From Mesostigma viride (taxonomy: Eukaryota > Streptophyta > Mesostigmatophyceae > Mesostigmatales > Mesostigmataceae): a stretch of DNA of 64,000 bases. The translations under genes were made by a program, and so were the position numbers. This document shows, piece by piece, positions 1 through 64,000 of the stretch. A model generated the notes under the pieces. It worked only from the letters and a program-made list of their open reading frames with translations, was not told the origin of the DNA and made no database searches. Positions within the stretch are counted from its first letter, which is position 1. Every line of letters begins with the position of its first letter. Where the stretch lies: contig RPFO01000188.1 in the NCBI GenBank assembly GCA_009746045.1, positions 586,516 through 650,515 of the forward strand, read 5' to 3'.

Positions 1-1862
1 CGCTAGGGGTTTAACTAGAGGCGGCCTTACTAGTCTAGGTAGCATCAGAAGAGGTAGAGGTAGAGGTGGAGGCCGAGGCTTGCGGCGTAACACCCGGCCA
101 AGCAAGCCAGACCCATTCCATGTGAAGCAGTATTGCCTGAACGAGTGGCCCACCGGCTACCTTTACCATGCCAACACGTATGACAAGCTGCCCCAGGTCA
201 ACCACACCTACCATGTGGTGACAGAGCTCGCCAGCACCTTGCCCCATGGTGTCGAGATGGCCATGGACCGCTTCTACACCGGGCGCGAGGTGATTGAGGA
301 GTGCCACCGCATGGGCCACCGCGTGGTGGGCACAGTGCTCCCCAACCGCCGTGGCATTCCCGTTGCCGAGGTCAAGCGCCGCATGCCCCGCAGGCCAGCC
401 CAAGGGGACTACGCATGGGCTGTCAACAGGGAGGGGCTGACCCTGTGCGCCTGGCAGGACCGCAAGCTTGTGTGGGTGCTGGGCAAGGGCATCCCCCTGG
501 AGGAGGTGATGGTCAGCCACCATGGCGGCCGCGACCAGTGCGTCATGGTGACTGCCCCGTCCCTCATCCCCGCGTACTGGAGCTGCTAAAAGGCGGTGGA
601 TAAGTTTGACCAGCGGGCTGCCAACTACAACCTGCAGCAGGCCTTCGTCTCGCGGGTGTGGTGGCACCGGGTCGCCACGGGGCACATGGCCAACTCGGCT
701 GGCAATGCCTACATCCTGCAGACTCTCACCCGCGCCAACTGCCCCGACTGCCTCTCTCACGTGGGGTTCCTCAGCTTGCTCGCACAGCAGCTGGTGAACA
801 ACCAGTGGCATGGCGCCCGGCTGCCCATCGACCGCATCGCGGAGGCCCACCAGCCTGGGCTGGACGGGCGGTTCAGCGGCACCCACCTCAGGCCCGAGCG
901 CATCCCGTGGACGGAGGCGGCGCAGTGTGTGGTGTGCGCCACGATCCCCGAGCGCAAGCGCACCAACTTCTGGTGCAAGGACTGCGACCAGGCACTGTGC
1001 ACGGCGCGTGCTGGAACGTGTTCCACGCAGGGCCACTGGCTGGCCTCGACGGCGACGACCGCCACCAGCGTGCCATGCAGCCCCTGTCAGCCCGCAGCCC
1101 GGCTGGCCGCGCGTGGGCTGAGGCCAATGGCCGCACGACCCGTGCGCTGGCAGCTGGCACCCAGCTGACAGGGCCTCGTAGGAGGCAGTTTCTGCGCATC
1201 CAGAGGCACAATCAGACTTAGTTTGGCACATAGCCAGGTAGCCTTGACAGTTAGCTACACCCTTGGGTAGTCATGCGCTACCACGCGTGCGCTAGTGACA
1301 ATTTGGCCCCTTGCGGCATGTTGGCATGTGTTATACATATGGCATGGTCTCTTGTTTTATTGCATGAGTATGGTGTTTTATGCCCATTTGGGCATCCCTT
1401 GCTATTTTATGCCATTTGGCATCCTGTTTTGTGTTGTTATGCTACCATATTTACCCCTGTCAGCTGGCACCGTTATAACGGTGCCAGCTGCCTTGGGCCA
1501 TTTGGTTAGTAGCGTTCACAGTTTTGTGACATTTCATGTTGTGAATGCATTGATGGCATGCCTGTGAATAATTTTAACTCCCTTCAAAGGGCCAGGGCCA
1601 GCAGATTTGAAGAAATGGTCCATAATGCAATATATGTGTCTCGAACCCCATATGCGCTGTACCCCCCTGAGGGGGGTGCTATTTATAGCAGGTGTAGGGC
1701 ATAGATATGTGACCAACCAAATTTCCCAAACATTATTTGACATAAAAGCATGCTTGGTTCCAAGGGTGGGCCAGAAAATGTTATTTGGCTAGTTACTCTC
1801 AGGCGCACAAAGATACCCAAACTCAGTCCGTTCTGGTGGTTCCAGTCCAGACGGTTGAAGAG
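1..1862 (+). mobile_element. piggyBac-family DNA transposon, right part
   Basis: The element is cut by the left window edge. It carries a broken piggyBac transposase (to 1221) and about 640 bp of 3' sequence. The right end reads CAGTCCGTTCTGGTGGTTCC, then GAAGAG, then TTAA at 1863-1866, the target site used by piggyBac elements. From about 1441 onward it is clearly similar to 44257-44694, the right end of a second element in this window. The shared stretch includes CTCAAAGGGCCAGGG-like sequence, a CTATTTATAGCAG motif and the terminal CAGTCCGTT subrepeat. The terminal AGAG (AGGG in the other copy) suggests mutation of the canonical piggyBac GGG end. The left end is not in the window, so size and left target duplication are unknown. 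Confidence 0.8.
2..1221 (+). pseudogene. piggyBac transposase (DDE_Tnp_1_7 type), disrupted
   Basis: The frame is open from base 2, so the 5' end lies outside the window. Recognisable piggyBac features are KPDPFHVKQ near 105-135, the AMDRFYTG motif near 260 (equivalent to the DNFYTS region holding a catalytic Asp), WQDRKLVWVL near 455, then DKFDQRAANYNLQQ near 600 (the GVD-x-x-DQ region), VWWHR near 655, and a C-terminal cysteine finger CVVCATIPER...CKDCDQALC near 930-1000. An in-frame TAA at 587-589 separates the catalytic part from VDKFDQ. A one-base frameshift near 1005-1015 moves the finger from frame 2 to frame 1, where CWNVFH continues it. The final stop is at 1219-1221. With two lesions it cannot encode a full transposase. 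The CDS reading is based on family motifs, not on an alignment. Confidence 0.78.
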
Positions 1863-2197
1863 TTAAGTACATGGCGGACAAGTTGTCGTTCCTTAAATGC
1901 CGCAAGAAGCTCTCGCGGACTCGCTCCACGCTGCATGGACGACTGACTTGACCCTGGCCCAGCAACATGCGACGCGAGCTATGGCCGACCTACCTTCAGC
2001 TCTGGCAGAGCGCATGGATGGGGGGGAAGCCGGTATACTGGAGGGGGGCGGTCATCCTCGTTGACCACAAGCCTTGGCAGGCACCTCCTGCCACCCGGCC
2101 CAGCAACCTCAGTCTAGGGAATATATACCAGTAGTGTAGATTAGTCAGGCTTAGCCTAGCATGTGGCCTACGCGCATGTGCGCCCATAATGGCCCCC

Positions 2198-2246
2198 ATT
2201 AATTAATTAATTAATTAATTAATTAATTAGTTAATTAATTAATTAA
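2198..2246. repeat. (TTAA)n microsatellite tail
   Basis: About 12 units of AATT/TTAA with one interruption. The same simple tail follows or precedes repeat-family ends at 3189-3213, 22950-22965, 23055-23080, 23895-23920 and 60333-60360. This suggests it is the 3' tail of a retroelement family rather than an independent microsatellite. Confidence 0.8.
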
Positions 2247-2400
2247 ACTCGTGCTCCCGTTGGGGAGTCACGGAGCACCGAAGTGCCTTTACTGTAATCC
2301 CTGAATGTGCACAACAGGAAGAAAGGGCAGAGACCCCGGCCTTTCTCCTTCATGCCGGCCAGAGGCATGCCACAGCGGCAATCGGACACGCCATAGACGA
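2247..2400 (-). repeat. Interspersed repeat copy, GGAGCACGAGT end
   Basis: Sequence starting ACTCGTGCTCCCGTTGGGGA and running through AGGAAGAAAGGGCAGAGACC and CCAGAGGCATGCCACAGC recurs at 16419-16560 with small differences. Its first 40 bases recur at 23082-23120, next to another (TTAA)n tail. In the minus orientation the family ends ...CGGGAGC(TAGC)ACGAGT followed by (TTAA)n, like a 3' retroelement end. Confidence 0.6.
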
Positions 2401-2820
2401 TCCGGCAAGTGCTGCGGGTGCAATAAGACCCATGTGAGCATACCATCAATAACAAGTATAGCGTGGGCAAGTCAGCTGATCATAGCCAGGACGTAGCCGT
2501 GGCTGTACAAGGGCTAAGCTGAGGCTATGGCTGGTTGTGTACCGTGTGTTAGTGGTGCACGTGACTAGATATGGTGGCATGTGCAGCTACAGGCAAAGAT
2601 TCTAGGCATGGCTGCCATGGCGGCATGCAGTGACTACCATGGCCCCCATGGATGACGCCTTCAGAATTTAGCCAAGCCATGCCTATAATGGGACCCCCAT
2701 GGATGTTGAATTTAGCCACGCTCTGCCTATGCAGAGAGTACGTCACTCTCTGTTGAGAAGCCATGCCCTAGCTCTTGTATAGCCATGATGATCTTCCACC
2801 CCATTGAATTGAATTGAATT

Positions 2821-3186
2821 GTAACATAACTCCGTTGGGAGAATATGTAGCACATATCCCTGAGAAGGGGCATATGGCTTTTAATACATTCTAGGCTACT
2901 TCCTGCAAGAGTGGAATGTAAGCAGCACTTGCTCTAGGTGCCTCAAGGGCACCGGCACCGCCATGCTGACAGTCTCAGCTTCAACCCAGCTAAGGGGTTC
3001 CACCCCATGACAGGCCTTAATTGAGCTCTGAGACTCTGGTGGTGCCGGTGCCCTCAATGGTGCACCTAGAGCAAGTGTCGTTTACATTCCCACACTTGCA
3101 GGAAGTAGCCCAGAATGTATTAAAAGCCATATCATTGCCCCCTCTCTGGGATATGTGCTACATATACCCCCAACGGAGTTATGTTC
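2821..3186. repeat. Foldback: inverted repeat with ~158-bp arms
   Basis: The left arm (2821-2978) begins GTAACATAACTCCGTTGGGA and ends GACAGTCTCAG. The right arm (3028-3186) is its reverse complement with roughly 85-90% identity by eye, beginning CTGAGACTCTGG and ending CAACGGAGTTATGTTC. The spacer is about 49 bp. The left side abuts (GAATT)n and the right side (TTAATTAA)n. Each arm contains the end signature of the ATATGTGCTACATAT / CGGAGTTATGTT family found elsewhere in the window, so the structure is either a foldback element or two copies inserted head to head. Confidence 0.8.
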
Positions 3187-3764
3187 CTAATTAATTAATT
3201 AATTAATTCATTAATGGCCCTCATAAGTGAGCTCAAGCTGGAGCTAGGCTTTCCGCCTCCCCCGCTCGCGACATAAAGCTGGACCGCCCTCGCTGAGCAT
3301 GCTCACCTTATAATTTGAGCACATGGCGGACAAGCTGCTGTTTCTCAAGCGTCGCAAGAGGCTCGTAGGTACCTCCTAGGCTCCTACATGATGGCTGGAC
3401 GACAAGTTGACCCTGGCGCAGCAATTAACAACGGCGACGGGAGCTATGGCCGACCTGATGATCATCGCAGATAAGTTGTCACTTATGTCTGCCCCTTGGG
3501 ACCTGGGAAGTAGTCTACAACGGCAGGGCACCGGCTGTGGGCCGGCTGAGACTGGCGGTCAATGGCTGAGCACTGCCAGCCAAGTACATTTTGTGCCAGA
3601 AAGGCTTGGAAGACTTATTCCAGGATGCCTCTGCAGGAGCTGACACGGGCCCCGAGCCCACAGCCGATAAGCTTGGAGCGCATTTACTACCAGGAGGCGC
3701 CCCGGTTTGGGAGAATATAAAGGCCTCTCCCAGAGCCAGTTGAGGGGTTTTAGGGGCATTAATA
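3187..3764. other. Degenerate repeats, no gene seen
   Basis: Holds a (TTAA)n run (3189-3213), a diverged copy of the 1867-1990 segment at 3322-3460, and short spurious ORFs. No coding evidence. Confidence 0.5.
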
Positions 3765-4090
3765 ATTAATAGACACGTGACTGCGTCACGTGAGCATAAG
3801 TCCTCAGTGGGAGGGGAACATGGGATGGAATGGATGGCCTGTAAGCTATCTACTAGGTCCTATAGTTAGAGGATTGTGGGCACAACGGCCCGATTGAATC
3901 GCTATGAATGCCTTACGCGGTCACATGCGGAGCCCCCACAGACTTCGGCGGGGTGGTCTCCTTCATCACTAGTCTTGCCATCTATCCTTGCGTACCATCT
4001 GCCTCCATATTACAGACAAACGAGGAGGCTGCCCGGGTGTGATCCCGTCACGTCTGAGTGACTAGCACAAGTCCATGCCGAGTCTATCAC
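3765..4090 (+). repeat. Interspersed repeat with CACGTGAC-N-GTCACGTG palindrome
   Basis: Starts near TAATTAATAGACACGTGACT, passes GTCACGTGAGCATAAG and GGAGGGGAACATGGGATGG, and ends near CGAGTCTATCAC. A close copy in opposite orientation lies at 22650-22965, and a decayed relic with CCATTCCATCC and CATGTGACGTAGTC lies near 24770-24830. The near-perfect palindrome sits at the start of the copy. No transposase is seen, so this is a non-autonomous element or a fragment. Confidence 0.7.
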
Positions 4091-4102
4091 ATTTAGGGGC
4101 AT

Positions 4103-4220
4103 TATAACATGACTCCGTTTAGAGACCATGTAGCACGTATTCTATGGCTGATGGGTGGGGGTGAGCGAGGCCGCGAAAACTAACTAAGCTAATTACTCAG
4201 ACTAAGCTAATTATCTAGGA
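4103..4220 (-). repeat. Copy of ATGTTATAATT-end repeat family
   Basis: ATTATAACATGACTCCGTTT, then ACCATGTAGCACGTATTC, then GGGGGTGAGCGAGGCCGCG and AACTAAGCTAA. The same order of motifs occurs at 5874-5990 (GACTCCGTGGGGAGATCAT, GGCGGGCGAAGCCGCG, AACTAAGCTAA). Orientation is minus if the ATGTTATAATT terminus is taken as 3'. Confidence 0.65.
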
Positions 4221-4229
4221 TCGCACCAG

Positions 4230-4612
4230 CTCTTGATCTTGCTTGCACCAGATCTTGCTCGCACCAGCCAGGTTGACACCGCCCTTGGTCTGGCCGGCCC
4301 CCAGCGGCTTGGCCAGTCAGGGCGGCATATCTTGACCTGGCCTAGCCCCAAGGACATTCCCAGGAAGCTAGGTAAACCTGCCATGAACTACACCCGGATG
4401 TTGCTGCATGGCCGACCTAGTGGTCCCAGCTCAGTTTGAACACCGCGTCCACTCCCTCTCGATCCCTTCAGTTCTTTTGTCTGCCATGCAGAACAAGAAG
4501 AGGTGGCAGAAGATTGTCCAGGCTCATGTGCGCGCCAGCCCCTCAGTGGGCAAGCCCCCCCCCCCCAGAGGAAGGGGCGTTTTGCTGAGTAGTGTAGTTA
4601 GAATTTTCTAGT
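4230..4612 (+). pseudogene. Relic of LINE ORF2 C-terminus
   Basis: A short open stretch ending at 4611 reads MQNKKRWQKIVQAH, matching MQNKAIWAQVVEDN at 22140-22185 and MMDKAKWAQVIEDN on the minus strand near 23340. This GL-x-x-x-x-x-x-M-x-(N/D)K-x-x-W block is typical of the extreme C-terminus of LINE ORF2 proteins. Upstream sequence (4233-4440) is not clearly coding. A poly-C run follows at 4557-4566. Confidence 0.45.
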
Positions 4613-4684
4613 AGACTAGATAGCTTAGAATTAGGATTACTAAGTTCGATTACGCGGCTTCTCCCACCTCCACCCACCCAAGGA

Positions 4685-4722
4685 ATACGTGCTACATCTC
4701 CCAGGCGGAGGCATGTTATAAT
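4685..4722 (+). repeat. Copy of ATGTTATAATT-end repeat family
   Basis: CACCCAAGGAATACGTGCTACATCTCCCAGGCGGAGGCATG and TTATAATTT recall the right arm of the foldback at 3028-3186. The tail here is T-rich (TTTTTTTATTATC). Confidence 0.5.
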
Positions 4723-4971
4723 TTTTTTTATTATCTAAGCTACAAAAATCCTATAGCTATACTCTACTCGATCAGCAAAGCGCCCCTTTCTCCTGGGGGG
4801 GGGGGTTGACCACAGGGGTTCAAGGCGTGTGGGCCTGCATGGTGAAAAATATGGTCTGCCACCTCTTTTAGGGGCATACCCAGGGGTTAAACCACAAAAA
4901 CCATGCACGTGCATGTAGTAAGCCATGAATATATAGTAAGCATATAGTCACATGATCAACGTCGAAGAATT

Positions 4972-5550
4972 GTGAATATATATAATTACCTGATACAGAA
5001 TCAGAATTGGTATTTGTATTTGCACACTGTCCTCCTGACGGTGGTGCTCGCCATGATTCGGTCGGTTTTCCCCCACGCGAACATCCGGTCCGAGGATGCG
5101 GATGGCGCTGCCTTCTATTCCCCCAACCACCGGCCTGACATCGTGGTGCTGGACTTTGAGGGGGGTGGCCGGCATCTGCTTATTGACGTTTCGGTGGCGC
5201 GGCCCTTGGCTCTTAGCCACGTGGCTGGGGCCTCCCTCACGGCAGGTTACACGGCGGACCGGGCGGAGCGGGCCAAGCTCCTGGCCTACGGCGACGTCGG
5301 GCACCATCGTGTGGTGCCCTTTGTCCTGGAGGAGTTTGGGGCCATGGGGCCCCTGACCTCCGCCTTCTTCAAGGAGTGTTGCCGGCTCCGGGAGGACCGG
5401 CTGGACCTGGAGGGCCAGCGGGCCCCATGGTCGGCGCGGACCTGGACGTCATATTGGCGTCAGCGCTTGTCGGTGGCGCTGACTCGGGCCATGGCGGACA
5501 TCATGCTCCGCCGTACGCGGGCTGATTTTGCGGTGCAGCAGGGCTATTAG
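4972..5550 (+). CDS. Restriction-like endonuclease domain ORF (retroelement C-terminus)
   Basis: A 192-residue ORF with a high-GC coding part from about 5040. It contains RPDIVVLDF, then about ten residues later LLIDVSVARPL, then ERAKLLAY, and near the end FGAMGPLTSAFF. The PD-(X~15)-D spacing and the downstream Lys in ERAKLLAY fit the PD-(D/E)XK restriction-like endonuclease of R2/NeSL/Dualen-type non-LTR retrotransposons. The DV-(S/T)-V-x-x-P and PF-x-x-E-x-FG-x-x-G segments are typical of that region. It is not preceded by a reverse transcriptase, so it looks 5'-truncated. The first ~25 residues (hydrophobic, AT-rich) are probably not native coding sequence. About 150 bp of 3' UTR and a (ATGAA)n tail follow, which supports a retrotransposed 3' end. 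Function in this copy is doubtful. Confidence 0.6.
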   Translation: MNIYNYLIQNQNWYLYLHTVLLTVVLAMIRSVFPHANIRSEDADGAAFYSPNHRPDIVVLDFEGGGRHLLIDVSVARPLALSHVAGASLTAGYTADRAERAKLLAYGDVGHHRVVPFVLEEFGAMGPLTSAFFKECCRLREDRLDLEGQRAPWSARTWTSYWRQRLSVALTRAMADIMLRRTRADFAVQQGY

Positions 5551-5708
5551 GTTCCTCCCGTTAGGCGTTTCCATTGGTCTTATCGTAGTATAGAGCTTTG
5601 ACATGGCTCTGTATATAGGTTTATAGCTGGGCGTTTGCTTTGGTTTGAGTGATTTCACTCTGCTGTAAGTAATTATATTTTTAATATATATAATTATGTG
5701 CACGCATT

Positions 5709-5875
5709 AAATGAAATGAAATGAAATAAAATGACATGAAATGAAATAAAATGAAATGAAATGAAATGAAATGAAATAAAATGAAATGAAATGAAATGAA
5801 ATGAAATGAAATGAAATGAAATGAAATGAAATGAAATGAAATGAAATGAAATGAAATGAAATGAAATGAAATGAA
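5709..5875. repeat. (ATGAA)n microsatellite
   Basis: About 33 units of ATGAA with a few ATAAA variants. It directly joins ATTATAACATGACTCCGTGG, the end of another repeat-family copy (5876-5990). ORFs across it on the minus strand are simple-repeat artefacts. Confidence 0.9.
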
Positions 5876-6261
5876 ATTATAACATGACTCCGTGGGGAGA
5901 TCATTTAGCACATATTCCCTTGCTGAATGGATGCATGGAGGCGGGCGAAGCCGCGCGAAACCGAACTAAGCTAACTCTTAAGGTAATCTAGAAAGACCTA
6001 ACAACTCTACTCAGCAAAGCACCCCTTCCGCTTGGGGGGAGGGGGCTAGCTTGCCCACCTAGGGGCTGGAGTGTGAGGGTGTGAATGCGGTGTGCATGCA
6101 TATTATACATACATCAAAATTACGCAATAACAATCATGTGCTGATCAACATGCTGCATGGTTGTCTCCTTGAAATACAATCAGTGCTTGCATTTTGCCTG
6201 GTGATCAATTACATGTTGCATGTATACAATCGCTTGGCCATGCTTTGGCCTGTTGCAATTT
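5876..6261. other. Repeat-family copy and AT-rich DNA, no gene
   Basis: 5876-5990 is a minus-orientation copy of the ATGTTATAATT-end family (same GGCGAAGCCGCG and AACTAAGCTAA motifs as 4103-4220), followed by a poly-G patch near 6036. Nothing coding is recognised to 6261. Confidence 0.6.
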
Positions 6262-7898
6262 GTTGAGCTTCGCTCATTTTATACTGATATGAAGCGTGGA
6301 CGGGCTCAAAGGGGACCGACCCATGCCGTATATAGGTAGCGTAAGACTACAAGCGCTTGTCACGAGGGTACTGCACCGGCCGGCCCTTTACGTGCCGATC
6401 GAGGCTGAGTGTGGTTCCAGAGTGCAGGCCTAGGTACATCATAGCTTCTAACGTACGTCACTAGACCTTGTCACCTGCGCCAGCCGCCAGGCGTGGCGCA
6501 ACTGTGATCGGGGCAGTCAGTACACCTTGTACCTGCGCCAGCCGGCAGGCCTGCGTGGCGCAATGTGAAATTATGATAGTCAGTACTTAGAGTGGTGTAG
6601 GGGACGTAGGGAGGCCTCTTTTCAGCTTCGCAACTTGATCCCAGCATTTGCTGGCAATTAAGGTCGGCTGGCCGCTATGGCGGCTGCGCTGAATGTAAGA
6701 CGATGCTATCGGCCTCCGTCCGGGCGTGGAGAGGCCTAGAATAAATTTCTTTATGTTCTCCACAAACCGTTACAGGCCACGGTAATGGTTGTTGGGTGGC
6801 CGGGGGCTCTACGATTTGAGTAAGAGGGTGTGATTTCCAGCGCTGGGCCCACTGACGATTCCCCTCTACCCCTGGGTGCGGCAAGCAGCTTCCTGACACT
6901 GGGGAAGCTGCGTTTTAAGTCGGACAACGTCAGGGAAGGAGCCATACAGGCCAGGGCCAGCGGCTATACGGTGGAAATCTAATCACAGGTGGAGGCGAAT
7001 CTGCGTGGAGATGGCTAGCGCGGGGTGCCTAGCTAGGGTAGCCCATAACTGCCAGGAGCCTGACAGCGGACCCGTTCTTTTGGCCTGTGCATGGCCAGAC
7101 AGGAGTTTCGGGGAGGATGCGGCCGGGCTGGAGCAAATCTTGGTGGGAGGAGCGCGCTCTTCATCATTGCTCAGTTTTTCCAGCAAAGAATGTTCGCCTG
7201 GCAAGGCTGCAATTCTGGCTGTATTACCGCCTTTATTTTTATCCTGTATGATGCATTATAGGAAAATCAATAAAGAGTTCGGTTCAGCCAGGGGGGCATA
7301 TCTATATGCCATAAAAATTTTATACAAAAACACAAGCCCTAGTCGGGGCCTTGGCTAAGCAGTTTCCAAGCCAAGGCCTTGGTAGGGTAGAGGGCCTATC
7401 GCCACAATGGTTTCAATGCCGGGAAATCACAGCCTCGGGGGTCAGGGGCTGGTGATGGGCCCTGGGCTTGTGAGAGACGGTCCGGGGGCGTAAGGCCTAA
7501 TGAGCAGACGGCTGGAAACCGCCCCCGCAATAACGGGGGGAACGACATGGGTGCCGCCCTGCGTTCGCCGGGAAACCGTAGCGGCCACACGGGGGCGGCA
7601 GTACAGCCGTGGCAGCGTGCGGGAGGGGGGCCATGGGCGGAAAGAAACTCGGCAACAAGGTTGGCGACAGCCTTGGTGGCCAGCTAGGTAGGAGGTGTGG
7701 GGGCAACACCTTGTGTTAATTCGAGTATGCTGGGCCCCCAGCATGGTGCTACAATAACCAACTTGATAATGATGTGCACTGAGTTTGAAGGTGTGGTATA
7801 GGCTGTCCGTATAATTAAGCCTAGCACACAAAAATGTTTATAATAAATGTTTCTCTTGCATGGTGGGAAGGAACTCCAATCGACCAAAAACAGAAATG
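6262..7898. mobile_element. Unclassified repeat element, full-length copy of a tandem dimer
   Basis: Block A (6262-6624) begins TTGTTGAGCTTCGCTCATTT and includes GCGTGGACGGGCTCAAAGG and GGAGGCCTCTTTTCAGCT. Block B (7705-7898) includes ATGCTGGGCCCCCAGCAT (a perfect hairpin) and GGGAAGGAACTCCAAT. About 1.08 kb of unique sequence separates them. Both blocks are repeated immediately downstream. The inner part has no recognised protein, and the best ORF (7005-7358) shows no motif I know. It could be an LTR-like, Helitron-like or satellite-type unit. Confidence 0.6.
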
Positions 7899-7903
7899 TA
7901 TTT

Positions 7904-8505
7904 GTTGAGCTTCGCTCATTTTATATATGATGCGTGGACGGGCTCAAAGGGGACCGACCTGCTGTAGGTAGCGTACTGAGACTAGCGCTTGTCACGAGGG
8001 TACTGCACCGGCCGGCCCTTTTGTGCCGAGGCTGAGTGTGGTTCCGGAGTGCAGGCCTAGGTAGCTTCTAACGTATGTCACTAGACCTAATTGTTACCCA
8101 GTGCGCCAGCCGCCAGGCGTGGCGCAACTGTGATCCATGGGCAGTCAGTACACCTTGTACCTCAGTGCGCCAGCCGGCCGGCAGGCCTGCATGGCGGAAT
8201 GTGAATGATAGTCAGTACTTAGAGTGGTGTAGGGGACGTAGGGAGGCCTCTTTTCAGCTCCCATGCACCCACCCACCCACCCACCCACGTTGCTGAGAGG
8301 GGCAACACCTTGTGTTCAAGTATGCTGGGCCCCCAGCATGGTGCTACAATAACCATGCATGCAACTTGATAATGATGTGCACTGAGTTTGAAGGTGTGGT
8401 ATAGGCTGTCCGTATAAAGCCTAGCACACAAAAATGTAAAATAAATGTTTCTCTTGGTGGGAAGGAACTCCAATGGACCAAAAACAAGAAATGTATATAA
8501 AAGTA
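7904..8505. mobile_element. Internally deleted second copy of the 6262 element
   Basis: Block A' (7904-8256) and block B' (8300-8505) match 6262-6624 and 7705-7898 closely, but the ~1.08-kb middle is replaced by CCCATGCACCCACCC and a (CCCA)n run at 8264-8288. Copy 1 and copy 2 are joined head to tail with only a few bases between them. Confidence 0.7.
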
Positions 8506-8530
8506 GTTTATTTATTATTAATATTATTTA

Positions 8531-8866
8531 TTGCCTACTAATAAAAAAGGCAAACTTGCGCGCGCCGGGCACCGGCGCGGCGCGACCCGGACCTATGTGA
8601 CACAACTGCTTGAAGATGCAGGGCTTGTGGGACTATCCGTACTCCGCGCCCGCATGATTGACAAGGAGAAATGGGCTGCCATCTGCGATAAGCACCTTCC
8701 CGAGGGGTATGCTCCTGTTTTCTCCCCACGGGCCCCGCGGCCCGTTGCCAGCCAGGGTAGAAGTCCGCAGGTGGAGGTTATTGGTCCTGAGGATAGCCGC
8801 TATACTACCGCCTCGTCTGCCATTACAGTAGAGGACAGCTCGGATGAGGATTACATCCCCATCTAG
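8531..8866 (+). pseudogene. LINE ORF2 C-terminal fragment (5'-truncated)
   Basis: A 111-residue open stretch. RRGATRTYVTQLLEDAG then GLSVLRARMIDKEKWAAIC fits the conserved end of LINE ORF2 proteins (RG-x-x-R-x-Y-x-x-Q-x-x-x-D ... DR-x-x-W). It is followed by a 3' UTR and an (ACTT)n tail, and no reverse transcriptase precedes it. The acidic Ser/Asp end (EDSSDEDYIPI) precedes the TAG at 8864-8866. It is therefore a 5'-truncated LINE insertion, and not expected to make a functional protein. Confidence 0.65.
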
Positions 8867-9003
8867 TGCTTAACGGTTGGGGGATGATGCAGACGATATT
8901 TGTTTAAACTTTGTGTAATTATTTTTCTAATGAGATTAGCATAGTACTCCGTGGCATGCCTTTGCGCATGACACGCAAGTACTTACTTACTTACTTACTT
9001 ACT
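8867..9003 (+). repeat. LINE 3' UTR and (ACTT)n tail, copy 1
   Basis: GATGATGCAGACGATATTTG, GTAATTATTTTTCTAATGAG, TAGTACTCCGTGGCATGCC, GCGCATGACACGCAAGTACT and then (TTAC)n. The same sequence lies at 22258-22345 (minus) and 36935-37050 (plus), so this is the 3' end of one LINE family present three times. Confidence 0.85.
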
Positions 9004-9354
9004 TGCCTACTAATAGAAAACATGGGACTGAATATCAACTTTGCATCATTCGGCAACCTAATTGATGCACACTTCGGCATCTGCATGCGCTTACGTACCT
9101 AATATATATAGTTGCATCGCCCCTGCAGATCAATGTTCTCCTAGCTGTGGTGTGCTTGAGCGAAGCCGGCAGCCGCATTGCAGTATGCACGAGTAACTAA
9201 ATTAATTAATGTTCCAGGCATGTAAGTCAATTCTGACACACCTTCAATTTACAATCAACAACAAAATTAGCGAACGATAGCTCGCCATGAATATTCATGT
9301 CCTCCACAAGACTGCCTTGCCCAAGTACACGCATGCCACATCTTGATGTCAGTC
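9004..9354. other. 3' flank of the SCAMP gene
   Basis: AT-rich sequence after the LINE tail and before the SCAMP stop codon. On the minus strand it should contain the SCAMP 3' UTR. No separate gene is supported. Confidence 0.5.
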
Positions 9355-12300
9355 TCACACCCTTGACGTTGCTGTAAGCACGGCATTGGCCACCGCCAGC
9401 TGCTGCTGCTTCTGCCTCTTTTCCCGTTTTACTTCTTCGACGCCGCCTCCCGAGCGGAACTTGCGGATGGCCATCTGTGAGCTCAGTCCCAATAGAAATC
9501 CGTGTGCCAAGTTGTGTAGACAAGCAAGCAAGCTGCTGATGAGCCATGAGACAAAATCCAAGCAATAATAATAAGTGCTGTGAGCAGCATACCTTCTGGC
9601 ACCTCCACCCGGTCTATAAAGTTAGACCAGTCGAAACCTGGGCTCAAAGGTAAAGTGTATGCCGCCATAGCACGGCTCACTTAGCAGGGGGATTAATTTG
9701 AAAACAGGGGCGAGTCACATGTACAAGTGGCTCTCGATCCAAATGTCAAGGCATATGCTAATGTTTGCTACGCATATGAATGAATCCAGGTGTCGCATGC
9801 CAACCTGAACCACCACAGCCACTACCTTATAACATACCGTCGCGCGCGTGGATTACCTGTAGATCTTAATGTATTTATAACTAGTCTCGTTACTCATAGA
9901 TATACTAAGGGGGGTGCCTAATGCCAATCCATCCCCCCGCGGCCATGACCCACTCACTGCATGGCTGCATGCATGCGATGAGTTTCTCTTCAGCTTTCTC
10001 AACTAGCGTGTTGTGAGACGCTTTGCAACACACAGAAGAGCAATCCATGCTATACCCACCGGCCCCTGTCCCCTGGCTGCAGCTAATAATTATACTACCC
10101 CCCATGTGGCCGGCCTACTGCTGCTGCTGCTCTTCAGCAAATATGGCTTTGGATCTTGTGAGCCATGCAGCCGCCCGCGATAGACCTGCAGGCTCGTAGC
10201 TAGTATTATAAACACCAGATCTGGCTCGCTACTAGATACCAAGCAGTGAAAGCGGCCATCCATGCATGCACCTGGCTCACTAATAGCCCATGTATAATTA
10301 TGCGGAACCGGCATACTGAGGCGGGTCACTACTAGACACCCACCTGGCACACTACACCACCGGGCATGCCTATCACCCGTCACCGGCTGCATCTGGCCCT
10401 GGCTCTGTACTTACCCACCTGGCCGGTGGCCCACTGCAATGACGTCATTGAAGTCATGCAAGGGCCACTATAGAGCACAGGCTCACTATATACGTGATCG
10501 ACCCGCCTGACCCATGCACTCGACAAAAACGCACCTGGCCCACGTGCAGCGTCAGCAGCAGCACCAGCCCCCAGTATACAACGAACGCCAGGCAGAAGAA
10601 GCCGCGCAGGCGGCTGTTGCCGGTGAGCTGGTCGAGCATGGTGAAGATGCCAGCACATTGCTCGCCTACAGATGGCACCGCGAGGAACATCCAGATGGCA
10701 AACGCCGTGTGCAGCGCAAAGTGGGCGAAGAACCTGCGATAGAGTGCCCAGGGGAGGAGGCAAATGAAGACAATCGGCATCGTACCGTTTGTTCAGCAAA
10801 TTGGTCGGATTGCGACTGATCCCAGCCTCCAGGGTTGCTTTGCAAACTTGCGGGAGCGATGCGGGCTTGCATGGCCAGCTAGGCCTAATTACAAAGCAGG
10901 TGCCATGGAGCTTAGAATAGGCACCAACCATGGGGCATGACCTGTGGCAATACGGCTGCGTTATATGTATTGGTGCGGGTATGTGCGGCTGCCCGTCAAC
11001 ACCCAAACATGGACACATACATAGGACCGTCAGTTTGGATGGGTGATGAGGACAGGTGGGTACGCTGCCCCCTGGCAGAATGGTGCTTCAATGTGGCGTT
11101 CTGAGATTGCCCAAGATAATTTGTGGAGCAATCGTGCCTGTTTGCTTCAGTGAGAGTTAGCCAAGCGCATATCTGGAGTAGTCAGTACATGAAAGCTGAA
11201 TAGCGCCATGTGAGTGCCCAAGAGACTCAGTTCGTGGAACAATGGTGCTAACTGCGTTAGTGCTAGATATAGCGCTGGGTTAGGGCTAGATGGAACTGCA
11301 TGGTGCTAGATGGAACCATGGTGCTAGCTGGGGTTAGTGCTAGATATAGCACTGGGTTAGGGCTTAAGATATGTAGCACTGGGTTGGGCTTAGATGGAAC
11401 CATGGTGCTAGCTGGGTTAGGGCTAGATATAGCACTGGGTTTTAGGGCTAGATAGCACTGGGTTAGGGCTAGATGGAACCATGGCGCTAACTGCATGGGT
11501 TAGTGGGAATAAGAGGGCGCATCCGGGTAGCAAACAAGCGGCGCGTGGTCAGTCGGCAGGCAGATTTGGCCACTGGGCAGACCAGCGCCGCACCAGCACT
11601 GCAGGCTCTGACAGCCAAAGGGGGCGCGGGGGTCCAGTGACTCGGGGTGCACATCATGGTGGGTGCGTGTGGTGGTGGAACGTACATTGCCACTTTTGAG
11701 ATGGCATTGATTGAGGGAAACGGCCTACACCATGCTGCATGCTGCCCTTGCTGCTATCCGCAACACAACATGCACACCTATAGGCACCGAAGGAGTCATG
11801 ATGCTGGTATCTGCAACACACCTCATCCTGAGGCGTATGCCTTTTGAGTATAGCAAAGTGGCCCCAAAGTGGGAGGTCATTCCTGGAAAATTCTCCCCTG
11901 GACTCTCAGAATGGATTTGAGCTTTTGAGTGAAGCGTGGCCTCACCTGACGTAGAGCATGACCTGGCACAAGCGAGCCGCATGCCGTCATGTCGGGACGT
12001 ACGGGCGCCAGCAGAAAGCCCAAGTCACGATTTATAGCCCAACCGATGGAAGTAGCGCACATTGGTTGTGGGCGATGAACCAGGAACATTCCGTGGAGAG
12101 ACAATCAACAGCAGCCAACATGTGCACAAAGGTGGCGCACCCAACACACAGCTATCGAACCGTCAGAAAATGTCGAGTGCCGTAGCATCAAGAAGCATTC
12201 ATGAATGTTGATGCCAGAAAATGCCGGGAACTGGCCCCCTTTCTGGGGGTTTAGGTCACGTATGTCCTCAGGTGGCCGCGATGGACACCACTGGGCAAAG

Positions 12301-15300
12301 TTTCGATTCGCATCAGGGCAAACTGCAGCTAAAACCAGGGCAGCCAATCTGGCGGTACAGCGGCCATCAAGATAGGCGATAAGGGGGTGCACCCTAAGCA
12401 AGAAACACTTCATCCACCAGCCCTGCACTCGAACTAAGTCCATCTTTGAGGTTCTGTGCCACATGATCAAGTCCTCGATCCGTTGGCAGCGGAACAATTC
12501 TTCCTCCACTGATCTTAGTAGTAGCTTTTGGCCTCACAGCACACCCGCCTTTCTTTCTGCAACGAGGCCTTAGTACAGCACACGCGTGCTCACTGAACTT
12601 CTCCCACTATAGCATCTGTTTCCATCTGTGCCAGCCATGCGCCCACTCAAGTTTATTTCCGCACTGCTCGATCCGTGTGGAGAAAGTACGAGAGAGCTGA
12701 TCCTGAAGCAGTGGTTAGACATCCCCCCGAGACCTTAAACTACACAAGTCCACAACCTCTTACGCTCCTCCCCTGTCAGACCCTTTCCTTCTGCACCGCC
12801 TGTGCGTGCCGTCACTTTTCTTTTCCCTAATGCGGCCCCCGCTTGTACAGCAGCTCGTGCTGTATGCAGCACTTAATTGATGACACTTTGCCACCACAGC
12901 TTACCGACGCTACCCACAGGCATCAGCTTCATCCTGATAACCCATGGCACAGCCTCCACACTCCCCTCACCTCGTCCCTTTGCGTCGCGTGCTGCAGGCT
13001 GCCACAGCGATCCCACATGACCGCACCTCGACGACAATGATCCAATGAGACGTTGTCCTGATTATCCCTGTAGTTCTCTGGCACTGCCCACACTTACCTT
13101 GTCCTTTTGCATCGCGCGGTAGAGCCCCCGGTACCACCCCCGCCACGAGACGGTCACGCCCGCCGCCATGATAACGCCGGCTAGCACCCAGTCGACCACC
13201 TCGCCGTCGCCCGCGAAGAATATCCATGAGATGAGTGCAAAGTTGAAGACGTAGCCCAGGCAGGTGGCCATCCACAGGCGGTAGGCCATGCGCACCAGGG
13301 ACTGGCCCGGGGGGGGGATCTCGGCATTAATGTCGTGGTAAAGGATGGGGCGAAAGCGCGGCCCTGCATGCAGAAGGCAATATTGGAATGTAAGAGCGAT
13401 AGTAAAGATGATGAAATAATTATAATAACTTATTACTATACTAATATTCAATGGGCATGCTAACAACCGCCCCCCAAGTCCTCACCGTTCTTGGGCTACG
13501 CCAGGCGATCTTGAAACTGCTGATCGCACACACTTCCTGGACTACGCAGTGCAGCGGCGTGCAAACTAGTCCCACACACTCACAGTTCTCAACAGGCCAT
13601 AACAGGCCATATTTTTTGGGCCACAACAGGCGAGCACCCAGTGGAAAAGAACGTCCCATGCACGCATGCACTTACAGTTCTTCGGCTTGAGGTCTAGCTC
13701 CGCCATCCGCACCGCCTGCTCCCGCCGCGCGATCTCCTGCTTGCATGGGCGGCAATGACAAGGGAAGCAGCCAGGTGGCGGCAAAAGAGGGTCGTGAGTG
13801 GCGGTGGTAAACAGCGGCGAATGGTGGCATGCAGTTGGCGGCAAATGGTGCAGAATTGCAGAAAATGGCGACCAAGGTGGCACATGGGAGAGCCCGAGAG
13901 GGGGCCAAAAAAAAGAGGAATTGATATTGGGTGGCCTGCATTGTCCGGAAATCGCGCTTTTGCGACAGGGGGTCGACCCCTCCCCCTAGCTGTCAACCCC
14001 CCTCCATCTTCTTGCCCTTTTCTTTCTTCCCCCCCCCAGAGGGCTGCCCTAACCCTGTAACCTTCATTACCCCCCCACACCTTCTTGCCATTTTTAGGCA
14101 CCCCCACCCCCTCCACCTTTTGGTTTTTGGTGGCATTGAATCGTGGCAAATCGTGGCAGATGACAATTAACACCCGCAGCAGGGGTCAGCACGGATTGAT
14201 AGATCACCAGGACCTAACGCGAAGCAGAGAAGTGGCAAGCAGAGAAGTGGCAAGCAGAGGAGTGGCAAGCAGCAGAGGAGTGGCAAGCAGAGGAGTGGCA
14301 AGCAGAGGAGTGGCAAGCAGAGGAGTGGCAAGCAGAGGAGATGGATTGTTTGGGCAAGCAGAGGAGTTGCAAGCAGAGGAGTTGGATCGGCAGGCAAGCA
14401 ACCGCGACTACTAGGGCACGCACAAACAGCTGATATCGCATTCATCGATGTCCAGAGTACAAGGCACATGGTTGAGCGCGCCCGTCTTAGGATACCTGGA
14501 CCATCAGGCACAAGACATGATCTCATGAAAAGCACGGACTAGACTGCGTCATGTGGGTATCGATTAAGGAACCTTCAAACCCCATAAAGATATATATTTC
14601 CTTCTGTTGCATGCCATTCTCACCTCCGTAATTTATCATTCTCAATGCATATATATATATATTCATTGAGAATGATAGATATATATATGAACAGGCGACG
14701 AACAGGCCTAACCATGGGTGCAATACAACATGAGCGCACAGCGGATGCAGGCACACGACATCAAAGCACTCGACATCATGTGCATGGAGTACCATGGATA
14801 TGGGAAGGCGCAAGGTATAGTGCGCACGTTCTACATTTCAATGCACAGGGTCTCTTTCAAACAGAAGACATGCCTAGAAAATTTGATAGGTGGCCCATGT
14901 GGTATAGGTCTTTAGGACACAATGGTGCCCACCACCCGCCTAGGTTGTTGAGCTGGGAGGCTGACTCGGTAGGAATGACCCATGATCACTCTCTCTAGTA
15001 TTCCATAGGGATGACCCCTGATCACTCTCTCTAGTATTCCATAGGGATGACCCCTGATCACTCTCTCTAGTATTCCATAGGGATGACCCGTGATCACTCT
15101 CTCTAGTATTCCATAGGGATGACCCCTGATCACTCTCTCTAGTATTCCATAGGGATGACCCCTGATCACTCTCTCTAGTATTCCATAGGGATGACCCCTG
15201 ATCACTCTCTCTAGTATTCCACTCTCTATAGTATCACCATCACTCTCCATAGTATCACTCTCTATAGTATCATAGTACCATCACTCTCCATAGTATTCTC

Positions 15301-17337
15301 CTCTCTAAAACAAAATACTGCTATGACAACCACCCAGCCTCTCCCTCTTATTAGCTTGGCAGTCCTATCTACAGTCTACGGGAAGGGCCCAACACCCATC
15401 ATCCTCTTCTGCTTGCCAACGCACCTGCTCCCTCTTGTCGAGCTCGGCGACCTGGCCAACAATAGTAGCTCATGATAGCTATAGGGGTACCCGTAATGTC
15501 ATCTCAGCACACTATTGGACTTATTCTTTTTTAAAAACCCATGATGGCTAGAGTACCCGTCAATACAACGCACTACCTAGTCTCACAACCACGCACCTTC
15601 TCCCTCTTGTCGAGCTCCGCCGCCTTTTGCGCAGCAAACTTTGCCACCTGGGACATCTGCCGTCCGTTACCGCCGTGGCGCAGGTGGTGTTGGCACGCGC
15701 CGACATGGGGCATATGGCAGGGCCGCACCCCATCGACACGGGGTTACGGGCATGGTTAGTGCTTAGGGTTTCTGAGCATGGTCAGTGTTAAGGGATTACG
15801 GGCACGCATGCCACCATGGTTAGTGACACTTGTTCGTGCTGCCTTGCACTTGGTGGGTTTGTGCAGCCTTGCACTTGGTGGGTTTGCCCTGCCTTGCACT
15901 TGGTGGTTTTGCCCTGCCTTGCACTTGGTGGGGTCGTGCTGACCGCAGGGTAGAGTGATCGCCACCGCTTGGTTGCCAAGGCGAGCCCTACTATCAAGGT
16001 TGGATGATTTCAATCATGTAGCCACAGTCATGTAGCCTTTGGCCGGCTTCCGCCGGCGTGACCCAGTGAGTAGTACTCCTACTCACATCCGCCCCCGTGG
16101 GGCTGGCATTTAGATTCCATCCACTGGTTCGTGTTGGAGAATTTCGGACACACTTGCACCGCTCTCCGGTAAAGAGCTTTTTCGCAGTTGGGCTATCGCT
16201 TGGGATGCGTTCGGATCAGGAGACCCCTATAGCCGCGAAATCATGCAAGAGGTCCTGTGTTCGAATCCAGTGTTGCCAGTATGGTACCAAACTATTTCAC
16301 AGTGTCGCAAGGTGAGCCCCATTACAAAGGTTTGAGAATTCCAGTCATGCAACTACCGCTTGCTAGACACCCCGTATTCGCATCCAGTCTTCTAGCACAT
16401 GCAATTTTTAAATATATTAAGCTCGTGCTCCCGTTGGGGAGTCATGGAGCACCGGAGTGCTGTTAATCCCTGTATGTGCATGACAGGAAGAAAGGGCAGA
16501 GACCCCCTTTCTCCTTCATGCCAGAGGCATGCCACAGCAGCAATCACAGCACATGCAATAGATGAGCGGTGGCACATGAGGGATGGCTTGCGAGGGGGGA
16601 CCAGCTCTTAACTCCCCCTCACTAAACTTAGGAATTATTGCTAGGTGCGCAACACCCATCACCTCACCCATCAGTTTCCATCACCTCAGTGACGGAATGT
16701 CCGTCCAGGAACCCTGTTACAAAGAGAAAAGCCCACTTTATTCTGCCATGGGGGGAAGAAGCAGAATTATCGTGCCCATGCTCGTTGCTGTCTGAAAGCA
16801 CCTCCAGTGTTAAATCCAAAAATGGCCCGTTGATTTGCACGACGAGACCCCATACACCGTAGGCATACTGCATCTCATAGCAGTTATTCTATCATCTCCC
16901 ATCGGCCAGACGATGTCGATAAGTTCTCGCAAAACCAAACTCACGTCGGAACTTGCGTCGAGCTTCCCGTCGAAATAGCTTGCGACGCCTGGCTGCGCGC
17001 TCGCCTGCGAGGCCTCTTTGTCCACGGCTTTACCCTGCTGCGCCTTTTTCTCGCCGGCGGGCGCGCCCGCCATCGCGGCCCTGACGCTTGCGGGGATAGC
17101 AGAAGATGCAGGCGCCATGATACCCGGGACGCTGCTCCTGGACGATGACGGATGATCGAGCGACACGTCGTACAAGGGGTTCGTTACAGGCCTGCCCGGT
17201 CGAGGACCACCATAGATCTCGGGAACGAACGGGTTCTCGGCCAGGTCGTCCTCCAGAAAAGGGTTGCTACTGCCGCTGCCTTGGCCAGTTCCCGTTCCAC
17301 CGTAAAGCCCCGACCCCTGAAGCGGAAAGTCACGCAT
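9355..17337 (-). CDS. SCAMP: Secretory carrier membrane protein (SCAMP)
   Basis: SCAMPs are four-pass membrane proteins of the post-Golgi and endocytic recycling pathway. Exons reconstructed on the minus strand: 17337-16945 (131 aa, ATG start, two NPF motifs NPFLEDDLAENPF for EH-domain binding), 15656-15597 (coiled coil AAELDKREK), possibly 15451-15425 (VAELDKREQ), 13736-13676 (EIARREQAVRMAELDLKPKN), 13363-13098, 10733-10535 and 9474-9355. The codon split across 13676/13363 restores the family hallmark KNW-PRF, followed by PILYHDINAEIP, transmembrane segments 1-2 and WYRGLYRAMQKDK. Exon 10733-10535 holds two more hydrophobic segments (FFAHFALHTAFAIWM and FVVYWGLVLLLTL). The last exon gives RKFRSGGGVEEVKREK, like the plant FRG tail. 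All borders are GT-AG. The one flaw is that exon 13363-13098 ends in phase 0 while 10733 needs phase 2, so a microexon is probably missing from the 2.4-kb intron. Length is about 365-375 aa, normal for the family. Confidence 0.85.
11255..11500. repeat. Degenerate minisatellite GGGTTAGGGCTAGAT, SCAMP intron
   Basis: Repeats of (T)GGGTTAGGGCTAGAT(AGCACT or GGAACCATGGTGCTAGC) with irregular length. It looks like a decayed minisatellite. GGGTTAGGG recalls telomere repeats, but the units are too long and irregular to be one. Confidence 0.7.
14215..14395. repeat. 15-bp minisatellite in SCAMP intron
   Basis: About ten units of GCAGAGGAGTGGCAA with slight variants (GTTGCAA, GCAGCA). It lies in the intron between the exons at 13736 and 15425. 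Confidence 0.9.
14980..15222. repeat. 36-bp minisatellite in SCAMP intron
   Basis: Nearly seven units beginning GTATTCCATAGGGATGACCC and ending CTGATCACTCTCTCTA. The units are almost identical, suggesting recent expansion. Degenerate CTCTCTATAGTATCA units follow to about 15300. Confidence 0.92.
15836..15935. repeat. Short minisatellite CCTTGCACTTGGTGGGTTTG
   Basis: Four units of roughly 26-29 bp (CCTTGCACTTGGTGG plus GTTTGTGCAG or TTTTGCCCTG). Located in the first SCAMP intron. Confidence 0.8.
16000..16944. other. First SCAMP intron: repeat relics
   Basis: Contains the second copy (16419-16560) of the GGAGCACGAGT repeat described at 2247. A GTTCGAATCCAG string near 16259 resembles a Pol III B box, but no tRNA fold could be built. 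No coding exon is recognised. Confidence 0.5.
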
Positions 17338-18601
17338 TATGTCTAAGGATGGCTAAAAGCTACTGCTAACGAAGCGACGACAAGACCCAAACTCCTGCGG
17401 CTCCGCTATGCCATCTCCAGAGAATCGACCTCCACGCGCTGTGCGTATGCTCGTCACGTCACTCAGCTGGTGCACAGTCACGTGTGCGAGACGATGACAA
17501 GCAATTTATTCCGATAACCCTCGACGCTACGGTAACCTCTCGCAAAACCATGGTGTCCTACGTTTTTTGTTCGTTCTTTCAGTAGGCGTGGGGCCGGGCG
17601 CCCTCACAGTACTGGACAGCCACGTGACTAGGGGCCGCCTGCGGCGGGATTCGACGTGACAGCAAGAAAAAAATTGGCGCGAGTCGAAAAAGGCCCCACG
17701 TGGCAGCGATAAAAAGCGCGCGGGGCCGGATGCGAGGACGCACGCATAAGCAAACAACGGTTCGGCGATCTTAGCAGTTAGCTCGCAAATCATCTGATTA
17801 TTGTAAATTGTATTCATCACGGATGGAATCGGCGTGGGCGTTTGGTGGACCGGGCACTGGGCAGTAGGCAATGGGCAGTTCGTGATGAAGTTTTCTTGGC
17901 GCAGAAGAAAATAAATCTATAGGGCGGGTACGAAATTCTTACATGCACGACATGATACAACGCTCTTGGTTAACAAATTGAGGTTTTCCATATTCTAGAA
18001 TTTTGTCGGTTCGTAGCTCGTCTCCCGCCGTGGCAGACAACACAGGCTACCGCAGAGTGAACCACCCGACCTGGGAGCAGCTAAGCGAGGGTACACGGCA
18101 GTTGTGGTGGCCAATCTTTCAGCGTGGCTTGTAATCTACAGCATCAGCAACAACTCGATTGGCACTTGGCTTCGGAGAAGGGGGAAACAAGATATTCGTG
18201 GGCTAAACACGTGCGCGCAGCAGAACCACGTGCGGAAATTCATGGCGACTGAATTGTCATGGCAAGCTGCGGTATTCTACGACATTCTCACAACTACGCA
18301 TTCTACCCTCCACCAAGCCGCCGTCTAAGGCTTCCTCTCGGGATAGCCATCCAACGGAGATTCACAGCCGTGGTACATCCGATCGAGGCATCACAGAGGA
18401 GGTTCCCACCGGCGGAGCCGCCCGAGGTGCCCACGAAAGGCAGGGTGATACCTCCTTGCTCGGGAATTACGATCTAGACTCCGCTCGCCCGAGCTACCGT
18501 TGCTCTGTTTTTCAAACATAAAAAATCGGAAGGTCTGTTCCCCTTGCTGGCAACAGCTAGCCAATCCCTGGTCTGGCACCACATCCCGATCTCCAACTCG
18601 A
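17338..18601. promoter_or_regulatory. Shared divergent 5' region of SCAMP and the SEL1/MYND gene
   Basis: About 1.26 kb separates the SCAMP ATG (minus, 17337) from the SEL1/MYND ATG (plus, 18602). Both transcripts must start here, so it is inferred to hold both promoters and 5' UTRs. No TATA box or known element could be assigned with confidence. Small ORFs (17527-17871, 18104-18328) have no recognisable homology. Confidence 0.45.
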
Positions 18602-21361
18602 ATGTCAACCCCCCCTGGGAGCCAGGCCATAACCGAGCAGGAGGAACGCGCGCGCCGCCTCTTCTCGTCCCACCAGTACGCGGAGGCCGCGCTGGCCTAC
18701 GCGGCACTCGCGCGGGCGGAGCCGACCTGCGGCAAGTGGCTGACCAACGAGGCCAAGTGCCACCACCACCTGAACAAGGTGGTCACCGCGCTGAACTGCT
18801 GCCGCAAGAGCATGGAGGTCGACCCGCCCTGGTCGCGTGCTTACGAGATCGCCGCGCAGTGCCTGCTCCGCGTGCTCCGCCACAATGGGGCCTACGAGGT
18901 GCTTACCCAGGGCATGCGCCTTGCGCCAAGCCCCGCGATCGAGAAGCTGCTGAGGGAGACGCGGGTCGCGCTGTACAAGGACCAAGTCGGGATGACGGGG
19001 TACGACCCCGAGGTGGCGGCCCAGGTGGCCCAGGGACTGGTTGAGGTGTACGACCCCCAGGGTCGGTCGGCGGTCCTCGAGCGCGCCATGTGGGAGGTGT
19101 ACGAGGACACGAGCGACCGCGCGCGCTTTGCAGCCGCAAAGGCCAAGAACCACCGCATCCTCCGGGCCGACACGTGGCGCTCCTGGTTGCGGCGCGCGCG
19201 TGACCTGTACGAGGCGGGCGATTGGGAGGAGTACCTGAGTTTCCTGGAATGGTGCGCGGAGGACGACTGCCCCTTTGCGATGACCTCGCTCGCGGTCCAC
19301 CACATGCGCGGCGACGTGGCACCCGCCGACCCAGCCAGTGGGGTCCTCTGGGCGCGCCGGTGCATCGAGCTCGGCCCCGACCCGGCCTGCGTGGCGGCCG
19401 GGACGACGGACGAGTACCTGACGGATTGCCAACAGGCGCTGTCGACAGCGTACCGTCACGGCATCGGCGGAGTGGAGAAGGACATGGATCAGGCGGAGCG
19501 GTGGCTGCGTGCGGCAGCCGACGCGGGGGACGCGGTCGCGATGAACAACCTAGCGAGGCTGCTGGAGGAGCTGGGCCGCCCGCCCGAGGAGGCGGTCGAG
19601 TGGCTCTTGCGTTCGGCACGGGCCGGATGCACTGTCGCGGCCAGGAACCTCGGGAAGCACTACGAGCGGGGCGAGGGCTGCCCCAGGGACCACGAGGAGG
19701 CGGCGCGGTGGTACGGCGTGGCGGCCGAGGGGGGGGAGCTGGACGGGGTGGATTGCCTGGTGTCCCTGGGCTTGGAGCAGGGTTCGCGGCTCTCGACCAT
19801 CATGCTGGGGGATGCCCGGAGGCACGTGAAGGTATTAAGGGAGCGAGAGGAGGGGGACGGGGGGGCTTCAGGGGCCGGGGGGGTGGCTCGGGGGGGCTTA
19901 GGCAGGGGCCCGGTGCAGGATATGGGCGGAGGCGGCGCCACAGGCCGGCTCGCTCGCATGCTGGCCACGGAGGCGAGACTCTGTTTGGAAATCGGGTTGT
20001 GCCGGTACGCGGACATGTCGGTACGTCAGCTGTGGAAGGAGCTGGGTGCGGCGGGGGAGCCCATGCCGCCGAGCTTTGAGGTGTTTTTTCGGCGGAGGAA
20101 GAGGAGGAGGGGGGGATCACGGGGTTGGGGCGGGCGTAGGGGTGGGGTCGGGTGGGGTGGGGTGAGATCAACGGGGAAGGGTTTTGAGGCACCTGGCAAT
20201 GGTGGTGGTGACGATAGTGGTGACGTTGACGACGATGACGACGATGACGGCGATGACGACGATGACAAGGATGACGACGCTGATGATGACGATGAAGGTG
20301 ATGATGACGCTGGTGATGATGACGCTGGTGATGGTGGTGAAGGTGTTAGCGATGACAATTTTGATGAGGAAGAAGATGTGGGCGTGGCGTATCGGCTCAT
20401 GCTGGTTCGGCGGTTGATGCGTTCGCGCCGGCTCACCCAACTGGAGCGGGAAGCGGCTGAGCTGGCAGACCGGGCGCACAAACTTGCCATGAAAATATCC
20501 CCCTCCTCCTCCCCCTCCTCTTCCCCAGCACTGTCCTCTGCCGCATCGCGTTCGGCACCTCCCTCTTCGTCCTTTTCCACGTCGTCGGCCGGCCCTGGTG
20601 ATGCTGCGAGGTGTTCCAACCTCGATCGGGTCGCGGCCACGCTCATGCAGGTGGGAATCCGCTTCCACGCCAAGGGGAGGAAGGCGGAGGCGTACGAACG
20701 GTTTCTTCTGCCATCCGCAAAGTTGGGCGATGCGCAGGGCTGCTACGTGGCGGGGCGCCACCTGGCGGAGGTCGGCACATCGGCAAAGGAGCTGCAAGCG
20801 GCGCAGCGGTTTTTGTCCCAGGCGGTAGCCAGCGACGTGCCAGGGGCGCAGGACGAGCTGGACGCGCTGACAGCGCGTCTGGCCAGGGGGGGAGACTTGC
20901 ATGGCGCTTCCCCTCTCAATGCCGGTGGTGACACGTTTGATGGTGGATCCGGCGGCCAGGGCGGGAGTCAGGTTGATGGTCAACATGAGGAGAAAGCAGC
21001 AGCAGTAACAGCAGCAGCAATTGCGGTGGAGGCTCCTGGCATGCAGGCCATCGAAGGAGAGGTGGAAGTACATTGCACACAAGGCTCAGAGGATGGCGCG
21101 GAAGATTGCGCAATGGGAGATGGCACTGGGGGCAGTCTTGCTGCTGCTGCAGCAACCCCGGGTGCAGCGGGGGGAGCCTCGTCGGCCAGTGGGGGGGTGG
21201 GCGCCGGTGCGGGCACGAAGACGTGCTGGGGGTGCAAGGCAAGGGTGGCGTCCCTGCGGCGGTGTGGGGGGTGCCGGCGGGCGGGGTACTGCTCGCGCGA
21301 ATGCCAGAAGAAGCACTGGAAGGAGGGGCACCGGGAGGCGTGCGCACAGCTGGCGGCTTGA
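18602..21361 (+). CDS. SEL1/TPR-repeat protein with C-terminal MYND zinc finger
   Basis: A single open frame of 919 aa from the ATG at 18602 (context CTCGAATGTC). The same frame runs upstream without another ATG to about 18500. Residues ~10-130 form TPR-like helices (EERARRLFSSHQYAEAALAY). Residues ~225-395 carry SEL1-like repeats (AERWLRAAADAGDAVAMNNL, VEWLLRSARAGCTVAARNLG, AARWYGVAAEGGEL). Residues ~538-592 are almost pure Asp/Gly from GAT/GAC triplets. Residues ~684-760 hold two more SEL1-like units. Residues ~875-913 are a complete MYND finger: CWGCKA...CGGCRRAGYCSRECQ..HW..GHREAC. MYND fingers bind short proline-rich peptides and SEL1 repeats act as scaffolds, so an adaptor role is likely. 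The partner is unknown. No intron is needed. Confidence 0.85.
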   Translation: MSTPPGSQAITEQEERARRLFSSHQYAEAALAYAALARAEPTCGKWLTNEAKCHHHLNKVVTALNCCRKSMEVDPPWSRAYEIAAQCLLRVLRHNGAYEVLTQGMRLAPSPAIEKLLRETRVALYKDQVGMTGYDPEVAAQVAQGLVEVYDPQGRSAVLERAMWEVYEDTSDRARFAAAKAKNHRILRADTWRSWLRRARDLYEAGDWEEYLSFLEWCAEDDCPFAMTSLAVHHMRGDVAPADPASGVLWARRCIELGPDPACVAAGTTDEYLTDCQQALSTAYRHGIGGVEKDMDQAERWLRAAADAGDAVAMNNLARLLEELGRPPEEAVEWLLRSARAGCTVAARNLGKHYERGEGCPRDHEEAARWYGVAAEGGELDGVDCLVSLGLEQGSRLSTIMLGDARRHVKVLREREEGDGGASGAGGVARGGLGRGPVQDMGGGGATGRLARMLATEARLCLEIGLCRYADMSVRQLWKELGAAGEPMPPSFEVFFRRRKRRRGGSRGWGGRRGGVGWGGVRSTGKGFEAPGNGGGDDSGDVDDDDDDDGDDDDDKDDDADDDDEGDDDAGDDDAGDGGEGVSDDNFDEEEDVGVAYRLMLVRRLMRSRRLTQLEREAAELADRAHKLAMKISPSSSPSSSPALSSAASRSAPPSSSFSTSSAGPGDAARCSNLDRVAATLMQVGIRFHAKGRKAEAYERFLLPSAKLGDAQGCYVAGRHLAEVGTSAKELQAAQRFLSQAVASDVPGAQDELDALTARLARGGDLHGASPLNAGGDTFDGGSGGQGGSQVDGQHEEKAAAVTAAAIAVEAPGMQAIEGEVEVHCTQGSEDGAEDCAMGDGTGGSLAAAAATPGAAGGASSASGGVGAGAGTKTCWGCKARVASLRRCGGCRRAGYCSRECQKKHWKEGHREACAQLAA
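20213..20375 (+). repeat. Coding GAT/GAC triplet tract (poly-Asp)
   Basis: Imperfect trinucleotide repeat inside the SEL1/MYND gene, keeping frame and giving a run of about 50 mostly Asp residues. Likely length-variable between individuals. Confidence 0.85.
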
Positions 21362-21984
21362 GGGATGATCTGCAGTGGTGTGGCTGCCAAAGCTCTTGTA
21401 CGTGTTTAAGCCAACTGGCTGACAGATTATGGTGCAAGGTGTTTATGCTTGGTGATTCGTGAGGGATTACTGACAGGGCCATTGTGCCAAAGCTCTTGTA
21501 TATTTGAGGGAGAGCTGGTGGATATCAAAAGGATTTGAGGGGCATCTTTGCGCTTTCAAAAGGCGGCACGGTTATCGTACATTCCGAGGCGGCCCCACAC
21601 TCCAAGGTTGGCCCGTGGGCCGAAAGCGGAAGTTGTACGAGCCTGTGCTTACTGGCCATGTTGCGCGAGCGTAATCGGGCGAACCGTAATCGGATGACTT
21701 ACCTAATTGATTAATTTACACGTAGACTGCGTCTCATAATCAAACGCATGGCACCTGCCAAGCGCAGCACTAATTGGCAACCTGGGCACCTGAGCGCTAG
21801 CGCACGCAATTGTGTATGGGAGGAAGAATAGTGTAGAGGTAGACTGCACGTGTAGTGTAGCGACTGCACGTGTAGTGTAGAGGTAGACTTCACGTGGGTA
21901 CCAAGAATTCAAGGAGCCTTCAACCAAGTTATACACAACAAGATCGAAGGAGGGAGGGCACCCTAGCTTCTCTCACTGCCTCAC
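21362..21984. other. 3' flank of SEL1/MYND gene
   Basis: The segment GACTGCACGTGTAGTGTAG is repeated about three times at 21835-21895, and CCAAAGCTCTTGTA occurs twice (21387 and 21487). No gene is recognised. Confidence 0.5.
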
Positions 21985-22257
21985 TTGGGCAGGCCACAGA
22001 GGACTCTCTCTGCATCATGGTGCAGGCCTCCATACGTGGGACGGGCCCAGGGATCTGACACGCCGGGCTGCCCGCACGCTCAAGGAGCAGCTAGAAGCGG
22101 ACATGAGGGGCTCAGGCCTCTACGTGATGTGGAAAAAGATGCAGAACAAGGCCATCTGGGCCCAGGTGGTAGAGGACAACGATCACATGGTATATCCCCC
22201 CCCAGTGGGGAAGAGGCACGTCACCCACCTACCGTGGGAAGAACGCCCGGCGTGACC
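21985..22257 (+). pseudogene. LINE ORF2 C-terminal relic
   Basis: In the frame read from 22054, LTRRAARTLKEQLEADMRGS and GLYVMWKKMQNKAIWAQVVE correspond to the LINE C-terminal block at 8531-8866 and to the minus-strand relic at 23246-23439. It is truncated on its 3' side by a LINE tail in opposite orientation. Confidence 0.55.
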
Positions 22258-22345
22258 GCTAGTAAGTAAGTAAGTAAGTACTTGCGTGTCATGCGCATGG
22301 GCATGCCACGGAGTACTATGCTAATCTCATTAGAAAAATGTGACC
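22258..22345 (-). repeat. LINE 3' UTR and (ACTT)n tail, copy 2
   Basis: AGTAAGTAAGTAAGTAAGTA, CTTGCGTGTCATGCGCATG, GGCATGCCACGGAGTACTA and CTCATTAGAAAAAT: the reverse complement of the tail at 8910-9003. It is inserted directly against the LINE relic on the other strand. Confidence 0.85.
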
Positions 22346-22965
22346 GCTTATTTTAATACAGTCAGGGCTACAACCTGCAGGTGGAGGATCGATGTAAACT
22401 GCCACCTACTCGGGGTGCACAATGTGCACCTGCACCACCATGATATGGATAATGCATCCCGATCATCTCTTCTCCACCTATGACGGGCTCTTCTTTTATT
22501 ATTTCTATCTATATCTATTCTAGCCTGGGCGATATGTCCTCACCTGGCGTTATTTCTATCTATATCTATTCTCCAGCCTGGGCGATATGTCCTCACCTGG
22601 CGTGCCCCCGGCCCCGCGCGGCAGGGCCGCCACCCGTGGACTTTTCGTGATAGACTCGGCATGGACATGTGCTACACTAGACGTGACGGGCTCACCCCCG
22701 GGCAGCCTCCTGGTTTGTCTGTAATATGGAGGCAGATGGTGCGCAAGGATAGATGGCAAGTAGTGATGAAGGAGACCACCCCCAAGCCTGTGGGGGCTCC
22801 GCGTGTGACCAAGTATGGCATTCATAGCGATTCGGGCCGCGGTGCCCACACCCCTGTAACTAGGACCTAGATAGCTTATACCATCCATTCCATCCCATGT
22901 TCCCCTCCCACTGAGGACTTATGCTCACGTGACGCAGTCACGTGTCTATTAATTAATTAATTAAT
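22346..22965 (-). repeat. Repeat-family copies
   Basis: 22360-22450 is the reverse complement of 23735-23835 (GTGCACCCCGAGTAGGTGGC segment). TATTTCTATCTATATCTATT is repeated at 22500 and 22550. 22650-22965 is an inverted copy of 3765-4090, including its CACGTGAC...GTCACGTG palindrome. No gene is supported. Confidence 0.65.
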
Positions 22966-23245
22966 GGTGCTCGCGACTCTAGGGGTCCTGTCTAGCATGC
23001 CTCCCGCGTTTGCAAACTCGCTCCTTCCCCACGGCAGGGGGGTTGTTGTCCTCTATTAATTGATAATTAATTAATTAATTAGACTCGTGCTAGCTCCCGT
23101 TGGGGAGTCACGGAGCATTAACCCCGATGGATGGATGGATGGGTGCAAACAGTCCTACCGGTCTAGTCTATCTACATCGGCTATATACTACATCTATCTA
23201 ACAACATTCTAACTACAACATCTATCTAGGCAGCCGCACGCTGCC

Positions 23246-23439
23246 CTAGGGGGCTATCTGGCGTGCCTCCCACGAGATTGCACACGCGGGCGCTTCCCCA
23301 CTGGCCGGGGGGGGGCTCGTTGTCCTCTATGACCTGGGCCCACTTGGCCTTGTCCATCATCTTCTTCCAAATCACGGAGAGGCCTAGGCCCCCCATGTCC
23401 TCTACTAGCTGTTCTTTGAAGGTGCGGGCCTTGCGGCGT
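23246..23439 (-). pseudogene. LINE ORF2 C-terminal relic
   Basis: The minus strand reads RRKARTFKEQLVEDMGG, LGLSVIWKKMMDKAKWAQVI and a stop (TAG on minus at 23248-23246). It closely parallels the relic at 21985-22257. Downstream on the same strand are ~130 bp of UTR-like sequence, a GATG run and a (TTAA)n tail ending at 23055, consistent with a complete LINE 3' end in minus orientation. Confidence 0.6.
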
Positions 23440-23518
23440 CTAACATCACTGGGCCCAGCCCACGTCAGGAGGTGCCGGCCAGGCTGGGCTGGTCGCAGTC
23501 CTGCGGGGGGGCCACGTG

Positions 23519-23715
23519 AGTTGTCCTCTATGACCTGGGCTAATTAATTAATGACCTGGGCCCACTTGGCCTTATCCATCATCTTTGTCCAAATCACGGA
23601 GAGGCCTAGGCCCCCCATGTCCTCTACGAGCTGCTCTCTGAAGGTGCGGGCCTTGCGGCGTACCTAACCTGGCTGGGCCCGGCCCACGTGAGGTGCCGGC
23701 CCGGCTAGCTGGGCG
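23519..23715 (-). repeat. Tandem duplicate of the 23319-23480 LINE relic
   Basis: TTGTCCTCTATGACCTGGGC, TGGCCTTATCCATCATCTTTG and CTTGCGGCGTACCTAACCTG repeat the upstream copy almost exactly. The junction contains TAATTAATTAATG, as if a tail sequence had been included. The copies are about 200 bp apart. Confidence 0.75.
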
Positions 23716-23734
23716 GGGCGCAGCAGATGCTGGA

Positions 23735-23920
23735 ATACATGTATGGTGGTGCAGGTGCACCTCAGTCAAGTGCACCCCGAGTAGGTGGCAGTTTACACCC
23801 ACCACCTGCAAGTTGTCGCCTAGAATGTATTAAAAACCATATGCTCCTTCTCAAGGATATGTGTTACATATCCTCCCCACGTAGGTATGTTCTTAATTAA
23901 TTTAATTAATTAATTAATAC
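23735..23920 (+). repeat. ATGTTATAATT-end family copy with (TTAA)n tail
   Basis: GTGCACCCCGAGTAGGTGGC, AGTTGTCGCCTAGAATGTAT, GATATGTGTTACATATCCTC and GTATGTTC, then (TTAATTAA)n: the same order as the right arm of the foldback at 3095-3213. Confidence 0.7.
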
Positions 23921-24265
23921 CCAATTTACTCCAGCCATGAATAATTATGGTACATTAGCTGGATCGAATTCTCAACGCTGAATTTTGCACAATGGTGTAG
24001 CGTGATACATGATGTCGCTACATACATGCTGGTTGCATACCTTTCATGCACTTGCTATGCAAGTTAGCACACCACCCACTTTTCCGGCCACTAAGAAAAC
24101 ATGACATGTGATCTGATGCCAACAACTTTGCGGCAGAGTTTAGCCGATCAACAAATTGGTTGTCACATCAATCATCTAATAATGAATAGCTGTCTCCCAA
24201 GTAATAATTGAAGCATCCTCCTGTACGTGTATACTTTTGAGTAAATTAGCACATCATTGCAGCAC

Positions 24266-27200
24266 TTATTCGCCAGCAAGCGCGTTCCCCCCTGGAGCAT
24301 CGTCATAGAGGAATGCATGCTGGAATACTTCGTCGTAATGCTTCACAAAGTGGCACTGCCGTCCAATCAAGCAAAGATCCAGGCCGAGGGGATGACAGAA
24401 AATGGCAGCAAGAGCCATGGCAATAAGTATAAGAAAGGGAAAGTGCAGCAGAGCACAATTCATTCCTTCAACTTGGTGCCTGTCTGCCCAGCTTACCTGC
24501 CTACGCAACATCTCCCCCCTACCACCGTTCATGATGATCGGGATCGATTATTCGCCTGCCTCTCATGAGTGAAACAACCTCCCAAGTAGATATTTCAATG
24601 ACAAGACCACCACCACCAGATACCGTGGCTGGTCGCTACTTTGAGCAAAATGTACAACATGAATAGTGCACGTGTGCCTATATCCTGTGCCGAGGAGTTT
24701 TGGCCACGCGAGATTTACACACCCGAGTAGCTCTCTCCCCTACAAGGTAGACACCACTGCCATTCCATCCCCATTCCACCACCCGTCTCGATGAGGATTT
24801 GTGAGGATTCATGCCCATGTGACGTAGTCGGGTGCTTAAAACCCCACGTCACCAGCAAATACAACGCCATGTAACTAAACCAACGAGGGACTAGCTCCTA
24901 TTTTGTCCACAACATACATACTTTCAACATTCACTCACCTCCATAAAATTTCCCACTAGTTAAGGCGTGAAAAGATTCATAATCGGGCTCCAAACCCGCC
25001 TCAAATAAGCATGTCCGAGCTACCCACCCCCACCCCCACCCTCACCTGCAGCGCACGCCTCAACCCTTCCCTCCCGCCCCTCACCTGCAGCCCTCATCCC
25101 TCCTTCACCCCCCCTTCCCCCTCCCTTCACCCCCCCTTCACCCCCCCTTCACCCCCCCTTCACCCCCCCTTCACCCCCCATTTCATCGGCAGGCCCTGCA
25201 CCCACCTTCCCTCCCCCCCCCCCTCTCCGCTGGTCCCCTGCAGCCTACGCACCTTCCTTAATTCCCCCCCCCGCCCCCCCACCCCCACCTTGAGCCCGTG
25301 CCGCAGATACTCGGGCAGTTCCTCCCAGTCCTTCTGATTGGCCGCGGGCAGGAGTATCGTGTCGAGCTCACTTCTGCGCGCCGCCACGGTCTTCTCCCGC
25401 ACGCCCCCGATGGGCAGGACGGACCCTGTCAGGGTGAGCTCGCCTGTCATGGCCAGGCCGGGCCGCACAGGGATGCCGAGCGCGAGGGAGAGAAGCGCCG
25501 TCGTCATCGTGGTGCCTGCGCTGGGGCCATCCTTGGGCGTCGCGCCCTCAGGGACGTGCATGTGGATGGCTGAAGTGGAGAAAAAGTCCTCGGACGCAAG
25601 CGCCGCAAGCTGGGTGGTCGTGCGCTTGGACGCGGGGGTGGTGGCATCGGTCACAACGGCCTGAAGTTGGAATATTGAGGGGGGGTGGGGGGTGGGGGTG
25701 GGGAACGCAAAGGGTTTAGACACGGGTTTCGGTGCGAGTTGTGACAGGGGGTTGAGGCGATTACGGTGGCCTGAAGTTTGGGGCGTTGACGGGGAGATGA
25801 GCATGTGTTTTAGCACCACTTGGGTGTTGATGGGGGCGGGGGGGGGGGGAGAGGGGAGGGGTGGACAGAGGATTGGGACAGGGGCACCTCAGTGAACAAA
25901 AGTTAGGGATGACCGATCAGGAAAAACATGCAGGGCCGACAGAATAAACCATTCCCCTCCGTCAAAACGTGACAAGTGTGACATGAAGCATTCGCCTCAC
26001 CCCCGTGGTCGGCCTGCTCACCCAAAAACGTTCTAAAAACTGCCAAAATGGCCCCGTGGTTCCCCAGCGCCAACCCCGGAGGCCGGAACCTACCCCGGAG
26101 GCGGCTTATAAGGAATCTACGTGGTGTATATGGCTACAGCACAAACATTTCCTTATAAGGAATCTACGTGGTGTATATGGCTACAGCACAAACATTTCCT
26201 TATAAGGAATCTACGTGGTGTATATGGATACAGCACAAACATTTCCTTATAAGGAATCTACGTGGTGTATATGGATACAGCACAAACATTTCCTTATAAG
26301 GAATCTACGTGGTGTATATGGATACAGCACAAACATTTCCTTATGAGGAATCTACGTGGTGTATATGGATACAGCACAAACATTTCCTTATAAGGAATCT
26401 ACGTGGTGTATATGGATACAGCACAAACATTTCCTTATAAGGAATCTACGTGGTGTATATGGATACAGCACAAACATTTCCTTATAAGGAATCTACGTGG
26501 TGTATATGGATACAGCACAAACATTTCCTTGTAAGGAATCTACGTGGTGTATATGGATACAGCACCTACATCTCCTACACAGTGCTACCACCATCAAATA
26601 CAGCACTCGCACTTTCCCATACGGCGCTACTACCGGCAAACACTGCATACTTCTACATATGCCTATCCACTGCTCCTATGTCCACTAGTATCACCGCAAA
26701 AGTGCCCCCATGGTTCACAGCCCTCATTCTAAAATATTACTAGCACTCATTAAAAAATATTACTAGTACTCATTATAGAATATTACTAGTACTCATTCTC
26801 AAATATTACTAGTACTCACTATAAAATATTACTAGTACTCACTTTAAAATATTACTAGTACTCACTATAAAATATTACTACTACTCACTACAAAATATTA
26901 CTAGTACTCATTCTAAAACGTGAAGTATCTCTTGACCAACTCTATCTCGCAAGCAAACAGGATGCTTCACACTCACCGCTTCACCCTGCGCCCCCTCGTT
27001 GCTGCCTGGCGCCCTTTTGTGCGCGGTCCCCTTGGCTCGCTGCGCCAGCTTGGCGAGGTACTGCCGCGCGTACGTGTACGCGATGTCGGAGCTCTCCCTC
27101 ATCACGTCGCCCAGCTGGCCGGTCGTCTTCATGCGGCCTTTGCCGTCGCCTGTCTCCGCAACGCTGCACAAGAGGAACCAGCGAATCCAAGGCAGACGGT

Positions 27201-30200
27201 TACAAAGCACAGGGATCATGGTTGATGGCCTAGGGCTAAGGTTTTAAAAGGGCACACAGTTAAGAAGGCAGAGGCTTTCATGGTTGATGGCCTAGGGCTA
27301 AGGTTTTAAAAGGGCACACAGTTAAGAAGGCAGAGGCTTTCATGGTTGATGGCCTAGGGCTAAGGTTTTAAAAGGGCACACAGTTAAGAAGGCAGAGGCT
27401 TTCATGGTTGATGGCCTAGGGCTAAGGTTTTAAAAGGGCACACAGTTAAGAAGGCAGAGGCTTTCATGGTTGATGGCCTAGGGCTAAGGTTTTAAAAGGG
27501 CACACAGTTAAGAAGGCAGAGGCTTTCATGGTTGATGGCCTAGGGCTAAGGTTTTAAAAGGGCACACAGTTAAGAAGGCAGAGGCTTTCATGGTTGATGG
27601 CCTAGGGCTAAGGTTTTAAAAGGGCACACAGTTAAGAAGGCAGAGGCTTTCATGGTTGATGGCCTAGGGCTAAGGTTTTAAAAGGGCACACAGTTAAGAA
27701 GGCAGAGGCTTTCATGGTTGATGGCCTAGGGCTAAGGTTTTAAAAGGGCACACAGTTAAGAAGGCAGAGGCTTTCATGGTTGATGGCCTAGGGCTAAGGT
27801 TTTAAAAGGGCACACAGTTAAGAAGGCAGAGGCTTTCATGGTTGATGGCCTAGGGCTAAGGTTTTAAAAGGGCACACAGTTAAGAAGGCAGAGGCTTTCA
27901 TGGTTGATGGCCTAGGGCTCAGGTTTTGAAAGGGCACACAGTTAAGAAGGCAGAGGCTTTCATGGTTGATGGCCTAGGGCTAAGGTTTTAAAAGGGCACA
28001 CAGTTAAGAAGGCAGAGGCTTTCATGGTTGATGGCCTAGGGCTAAGGTTTTAAAAGGGCACACAGTTAAGAAGGCAGAGGCTTTCATGGTTGATGGCCTA
28101 GGGCTAAGGTTTTAAAAGGGCACACAGTTAAGAAGGCAGAGGCTTTCATGGTTGATGGCCTAGGGCTAAGGTTTTAAAAGGGCACACAGTTAAGAAGGCA
28201 GAGGCTTTCATGGTTGATGGCCTAGGGCTAAGGTTTTAAAAGGGCACACAGTTAAGAAGGCAGAGGCTTTCATGGTTGATGGCCTAGGGCTAAGGTTTAA
28301 AAGGGCACACAGTTAAGAAGGCAGAGGCTTTCATGGTTGATGGCCTAGGGCTAAGGTTTTAAAAGGGCACACAGTTAAGAAGGCAGAGGCTTTCATGGTT
28401 GATGGCCTAGGGCTAAGGTTTTAAAAGGGCACACAGTTAAGAAGGCAGAGGCTTTCATGGTTGATGGCCTAGGGCTAAGGTTTTAAAAGGGCACACAGTT
28501 AAGAAGGCAGAGGCTTTCATGGTTGATGGCCTAGGGCTAAGGTTTTAAAAGGGCACACAGTTAAGAAGGCAGAGGCTTTCATGGTTGATGGCCTAGGGCT
28601 AAGGTTTTAAAAGGGCACACAGTTAAGAAGGCAGAGGTTTTCATGGTTGACGGCCTAGGGCTAAGGGTTCAGAAGGGCAGATGTATTACAAGGGCAGCGG
28701 CAAGCAAGCTTTCGTGAGGCCCGTGACTTGGCCGGTCTCTGCAACGTGGCAGGAAGAATTGGAGAATTGAAAGCAGGCGGGCGTACGGGTTAGAGGGGCG
28801 GAGGGGCCATGCAGCGGTGCACATGATGTCAACAGCGGCATGATGATGACGTGGCAGGATGATATGGAAAGGAGGGTGAGCACAACAGGGAAAAAAGAAC
28901 GGCGAGCGTCACCCGTGCGCTCCCCCGTACCCTGTCTCCACACTTTCTCCCGATCAGGGTGAAGCAGAAAGATAGTGTTTGTGTGTAGTAATAGTGTTTG
29001 TGTGTAGTAATAGTGTTTGTGTATAGTATTAGTGTTTGTGTATAGTATTAGTGTTTGTGTGTAGTAATAGTGTTTGTGTATAGTTATAGTGTTTGTGTGT
29101 AGTAATAGTGTTTGTGTATAGTATTAGTGTTTGTGTGTAGTAATAGTGTTTGTGTATAGTGATAGTGTTTGTGTGTAGTATAGTGTTTGTGTATAGTAAT
29201 AGTGTTTGTGTATAGTATTAGTGTTCGTGTATAGTATTAGTGTTTGTGTGTAGTAATAGTGTTTGTGTATAGTATTAGTGTTTGTGTGTAGTAATAGTGT
29301 TTGTGTGTAGTAATAGTGTTTGTGTATAGTATTAGTGTTTGTGTATAGTATTAGTGTTTGTGTGTAGTAATAGTGTTTGTGTGTATAGTGATAGTGTTTG
29401 TGTATAGTATTAGTGTTCGTGTATAGTGATAGTGTTTGTACGTGTGCACGCGTGTGCATGTGTACATGTGTGTGTTTGTGAATCAAGGAGACGACTATAT
29501 ATGTGCGCATGTATCAAGGAGACACTATATATACACTACATATGTGTGTGGGTGTGTGCGTTCATCCCCTCAAGTGTTGCACGTACCCCGTTTCCACAAA
29601 CAAGGTGGACCCCCCCATCGATGTCCACGCCAGGCCAACCACCACGCCCACGGGGGTGCTCTCGTACACGCGATCGCTGGCACGCAGAGAGAAGGGCAGA
29701 GGGAAACAAACCGAGAGTTGATGAAGCATATGCCACAAACAAGGCAGAGACGTGTGCCATATATAGACAGAGGTATGCCAAAAACAACCAGAGATGCATT
29801 ATGAGGGAATATGCCATAAACACTTGCGCTCATAGACGCAGACGCTGGCATGAAGGGGAGAAACATATGCACGAGAAATGGCATATGGGGGAGAAGCGAT
29901 GCAGCATGTATGGCTTAAACGGACCAAGCAGTTGCAAAAGGTAAACGGTATAAACGGACCAAGCAGTTGCAAAAGGTAAACGGTATAAACGGACCAAGCA
30001 GTTGCAAAAGGTAAACGGTATAAACGGACCAAGCAGTTGCAAAAGGTAAACTGTATAAACGGACCAAGCAGTTGCAAAAGGTAAACGGTATAAACGGACC
30101 AAGCAGTTGCAAAAGGTAAACGGTATAAACGGACCAAGCAGTTGCAAAAGGTAAACGGTATAAACGGACCAAGCAGTTGCAAAAGGTAAACTGTATAAAC

Positions 30201-33200
30201 GGACCAAGCAGTTGCAAAAGGTAAACGGTATAAACGGACCAAGCAGTTGCAAAAGGTAAACTGTATAAACGGACCAAGCAGTTGCAAAAGGTAAACGGTA
30301 TAAACGGACCAAGCAGTTGCAAAAGGTAAACCCAGTCCTCACGGATGGCAAACACATGCCAGCACATCGTTTCATCATGCGGCAAACACATGCCAGCACA
30401 CCGTTTCATCATGCGGCAAACACATGCCAGCACACCGTTTCATCATGCGGCAAACACATGCCAGCACACCGTTTCATCATGCGGCAAACACATGCCAGCA
30501 CACCGTTTTATAATGGTGGAACAATCTGGGGCCTACACATGTGGAGCACACAAAGGCCCACCGACAAAACCCTCCAGCGACCTGCGCCGAGCAAACAGAC
30601 TTGCGCCCGCACCAGTTACAAACTGCGCCAGCTACAAACAAAGCGTGCGGGTCACTATACGAACCTAGACTGACCTGTGCCAAGCAAGGAAACAATCTTG
30701 CTTCTGTACCTGTTGAGCACTAGTTGTCCCCCCACAACACCCCATTGCAGGCCTGTACTGTAAGTGACCATTGCCCAGCAACAAATGAATTGGCGCCCCC
30801 ACCATTTGAACACGAGGTGGGCCACATAGTCCTTCAGATCGTCCGCCGTCACCACCACCACATAACTGTTTAGGGTTTAGGTTCAGGGTTCAGGGTAAGG
30901 GGAGAGACTTTTGCCCCGCACCTGTTAAACACCGGGTGGCCCACATAGTCCTTCAGATTATCCGCCGTCACCACAACCTTCTTGTGCGTCCACGCGGGCG
31001 CGGGGGCCACCCCCCCTCCTTCCCCCCCTCCTTCCCTTCGCCCTTGTTACTCACGCCGCCCTCGACATGTTTGCCCTCCCTCTCGCTTGATGGCTGCTCC
31101 TTTCCGACCAATTCCTGAAAGCTTTCTGATGATGTCGCCAGGGATGGTGATGATGGCGACGATGGTGGCAATGGTGATGAGGGGGTGGTCACGTCCTCCT
31201 CTCCATCTGACGCGGTGGCAGGTCCATTGAGGGACTTGGCTTCTTCAGCCTTGCTCTCCCGAACCAGCTTGAGCGCGATCTGGTGATGATGATGTCAGAA
31301 TTGTCAATCAAGCATGGGCTGCCAAACTTAAATGAGCAAAGGAGTGGCACCAGGGCACCAGCTTCAGCGCGCCAAGGTGAAGGTGTCAGCATTATTAATG
31401 TCTCCATCCCATCATATGCGTGCATACCGTGCAGGCATATTCTGATGGGGACAAGTCGGCGGTAACAGAGGTGCCAGCTGGCGGACGATCTGTGGAAAAC
31501 GTATGTCAGCTCTGTGATACTAGGCAACTACGCAAGGACGACTCCCGAGAAGCAAAAAGTGTGAAAGGGTGAGAAAAGAGCACACAGGTGAAAGAGTGTA
31601 GACTCGCCACCAAACAGGCTTGAGTGCGATCTGTGGAAGAATGATGACCGCGCGCTCAACACAAGCGGGAAACCCTACGGAGCACAAGCGCATGAAGCAA
31701 GCCAAAAAGACTACCTATGAGCATTGGCATTACTTCGCAATCCAGAGCCTCAGCATGAATGCTGTCTGTGGATGGCGTGATCGTTACAGATGCCTATCCC
31801 TATCCATCCATCCATCCATCCATCCCAATCTCTTCAGTCATACATGTGCTAACCGTGCAGACAAGAGTGTCACAAGGCAACATTCTGTATACGCCAGAAA
31901 TTTGATGGGCACTTGCGATGAAACAGGATATACCAGCCTAGACCACCTTCTGTGATGTGTCCATCATACCAGAGCCAGCATTCCACACCCTGAAGGCAGC
32001 TTACCCGTTCCCCCCCTCCCTCTCACACCCATCCCCCCAATCTGGGGGCCAATCTTCCCCAGTGCCTTCTGTCGTAAATACTCGCCCATGGCCTAGGCAT
32101 CCACCCCTCACACGCTTACACACCCACGCATACCCATCCGCCCGCCCGCCCGCCCACCCACCCACCCACCCACCCACCCACCCACCCACCCACCCACCCA
32201 CCCACCCACCCACCCACCCACCCACCCACCCACCCACCCACCCACCCACCCACCCACCCACCCACCCACCCACCCACCCACCCACCCACCCACCTTGCGG
32301 TAGATCTTCTCCAGATGCTTCTGCAGGTTCCTCACGCCGGCCTCGCGGCAGTACTTGTCAATAAGTGCCTTGATCGCCCCGTCCTCCACCTCCACCTGCC
32401 CCTCCACAATCCCCGTCTTCTTCCGCGCCTCCGGCTCCAAGTACTGCCGCGCGATTCCCTGTTTCTCCTCGGATATATACCCCGCCACCCGGATCACCTC
32501 CATACGGTCCAGCAACGGGCCCGGGATCGTCTCCGTGACGTTCGCGGTACACACGAAAAGCACCTTGGACAGGTCCACCGGAACGTCCAGGTAGTGGTCC
32601 CGGAAGCTCGCGTTCTGTTCCGGGTCGAGAAGCTCCAGGAGCGCGCTCGCGGGGTCCCCCTGGTGGCCCCTGCCCAGCTTGTCGATCTCGTCGATCAGCA
32701 CCAGCGGGTTGTTGGTCCCCGTGGCCTTGAGGCACTGGACCATCTTCCCGGGCATCGCGCCCACGTACGTCCGGCGATGGCCCTTGATCTCAGCCACGTC
32801 CCCGAGCCCTCCCACAGAGAAGCGGAAGAACTTGCGGTTGAGCGCGCGGGCGATCGAGCGGCCGATGCTGGTCTTGCCCGTGCCGGGCGGGCCACTTAGG
32901 CATAGGATCTTGCCCTGTGGGTTGCCCAGTCAAAACACATCCCAAACACACACAAAAGAGTTAGCATGCGAGGATTAACAAGCTACTCCACTATAGTGGG
33001 TGGTGCCAGAAGCACCGCTCAGGGACAGAAACTTGCCCTGCAGCGGTGAAGGACCCAGTAAGACAAAATGTCGAATGCACGTGCAAACTTCAGTGTGCTC
33101 CTAGGGGGGTAATGCGGGCCGGGGGGGTGGGGTGGGGTGGGAGGGTGGAACGGGGCTACGACACGGAACACTTGCCCTGAGGCGCGCCAGTAGGTAAAAA

Positions 33201-36200
33201 ACATTGGCATGTCCACATTGAGTGGCTTATGCGGATCCGCCGAAATATGTCCAGTACGCACAAACAATACTTAGCTATTGATAGAAAAGAGCAAATAGGT
33301 GGTGGCCACCCAAGCACACCTGTTTGCCCTGCACAATCGAATATGACAAACATAACAACCTGCATATTCCATTGGACGAAAAGAATGCAACTCCCCTGCT
33401 TGCGCAACAAAAATATCATGCGCACATGAAACACAAACGAATATGTAGAAAGGTAAGACGGCTCTGCTAAACTTTGACCAAACATTAACGCCAGAACACA
33501 TAGTGATGGATAGAGGCGTATGCAAGTATAAGCACACATGACCAAGCGAACATCAACTCGGGCAAGGGAAAAAAATGGAGGCACCTTGCAGAGAAAGCAG
33601 TCAGACAGGGGTGTCTGTTGGGGTCTGCTTGCCTAACCCGTGTCGCCAGAGAGACGTGGACTGCAAATACTCTACAGCAAATCCGAATTGAAGGGCTACT
33701 GCGCGGGATCTTGCCCTGCGTGCCCACAGAAACAGTTGTACCTCACATAGGCATACCACAGCAACATGTGAACCACGTGTAGACTATTACCATGCCATAT
33801 TGTCTTCAACATGGGGCAGTCAAATACAAGGAGCATAAAAGGCACCCGCAGGGGAATACGACAAGGTTTAACCCCAGGTACTGTAACAGAGGTTACATGA
33901 AAACTATGTTTAGGCCCGGGCTATATGAACTGTTGATTAAAAGCTACAGGCACAAATTTACACGTGGACAGCTCGATCTAGCGAATTTTTCATATTACGG
34001 TGCTCCTTGAGGCAAGACATCCACGCGGGGATGGGATGCGGCCGTAGCAAGGACCGTGTAACGCCAAGGTACCTCCCATAACCGCCTGCAAATCCGGTCG
34101 CATGATCGCTGTGTACGAACTGGGTGCGGCGGGACCTAGCTCAAGTGAAAACAGGTCCGATTTTTTATGAAACGGCGTGACGTGGTTTGCACCTCCGGAG
34201 GGGGATGTTAAAAAATTACGAAGCTACTTGGCAACATAAAATAATTGACGAGAGAATCTCGACTCTCTGATTTCGCCGTCCACTTTCAAATGTCTCCGTA
34301 CTTTTCCTTGTATGCCTCCATCTAGGGCGATTTAAGCCCAATCTTCTAATACAAGTTTCAATAAAAGTTTCCATAAAAGTTTGTATAGACCGGGCCTTAC
34401 ATATCAGTATTGATAATTATTCACAAACACAATAATACATTGATAAATATGCGTATATATAGATAGACGCGTGGTGTTTATTGGCTGCGGTGGCCAGCGA
34501 CGTTTCCTCTGCATCAGAGCTGTGCGTCGGCATGCTGTGCCACACAGATTAGACCCAAGGGGGCAATCACGTAGGAAGCGCGCCTTGGTCCCAGAAGTGT
34601 TCCCTGTCGGGCGCCACTTCCTCTTTAATACGGGGGTTTTCTGACGAGCAATGCGACGCGAGCTTCCCCTTTGTTACAAGACGACCGTCACGTCGGAGAA
34701 GGCCACTCAAGCCAGCGCGACATCACCCTGAGACAAGCGCACGCTTGTCAACTTCCTGGAAGCATGGCTCGAAGGTGTGTCGCGTGGCCTGAGCTACTGC
34801 TGCATGGACAAGACTTGGCGCATAGGGGGGGCCCCATCAGGAGAAAGCTTGTGGCCTGACCACCCGCACGCGCAGGTCGAAAGTGACCAGCAACGCCACT
34901 AGCCCGTAGAGACCCGCGACACGACATGCTAGCCACGCTGTGCCTTCTTACGCTTCACATTCCAAATGACAGCTCACGTCCTGCTGCATGTCCTGTGGCC
35001 ACCAAGACATTACCGAATGACGGCCATGCGAAGCTATAGCACTGGCCCAGAAAACACCGCGACAAGCGTGACTGCCTGCCTGGTGATATGTGCTGGCTTC
35101 AGCCGGTCTGGCCCGCATGGCTGCTGTCTTATCCAATAGGCATTGAGCCCACATAGCATTGCCCCAACGTAGATCGCCTCTGCTACAACATACGGGAGAA
35201 GGCGACCTTGGCTTTACCTTCCACATGTCACAGGAACACAGGAACCAAGGCGCGCACCTCTGGCGCCGGCCAGGGAAGGGCATGACATGTGGGTGCTGCA
35301 AGTCACCCCACATCCTCCGGTTGAAATGGTACCTGTCACTCCGGTTCAAAACCATCCACCCGAGAACCAACAACGAGCCAGACATCACTAATCTCGACAG
35401 CACTGAGCTTTAGAAGGCACCCACCTGTGTCGTCCCCCTCAGCTTTCCCACCGCTATGAACTCCAGTATTCTCTCCTTGACGTCCTGCAACCCGTAGTGG
35501 TCCTCATCCAGCACGCGCGCCGCTTCGTCCACGTCCAAGTTCTCCTCGCTGTGGTGCGCCCAGGGGAGCGCGGTGAGCCAATCCAAATAGTTGCGTGTGA
35601 CCCCGAACTCCGACGAGCTGGCCTCTAGCCCCGACAGCTTCTCGAGCTGCTCCTCGATCACCTCGAGCACCTCGGGAGGGATGGACGCGCGGATGGGCTC
35701 CACGCGCTCGCGGAAGCGGTCCACAATCACGCTCTTCTCGTCGTTCTCCAGACCCAGCTCGCGCTTGATGGAGCGCAGCTGTTCCATGAGGAAGAAGCGC
35801 CGTTGCTGGCCGCTGATTTGCTCCTCCACCTTGCGGCTGATGTCAGCCTTGGGGGGGGGGAGAGGGGGGGGGCAGGAGCGGGCGGTTGGGGCGGAGGGGG
35901 TCAGGACGTGCAAAGGCACATTGCTCTCATGCCGTCCACCGAGTGGCTGATGTCGGCCTGCGGGAGTTGCGGGGATGCATGTGGGAACGTGCCAAGGTCC
36001 ATGGACAACAGCACCATCACCATCCCAGCCTGCGACATCAAGCACAACTCCGAAAATCCCCCCCAACCCCAGCTGGGGAATGCCCACGAAACACAGTCCA
36101 TACTAAATTGAACTCCGAACAAACCCCAGCAACTGGCATCCTGAGAAGCCTGCGCGCTCAACATAAACCCGGTGTGCGATCCTACACGCAGGCATCGCCA

Positions 36201-37441
36201 TGCATGCGGCCGGGGAAATAGTACTGCTGTGACTAGCAACAACTACAGTTGAACTACAGTAAAACCTTCAACCCTGTTGTCCCGTACCCCACGCCTGCGC
36301 CCCACGGCCGCCCCTTCGCCCACCTGCAGGCGCCCCAGGTCCACCTCCTTCTTGATCAGCAGCAGGGTCTTGCGAAGGCGCTCAGGGACGTCCAGGCACT
36401 CAAGCACGCCCTGGATCGCACTGCCCTCGGCACTGGTGAGGAAGGCCCCCAGGTCGGCCAGCTTGGCAGGGTCCTCAAAGTCACCCACGTATTGGACAAA
36501 CGCAGCCAGCTGCTCTCGGTGGAGCGGGTTGAGGCTGATGAGGTCTTTAAGGGTGGCGATCACCTCCAACTTGGTGGCCTTGATCTCGTCACTCTCCTGG
36601 TAGGGGTTGTCCTGCGGAGGCAGTGGGTGGGTGGGGTGGGGTCGGTGGGTGCGTGGGTGGGTGCGTGAGTCAGTTCAGAGGGTGGGGGTGGGGGTGGGGG
36701 TGAGGGATGGGGAAAAGAGAGGCGGAAGACTCTTTAGGTGGCCCTGCAGTGCAGCAAGGAGTGGAGGGCAGCACCCCGGCCAGGAACGCACCTTACCCAT
36801 TGCTTGGGCAATCAATTAATTGGTAGCAAAAAGACTGCACCTGTCTCTGTGTTTGCTGTGACTGTAGGCCATTCCACAGGCTCGAAATGCGGAGCACTAA
36901 CAAGCCGATCAATGCATCAGTCTTGTAGGGTTGGGGCATGACGCAGACGATTCGTCTGTTTTTGACTTTTGCGTAATTATTTTTCGAATGAGATTCGATT
37001 AGTACTCCGTGGCATGCCTAGGCGCATGACATGCAAGTACTTACTTACTTTCACCTCATTAGTTCATTTAACCCAATCTAACCCTCGCGATTGGCAGGTG
37101 AGAGCATCCCACACATACGAAGCGGGGGTGCCTGGGGCGCCTCGAAGCGGGTCATGACTCACACTAGTGTCCAAATGCAGATATGGTAAACAAATTGGTC
37201 CATGGGTGAAGACAGTGGCCACGCGCGTACCTTGAGGTGCCGCACGAACACGTGCAGGGGGTCGATGCTCTCCTGCGGATGCACGCGGATGAGGGCGCAC
37301 ACAGGGGGCAAAAGCGGGACGAGTGGATGGATGTAAGAGCATGAGCCGGTGGGAGAGGAAGACAAAACGCACGCGAGCCAAGGGGAGCAGAATACCGGCA
37401 CGTGTTTTGGAGGGGTCATTAATGTATTCAAGATGGGCGAA

Positions 37442-37503
<62 letters not shown>

Positions 37504-37722
37504 GTGTGTGTGCGCGCTTGTGTGTGTGTGTGCACGCGCGCGCGAAAGAGGGGGAGAGAGACGGGGGAGGGAGGGAGGGAGGGAGGGAGGGAGGGAGGGA
37601 GGGAGGGAGGGAGGGAGGGAGGGAGGAGGGAGGGAGGGAGGGAGGGAGGGAGGGAGGGAGGGAGGGAGGGAGGGAGGGAGGAGGGAGGGAGGGAGGGAGG
37701 GAGGGAGGGAGGGAGGGAGGGG

Positions 37723-37783
<61 letters not shown>

Positions 37784-40700
37784 CATGTGTGCTATGGCGT
37801 GAAGAGGGGGGGCTGGGGGTCAGTGGGGGTTGGGGGGTGGGGTTGGGGGAGGAAAGCAAGACAGGTGACGATAGACGAGCAAGGGCCCTATCTCGACCAT
37901 GAGCAACATTGCCGATTGACGGAATAATGCTACCAGTTTCACTAGGCTGAACCCCGTGCACTCAATACCTACTAGCACAACCCTTGTAGTCATCAGCCTG
38001 AGCCTTCTAGGGCCTCAGCAGTGATTCCGCCCAGCACACGCACTTGTGCTACTGCACACGTGGCATCACAGGAAAAATGACACACACTGGCGCCGTAGCA
38101 TTATGAAATTGACATCCTTCTGGGACCCTGCCACACCACGATGACAATGCCAAACTAGTACGATAGTGCCACATGCGATGATGCTGCATTACTGGCACTT
38201 GTAGATGAATTCCATCCCGTACAAGACAAGTGCCACGTCACTACCACCTGTGACTAGTGGAGATTCCGCATTCCATCCGCCACAGCACGTACCACCCCGA
38301 GCCATTGGTGAGTGACGCTAGTAACTAACTACGACAACTTTCCATTTGTGACACTTTCCGGTGCCATCCTGCCATAAAACCGTACCACATGCTAGTGCCA
38401 TACTCCTAGGATCATTACTCCAGCTGCGACAACTGCCAGTACACACACGCGGGTGCCGTCTGCCAGTGATCCAAGTGCAGCACAACCCGTATTCCATCCA
38501 ACAAAATGAACTTATGGCCTGCCACGTCGGTGCCGGCAGGTGGCAAACACACCACGCCGGTGACCGAGGAGTGATACATCTCCAACACGCGTCACAGATA
38601 CAAAACTCAAGCCGCGAATACAAAGGCATCAAAGGACAGGTCATGCATGAAAGGACACTAGCGCACGCACCACGTCGGTGCGCACGATGCGTCGGTGGCC
38701 CATCAGCAGCAGCTGGCCGCCGTCGTCGCGCTTGTAGACAAGGTGCACCTGTTTGTTTGTTGGGGCACGACAACAGGGAGCGGCGTGGGAGAAAGGATGA
38801 AGGGTGGGAGGGAGGATTAAGGGTAAGGTAGGCATGTCCAGGCCCATTATGAATGTAATCACTGGCACACGCTTGCAGACCGAGTGGAACCGTTGCAGGC
38901 ACCACCTGGTGCGGTGAGGGAGGCGGGCTAAAAACCACTGAAATCGCCCCATGGCCGATGCTGGCGCGCCAGGTGGAGCTGTTACGGGCGTTACCAGTCA
39001 TTATGAGCAGAACGGGTGCGAGAGGTAGGCTGGCCACTACAATATCATGGCCCAGGATAGTAGGCAGGTCGGCAGTGGTGCATTTCGGTACTCTTTACGA
39101 GGCATCACACAAAAATTCGAAAGATATGGCATGTATCGAATACCGATTAAAAAAATAGAGCATCAAAGCACCACCTGCGCGAGCGTGCCCGTCTCGACCA
39201 GGTCGTCCGCGGCATAAATCTTGGGCTGTTCCAGCAGCGACGTCGACACGGGCGCGTTCTTGAGCAGGAAGGTGGCAACGTACGCTTGCCCGCTCTGCTT
39301 CATGGCAACCACTGCCTCGATCAGCTTGGTGTCCTGCGGGTAATAATAGCATTCAGTGACCAACGGGTATTAGATAACTCAATAATGATCCGGCGTCATT
39401 ACTGTTGCACGGCTAGTCACCGCCTCGATCCGCTTAGCGTCCTGCGAATATGAATGGCAGGTAGTAAATGAAGAAATTTTTGTTAGAATAATACCAGAGT
39501 GGCAAACATTTACTCTTACTAGAACACTATTCCGTAAAAGTGTTGCATAAAACTGGCAAAACAGCATATGGTGGCCGACGAGCATTACTGATGATGGGTG
39601 GCGAGTCACCACCCAGATCCACGTGGTGCGCTGTACGCGCTGACAGCATAAGAGATGAACTAGTGCGAACGAGGAAGTCACCGTTGTTTGCATTGTATGG
39701 CGAGTCATCCCACCAGTAGTCCTGCGGGGGCGCATAAAGAAAATCTTTACTTTTTTGATAAAAGAGATTGAGGGATACGAGACGAAAGACCGCAGCGCTG
39801 CTGTATGGCTAATCGCCGATGATGTCAGCATCGTGTCCTGTGCCGATCCTGTTGCCGGAGAGCAAGGTGATGTACCAAAGCCATCTACTGGCATCCTGCA
39901 CCGACTTGATGCTGTTGTTGCTGCCATCCCGCACCTACATGCTATCCCACGCCACTCACCGCGGTGCTGATGGGGATCATGTTGCCGGGAAGCAGCGGGC
40001 GCCGTGGCAGAGGGACGACCAGCAGCTGGAACAAGTAGTTGGTGACAGGTGGCGACACATGGTGCACGGACGCCGTAGCAGGAGGGCAACTTGCGCATGA
40101 GGGTGTGGACGCCATCCCAATAACCCAAGGAGCATGTATGTTAACAATAGCTTGGAACATTTACTTACCAGTCTCTCATATAAAGGACACCAAAGTATAC
40201 TCATTAGCTTCAAACATAACAATAGCTTGGAACATTTACTAACCAGTCTCTCATATAAAGGACACCAAAGTATACTCATTAGCTTCAAACATAACAATAG
40301 CTTGGAACATTTACTAACCAGTCTCTCATATAATAAGGACACCAAAAGTATACTCATCAGCTTCAAACATAACAATAGCTTGGAACATTTACTAACCAGT
40401 CTCTCATATAATAAGGACACCAAAGTATACTCATCAGCTTCAAACATAACAATAGCTTGGAACATTTACTAACCAGTCTCTCATATAATAAGGACACCAA
40501 AGTATACTCATCAGCTTCAAACATAACAATAGCTTGGAACATTTACTAACCAGTCTCTCATATAATAAGGACACCAAAGTATACTCATTAGCTTCAAACA
40601 TAACAATAGCTTGGAACATTTACTAACCAGTCTCTCATATAAAGGACACCAAAGTATACTCATTAGCTTCAAACATAACAATAGCTTGGAACATTTACTA

Positions 40701-42468
40701 ACCAGTCTCTCGTATAATGAGGACACCAAAGTATACTCATCAGCTTCAAACATAACAATAGGTTGGAACATTTACTAACCAGTCTCTCATATAATAAGGA
40801 CACCAAAAGTATACTCATCAGCTTCAAACATAACAATAGCTTGGAACATTTACTAACCAGTCTCTCATATAATAAGGACACCAAAGTATACTCATCAGCT
40901 TCAAACATAACAATAGCTTGGAACATTTACTAACCAGTCTCTCATATAATAAGGACACCAAAGTATACTCATTAGCTTCAAACATAACAATAGCTTGGAA
41001 CATTTACTAACCAGTCTCTCATATAAAGGACACCAAAGTATACTCATTAGCTTCAAACATAACAATAGCTTGGAACATTTACTAACCAGTCTCTCGTATA
41101 ATGAGGACACCAAAGTATACTCATCAGCTTCAAACATAACAATAGCTTGGAACATTTACTAACCAGTCTCTCATATAATAAGGACACCAAAGTATACTCA
41201 TCAGCTTCGAACATAACAATAGCTTCGAACCGATCATGTCAATCTCTTCACGCAGGGGCTCCCCTTCAAGACCAGCCGCCGCACGTCCCATACAGGTAAT
41301 ACTTTCAAGTGATGTTTTCCTTCCCTTTCACCAGCAGAGCCAAGCAGGGGGCGTGATGGCTGGCCCCTCAGGGGTGCGTGCCTGCCACATACCTGCCTGC
41401 CACATCACGAGCAGTCAAGCAAGGTTCATGAATGCTGTCCCCACACTAGCGCGCATGGGCACTCATGCATGGTCTCTCTCCAACATGCGCCTGTGACAAC
41501 ACAGAGACCTGCACTCGCATGCCAGCTGCTTTCTTACGCCAACTGCCTTCAATACCCCCTGCCTCCGATAACATCTCCCTCTTTTACCAACTGCCTCTTA
41601 CACCAGCTGCCAAGGGCAGCAATTCGACGTGCTACTCCATGTGCTACTGCATGTGCCTTCTGGTAGTGGTACTACTATACTAACTCCAAGCTCCCCAACT
41701 AAGGCTGCCTCCAAGTATATGAAGCCATTCCCCAGGTAAGTAGCAATTGAACGGTGGAGCCCTTCTTGTAAACGTCCGATTTCTTAAAGACACGCGATTC
41801 TTTATAGACTGCCTGCGGTTGTTAGAACTATGCTCGCATTACAAAGCGTGCAATTAAAGGAGATAACTTCCCAATAAAGAGTTCCCATTTGAAGACCATG
41901 TTCCTTGTCGTTGATAGACATATATGAACTACTTGGACGGCGAGGTAATGATAAAAGTATAGTATCCCCTATAGGCAGGAACCATGCTAGTGGTGCGTCT
42001 AGTTGAAAAATATTAATATCATAAGCCCATCAACAGGGGACAGCATACCTTTCGAAGTGACTCGATTCTACTTGCCATCGGGATGACCGCCTGGTTTTTG
42101 CCCGTGGTGCTCTCTCCGTCGTCCTGTCCCCCCTTCGAAGGATTGTTCCAAAAACTGTGCATCCAGCCTTTCTTCCTGCCTCCTTTTGCACCGCCTCCGT
42201 CGGACCCACTGTCTCCAGAGGAGGGAGAGCTGCTCCCGTCGTCATCAATGTTGTCGCCTGACGCCGTGGCCGAGAAGCAAGCCCGGAATTCCAGAGGGGG
42301 ATAGGTTAAATAGCGCGGAGTGCGCCTGCCGGCAAATGGCCCAGCACAATTCCTGGCCGACAACCTAAGCAGCAAAACGGGGGTTCCGGACGTAGAGCGG
42401 TGTGTTCCCAGTAGGCTATCAAAACAAAATTTTAAGGCCGGGAAATGATTGCGACAGACACGCGCCAT
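24266..42468 (-). CDS. LON1: Lon protease, mitochondrial type (14 exons)
   Basis: ATP-dependent serine protease of the organelle matrix that degrades damaged proteins. Exons (minus strand): 42468-42049, 40025-39960, 39333-39175, 38748-38671, 37272-37231, 36611-36324, 35847-35425, 32914-32294, 31279-31055, 30980-30922, 29676-29587, 27163-26977, 25660-25289, 24355-24266. All have GT-AG borders and matching phases, giving about 1,039 aa. Exon 1 is an Arg-rich, Asp/Glu-poor leader typical of a mitochondrial presequence. Exons 2-6 form the substrate-binding N-domain ([21 protein letters not shown]). Exon 8 carries Walker [10 protein letters not shown] (~500-508), Walker B LVLIDEID (~563-570) and REAGVRNLQ. 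Exons 11-14 carry the protease: [32 protein letters not shown] with Ser ~933 and GGVREKT with Lys ~976. The 43-residue Ser-Lys spacing equals that of E. coli Lon (S679/K722). The C-terminus is [14 protein letters not shown]. The start of exon 10 could be 30977. Introns are unusually repeat-loaded. Confidence 0.93.
26105..26570. repeat. 47-bp minisatellite in Lon intron 12
   Basis: Ten units starting AAGGAATCTACGTGGTGTAT and ending ATTTCCTTAT, nearly identical (GCTACAG changes to GATACAG after the first two). It lies between the exons at 26977 and 25660. Confidence 0.93.
26735..26925. repeat. 23-24-bp AT-rich minisatellite in Lon intron 12
   Basis: About eight units of AATATTACTAGTACTCATTA with variable A/T runs, ending about 50 bp from the donor of exon 12. 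Confidence 0.9.
27224..28665. repeat. 62-bp minisatellite, ~23 copies, in Lon intron 11
   Basis: Units begin CATGGTTGATGGCCTAGGGC and end AAGGCAGAGGCTTT. They are nearly identical (single changes near 27920, 28296 and 28638). The array lies between the real 3' splice site of exon 12 (27163) and a decayed copy of that exon start at 28746. Confidence 0.95.
28970..29445. repeat. 19-bp minisatellite TAGTGTTTGTGTGTAGTAA in Lon intron 11
   Basis: Around 25 units with GTGTA/GTATA and AATA/ATTA variants. Minus-strand ORFs through it (Thr/Asn/His-rich) are artefacts. Confidence 0.9.
29935..30332. repeat. 35-bp minisatellite in Lon intron 10
   Basis: About eleven units of GTAAACGGTATAAACGGACC plus AAGCAGTTGCAAAAG, with GG/TG alternation (CGGTAT or CTGTAT). 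All three minus-strand frames stay open through it, which is a consequence of the unit sequence. Confidence 0.93.
30345..30512. repeat. 34-bp minisatellite in Lon intron 10
   Basis: Five units of ACACATGCCAGCACACCGTT plus TCATCATGCGGCAA, next to the 35-bp array. Confidence 0.9.
32139..32293. repeat. (CCCA)n tract joined to Lon exon 8 donor
   Basis: About 38 units of CCCA/CCGC on the plus strand, i.e. (GTGG)n on the transcribed sense. The first unit supplies the 5' splice site of exon 8 (CGCAAG|GTGGGTGG). Confidence 0.95.
33913..34396. mobile_element. PIF/Harbinger-type MITE in Lon intron 7
   Basis: The left end GGCCCGGGCTATATGAACT pairs with the right end, which reads GGCCCGGTCTATACAAACT on the minus strand. 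The flanking trinucleotide is TTA on both sides (33910-33912 and 34397-34399), the target duplication expected for PIF/Harbinger elements. At 484 bp with no transposase it is non-autonomous. Confidence 0.75.
36935..37052 (+). repeat. LINE 3' UTR and (ACTT)n tail, copy 3, in Lon intron 5
   Basis: GACGCAGACGATTCGTCTG, GTAATTATTTTTCGAATGAG, TAGTACTCCGTGGCATGCC, GCGCATGACATGCAAGTACT, (TTAC)n: the same 3' end as at 8880-9003, inserted antisense to the Lon gene with very little ORF2 sequence. Confidence 0.85.
37444..37781. repeat. Compound (GT)n-(GGGA)n-(GA)n tract in Lon intron 4
   Basis: About 50 bp (GT)n, then GCGC-interrupted GT, about 150 bp of (GGGA)n with GGA slips, then about 54 bp of (GA)n: more than 200 bp of pure purine on the plus strand. 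All ORFs here are artefacts. Confidence 0.95.
40137..41226. repeat. ~77-bp minisatellite with higher-order structure, Lon intron 1
   Basis: Fourteen units beginning TAACAATAGCTTGGAACATT and ending ATCAGCTTCAAACA. Variants differ by ATAAAGG/ATAATAAGG/GTATAATGAGG, CAAAG/CAAAAG and ATTAGC/ATCAGC. The order of variants is repeated in blocks of five to six units, i.e. a higher-order repeat. Confidence 0.9.
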
Positions 42469-42974
42469 GGCTGCCGGGCGCGGCCCAGCCTAATTTCGGC
42501 AGCCAGTGGCCCTGTCCACTGTATAACCCGCAGTGTTGCCGCACGGGCGGGCATCGCCTTCACTGTGGCCTTTTCGTGCACGTTCGTGCAGGCTCCCATT
42601 ACTTAATTGCTGTCCCACGTGATACTGTTGTGTAACGGGTACTTGAGAGAGCTTGAGAGCTTGCCTACCTACGTTATCGTACACCCCGGAAACATACATA
42701 CTTGTATCCAAGGCTCCCCCGCCTTTATCCCCGCCTTTAGACTCTCTAGAGTCTACAGTACACCCATCCACCGCTTTTGCCTGGGAACCTTGGCGTCTGG
42801 CAACTGCGCTCGCTGCCCGCGGTTACGCCGCACTTGAAAACTTTGAAACGTTTTTATTTTCACGAATCCCACGAAGCAAAATTTCCGAAACCATTGCCGT
42901 ACCTATAGGCCCTACCTCCAGTTGTCGCTGCCAGGTAGCAGCGACAACTGGCCATGACAACGTTAACACGCGTG
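42469..42974. promoter_or_regulatory. Upstream region of the Lon gene
   Basis: About 500 bp between the Lon ATG and the piggyBac element, inferred to carry the Lon promoter and 5' UTR. It contains a perfect 13-bp inverted repeat at 42919-42950. No other gene is recognised. Confidence 0.45.
42919..42950. repeat. Perfect hairpin CAGTTGTCGCTGC / GCAGCGACAACTG
   Basis: 13-bp arms at 42919-42931 and 42938-42950 with the loop CAGGTA. It is followed 11 bp later by the perfect 18-bp palindrome GTTAACACGCGTGTTAAC (42962-42979), whose second TTAA is the left target site of the piggyBac element. Confidence 0.9.
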
Positions 42975-42978
42975 TTAA

Positions 42979-44694
42979 CCCTTAATTTGTACTGAGTCCG
43001 TTTTCGTGGCGCCAGTTGAACTCGCGCCACTCTAACGGACTGAGTTTGTGGCAGAACCAGGCGCCGCGCCAAAAATAATTCAACGGTCAAACCTGGGGGG
43101 ATCGAAAGATCTAGACGTAAGCTATGCCTGGCACTATTCAGACCGTACTTTGGACAACTGGCCAGGGAGATATACTCAATCAAAGTTGGGGGGGTACCAT
43201 GGTCAAACGGGACCGACGTGAATGAAAATAATTGACGTCCGCGGCTATGGCGGTGCAGGCAAATGACTGGTACGAGAGCATGGCTTGGAATTTTGAACTC
43301 AAATTTTGTAGTAATTATCGTTGAGTGTTATAAAGGTTATATCTCTGGCCGTGAAGCGTCTGGATGTGCGCAAGTATGTCTCTAGGTTCTAATCGGTGCA
43401 GCAGATCCTGTCAGCGGCCAGGCGGTGACAGTGCGTATGCTACCTGTTGTTCGGCAGCAAACGTCCATATATTTGCGCGTGGATAGACTTGTTACGTTAT
43501 TCTTGACATGTTTTATTAGCGATGACGGCCAGGAAAGGTTCGAGGCTATGTCCGTGAGGTGGGAGTGATGGCTCCCGCACAGCAGGTAATCTGCGGTTTC
43601 GACCTGGTACGTATTAACATGTTAGCGTTTATACATTACAGTACCAAGTCGTCCTATCGTTTATAAACTAGTTGTAGACATGTAATCGATGGTTTTTGCT
43701 TGTCGTTTTGTTGCTTTAGTGCTTGTAAGCGTTCGCTTGTGATGGTTGGGGAATACCACTATGTCACGCAGATTTTGGACCAGATTTGATTGCTATTAGC
43801 TAAGGCTTCAACGAAACCAGTGAAGTAGCGTTTGGTATTGTCTCTTAACATGGTGGGCCTGATAACGGGATGCTTTTCCCTGCACAGACATAGCGAGACA
43901 ATTGGTTTTCTGGCCAGCTCTAGGCATTGCTTCTTGGTTTGCTGGCCCAAGTTATCCTTCTGCTTGTGCGTCCATAGTGCATGCAAGAAACATGAATGGC
44001 CAGGGCCTGCTTCCATGGAAGCACAACCAGGTGAGTTCTTTTGTTTTCTCTATCATTGCCAATCATTGGAATTGCTTTATAGTGTGTTGGATGCATTGAT
44101 AATGTAGCTCCTTGTGACCCGTTATACGCTTGGTTTTGGGCCTTGGCACAAGCTTTATACTTGTTGTATAGCATGCTGTTGTGATTTTTAAGCTGGAAAT
44201 GTGTTTGGGAATCCATGTGTGGCCATCTATGATGTTTTGTGCCACGTTGGAATTGAATGCCTATACGGTAGTGCTACCAAAACACCCCAAAATAACTGCA
44301 CCCGTTATAACGGTCTGAGCTATTTTGGGCTGTATGCTAGCTAGCCTGTGCAGTTCTATGGCATGTCATGTTGTGAATGCATCTATGGCATGCCTGTGAT
44401 TATCTTAAACTCCCCTCAAAGGGCCAGGGTCAGCAGATTTTGAGAAATGGTCCATATTGCATTATATATCTCTTGAACCCCATCTGCACCGTACCCCCTT
44501 TGGGGGGGTGCTATTTATAGCAGCTGTGGGGCATAGATATGTGACCAATGACATGACCCCAAAATTATTTGATATAAAAGCATCCTTGGTTCCAAGGGTG
44601 GGCCAGAAAATGTTATTTGGCTAGATACTCTCATACTTACTAAGATGCCCATACTCAGTCCGTTCTGGTGGTTCCAGTTGACACAATTGAAGGG
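42979..44694. mobile_element. Non-autonomous piggyBac element
   Basis: The left end CCCTTAATTTGTACTGAGTC follows TTAA (42975-42978). The right end GACACAATTGAAGGG is followed by TTAA (44695-44698). Terminal CCCTT/AAGGG and the TTAA duplication are the piggyBac signature. Subterminal AACGGACTGAGT (43034) pairs with ACTCAGTCCGTT (44653). The right 440 bp are homologous to 1441-1862, the 3' part of the transposase-bearing element. The 1.7-kb interior encodes no recognisable transposase. Confidence 0.82.
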
Positions 44695-47600
44695 TTAATT
44701 TACGTGACTACTGACTAGTGCCGGTTTTTTGCAAGATGAGCGGACGAGACTGAGATCCAGAAAGAGGCCATTATGTTACAGTGCACTAGATTTTATTAAA
44801 CCCTAAATTCCATTTTTATTCAACCCTAAATCCATCGTCACGCCCTGCCTGCAGTCGGCCTTGGAGTTGGCCCTCGTGCATCACCAGCGCGCGGGGCTCG
44901 CCACTGTTCCGCGGCCCCAACAAAGTGAGTCCTGGATTAATTTACGTCTTTGAGCGATCATCTGACACTTGTTGTTACAGGATAATATATCAAGTAACGT
45001 GCATGGTAACTTCCACGGTAATGGTTTCGTCGGCGGTCATCCTATTATATCACAACCGTCATATCTTATGGTAATCATCATACAGTGAATTAGTTGCTCC
45101 TTTTTATTTAGTGTTAAATTCTCGTGTGCTGCCGCCAAGGTCATGCTGGCAGTTATCAATCTTTCATTAGTACAGCGACTGTTTTGTTACAATAATTTCT
45201 GTTGTCATGGTACTTTTATCAGATCATGCCCGCAACTGCCCTACCTTGATGAATTGATAGTTTGATTCGGTTGGGCACTCTTGGGTTATGGTATCTCTTT
45301 GGTTGGGAAATACTCGTTCCTGGTAGGGGGATAGCAGTTCCTGGTTGGGAAATACTTGTTCCGGGTTGGGGGCACATCTTCCTGGTAGGGGGTCACATGT
45401 TCCTGGTTTGGGGGCACACATTTTCTTGGTTGGGAAATACTCGTTTCTAGTACTAGTTGGGGTGCACACGGTCCTGGTTGGGGGCCACGTGTTCATGGTT
45501 GGGGGATAGCAGTTCTTGGTCGGGGGCCACATGTTCCTGGTTGGGGGCCACATGTTCCTGGTAGGGGCCACATGTTCCTGGTTGGGGGGGCACACGGTCC
45601 TGGTTGGGGGGTGGCAGTTCCTGGTTGGAAGACACATGTTCCTGGTTGGGGGGCACATGTTCCTGGTTGGGGGGCACATGTTCCTGGTAGGGGGGCACAT
45701 GTTCCTGGTAGGGGGCCACATGTTCGTGGTAGGGGGCCACATGTTCCTGGTTGGGGCAAAGCAGCTCCTGGTTGGGGTCACATGTTCCTGGTAGGGGGTC
45801 ACATGTTCCTGGTTGGGGCAAAGCAGCTCCTGGTTGGGGGCACATGTTCCTGGTTGGGGGGCACATGTTCCTGGTTGGGGCAAAGCAGCTCCTGGTTGGG
45901 GCCACATGTTCCTGGTAGGGGGCACATGTTCCTGGTAGGGGGTCACATGTTCCTGGTTGGGGGCCACATGTTCCTGGTAGGGGGGGCACATGTTCCTGGT
46001 TGGGGGGTGGCAGTTCCTGGTTGGGGGGCACATGTTCCTGGTAGGGGCCACATGTTCCTGGTAGGGGGGCACACGGTCCTGGTTGGGGGATGGCAGCTCC
46101 TGGTTGGGGTCACATGTTCCTGGTTGGGGGCCACATGTTCCTGGTAGGGGGTCACATGTTCCTGGTAGGGGGCACATCTTCCTGGTAGGGGCCACATGTT
46201 CCTGGTTGGGGGATGGCAGTTTGTGGTTGGGGGCCACATGTTCCTGGTTGGGGGGTGGCAGTTCCTGGTTGGGGGGCACATGTTCCTGGTAGGGGCCACA
46301 TGTTCCTGGTAGGGGGGGCACACGGTCCTGGTTGGGGGATGGCAGCTCCTGGTAGGGGGCCACATGTTCCTGGTTGGGGGCACATGTTCCTGGTAGGGGG
46401 TCACATGTTCCTGGTTGGGGCAAAGCAGCTCCTGGTTGGGGTCACATGTTCCTGGTTGGGGGCCACATGTTCCTGGTAGGGGGGGCACACGGTCCTGGTT
46501 GGGGGGTGGCAGTTCCTGGTTGGGGGCACATGTTCCTGGTTGGGGGTCACATGTTCCTGGTAGGGGGCCACATGTTCCTGGTAGGGGCCACATGTTCCTG
46601 GTTGGGGGGGCACACGGTCCTGGTTGGGGGGTGGCAGTTCCTGGTTGGGGGGCACATGTTCCTGGTAGGGGGCACATCTTCCTGGTAGGGGGCACATCTT
46701 CCTGGTTGGGGGGGCACACGATCCTGGTTGGGGGATGGCAGCTCCTGGTTGGGGGGCACATGTTCCTGGTAGGGGCCACATATTCCTGGTAGGGGGTCAC
46801 ATGTTCCTGGTTGGGGGGCACATGCTCCTGGTTGGGGGGTGGCAGTTCCTGGTTGGGGGGCACATGTTCCTGGTTGGAGGTCACATGTTCCTGGTTGGGG
46901 GGGCACACAGTCCTGGTTGGGGGATGGCAGCTCCTGGTTGGGGGGCACATGCTCCTGGTAGGGGCCACATGTTCCTGGTAGGGGGTCACATGTTCCTGGT
47001 AGGGGGCACATGTTCCTGGTTGGAGGTCACATGTTCCTGGTTGGGGGGGCACACAGTCCTGGTTGGGGGGTGGCAGTTCCTGGTTGGGGGGCACATGTTC
47101 CTGGTAGGGGGCACATGTTCCTGGTAGGGGGCACATCTTCCTGGTAGGGGCCACATGTTCCTGGTAGGGGGGGCACACGGTCCTGGTTGGAGGTCACATG
47201 TTCCTGGTTGGGGGGGCACACGGTCCTGGTTGGGGGGTGGCAGTTCCTGGCAGGGGGCACATGTTCCTGGTAGGGGCCACATGTTCCTGGTTGGGGGGCA
47301 CATGCTCCTAGTTTGGGGGGCACACGGTCCTGGTTGGGGGGTGGCAGTTCCTGGTTGGGGGGCACATGTTCCTGGTAGGGGGGCACATGTTCCTGGTAGG
47401 GGTCACATGTTCCTGGTTGGGGGGGCACACGGTCCTGGTTGGGGGATGGCAGCTCCTTTTTGGGGGATAGCAGTTCTTGGTAGGGGGCCACATGTTCCTG
47501 TTTGGGGGCACATCTTCCTGGTAGGGGGGGCACACGGTCCTGGTTGGGGGGTGGCAGTTCCTGGTAGGGGGCACATGTTCCTGGTAGGGGCCACATGTTC

Positions 47601-49305
47601 CTGGTAGGGGCCACATGTTCCTGGTTGGGGGGCACATGCTCCTGGTTGGGGGGTGGCAGCTCCTGGTTGGGGGCCACATGTTCCTTGTAGGGGCCACATG
47701 TTCCTGGTTGGGGGTCACATGTTCCTGGTAGGGGGCCACATGTTCCTGGTAGGGGGCCACATGTTCCTGGTAGGGGGTCACATGTTCTTGGTAGGGGGCA
47801 CATCTTCCTGGTTGGGGCCACATGTTCCTGGTTGGAAATACTAGCAGTTCCTGGTTGGGAAATACAGACAAGCTCAAGGTGGCGGTCAGCCTGTCTTCAT
47901 ACCAATGAGCTAACTATTGTCCTCTTATGCTATAAACAAACACCGTGCGTCCCTGCTCTCAGCCCAAAATCGTGGTAAGATCCTCAAGCACGCCGAGCTG
48001 AACATCTACGACCTGGACCAGGCGGAGGTGGCGAAGAGGTGCTTTATCCCCGCGCTCTTTGGCCACGGACCCAAAGACAACCTCAGCGACATGCATCGCT
48101 CGGAGGACATTCGCGATGCGTATGGGGTTGGTGGCTTGGTAGCTGAGAATCACTGTGTTGCTCATTCTTTCGGTCAAGACAACTCATCGGCATCCGCCCA
48201 AGGTCAGAGGATTGAGTCTGATAAGAGGACTTGCGTGGGAAATGCCAGAAGAGGGGGAAGTTGATTACCTGCAGACTAAGGCCTTTTCAACCCTTATTAT
48301 ATCCGGTGTGGTTGAATTTGTACCAGTTGTGTACCTGTATGGTATACAGCCAACTTTTAACCCCATGGTACAAGTCTGTCCTTTTTCGGAAGAACATTCG
48401 CTATCCCCCTTCCCAGTCCCCCGCCTTCAGTGGGGTCATCACCAGTCACTAGTCACCAGCTCCCCGCACCCTTTCTCAGGGCCTACGCTTGCCAAGATGC
48501 ACAAATTGTTGGGAGGGAGGGAGGGAGGGAGGGAGGGAGGGAGGGAGGGAGGGAGGGAGGGAGGGAGGGAGGGAGGGAGGGAGGGAGGGAGGGAGGGAGG
48601 GAGGGAGGGAGGGAGGGAGGGAGGGAGGGAGGGAGGGAGGGAGGGAGGGAGGGAGGGAGGGAGGGAGGGAGGGAGGGAGGGAGGGAGGGAGGGAGGGAGG
48701 GAGGGAGGGGAGGGAGGGAGGGAGGGAGGAGGGAGGGAGGGAGGAGGAGGAGGGAGGGAGGGAGGGAGGAGGGAGGGAGGGAGGGAGGGAGGGAGGGAGG
48801 GAGGGAGGGAGGGAGGGAGGGAGGAGGGAGGGAGGGAGGGAGGGAGGAGGGAGGGAGGAGGGAGGGAGGGAGGAGGAGGGAGGGAGGGAGGGAGGGAGGA
48901 GGGAGGGAGGGAGGGAGGGAGGGAGGGAGGAGGGAGGAGGGAGGGAGGGAGGGAGGTCGAGGGAGGGAGGGAGGGGTCCAGGGAGGGAGGGAGGTCGAGG
49001 GAGGGAGGGAGGGAGGTCCAGGGAGGGAGGGAGGGAGGGAGGTCCAGGGAGGGAGTTACGTGCCGTGCGCATAACATAATCCACTACAATAATAAACAGG
49101 TACGGCGACAGGACGACGCGAATAATAAACAGGGACGGCAACCGGACTGTTTGTAATGTATTCTCCTTACTTTTTCTTTTAGCCCCTTCGTGTAGGTGTG
49201 TACATGCGTTCCCTCTTTTCCTTCTTAGTTTTGGTTGTTTGTGTTGGTAGTGGTGGTGGTGGTGGTGGTGGTGGTGGTGGTGGTGGTGGTGGTGGTGGTG
49301 GTGGT

Positions 49306-49346
<41 letters not shown>

Positions 49347-49611
49347 ATGTGTGTGTGTTTGTGTTTGTGTGTGCATGTGTGTGTGCATGTGTGTTTTCCC
49401 TATCAACCTTTCTTGTCAACCTCGGCTGTCTCCCTCCACGCAGGTCTACCTAGAGATAGCCACGTGTGCGGCTCCCGCGGCCTTCGCGTCTTTCCTCTCA
49501 GACAACTACCCTAGTCCTCCCACGGCGTTGGATCGCCATGCGTCCAGGCATAGTTGTCTCACTTCATGTATTACACTTCCTCCCCATGGAGGTATGTTCT
49601 TAATCAATTAA
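43589..49611 (+). CDS. Possible gene of unknown function, four exons
   Basis: Three exon-like stretches agree in strand, phase and splice sites: 44855-44924 (ALELALVHHQRAGLATV, acceptor CTGCAG, donor GTGAGT), 47963-48126 (KILKHAELNIYDLDQAEVAK, then CFIPALFGHGPKDNLSDMHR and SEDIRDAYG), and 49444-49611 (VYLEIATCAAPAAFASFLSD, with a stop inside a repeat-family copy). A possible first exon, ATG GCT CCC GCA CAG CAG..., starts near 43589 and ends before GTACGT near 43628, inside the piggyBac element. Joined, they give roughly 146 aa. I do not recognise the family. The middle exon is the most convincing coding sequence (biased codons, no simple repeat). The 3-kb intron consists mainly of a minisatellite. 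The outer exons could be wrong, and a gene relic is possible. Confidence 0.35.
45290..47865. repeat. ~21-bp minisatellite, ~2.6 kb
   Basis: More than 110 units of the type GGGGGCACATGTTCCTGGTT or ..GGTA, interspersed with CACACGGTCCTGGTTGGGGG and GGCAGTTCCTGGTTGGGG variants. Because the unit is about 21 bp with few stops, long ORFs run on both strands (Pro/Gln/Asn-rich on minus, Gly/Val-rich on plus). The irregular variant order shows repeated local duplication. Confidence 0.95.
48512..49056. repeat. (GGGA)n purine tract, ~545 bp
   Basis: Almost pure GGGA with GGA slips and, toward the right end, GGTCGAGGGAGG and GGTCCAGGGAGG units. All ORFs across it are artefacts. Confidence 0.97.
49066..49165 (-). 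pseudogene. Fragment of a LINE reverse transcriptase
   Basis: The minus strand reads VVLSPYLFIIVVDYVMRTAR, matching VLSPYLFIIVVEYVMIQAR in the LINE ORF2 at about 63657-63715. Just before it, PSLFIIR duplicates part of the same motif. Only about 30 residues survive, directly beside the GGGA tract. Confidence 0.75.
49247..49392. repeat. (GGT)n followed by (GT)n
   Basis: About 20 GGT triplets (49247-49308) passing into GTGTGT with CATGTGTG interruptions. Confidence 0.95.
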
Positions 49612-50125
49612 CTAATAAACAAATTAATGCATTCACCGATAGACCCAAAACTTGGCATCAACAATTCTCAGTTTTATTCTTGAAAAATCTTAAATAGAAA
49701 ACCACATGGATTACATAAGTTATAATAGATAAGTTTCTGCAGAGAGCAGTGTGTTGCAAGCCACGGATACACATGAGGGCCAAGGCTCCAAGTTCGCTTG
49801 GATTCTTATGCTCACAGGCAAACGTGCCCTCCTGTGAGTAGACTGTGCAAAGAATATTTACAAATAAAAATGTTTGTGAAGGATACAGGCTGGAAGTGGG
49901 AACCTGCCACCATTCCTCCCTGCTTCTAGCAAAAATTTTGTCGAATCCGGGCCGACATCGCCACTCAACACCGCCAGCGAGGCACTTCCGCATGTTCGCA
50001 GACACTGCCGGACGGAACGCAAGGAAAAAACGCCCCGCGATCATCGCATGACACCAGCTGCCTCCGCGGGAAACAGAGACAACTGTCGCATTGGCCAGCT
50101 GGCGCGCGCCTGCACTTGACACCCC
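49565..50125. other. Repeat end and 3' flank of CCCH gene
   Basis: 49560-49602 (TGTATTACACTTCCTCCCCA, GGAGGTATGTTC) is a short copy of the ATGTTATAATT-end family. The rest should contain the 3' UTR of the CCCH gene on the minus strand. An ORF at 49658-50122 (minus) has no recognisable motif. Confidence 0.5.
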
Positions 50126-52263
50126 TCAGGCATTGCTGCCGTCCGGCTCAAAGCACAGGTGCTGGAAGATGGGCAGTCTGCGGAATGGAGCCCCATTGGC
50201 GTCCTCCCCCTCCTCGTGCACCGCAGCGAGCCCAGCATGCATCTGCGCTTTATTCATCGCCACGTGGCGTGGCATGCCCATCGGGGCCACCCCCCCAACG
50301 GGCTGCATCGGCATGCCAGGGAATACTGGGATTGCCTGCATGCTAGGGTGCATGCCCGCAAATGGAGGGTAGCTGGCCGCCAAGACCGGGATCCGCTCCT
50401 TCTGCTGCGACTCCTGGACAGGTGGCAGCATCTCGAGCCCCCCAGGGATTGTTGGCCCGGGCGTGGGGCCACTCTCCCGAGAGGGCCCACTCCGGTTGCT
50501 GCCCCCCGCGTGCGACGACGATGTGCCACGTGGCGCCGAGTGGTGGATGAAGCGGCAGCGCGTCCCGTAGGGGCACGTCCCCATCATCTTGAACGTGCGG
50601 CAGACCTCCGTCTTGTACTTGGGGTGGCGCGCCACAGGCCGCAGCTCCTCCCCTCCGTGCGCAAACTGACACTTGGCGCCATAGCGGCAGAAACCTGGCG
50701 TCGACAGGAGGGATATGGGGGGTGACGGATGAGGGGGGAATGCACCACCGTGCGTGCCGCAAGCACCGCAAAACTGTGAGAAAAGATGGGAAGAAACGAT
50801 ACACAAAAGAAAGAAACGGAAAAAAAAACATCTGGAAATATGGAATGGATAGACCAGAGAGAGTGGGGGGGGGGGGGAGACAAAAGGCGAGGGGGACTTG
50901 TTGGGTGCTAATTTTAGAAAAGCCGTCACCCACACACTGATTCCTTGGCGGTTACTCTGTGGGCGGGTATACCAACCAGCCATCACCATTCTCGACCCAT
51001 GAACACCGCATCTTGAAACAGGGATAGCATGAGCTGGCCAGCCACCCCGAGAATGGGATCCTCATGAGATGACACCCAGGCAACCAGTTTACCACACAAT
51101 GGAGACCCAGGCAACCAGTTTACCACACAATGGGGACCCAGGCAACCAGTTTACCACACAATGGAGACCCAGGCCACCATTTACCACGCATGCCAGCAAA
51201 AAGCCAGCAAAGGGAAACAAGAACAACAACAGGAAAACAAGACTGGAAAAACAAGCTGGGCTGATGACTAGGGAATCCTACCGCCCTCTCAAAGCCAGGA
51301 CAACTCCACTGCCGGCTGCGCACCTGTTTCACTGAAAGACCGACACAGCTCCGTCTTGTACAGTTGGTTATTTCTTGTGGGGGAACTACCCGCCTGGAAG
51401 GACGTCTGGCTGGTGGGGGACCCGCTGTTTGAACTTTCCCCGCAGCTATTACTGCCATCATTAAAGTTTTGGGGAGCCTGAGGCATCTTTGGGGCCCCGA
51501 CATCCACCTGCATCTGCCCTCCCCTAGCCCGGAGCCCTGGATCGCCAGGATGAGGGGATGCAAAATCTCCATGCGGAATCGCAACCGGGACGCTGGGATC
51601 CACCACGTTAGGCGCCGAAGACAGCCCGAGAAGATACTGAAGACCCAACGGCGAAACCATCTGCAGCATGTTGGTATTTGCATAGAACTCTTCGGGAATG
51701 GGAGTGTGTTTCTGTTCCCCCCCCGGATGAAGCTGCTGTTGCTGCTGCTGCACAACGGCGAGCCGATTCAATGCAGCAGCTAATGCCTTTATGTCATAAT
51801 ACGGCATCATTCCTGGCAGACTCGGGGGAGGTGCGTGGTCGTTTGCCGGGGGGATGGCTTTCCCAGGAAACGGCCGAGAAGCAGCATACGACATTTCCAG
51901 CACGCGCCGCTGCTCTGTAGTTTTGGAAACAGAGGCCTTGTCTGCCGTAACCTCGCTATTCCGCCCAGTGCTGCAGGTTTCCGCTGCTCGTAACTCGTTC
52001 CTGGTATCAGCCGCGCCTCCCTGTGAATGGAGGGACAGCTTCCCCGTAGTTTTGCACAACCGCTCAATAAACACTATGCGTGTCACGCAACGCTTCCAAA
52101 TGCTGCGAGGTCTCCGAGAAAGGGTATACGAGGCAGGCGCAACTGAGGAGGATGTAGAACGATCTTTGCCAAGGTGGTTCTGGCCTGCACGCATGGTACA
52201 CGACGAGCGCTCAGCCAAGAACGGGCCCGACAACCTGTTCAGGGCGAGCTCTGCTCCGTTCAT
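50126..52263 (-). CDS. Tandem CCCH zinc-finger protein, TTP/TIS11-like
   Basis: Two exons, 52263-51324 and 50694-50126 (502 aa), with the donor after GAAACAG and the acceptor GACGCCAG. The split codon restores the first finger: [25 protein letters not shown]. The second is [20 protein letters not shown] then CRFIHH. Both are C-X8-C-X5-C-X3-H with the YKTE(L/V) lead-in that defines the tristetraprolin-type fingers that bind AU-rich mRNA and promote decay. The first ~300 residues are low-complexity (VVQQQQQQL, Pro/Ser-rich). The C-terminal part is Pro/Met-rich ([16 protein letters not shown]) and the protein ends FEPDGSNA. The fingers sit in the middle rather than at an end. Target mRNAs are unknown. 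Confidence 0.9.
51076..51190. repeat. 31-bp minisatellite in CCCH intron
   Basis: Four units of CAGGCAACCAGTTTACCACA plus CAATGGAGACC, within the single intron of the CCCH gene. Confidence 0.9.
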
Positions 52264-53035
52264 CGCTGCAGATCATGCGGCATGCGGCAAAAAATAAAGT
52301 GCTTACGACATGGAGGCAGCAGTGAGGTGACAATCGGGCATGCACGACCAAACTCAGCATATGTATTCACCCGTATGCATTCTACACACACATTCGGCTG
52401 GGCGGCGCGGAGCGCGGGATATCTGCCCATCTCTGTGACACCGCTGAGCCGAAGGCTTGTGGGCCGTGATACGAATCACCAGGGCTGCTGAGGCAAGCAG
52501 ACAAACGCGAAAGCAGAGCGGAACTATCACGGGCGGCCAACAGTCGTCGCCTGCGCTCACCCACAGGATTTTTGAGGTCTGAGAATCAGGAAAACAGAAA
52601 ACATTCGCAGGTACACGGAGGCGCAAAATGACGTCACAACGGACAGCGTACGGTCCCGGTTGATATTTCAAAATGTAACCGTATCTTGCCATCTCAGGCC
52701 TACTGTTGCGCAGCTAACAACAGTTACCGTAGAATGACAATGAGATCCGATGGACGGTGGTTCATGTACTGTATTTGGTGAAAGCAACGGTGGCCGGGAG
52801 GCCTTATTTATGGCGAGAGAATCCGCAAATGGTTATTACTTATTTATAAATAGGTGTACGTTTATTCCAAATATATCCAATAGTTAATCCCTGCTAAGCC
52901 AGTAATGGTTATTATTAGTCGCGTGTCTCGTAGGCTCACTAGTCAGTAGTCACTAGTCAGTAGTCACAACTACCTACTCACATCTTCTTATAGAGCAGCT
53001 AGCGATTAGCGAATACATGGTCATATGTACCTAAT
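52264..53035. promoter_or_regulatory. Upstream region of CCCH gene
   Basis: About 770 bp before the CCCH ATG, inferred promoter and 5' UTR. CACTAGTCAGTAGT is tandemly repeated at 52938-52965. No other gene is recognised. Confidence 0.4.
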
Positions 53036-53721
53036 CGGAAAAAGAAAAAACTAATACCTGGCGGGTCACCTTAACTGTTATATGGAAATAAACTAACACC
53101 CATTTTCCGGGTAAATGGGTATTTTTATTAACCAATAGGAATATCATTAGGTGAAGAGGTACCACGTATCGACCAGCTGGTTACCCTCTGAGGGTAGTGT
53201 GATAGGTGAAAGGTTTAGAAAGGAGCATTGTGTGACCAGGGGAGCCAAGTGACGCGCGTAAGGTCACCGTGAGGAATGCAGGTGAACACCCTGTTGCGTC
53301 CGGCCCAGGAGAGCATGGAAGAGCTCCAAGGGGCTGGGCTTGTCATTGTTGGGCCCGGGGTCCCACACCTTGTATTGTTCTTGCGCCAAGAGCCAAGCGC
53401 GACGCATTGCTGAGTTCCAGAGAAAGATAAACCGCCTCACCACGGCGGCTTTGGTGTATTCGTGCCGCACTTTGAAAACCGTCTCGTTCCGGATAGTCCA
53501 GATCGCGTATAGCATATTAGTTCGGAGCCATACCCAGGCTAGTTGACTGTTGGATAGCTCCTCCCCGGGGGTCCCCGCCATACCGAATATGATACAGTAC
53601 AACGCACGGATAGCGTTAGTGTGGAATGTGGTAGCGCGGTCCATGCGGACCATACGTTAAACAACCATTGCCACACCCCGCTCAACTAACACCCATTTCA
53701 CCGGAAAAAGAAAAAACTAAT
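53036..53721 (-). mobile_element. LINE remnant between 20-bp direct repeats
   Basis: CGGAAAAAGAAAAAACTAAT occurs at 53036-53055 and exactly again at 53702-53721, flanking a 646-bp insert. The insert holds a minus-strand ORF (53653-53264) with LLYAIW-like and RNETVF motifs (MLYAIWTIRNETVFKV), typical of the region after the reverse transcriptase in non-LTR elements where W-x-x-RN repeats occur. It is best read as a 5'-truncated retrotransposed fragment with its target site duplication. Confidence 0.6.
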
Positions 53722-54176
53722 CGGAGCTCCTAAATGGCTCGTACAGTATCGGCAGACGGCAGGGCCTTCCCAGTTCCCGCCGGGGCAGAATGACGCGTGA
53801 TTTACAACGCAGCCCGCCCCGCGCCGCGCCGCGCCGCACAGGCTGCACAGATGAAATTTTAAAATTAGGGCGAGCAATCAGAGCACAGAGAAACGCACGA
53901 CGTCTACAAGAGCAGGGTTTGGTTTTCGCCGCGCTGGGTTGGTTATCATGTGACGGTACTGAACTAGTCGACGTGTATGCCAAATGCTCAATTTTTACGC
54001 TTCCAATTCACGCTTCCAGCACACGGCAAACGAAGTAATATGCACGCCCGCGGAATGCGCCGGATCCTCCGCGTGCTGGCGGCTTTCACAAGACACAATT
54101 GAGTCAGGGTGCTTCACACCGCGATGGCCATCTTTAGACCCAGTATTTTGCGGGTTCCGTCATTTACGTGGTTGGG
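53722..54176. promoter_or_regulatory. Upstream region of the USP gene
   Basis: About 450 bp between the LINE remnant and the USP ATG, inferred promoter and 5' UTR. Contains GCGCCGCGCCGCGCCGC at 53820. No clear core promoter element. Confidence 0.35.
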
Positions 54177-57100
54177 ATGAAGCGTTGGGGACCGACCGGA
54201 AGTGGCCGAACCTTGCCTCCTAGGAACAGAAGTGAAGTCGGCGTCGATGAGCTTTGTAGGCGTTTGAAAAGGGTGTCTGGGGCTTTGGATTCCGAGTGTG
54301 CACAAGCGAAGGGTGTCCGTTCCATGGCTATGGCCGTACGGCGGGGCCCGTGCTCCAGACATCGGTCGCGGCGAATACCCATCCCGTCTTGCTCGCCATA
54401 TGCAACCGACTCTTCCTTCCGCCGCAGTGCCCGGTTGTCCGCTGCGAGACAAAGTGGTGGAGGGTTTTCTTCTGGGACCTCTTCTGCGTCTGGCTTGTCG
54501 CACATGCACAGGAGTTCAAGCGAGTCTCGGGCTGCATCGGGCCAGGAACTGTCAGATGCGTGTCCGACTTCGCCCTCCAGGCGGTCGACGCATAGAACCA
54601 GACGCAGCTCAGCCAGCGCCCCTCAGCATGCTCGGTCCGCCCCTGCCTTTGAATTGGCCTTGTCCGACCAGGAGTCGGATCAGGAATTGGCAACGTCTAG
54701 CGGATCCTCGAGTGGACCTTCGACGTGCATGGACGGGCGGTCTTCATCACCGTCGGTGGAGTCCGTTGAGCCAGAAAGTGCAGCCCGTGGTTATCGGCAC
54801 GGAGCAGCGGCTGGTGACACGTGGAATTCTTTCATACACGCGCTGGTGGGCCTGCACAATCTGGGCAATACATGCTACGCCAACAGCTGCATCCAGTGCC
54901 TTGTGAGCATACCCCCCCTCATGGAGTCTATACTACGCAGCCGGGTTAGCAGGACTCGGTCTAGAATTTCATCAGAGAATCGGCCCCGTGGCTTGGCCAG
55001 GGGATTCACCTCTCTGGTTCACCAACTGCGGCGGTCCGGGGCCGCCGTCTCTCCGGACGCCCTGATGGAACAAATGCGCGAGTGGCGGCCACAATTTAAA
55101 GGCGCGACACAGCATGATGCACAGGTAAACATGTATGCCGCCTGGAAAGGGCTGTCCTAAGAAGGACATGGCCATGGAGATCTGTGTTCACCTTTTCCCA
55201 TCCGCTGCAGTACGTCAAATGGGTATCACGCTTTCATATCGTCTTTTTTTTTCATTAAGAAAGCGTGTGTACACATGATGGATCGTGGTGGCAGATGGAG
55301 GCTTTGAGTCCAGCTTGTGCCTTGCAAGGCCTTACTTTCGGCTGCATGGCCTGGCGGAGGTAGCCGCCTTTGGCTTTTGTGAAGCAAGCTGCTGCATGGC
55401 AGGAATGAATGAGGTTATGTCTTGTTGCCCTTCTTTCTGGGTAATTTTTTACAAATAGAATCTTCAATAATCACTATGTACTTAACTCATCAAAACTTTG
55501 CAGTCAACCACTTCCATATATATAAGAAGACAAGGTCAGCTGGCAGCACATCACACGCCATCGAAAGCTTCCATGGCGTTTGCTAGTGGCTTCCAAACTC
55601 CCAAGGTTGATTGCGGTTGTTAGCCGCTGCTTTGCCATAAAGCACCCTACCGTTTTAAATTTCTTCCGGTTGGCTTAATACTTTTCGTTTGTGTATATTT
55701 GCTCTGTATGTACCTGAAGTTAACAGGTTAACTCTGGCCGTGCTCCCGCGAATCCCCTTCCCCAGGAGTTCCTCCGCTCCTTGTTGGACGGCTTGCACGA
55801 GGAGCTCAACCGCATCTGGCCCGACCCGCCACGTGTCCGCGACCTGAGCGGCCACGGCTCCCCGCTGGAGCAGGGGCAGGAGGCGTGGCTGCACCAGCTG
55901 TCGCGGCAAGACAGCGTCATCCAGGATATCTTCGGGGGTATGTACGCAGTGATGGTTTGCCTTTGTGTTCTGCATGGTGTTGTGCCAGCCTGGCTGCAAT
56001 GCACGTGGCTTTTGCCCCTCCCGCAATCAGTCTAAAGCCGTCATGCTCGGTCGCAGGTTTCTGGGAAATGTGTATCGGCGTGGACGCATGCTCCGCTCTA
56101 CGAAGTAGTACAACCTTTGGTGGCCTTCGTGGGCAGTTGATGCTGGTGTTTCGCACTAGCCCTGTGTTAGCTTGCTGCGGACCTCTTCACTGCCCACCCA
56201 GTTCCCACATGCATGCCAGGACGATGCCATGACCAGGATTAAATGTGTCCTTCCCCAAGGTGGGTGAGTGAGCTCCCTGGTCAGGCACTACCTGACTGTT
56301 GACTGCGTTTGTGCCCTGTGTGCTCCAAACCGATTTGCTCCGCTTTTGCTGTCCATGCGCCCGCTGTGTCATGGAACAGGCCAGCTGCAGAGCACGATCG
56401 TGTGCCAGATGTGTGGCAAGTCCTCCCACTGCTTCGACCTATTCCTTGACCTATCGCTGCAGATAAATAAGAAGGGCGGCCGTGCGGGGGGCAGCAGTAG
56501 CAAGGGCGGTGGCAAGGGCGGCGTGGGCACTGCTGCGGAGGCAGTAGACCTGCACGACTGCTTGGCGGATTTCACAAGCCAGGAGAGCTTGGACGCGTCC
56601 GAGCGGTTTTGGTGCAAGTGGTGCCAGGTGGGTGGGTCGCGTGATGTTTACCGGGGGAAAAGGAAGGATTTGTTACTGGTTTGGAAATGGTGCGGGTGTA
56701 TTGTTTGGGAATGCCGCTTTCTTTTATCCGTGTCTCGCCGCCCCCCCTCGCGGTATCCCTCGCGTATCATCTCCCCCATATCCGGCGGCTTCACCGCACT
56801 GCTTCCCCGGTGTTGAAATCCTGAGCAGATTCTGACCATGCGCTTCAAAGCTGACTTTGCATCCTGACCATGCACGTGCTTTGCATCCTGCGTCTTGCGA
56901 CACCCGCTTGTCGCTGGTTGCCTGCTCTTCTGCGCGTGCAGGCGCACCGGCCGATCATGAAGACGATGAGCATCTTCCGCTTCCCCTGGGTGCTCGTCCT
57001 GCACATCAAGGTCGTGCGCACTGTTTTTTGCTGCTTGCACGCTCGGTCCACCTTTCGTAAAAGTTATACGGGCCGAGTCAAGTGTAAAGGACGTAACAGG

Positions 57101-58812
57101 GAAAAAGTTACTTCATGTTTCCGTTGGTGGAGGTGGGCTTTTATTGCGGGGGCATTTTGGAGTTCCCCCAAGGTACCTAGCAACCATGGGTTGTTAGCTG
57201 AACAAAGTCAGGAGAAGGGGATGGGGAACATTGATTGGATGCTCGTTATACCACGTAGACAGACACACTTCCAAATATGCAAGAGCTCTATGGTCACAGC
57301 TACACAAGTATTGACGAGATCAACCAGCACAGGCCTGGTGTTGAAATATGGATGATCTGGGCCATGGAAGCCCAAGCCTGTCATTGTTTCATGGCACATG
57401 TATACACCGTGCTGTGCCAGGATCAAGTCCCGCGAGTGTCTGTGTGCCTCGCCAGCCTTGTGGCCAGAATCTCCGTTTCGCGTGGGAGGCTGACAACCAC
57501 GTTACCTGTGCGCCGCGTAAGGTGGCAAATACCGTGGTGGTGTCTGCCAGGCACGTCTGTAATGGCCGCATTTCTGGTGTCGTTGTTTTGTTGGTCACGG
57601 TGGAATCTGCTGGGGCAGCTGTTCGCAGGATCAGCATGTCCACGCGTATTGGTAGGTAACATTTTGTTTGGAAAGTTCGTTTCGTTTGGGGGGGTGTCGG
57701 CGCCCTTGTGCGCTCATGCTTCCTTTCCTTCCCAGCTGTATGATCCAGACTTCCTCCCCATGGATAGAAGGAGTCAATGTACCAAATCGTTTGTGGTTAT
57801 CTCTCTTGGGTGCTCTGCCATGCGTGCAGCGCTTCACCAAGACGATCCATTCCTACCTCAAGGACAACACGCTCGTCCGGTTCAGTCTAAACTCCCTGGA
57901 CCTGACCCGCTACCAAAGGTGAGCAGCTAGTGGGATCGCGCACAGACTCTAGGGCGCTTGGTGTCCCCTACCTGTATTCGCACGGGTTCCTTATTCGACC
58001 TGTGAAGTGGTTCGCTTGGTGTCCCCTACCTGTATTCGTACGGGTTCCTTATTCGACCTGTGAAATGGTTCGCTTGGTGTCCCCTACCTGTATTCGCACG
58101 GGTTCCTTATTCGACCTGTGAAGTGGTTCGCTTGGTGTCCCCTACCTGTATTCGCACGGGTTCCTTATTCGACCTGTGAAGTGGTTCGCTTGGTGTCCCC
58201 TACCTGTATTCGTACGGGTTCCTTATTCGACCTGTGAAGTGGTTCGCTTGGTGTCCCCTACCTGTATTCGCACGGGTTCCTTATTCGACCTGTGAAGTGG
58301 TTCGCTTGGTGTCCCCTACCTGTATTCGCACGGGTTCCTTATTCGACCTGTGAAGTGGTTCGCTTGGTGTCCCCTACCTGTATTCGCACGGGTTCCTTAT
58401 TCGACCTGTGAAGTGGTTGTAGGCTAGCAATGAGAGACACTCGAAAAATGCTTACTTGCCCTCAATCCTCCCCCTTGCCCTCACCGCTTCCCCTTGCCCT
58501 CACCGCTTCCCCTTGCTTTCCTCACCACTTCCGCTTATCCTCGCGCCCGCACACAGCCCACTCTCTCTGGATGTGCACGCGGGCACCGGTCCGCCCATCT
58601 ACGACCTGCTCGCCGTGTCCAACCACGAGGGCAACATGCGCGGCGGCCACTACAATGCCGTGTGCCGGCTCAGCCCCAGCAGCAGCCGCTGGTTCTCCTT
58701 CAACGACTCGGTCGTGAGCGAGACCAGCCCTGCGTCCATCGTCACGCCGTCTGCCTACTTGCTCTTCTACATGCGGCAAGGCAAGGGGAATGCGGGCGAG
58801 TGGGCCCGGTAG
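54177..58812 (+). CDS. Ubiquitin-specific protease (USP/UCH family C19)
   Basis: Cysteine protease that removes ubiquitin from proteins. Six exons: 54177-55124, 55766-55937, 56380-56627, 56942-57010, 57830-57918, 58557-58812, with phases agreeing throughout, giving about 593 aa. An N-terminal Ser/Arg-rich stretch (~220 residues) precedes the catalytic core. Cys box: GLHNLGNTCYANSCIQCL. QHDAQ|EFLRSLLDGLHEEL spans intron 1. GGQLQSTIVCQMCGKSSHCF carries one zinc-binding CxxC and FWCKWCQ the second. WVLVLHIK|RFTK spans intron 4. His box: YDLLAVSNHEGNMRGGHYNA, then WFSFNDS and AYLLFYMR. All catalytic motifs are present. Exon 3 has a Gly/Lys/Ser insert (KKGGRAGGSSSKGGGKGG) between the finger halves. 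Overall layout resembles USP36/42 or plant UBP15-17 types, but subfamily is not certain. ATG 54177 is the first in frame. Confidence 0.92.
57957..58422. repeat. 58-bp minisatellite in last USP intron
   Basis: Eight units beginning GCTTGGTGTCCCCTACCTGT and ending GACCTGTGAAGTGGTTC, differing only by CGCACG/CGTACG and AAGTGG/AAATGG. It fills most of intron 5. Confidence 0.95.
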
Positions 58813-60184
58813 ATCAGGGCAAGGGTGACGTCTAAGATGAGACAAACACGGCGTATGCGCGCTAGCGTATGTCACCATCAGCTACTGCTTCGCAGGGATT
58901 CTGCTTCTTTAGGAGCATGCCCGACAAGGAGCATGCCAGGACGGGGGGTGCTGCCAGCATCACTGCATGGGTCCGGGGCGCCCATCTTGGGCGTGCTCCA
59001 GCCCTCCCCCCCCCCACACCCCCTCTACGTCAAATGTCTACTTCTGGGAAATGGCTGTGCCCCTTGCATGCTATGGTCGCCTCTGGTAAAGCTTTTTCCG
59101 AACATTCTTTTGAGCTACACCACGTGTAGGTCGCCATTCTTAAGGCTGCCTTCTTGGAGCCGTGAGTGGCACTGTATCATGGCACCGTATCATCGCACCG
59201 TATGCGTGACCGATGGGCAGTGCAAGCTGCTGAGCTGTAGTAATTCCTTTTTTATTGCAGACGGCACGTGTGTTCTTTACTATGCGGCTGTCGCTGAACA
59301 CCAGGGCTTGAGTCCACCCCGTGCTGCTGTTGTACCTGCATTGTAGAGACAGCCAACTCCCAGCCTTTGTGTTGGCCACCAGACTGTTCAGTGGCTGCTT
59401 GCAAACCTGCACACCGACTGAATTTCATCATCCAGACTTCGGCGGTGATGTTGTCAGTGGCTTAGGCCTTCAGTGCACACGTAATGCAGAGTCTGTGGGG
59501 GCTGTCTGTTGCGTGGAAAGCCGTTTCCGTCATGATGAGATGGGTGAGGTTTGGGACCGAGGCTGTGATGGGATGGATATAGTACTCACTATACAGCAGC
59601 CCATGCTGCTGAGATGCGCGGCTTTCCCAGAGACCAAAAACTTGGTCTGATTTTTTCTCCGCGCTGCCGGCTTCCTGAGAAGCATGCTATTGCGGCCAGA
59701 CCGTCCTGTGGTGGGAAGGGTTGTGCTGGTTCTGGCCTCAGTGGGCTGAGCATGGGATGGGGTGGCACGATGTTCGCAGAGGAAGAGGGGTGAGCAATAT
59801 GAGGCAAAACCTTATTCAGCGTGACTAGCTGTGGATGGACGGATGGTGGAGAAAGCCACATATTGAGGCACATATGTTGCTGGCAGCTGCTTTCTTGGCG
59901 CTGGCGAGGAAATGACACTTTATTAGCGGGAGTTTGAAGCATGGTCACTTGACACTTTGTGTGGTGGCAGCCACGTTATGTACGCAACCCCATGATGCCT
60001 TTGTCTACGATACCTGTGATTTGGATATTTTTTTTCCCAATTAGGCTACAATCTACATCAGTGCGTTAGTTACCATACACAGAGAAACTTGCGACAGTGA
60101 CTAGGGTGACTTTTTTGTGTGTTGACCATTTAATTCTTTCACAATGCAATTTTTGGTTCCGTTGAGGTTCAAGTAAAACAAATT
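58813..60184. other. USP 3' region and intergenic DNA
   Basis: No protein-coding gene recognised. ORFs of 80-170 codons here show no motifs. It should contain the USP 3' UTR. GGCACCGTATCATCGCACCGTAT shows a small tandem repeat at 59177-59203. Confidence 0.5.
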
Positions 60185-60362
60185 AAATTATAACATGACT
60201 CCAGTCAGGCTTAGCACGTGGCCCGCGCTTATGCGCATGTGCGCCTATGATGAGACTCCCCACAGATGATGCATCAAGAATTCAGCCAAGCTTTGCCTAT
60301 GTGCACAGAGAGCTACTCTCTGCTGAGAAGCCATTAATTAAAAAATTAATTAATTAATTTTA
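60185..60362 (-). repeat. Repeat-family copy with (TTAA)n
   Basis: ATTATAACATGACTCC, then AGTCAGGCTTAGCACGTGGC, ATTCAGCCAAGCTTTGCCTA, GAGAAGCCATTAATTAAAAA. The middle motifs match 2145-2200 and 2640-2765. It lies about 60 bp before LINE ORF1, so the LINE may have inserted beside it, or it may be part of the LINE 5' UTR. Confidence 0.6.
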
Positions 60363-60420
60363 ATCTCTCTAGTGAATTAGCATGTTGAAGGTGTGAGTAG
60401 CTAAAAAAAAACTTTGATTT

Positions 60421-61068
60421 ATGGGCTTTCAGGAAAGTAGTATATACATGACGGCCACCAGCTACGCTAACATGGTCAAACAGACGGACATTGCCAACCT
60501 AATGGAGGATGCCGCACGCAGGGGAGCGGCAGCCCACAAGACTGCTATCGAGGAGGACCTGCGCTCACGCAGTATAGTGGTCCGGTATTTCCAGGTCGCA
60601 CAGCAGCCTGAAACGGACCTGATGCTAGCGCAACGCCTGTACCACAGCCTCATCGTGGGCAGGCTGCAACTGGGCAACGAACGCATCCGCATTGAGTCGG
60701 CAGCCTGGATGGCGGGCCAGCCTGGCCCCATCCGGGTGACCTTTGCGAATGTGGCCAGCAAGGTGAAGGTACTCCAGGCCCGCAAGCTCCTAGGCGGGAG
60801 GAACGCGCCGAGCCTCGACGACCTCCTCTCACCAGCCCAGCTAGTCATCAAGAATGGTCTGCTGGGCAGCGACGTGGCGACCAAGGCCAAGCAGGATGGC
60901 CAGAAGGTCTACGTCCGCCTCGTCCACGACACCCCCGTGCTATTCATCAACGGCCAGCGCACGGAGGCGCAGGCTCCTAACAAGCGGCACAAGTCGGGCC
61001 GTCCCAGGCCCGCCCCAGCTGCGTCATCATCGTCTACGCACGTCCCGGGTATGGATGGCGCCCGGTAA
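60421..61068 (+). CDS. LINE ORF1 (putative nucleic-acid-binding protein)
   Basis: A 215-residue ORF directly upstream of the LINE ORF2. It is rich in charged residues. IRIESAAWMAGQPGPIRVTF, KVKVLQARKLLGG and QKVYVRLVHDTPVLFINGQR could fold as RRM-like beta-alpha segments, as in L1-clade ORF1 proteins. This is inference from position and composition, because no zinc knuckle is visible. The C-terminus is basic/Ser-rich (NKRHKSGRPRPAPAASSSST). A possible alternative start is the ATG at 60450. ORF1 proteins coat LINE RNA in the cytoplasm. Confidence 0.6.
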   Translation: MGFQESSIYMTATSYANMVKQTDIANLMEDAARRGAAAHKTAIEEDLRSRSIVVRYFQVAQQPETDLMLAQRLYHSLIVGRLQLGNERIRIESAAWMAGQPGPIRVTFANVASKVKVLQARKLLGGRNAPSLDDLLSPAQLVIKNGLLGSDVATKAKQDGQKVYVRLVHDTPVLFINGQRTEAQAPNKRHKSGRPRPAPAASSSSTHVPGMDGAR

Positions 61069-61103
61069 GGGCACACCCTCGCGGCCTCGCGGTACAATAG
61101 GCT

Positions 61104-64000
61104 TTGGGCACAGCCTTTATAAACAAGCCCCTTTCCATCCTCATGTCGCACCGTGCGAGCATGATCAGGATGCAAGGTCGCCAGGCACGCCACGGTCAAC
61201 CTTCCCGCCAATTTACCAGCCTTACACGCCTCCTAGCCCGCCTTGAGCGGGATGAGGCCCAGTCGACACGCCGGCGACCCCAGCCAGGACGGAGACGACG
61301 CATATCCGTCCTGAAAGAAAGCCTCCATGCGTTGACAAGCATTAACCCCAATCGCCACCCCCCCCCCCCCCCCCCCCCACCCCCACCCCCACCTCCAGCA
61401 CTACCCTTCTCCACCCCCACCCCCACCCCCACCCCCCCGCTAATAGGGCAACGGCCCATTCTTGGTATTGCAAGTTTTAACGTGCGCACCCTCCCTGCAG
61501 ATCCTTCTACGAGCGGCGGCACCCCAGCACGCCAACGCGTCGACGAGCTGATCGCCCTGTGCGCCGACAACAAGATCGCTGTTCTTGGAGTCCAGGAGCA
61601 CCGACGCACCGTTGACCCTCAGCACGCGGTCAACGGTCTGCTGGTCGACGACCTGCGGCAGGCTGGCGGTTCCACTATGGTGGCGGCGACGCGCCGGGCC
61701 AAGGTGGTGTGGGCCTCTTGTGCTCGCCGGCAGCATCAGAGCAGCTCCAGTCCATCGTGCTGCGGTCCCCGCGTGTGCTAGTGGCCACTTTTTCGGCCAC
61801 TGAGGGCCATTCACACCACACGCTAACCGTTATCGTGGGATATGCACCACATGCGGGTCGAGCTCAGGCGGAACGTGAGGCCTTCTTCGACGCCCTCAAG
61901 GAGGAGGAGGCCAACATCCCAGCTCGGCACTTCCTGGTTATGCTGCTCGACGCCAACGCCACGCTGCCAGTTGGCACTGGGGGCGCTCAGTATTCCCCAA
62001 CCAACACGACAGCCAACGGTAACACGCCTTTATTTGCGAATCTGCTGGCAGAATCTGCGCTGGTTGCATGCAATGCTTCTTTCGCACGCCCCGCTGAGCA
62101 GCTGGCCACCTTTTTTGGGCCGTCGGATCGGGTGGTGTGCCTTGATTATGTCTGCGTACGTCGGGCTCAGCGCCCCTCAGTTGTCGATGCTCGCGTCCTG
62201 CAAGATTCTGTCAGCACGGTGGAATCTGATCATCGTCTCGTGCTCGCTCGCATCAGATTGCGGTTTCCTGGGGTGAAACCGTCGCGACAGCTGGCACCTC
62301 AGCCAGATCTGAAAGTGCTCCGGATTGTGCTGAAGGATGCCGACAAGATGTCAGCAGAAGAGCAGGCCGCTATGTCGCACAGGGATGATTTCCTGGCCGT
62401 ATTCGACGCCGGGGGCAGCCGACAGCAGTTACACGCCATTCCGCCGCCGGGGGATATTTCAGTGATCCTCCGTGGTGTCGCCGCCAAGTATCGCCTGGCT
62501 GCCCGCACCCTCCCCACCTTGCCTCCGCGTCGGCAGCTTGCTGTCCACCGTCACGCACCGACAGTGGTCGCCGCCAGGCAGATGCTCCGCCGCAACAGAG
62601 ATCCGATCGCCAAACCTGGGCTGCAAGCAGCTCTGAGGGCCGCCTACGAGCAGGCTGAGAAGGCAGATGCTCAGCAGATGGTCAAGGACCTGCGCAGCTG
62701 CCAGCAGAAGCACGACGGCAAGGGGGCCTGGTTCTGGTACAAGCGCCTCGGGCACCCGGACGGCCTCGGCCGGCCCCACCGCCACGACGTCCCCGGCGCC
62801 CCAGCCAAGCGGCTTCGTACCTGGGCCACGGCCACGGCCGAGGTCGTGGGGACAGCTGCGCCGCCCCCACCCCTGCTCCCAGCCGCCGCCGCCCGCCCGG
62901 CCGCCCTGGCCGGCCCCGCAGGGCCCCCGGCCCCGCCTAGGTCAGCGGCGGACTACCTAGTCCCCCCGCTGGTCGGCCCACTTGGCGACCCGTCTGACAT
63001 GCCTCCTTTCACCTCTCGCGAGGTCACGGAGGCGGTCCAGCGCCTGCGTTATGACGCAGCCACCGGCTCTGACGAGATTCCGGCCGCAGTTGTAAAACTT
63101 GCAGCCGAATTCGAGGACACAGGTGTTATGCTGCTCTTCCGGGACATCTGCAACCGCCTTCTGCTGTCGTCGCAACCACCTCCAGCGGCCTGGCAACACA
63201 GTTTTCGCACGATGCTGTACAAGAACAAGGGGTCGCCTGCCGACCCCGGCAACTACAGAGGGGTGTGCATTCAAAGTGCCCCCCTCAAGCTTCTTATGCG
63301 GCTCATCCTGAACCGCCTGCGCACGGCCCTGGACGGTCACCTCAGCGAGACTCAGCACGGCTTCCGTTCAGGTCGCAACACAGTACAGGCGCTCTTCGCT
63401 ACTCGCCGACTGGTGGAGGAACTGCAACGCCTTCAGCCTGGTGAGTCCCCTTTGCACCTTGTGCTGGTGGACTTCATCAAAGCCTTCGATTCGGTTTTCT
63501 GGCCTGCGCTTTGGGACATCCTCGAGTTGTTCCGGATCCCCCGCCCCCTGATTGCTGTCATCCGCAACCTGTATGAAGGGTCCACCACTTCGGTGCGCAC
63601 TTCTTACGGGACCACGCCCCCATGCCCTTTACAGAAGGGTGTGTGGCAGGGCTGCGTGCTGTCGCCCTACCTGTTCATTATTGTTGTCGAATACGTAATG
63701 ATTCAGGCGCGCAAGCGATTTGCCCGCATCGTGGGCAGGGAACCAGGAGTGCAGGTTGCTAACAAATTCTGGCATGGCGGTGCGGACACGGAGATTCGGC
63801 TAGCAGACATCATTTACGCAGACGACACCACCCTCTTTGAGGACACTGAGCACGTGCAGACATGGCTTGACTGCCTGGCTCTCGAGGCCCGTGCAGTGGG
63901 GCTTGAGGTCAGCAAGAAGACAGAGGCCCTGGCGGTTGGGCTCACCACCTCAGCGCCGCCCCTCTATCTCCTAGACGGCTCTCGAGTCCTGTATCGGGAC
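61104..64000 (+). CDS. LINE ORF2: APE-type endonuclease and reverse transcriptase, one frameshift, runs off window
   Basis: In frame with 61104, a basic N-terminus, a poly-C run (61360-61378) and then the endonuclease start ASFNVRTL, ALCADNKIAVLGVQEHRR. Near 61655-61662 the frame changes to that of 61661 (GWRFHYGGGDAPGQGGVGLL), which then stays open to 64000. Further endonuclease residues are MLLDANATL, DYVCVRR and ESDHRLVLARI, so the Asn, Glu, Asp and His of an APE-like fold are all visible. Reverse transcriptase motifs are YKNKGSPADPGNYRGVCI, SETQHGFRSGRNTV, LVDFIKAFDSVFW, QKGVWQGCVLSPYLF and IIYADDTTLFED. Catalytic residues are intact. The frameshift makes this copy inactive unless it is a sequencing error. 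The C-terminus lies beyond the window. The clade cannot be set from this part alone. Confidence 0.85.

Follow-up and report, generated by a model that had tools for sequence, protein, structure and literature searches.

The window analysed here, a stretch of 64,000 nt, is nuclear DNA from Mesostigma viride, an early-branching streptophyte alga whose genome assembly comprises 440 Mb in 2243 contigs. Its minus strand carries a Lon protease gene of the mitochondrial type with 14 exons (24266..42468). The exon chain translates without stops, and residues 130-1039 of the model, the part that was searched, are 100% identical to the annotated Mesvir1 protein P0001; the N-terminus differs between the two. 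For a published Mesostigma viride assembly, the parts of the report available to us give a mean intron length of 1142 bp (PMC6947507). Near-perfect minisatellites lie inside Lon introns at 26105-26576, 27216-28679, 29916-30515 and 40142-41230, with units of 47, 62, 35, 34 and 77 bp; the array at 27216..28679 (minus strand) holds 23.6 copies of a 62-bp unit, 1464 bp in all. Upstream of Lon, at 45316-47835, there is a degenerate 20-21-bp array of 2.5 kb with the consensus GTTCCTGGTAGGGGGTACAT.

Several introns of the Lon gene contain diverged copies, here called echoes, of the edge of an adjoining exon. To score echoes of exon starts, the first 24 nt of each exon (also 18 and 30 nt) were compared without gaps with its own intron and with 200 dinucleotide shuffles of that intron. 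At 24 nt the starts of exons 3, 7, 8, 9 and 12 outscored 200 of 200 shuffles, and the start of exon 2 did so only at 30 nt; the starts of exons 4, 5, 6, 10, 11, 13 and 14 were not above all shuffles at 18, 24 or 30 nt. A gapped test with 36 nt gave p=0.005 for the starts of exons 2, 3, 7, 9 and 12. The result for exon 8 depends on the test (ungapped p=0.085 with 18 nt and 0.035 with 30 nt; gapped p=0.13 and 0.11). In the pooled test described below, non-random copies were found in the preceding intron for 5/13 Lon exon starts and in the following intron for 3/13 exon ends; other shuffles gave 4 starts and 2 ends, i.e. 6/26 junctions vs 8/26.

The echoes of exon starts, all on the minus strand, differ in quality. 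The best match to the exon 3 start (real start 39333) lies at 39418..39441 (20/24, after CAG, spacing 108), with two further copies, each weak alone, at 39607..39630 (15/24) and 39814..39837 (14/24), both after CAG; the last of these corresponds to the echo given as 39843 in the original prediction. The exon 7 start (35847) is echoed at 35934..35957 (19/24, after CAG, spacing 110). For exon 8 (32914) the best copy is at 33014..33037 (17/24, after CAG, spacing 123), significant in the ungapped 24-nt test only, and weaker AG-led copies follow at 33176, 33328 and 33715. Exon 9 (31279) has its best match at 31607..31630 (18/24, after CAG), a copy without AG at 31350..31373 (16/24, spacing 94) whose intron side matches 18/24 at lag 91, and a third at 31466..31489 (14/24, after CAG) that is weak alone. 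The exon 12 start (27163) is echoed at 28717..28746 (22/30, or 18/24 in the ungapped 24-nt test) without AG; its spacing of 1583 includes the 1464-bp minisatellite, which sits between echo and exon, and falls to 119 without the array. The minisatellites in the Lon introns are recent expansions adjoining old decayed echoes. A possible exon 11 start echo (29676) at 29821..29844 (14/24, after CAG) is not significant alone.

The echoes listed in the original prediction were readable where it had placed them or a few bases away. Those of exons 3, 7, 9 and 12 stand out from shuffles of their own introns with and without gaps and that of exon 8 only in the ungapped 24-nt test, while the exon 13 candidate (25747..25770, minus strand, spacing 110) was at chance level in every test. 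A spacing of exactly 110 bp had been proposed for three cases; exon 7 is the only supported one, as the exon 3 spacing is 108 and exon 13 is not significant. A fixed 110-bp unit was rejected, with distances to the nearest echo, in the hand-made list of echoes described below, running from 40 to 206 (for exon 12, 1583, or 119 without the array). The echoes had also been said to follow an AG. This holds as an enrichment, since an AG directly precedes 11/39 of the top-three Lon matches vs 5.0% of intron positions (binomial P=2e-6), and 13/159 matches in the other seven genes (P=0.033), but it fails for the echoes at 31373 (TT) and 28746 (CA).

Exon ends are echoed in the introns that follow them. 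The gapped test gave p=0.005 for the ends of exons 2 and 10, and weaker signals were seen for exons 4, 6 and 8 (p=0.015-0.035). The end of exon 2 (real end 39960) has its echo in intron 2 at 39845..39865 on the minus strand, with a gapped score of 25 (p=0.005 and p=0.003). Exon 10 (30980-30922) is followed, 119 bp downstream, by a near-complete tandem copy at 30803..30865 (minus strand), which scores 53 at its start and 46 at its end and matches 23/24 at lag 119. From there a ladder of copies of the exon 10 end plus donor extends over 30613..30803 on the same strand, with copies ending at 30803, 30710 and 30613, so that the exon end with its donor occurs four times, each time with GT after it. 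In the Lon controls at p≤0.005, exon starts against the following intron gave 1/12 (exon 10), ends against the preceding intron 0/13, and mid-exon segments 0/13 against the preceding and 2/13 against the following intron, both of the latter from short exons (2 and 10). The annotated protein P0001 contains no extra exon derived from the echoes, which in Lon sit within single introns. An origin of the echoes as copies of spliced RNA was considered, as the piece at ~39845 and the echo at 39837 together resembled the exon 2-exon 3 joint, and was dropped because intron-like sequence, not the end of the previous exon, precedes the other acceptor echoes.

The same comparisons were pooled over eight genes with 66 introns, namely Lon, a starch phosphorylase gene on the same contig and six Cpn60/CCT loci, which were found by a family search and picked for compactness; exon borders outside Lon are our own models. 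A seventh Cpn60/CCT locus (L029) did not enter the count, being the second allele of L028. At p≤0.01, an echo was found in the adjoining intron for 8/66 exon starts and 9/66 exon ends, or 17/132 junctions, against 4/345 control comparisons in total. The controls comprised the wrong side of the exon (1/58 and 1/58), one intron of another gene for each exon edge, which also serves as the introner-like comparison (1/66 and 0/66), and mid-exon segments of exons of at least 110 nt (0/48 and 1/49). One of the nine echoed ends, in L027 intron 3, has an uncertain exon end in G-rich sequence, and the count is 8/66 without this intron. Lon contributes 8/26 echoed junctions and the other genes 9/106, so the phenomenon extends to other genes of this genome, where the original prediction had proposed to look. 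Its further claim that the duplications are anchored on 3′ splice junctions is not supported, as donors are echoed as often as acceptors.

Outside Lon, the start of starch phosphorylase exon 9 has an echo at 98 bp (20/24, AG kept). No acceptor echo at gapped p≤0.01 was present in five of the six Cpn60/CCT genes. Three partly modelled genes of the window (SCAMP-like, UCH-like and CCCH-like; 9 introns, not pooled) had no exon start at gapped p≤0.05; in the SCAMP-like gene, the exon start at intron 1 reached ungapped p=0.02 and the exon end at intron 3 gapped p=0.017. By eye, an exon end of the SCAMP-like gene (AAGAACT then GTAAGT; 13676 to ~13470, minus strand) seems to be followed by two downstream echoes, GAGAACTGTGAGTG and AAGAACGGTGAGG (p=0.06).

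By age, the echoes form a series that begins with an exact 40-nt duplicate of a donor and a 76-nt array and ends with degenerate ladders; Lon stands at its old end. The youngest case is intron 3 of L028, where the end of the exon and its donor recur in a 40-nt unit (24/24). The L029 allele also carries this duplicate, with one mismatch; intron divergence between the two alleles is 2.46% and exon divergence 0.58%. In L031 intron 3, an array of 76-nt units extends out of the exon end into the intron; its copies, at 76, 152 and 228 nt, match 21, 20 and 19 of 24, GT is kept in all three, and the intron side matches 19-20 of 20. In L030 intron 5, the acceptor is copied at 102 bp and again at 205 bp (20/24 each, with the AG lost from both), and the intron-side score is 23.0 vs a null of 4.0 for the nearer copy and 6.0 vs 4.1 for the farther one. 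In L026, the intron side is visibly homologous, with gaps, at intron 3, and at intron 7 the echo is itself repeated at 47 nt. Adjacent direct copies at a constant period are seen in L028, L031 and the nearer L030 copy; the old Lon ladders have uneven spacings and an intron-side similarity that is mostly undetectable. The intermediates in L028, L031, L030 and L026 are what leads us to interpret the echoes of Lon as tandem duplicates that have decayed. L028 and L029 lie on separate contigs (C887 and C1641) as alleles of one CCT gene, ~96% alike, and one intron of L029 has an extra stretch of ~3 kb with a predicted protein that we read as retrotransposon-like.

The echoes are most probably the remains of local tandem duplications across either junction of an exon, followed by decay. 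Duplication units of about 40-160 bp, commonly about 100 bp, would happen to span an exon-intron junction. On the acceptor side such a unit would consist of the pyrimidine tract, the AG and the first exon bases; on the donor side it would pair the end of the exon with the beginning of the intron. Whichever copy adjoins the rest of the exon would remain in use, and the outer copy would turn into intron. As long as splicing uses the former, the mRNA would not change, so the event could be tolerated and the intron would become one unit longer. As the outer copy mutates freely and the exon is conserved, the exon side would remain readable after both intron sides have drifted apart, and repeated rounds would produce ladders of old acceptor- or donor-like sites together with a longer intron. 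A duplication confined to an exon would alter the protein and should not persist, in keeping with how few mid-exon echoes there are. What the sequences show is that exon edges have non-random copies on both sides, in several genes and at various ages, and that the young copies are tandem; that the old Lon copies share this origin, and that splicing makes little or no use of the echoes, is our inference. The proposed lengthening of introns through tandem duplication at splice junctions, with acceptor-like AGs as remnants, is supported in this broader form.

An excess of local self-similarity also speaks for this reading. Self-similar pairs at lags of about 30-170 are several-fold more frequent than at long lags in two nuclear stretches, with masked arrays excluded; the bacterial-like contig C2011 showed no clear excess at these lags. 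If about one local duplication or array can be detected in each kb and the unit is ~0.1 kb long, a very rough calculation has about one in ten junctions hit by chance. The observed 17/132 is close to this estimate, and junction-specific machinery is therefore not required. The 8/26 junctions of Lon exceed it, though the estimate is a rough, order-of-magnitude argument.

Neutral decay of the outer copies predicts no strong preference for silent sites, splice dinucleotides kept at about the squared identity, acceptors of intermediate quality, and intron sides that are similar but below the exon sides. These expectations were compared with 27 echoes from all genes, listed by hand; the list takes in weak secondary copies as well as Lon intron 7 (ungapped only), and it omits L027 intron 3, the end echo in Lon intron 8, L025 intron 7 and L030 intron 4, each of which reached p≤0.013 in some test. 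Mismatches at codon positions 1, 2 and 3 number 41, 62 and 66 of 216 each for the 27 echoes and 20, 31 and 32 of 88 each for the 11 Lon acceptor echoes, contrary to the earlier reading of the changes as mostly silent; the five strongest Lon echoes have a mild third-position excess (6, 8 and 14 of 40 each). The description of the echoes as once-coding is right as a matter of descent, but they bear no clear mark of coding constraint. The splice dinucleotide is kept in 19/27 echoes vs 15.1 expected from identity alone. Among 716 Lon intronic AGs, the tracts of ten hand-listed echo acceptors of Lon, each of which has its AG, stand at a mean percentile of 0.89 (P=1.2e-5), which is below the real acceptors (P=0.0035) and equals the 0.89 obtained by simulated decay at 0.3 substitutions per site.

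The intron sides fit less well. Similarity is present in L031, in L026 intron 3, in the nearer L030 copy and in the 94-bp echo of exon 9 at lag 91. In a neutral simulation of the intron-side score with rates from the L028/L029 alleles, which left out 3/27 echoes (spacing below 94 or unclear), acceptor echoes of all genes (n=14) scored 5.9 vs 12.1 simulated (P=0.0003), Lon acceptor echoes (n=10) 4.2 vs 11.0 (P=0.0003) and Lon donor echoes (n=3) 3.3 vs 10.3 (P=0.018). Donor echoes of all genes (n=10) fit, at 19.5 vs 15.6, a result carried by the L031 array and L026. These P values are overstated, as echoes at one junction are not independent (the 10 Lon pairs come from 5 junctions) and the age prior is flat. 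Ungapped identity profiles were not trusted alone for intron-side homology, since they also give low values for L026 intron 3, whose homology is plain to see once gaps are allowed; a gapped test and the simulations were added. In one set of intron-side alignments some displays match overlapping sequence to itself, and only its upstream and downstream scores were used. The turnover of pyrimidine tracts may exceed the simulated rates, and we regard the shortfall at acceptors as a residual puzzle and not as a refutation of tandem duplication.

This shortfall, together with the abrupt drop in ungapped similarity where Lon acceptor echoes reach the AG, would also be expected if duplication were tethered to junctions, coupled to transcription or splicing (for example by template switching at paused complexes), so that the intron side was never copied. 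We consider this unlikely: the young cases continue through the junction, the tracts before echo AGs resemble decayed acceptors, and 17/132 junctions is near the rough estimate for random duplication. Because similarity drops so sharply at the AG in the old Lon echoes and their acceptor scores are good, the sequence also allows a broader scenario, to which we give little credence, in which junctions would be duplication hot spots that copy outward into the exon, the ladders would be partly usable, and intron length and splice choice would co-evolve.

A somewhat different possibility is that the echoes are working alternative splice sites under selection, such as poison acceptors that add a stop and lower the level of Lon mRNA. 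An AG before 11/39 top Lon matches, good acceptor scores, and an exon-side similarity that is high where the intron side is low would suit such a role. Yet the dinucleotides are kept little above the neutral expectation (19/27 vs 15.1), the echo acceptors fall short of real ones and score about as neutral decay would leave them, the codon-position bias is slight, and the annotated Lon protein lacks echo segments, which together make selected sites quite improbable. That the echoes are chance matches or assembly errors is very improbable indeed: 7/13 Lon exon starts lack significance at each of the three ungapped lengths and the weakest echoes (14/24), taken singly, match no better than chance, but controls give 4/345 vs 17/132 for echoes, the 40-nt duplicate occurs in two alleles that are 2.5% apart in introns, and the copies are mostly diverged, unlike collapsed haplotypes.

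Local tandem duplication followed by decay, the reading we prefer, has relatives in the literature. In the potato RdRp gene, an intron was gained by tandem duplication across an intron-exon boundary (PMC4974935); as presented in the parts of that report available to us, this is one recent event that created a new intron, whereas in Mesostigma the outer copies stay within one lengthened intron, donors are involved too, and several genes and many ages are represented. In the Rogers model, as described in the same parts of PMC4974935, introns are gained by duplication of an AGGT-bearing piece of exon. The Mesostigma echoes share with it the supply of splice sites by local tandem duplication; unlike in that model, the source spans an existing junction, and the annotated Lon protein contains no resulting new intron. 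The near-complete copying of Lon exon 10, in a duplication that extends into the introns, is like tandem exon duplication and the origin of mutually exclusive exons, as far as the accessible portions of PMC6071210 and PMC9013439 describe them. The other echoes differ from these in being edges of 20-45 nt that lack the pair of splice sites a cassette exon would have; duplication of a whole exon with both splice sites was found for Lon exon 10 only, and mid-exon copies at 0/48 and 1/49. The 76-nt repeats of L031 and the 47-nt repeats of L026 form arrays as intronic minisatellites do, but unlike ordinary intronic minisatellites both arrays contain an exon edge, and that of L031 also a donor.

The type of event is thus known; as far as a thin check of the literature shows, what is new is its recurrence at many junctions of one genome, the ladders, the range of ages, and the outcome of longer rather than new introns. 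Where the available parts of PMC4974935 treat a junction-spanning duplication as a single case of intron gain, here it is recurrent, present in stages and on both sides of introns, at 17/132 junctions. Echoes at different stages thereby allow the growth of introns to be followed. If the process proves genome-wide, one could count how often introns lengthen, cryptic splice sites arise and material for alternative splicing is supplied. Gene annotators should be warned, as our simple gene finder called several echoes exons.

Two contigs of the assembly call for separate remarks. In C1524, 29288 N fall within the 100 kb spanning L005-L014, including parts of L007-L010 (1.02-1.06 Mb), which may be a gap. 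C2011 (1.49 Mb; L001, L004 and L015-L024) was tried and rejected as a second nuclear sample: with 34% GC, six TRF rows in 100 kb, and Lon and Cpn60 genes that are each one open frame, it is probably, judging by these features, a bacterial contig in the Mesostigma assembly.
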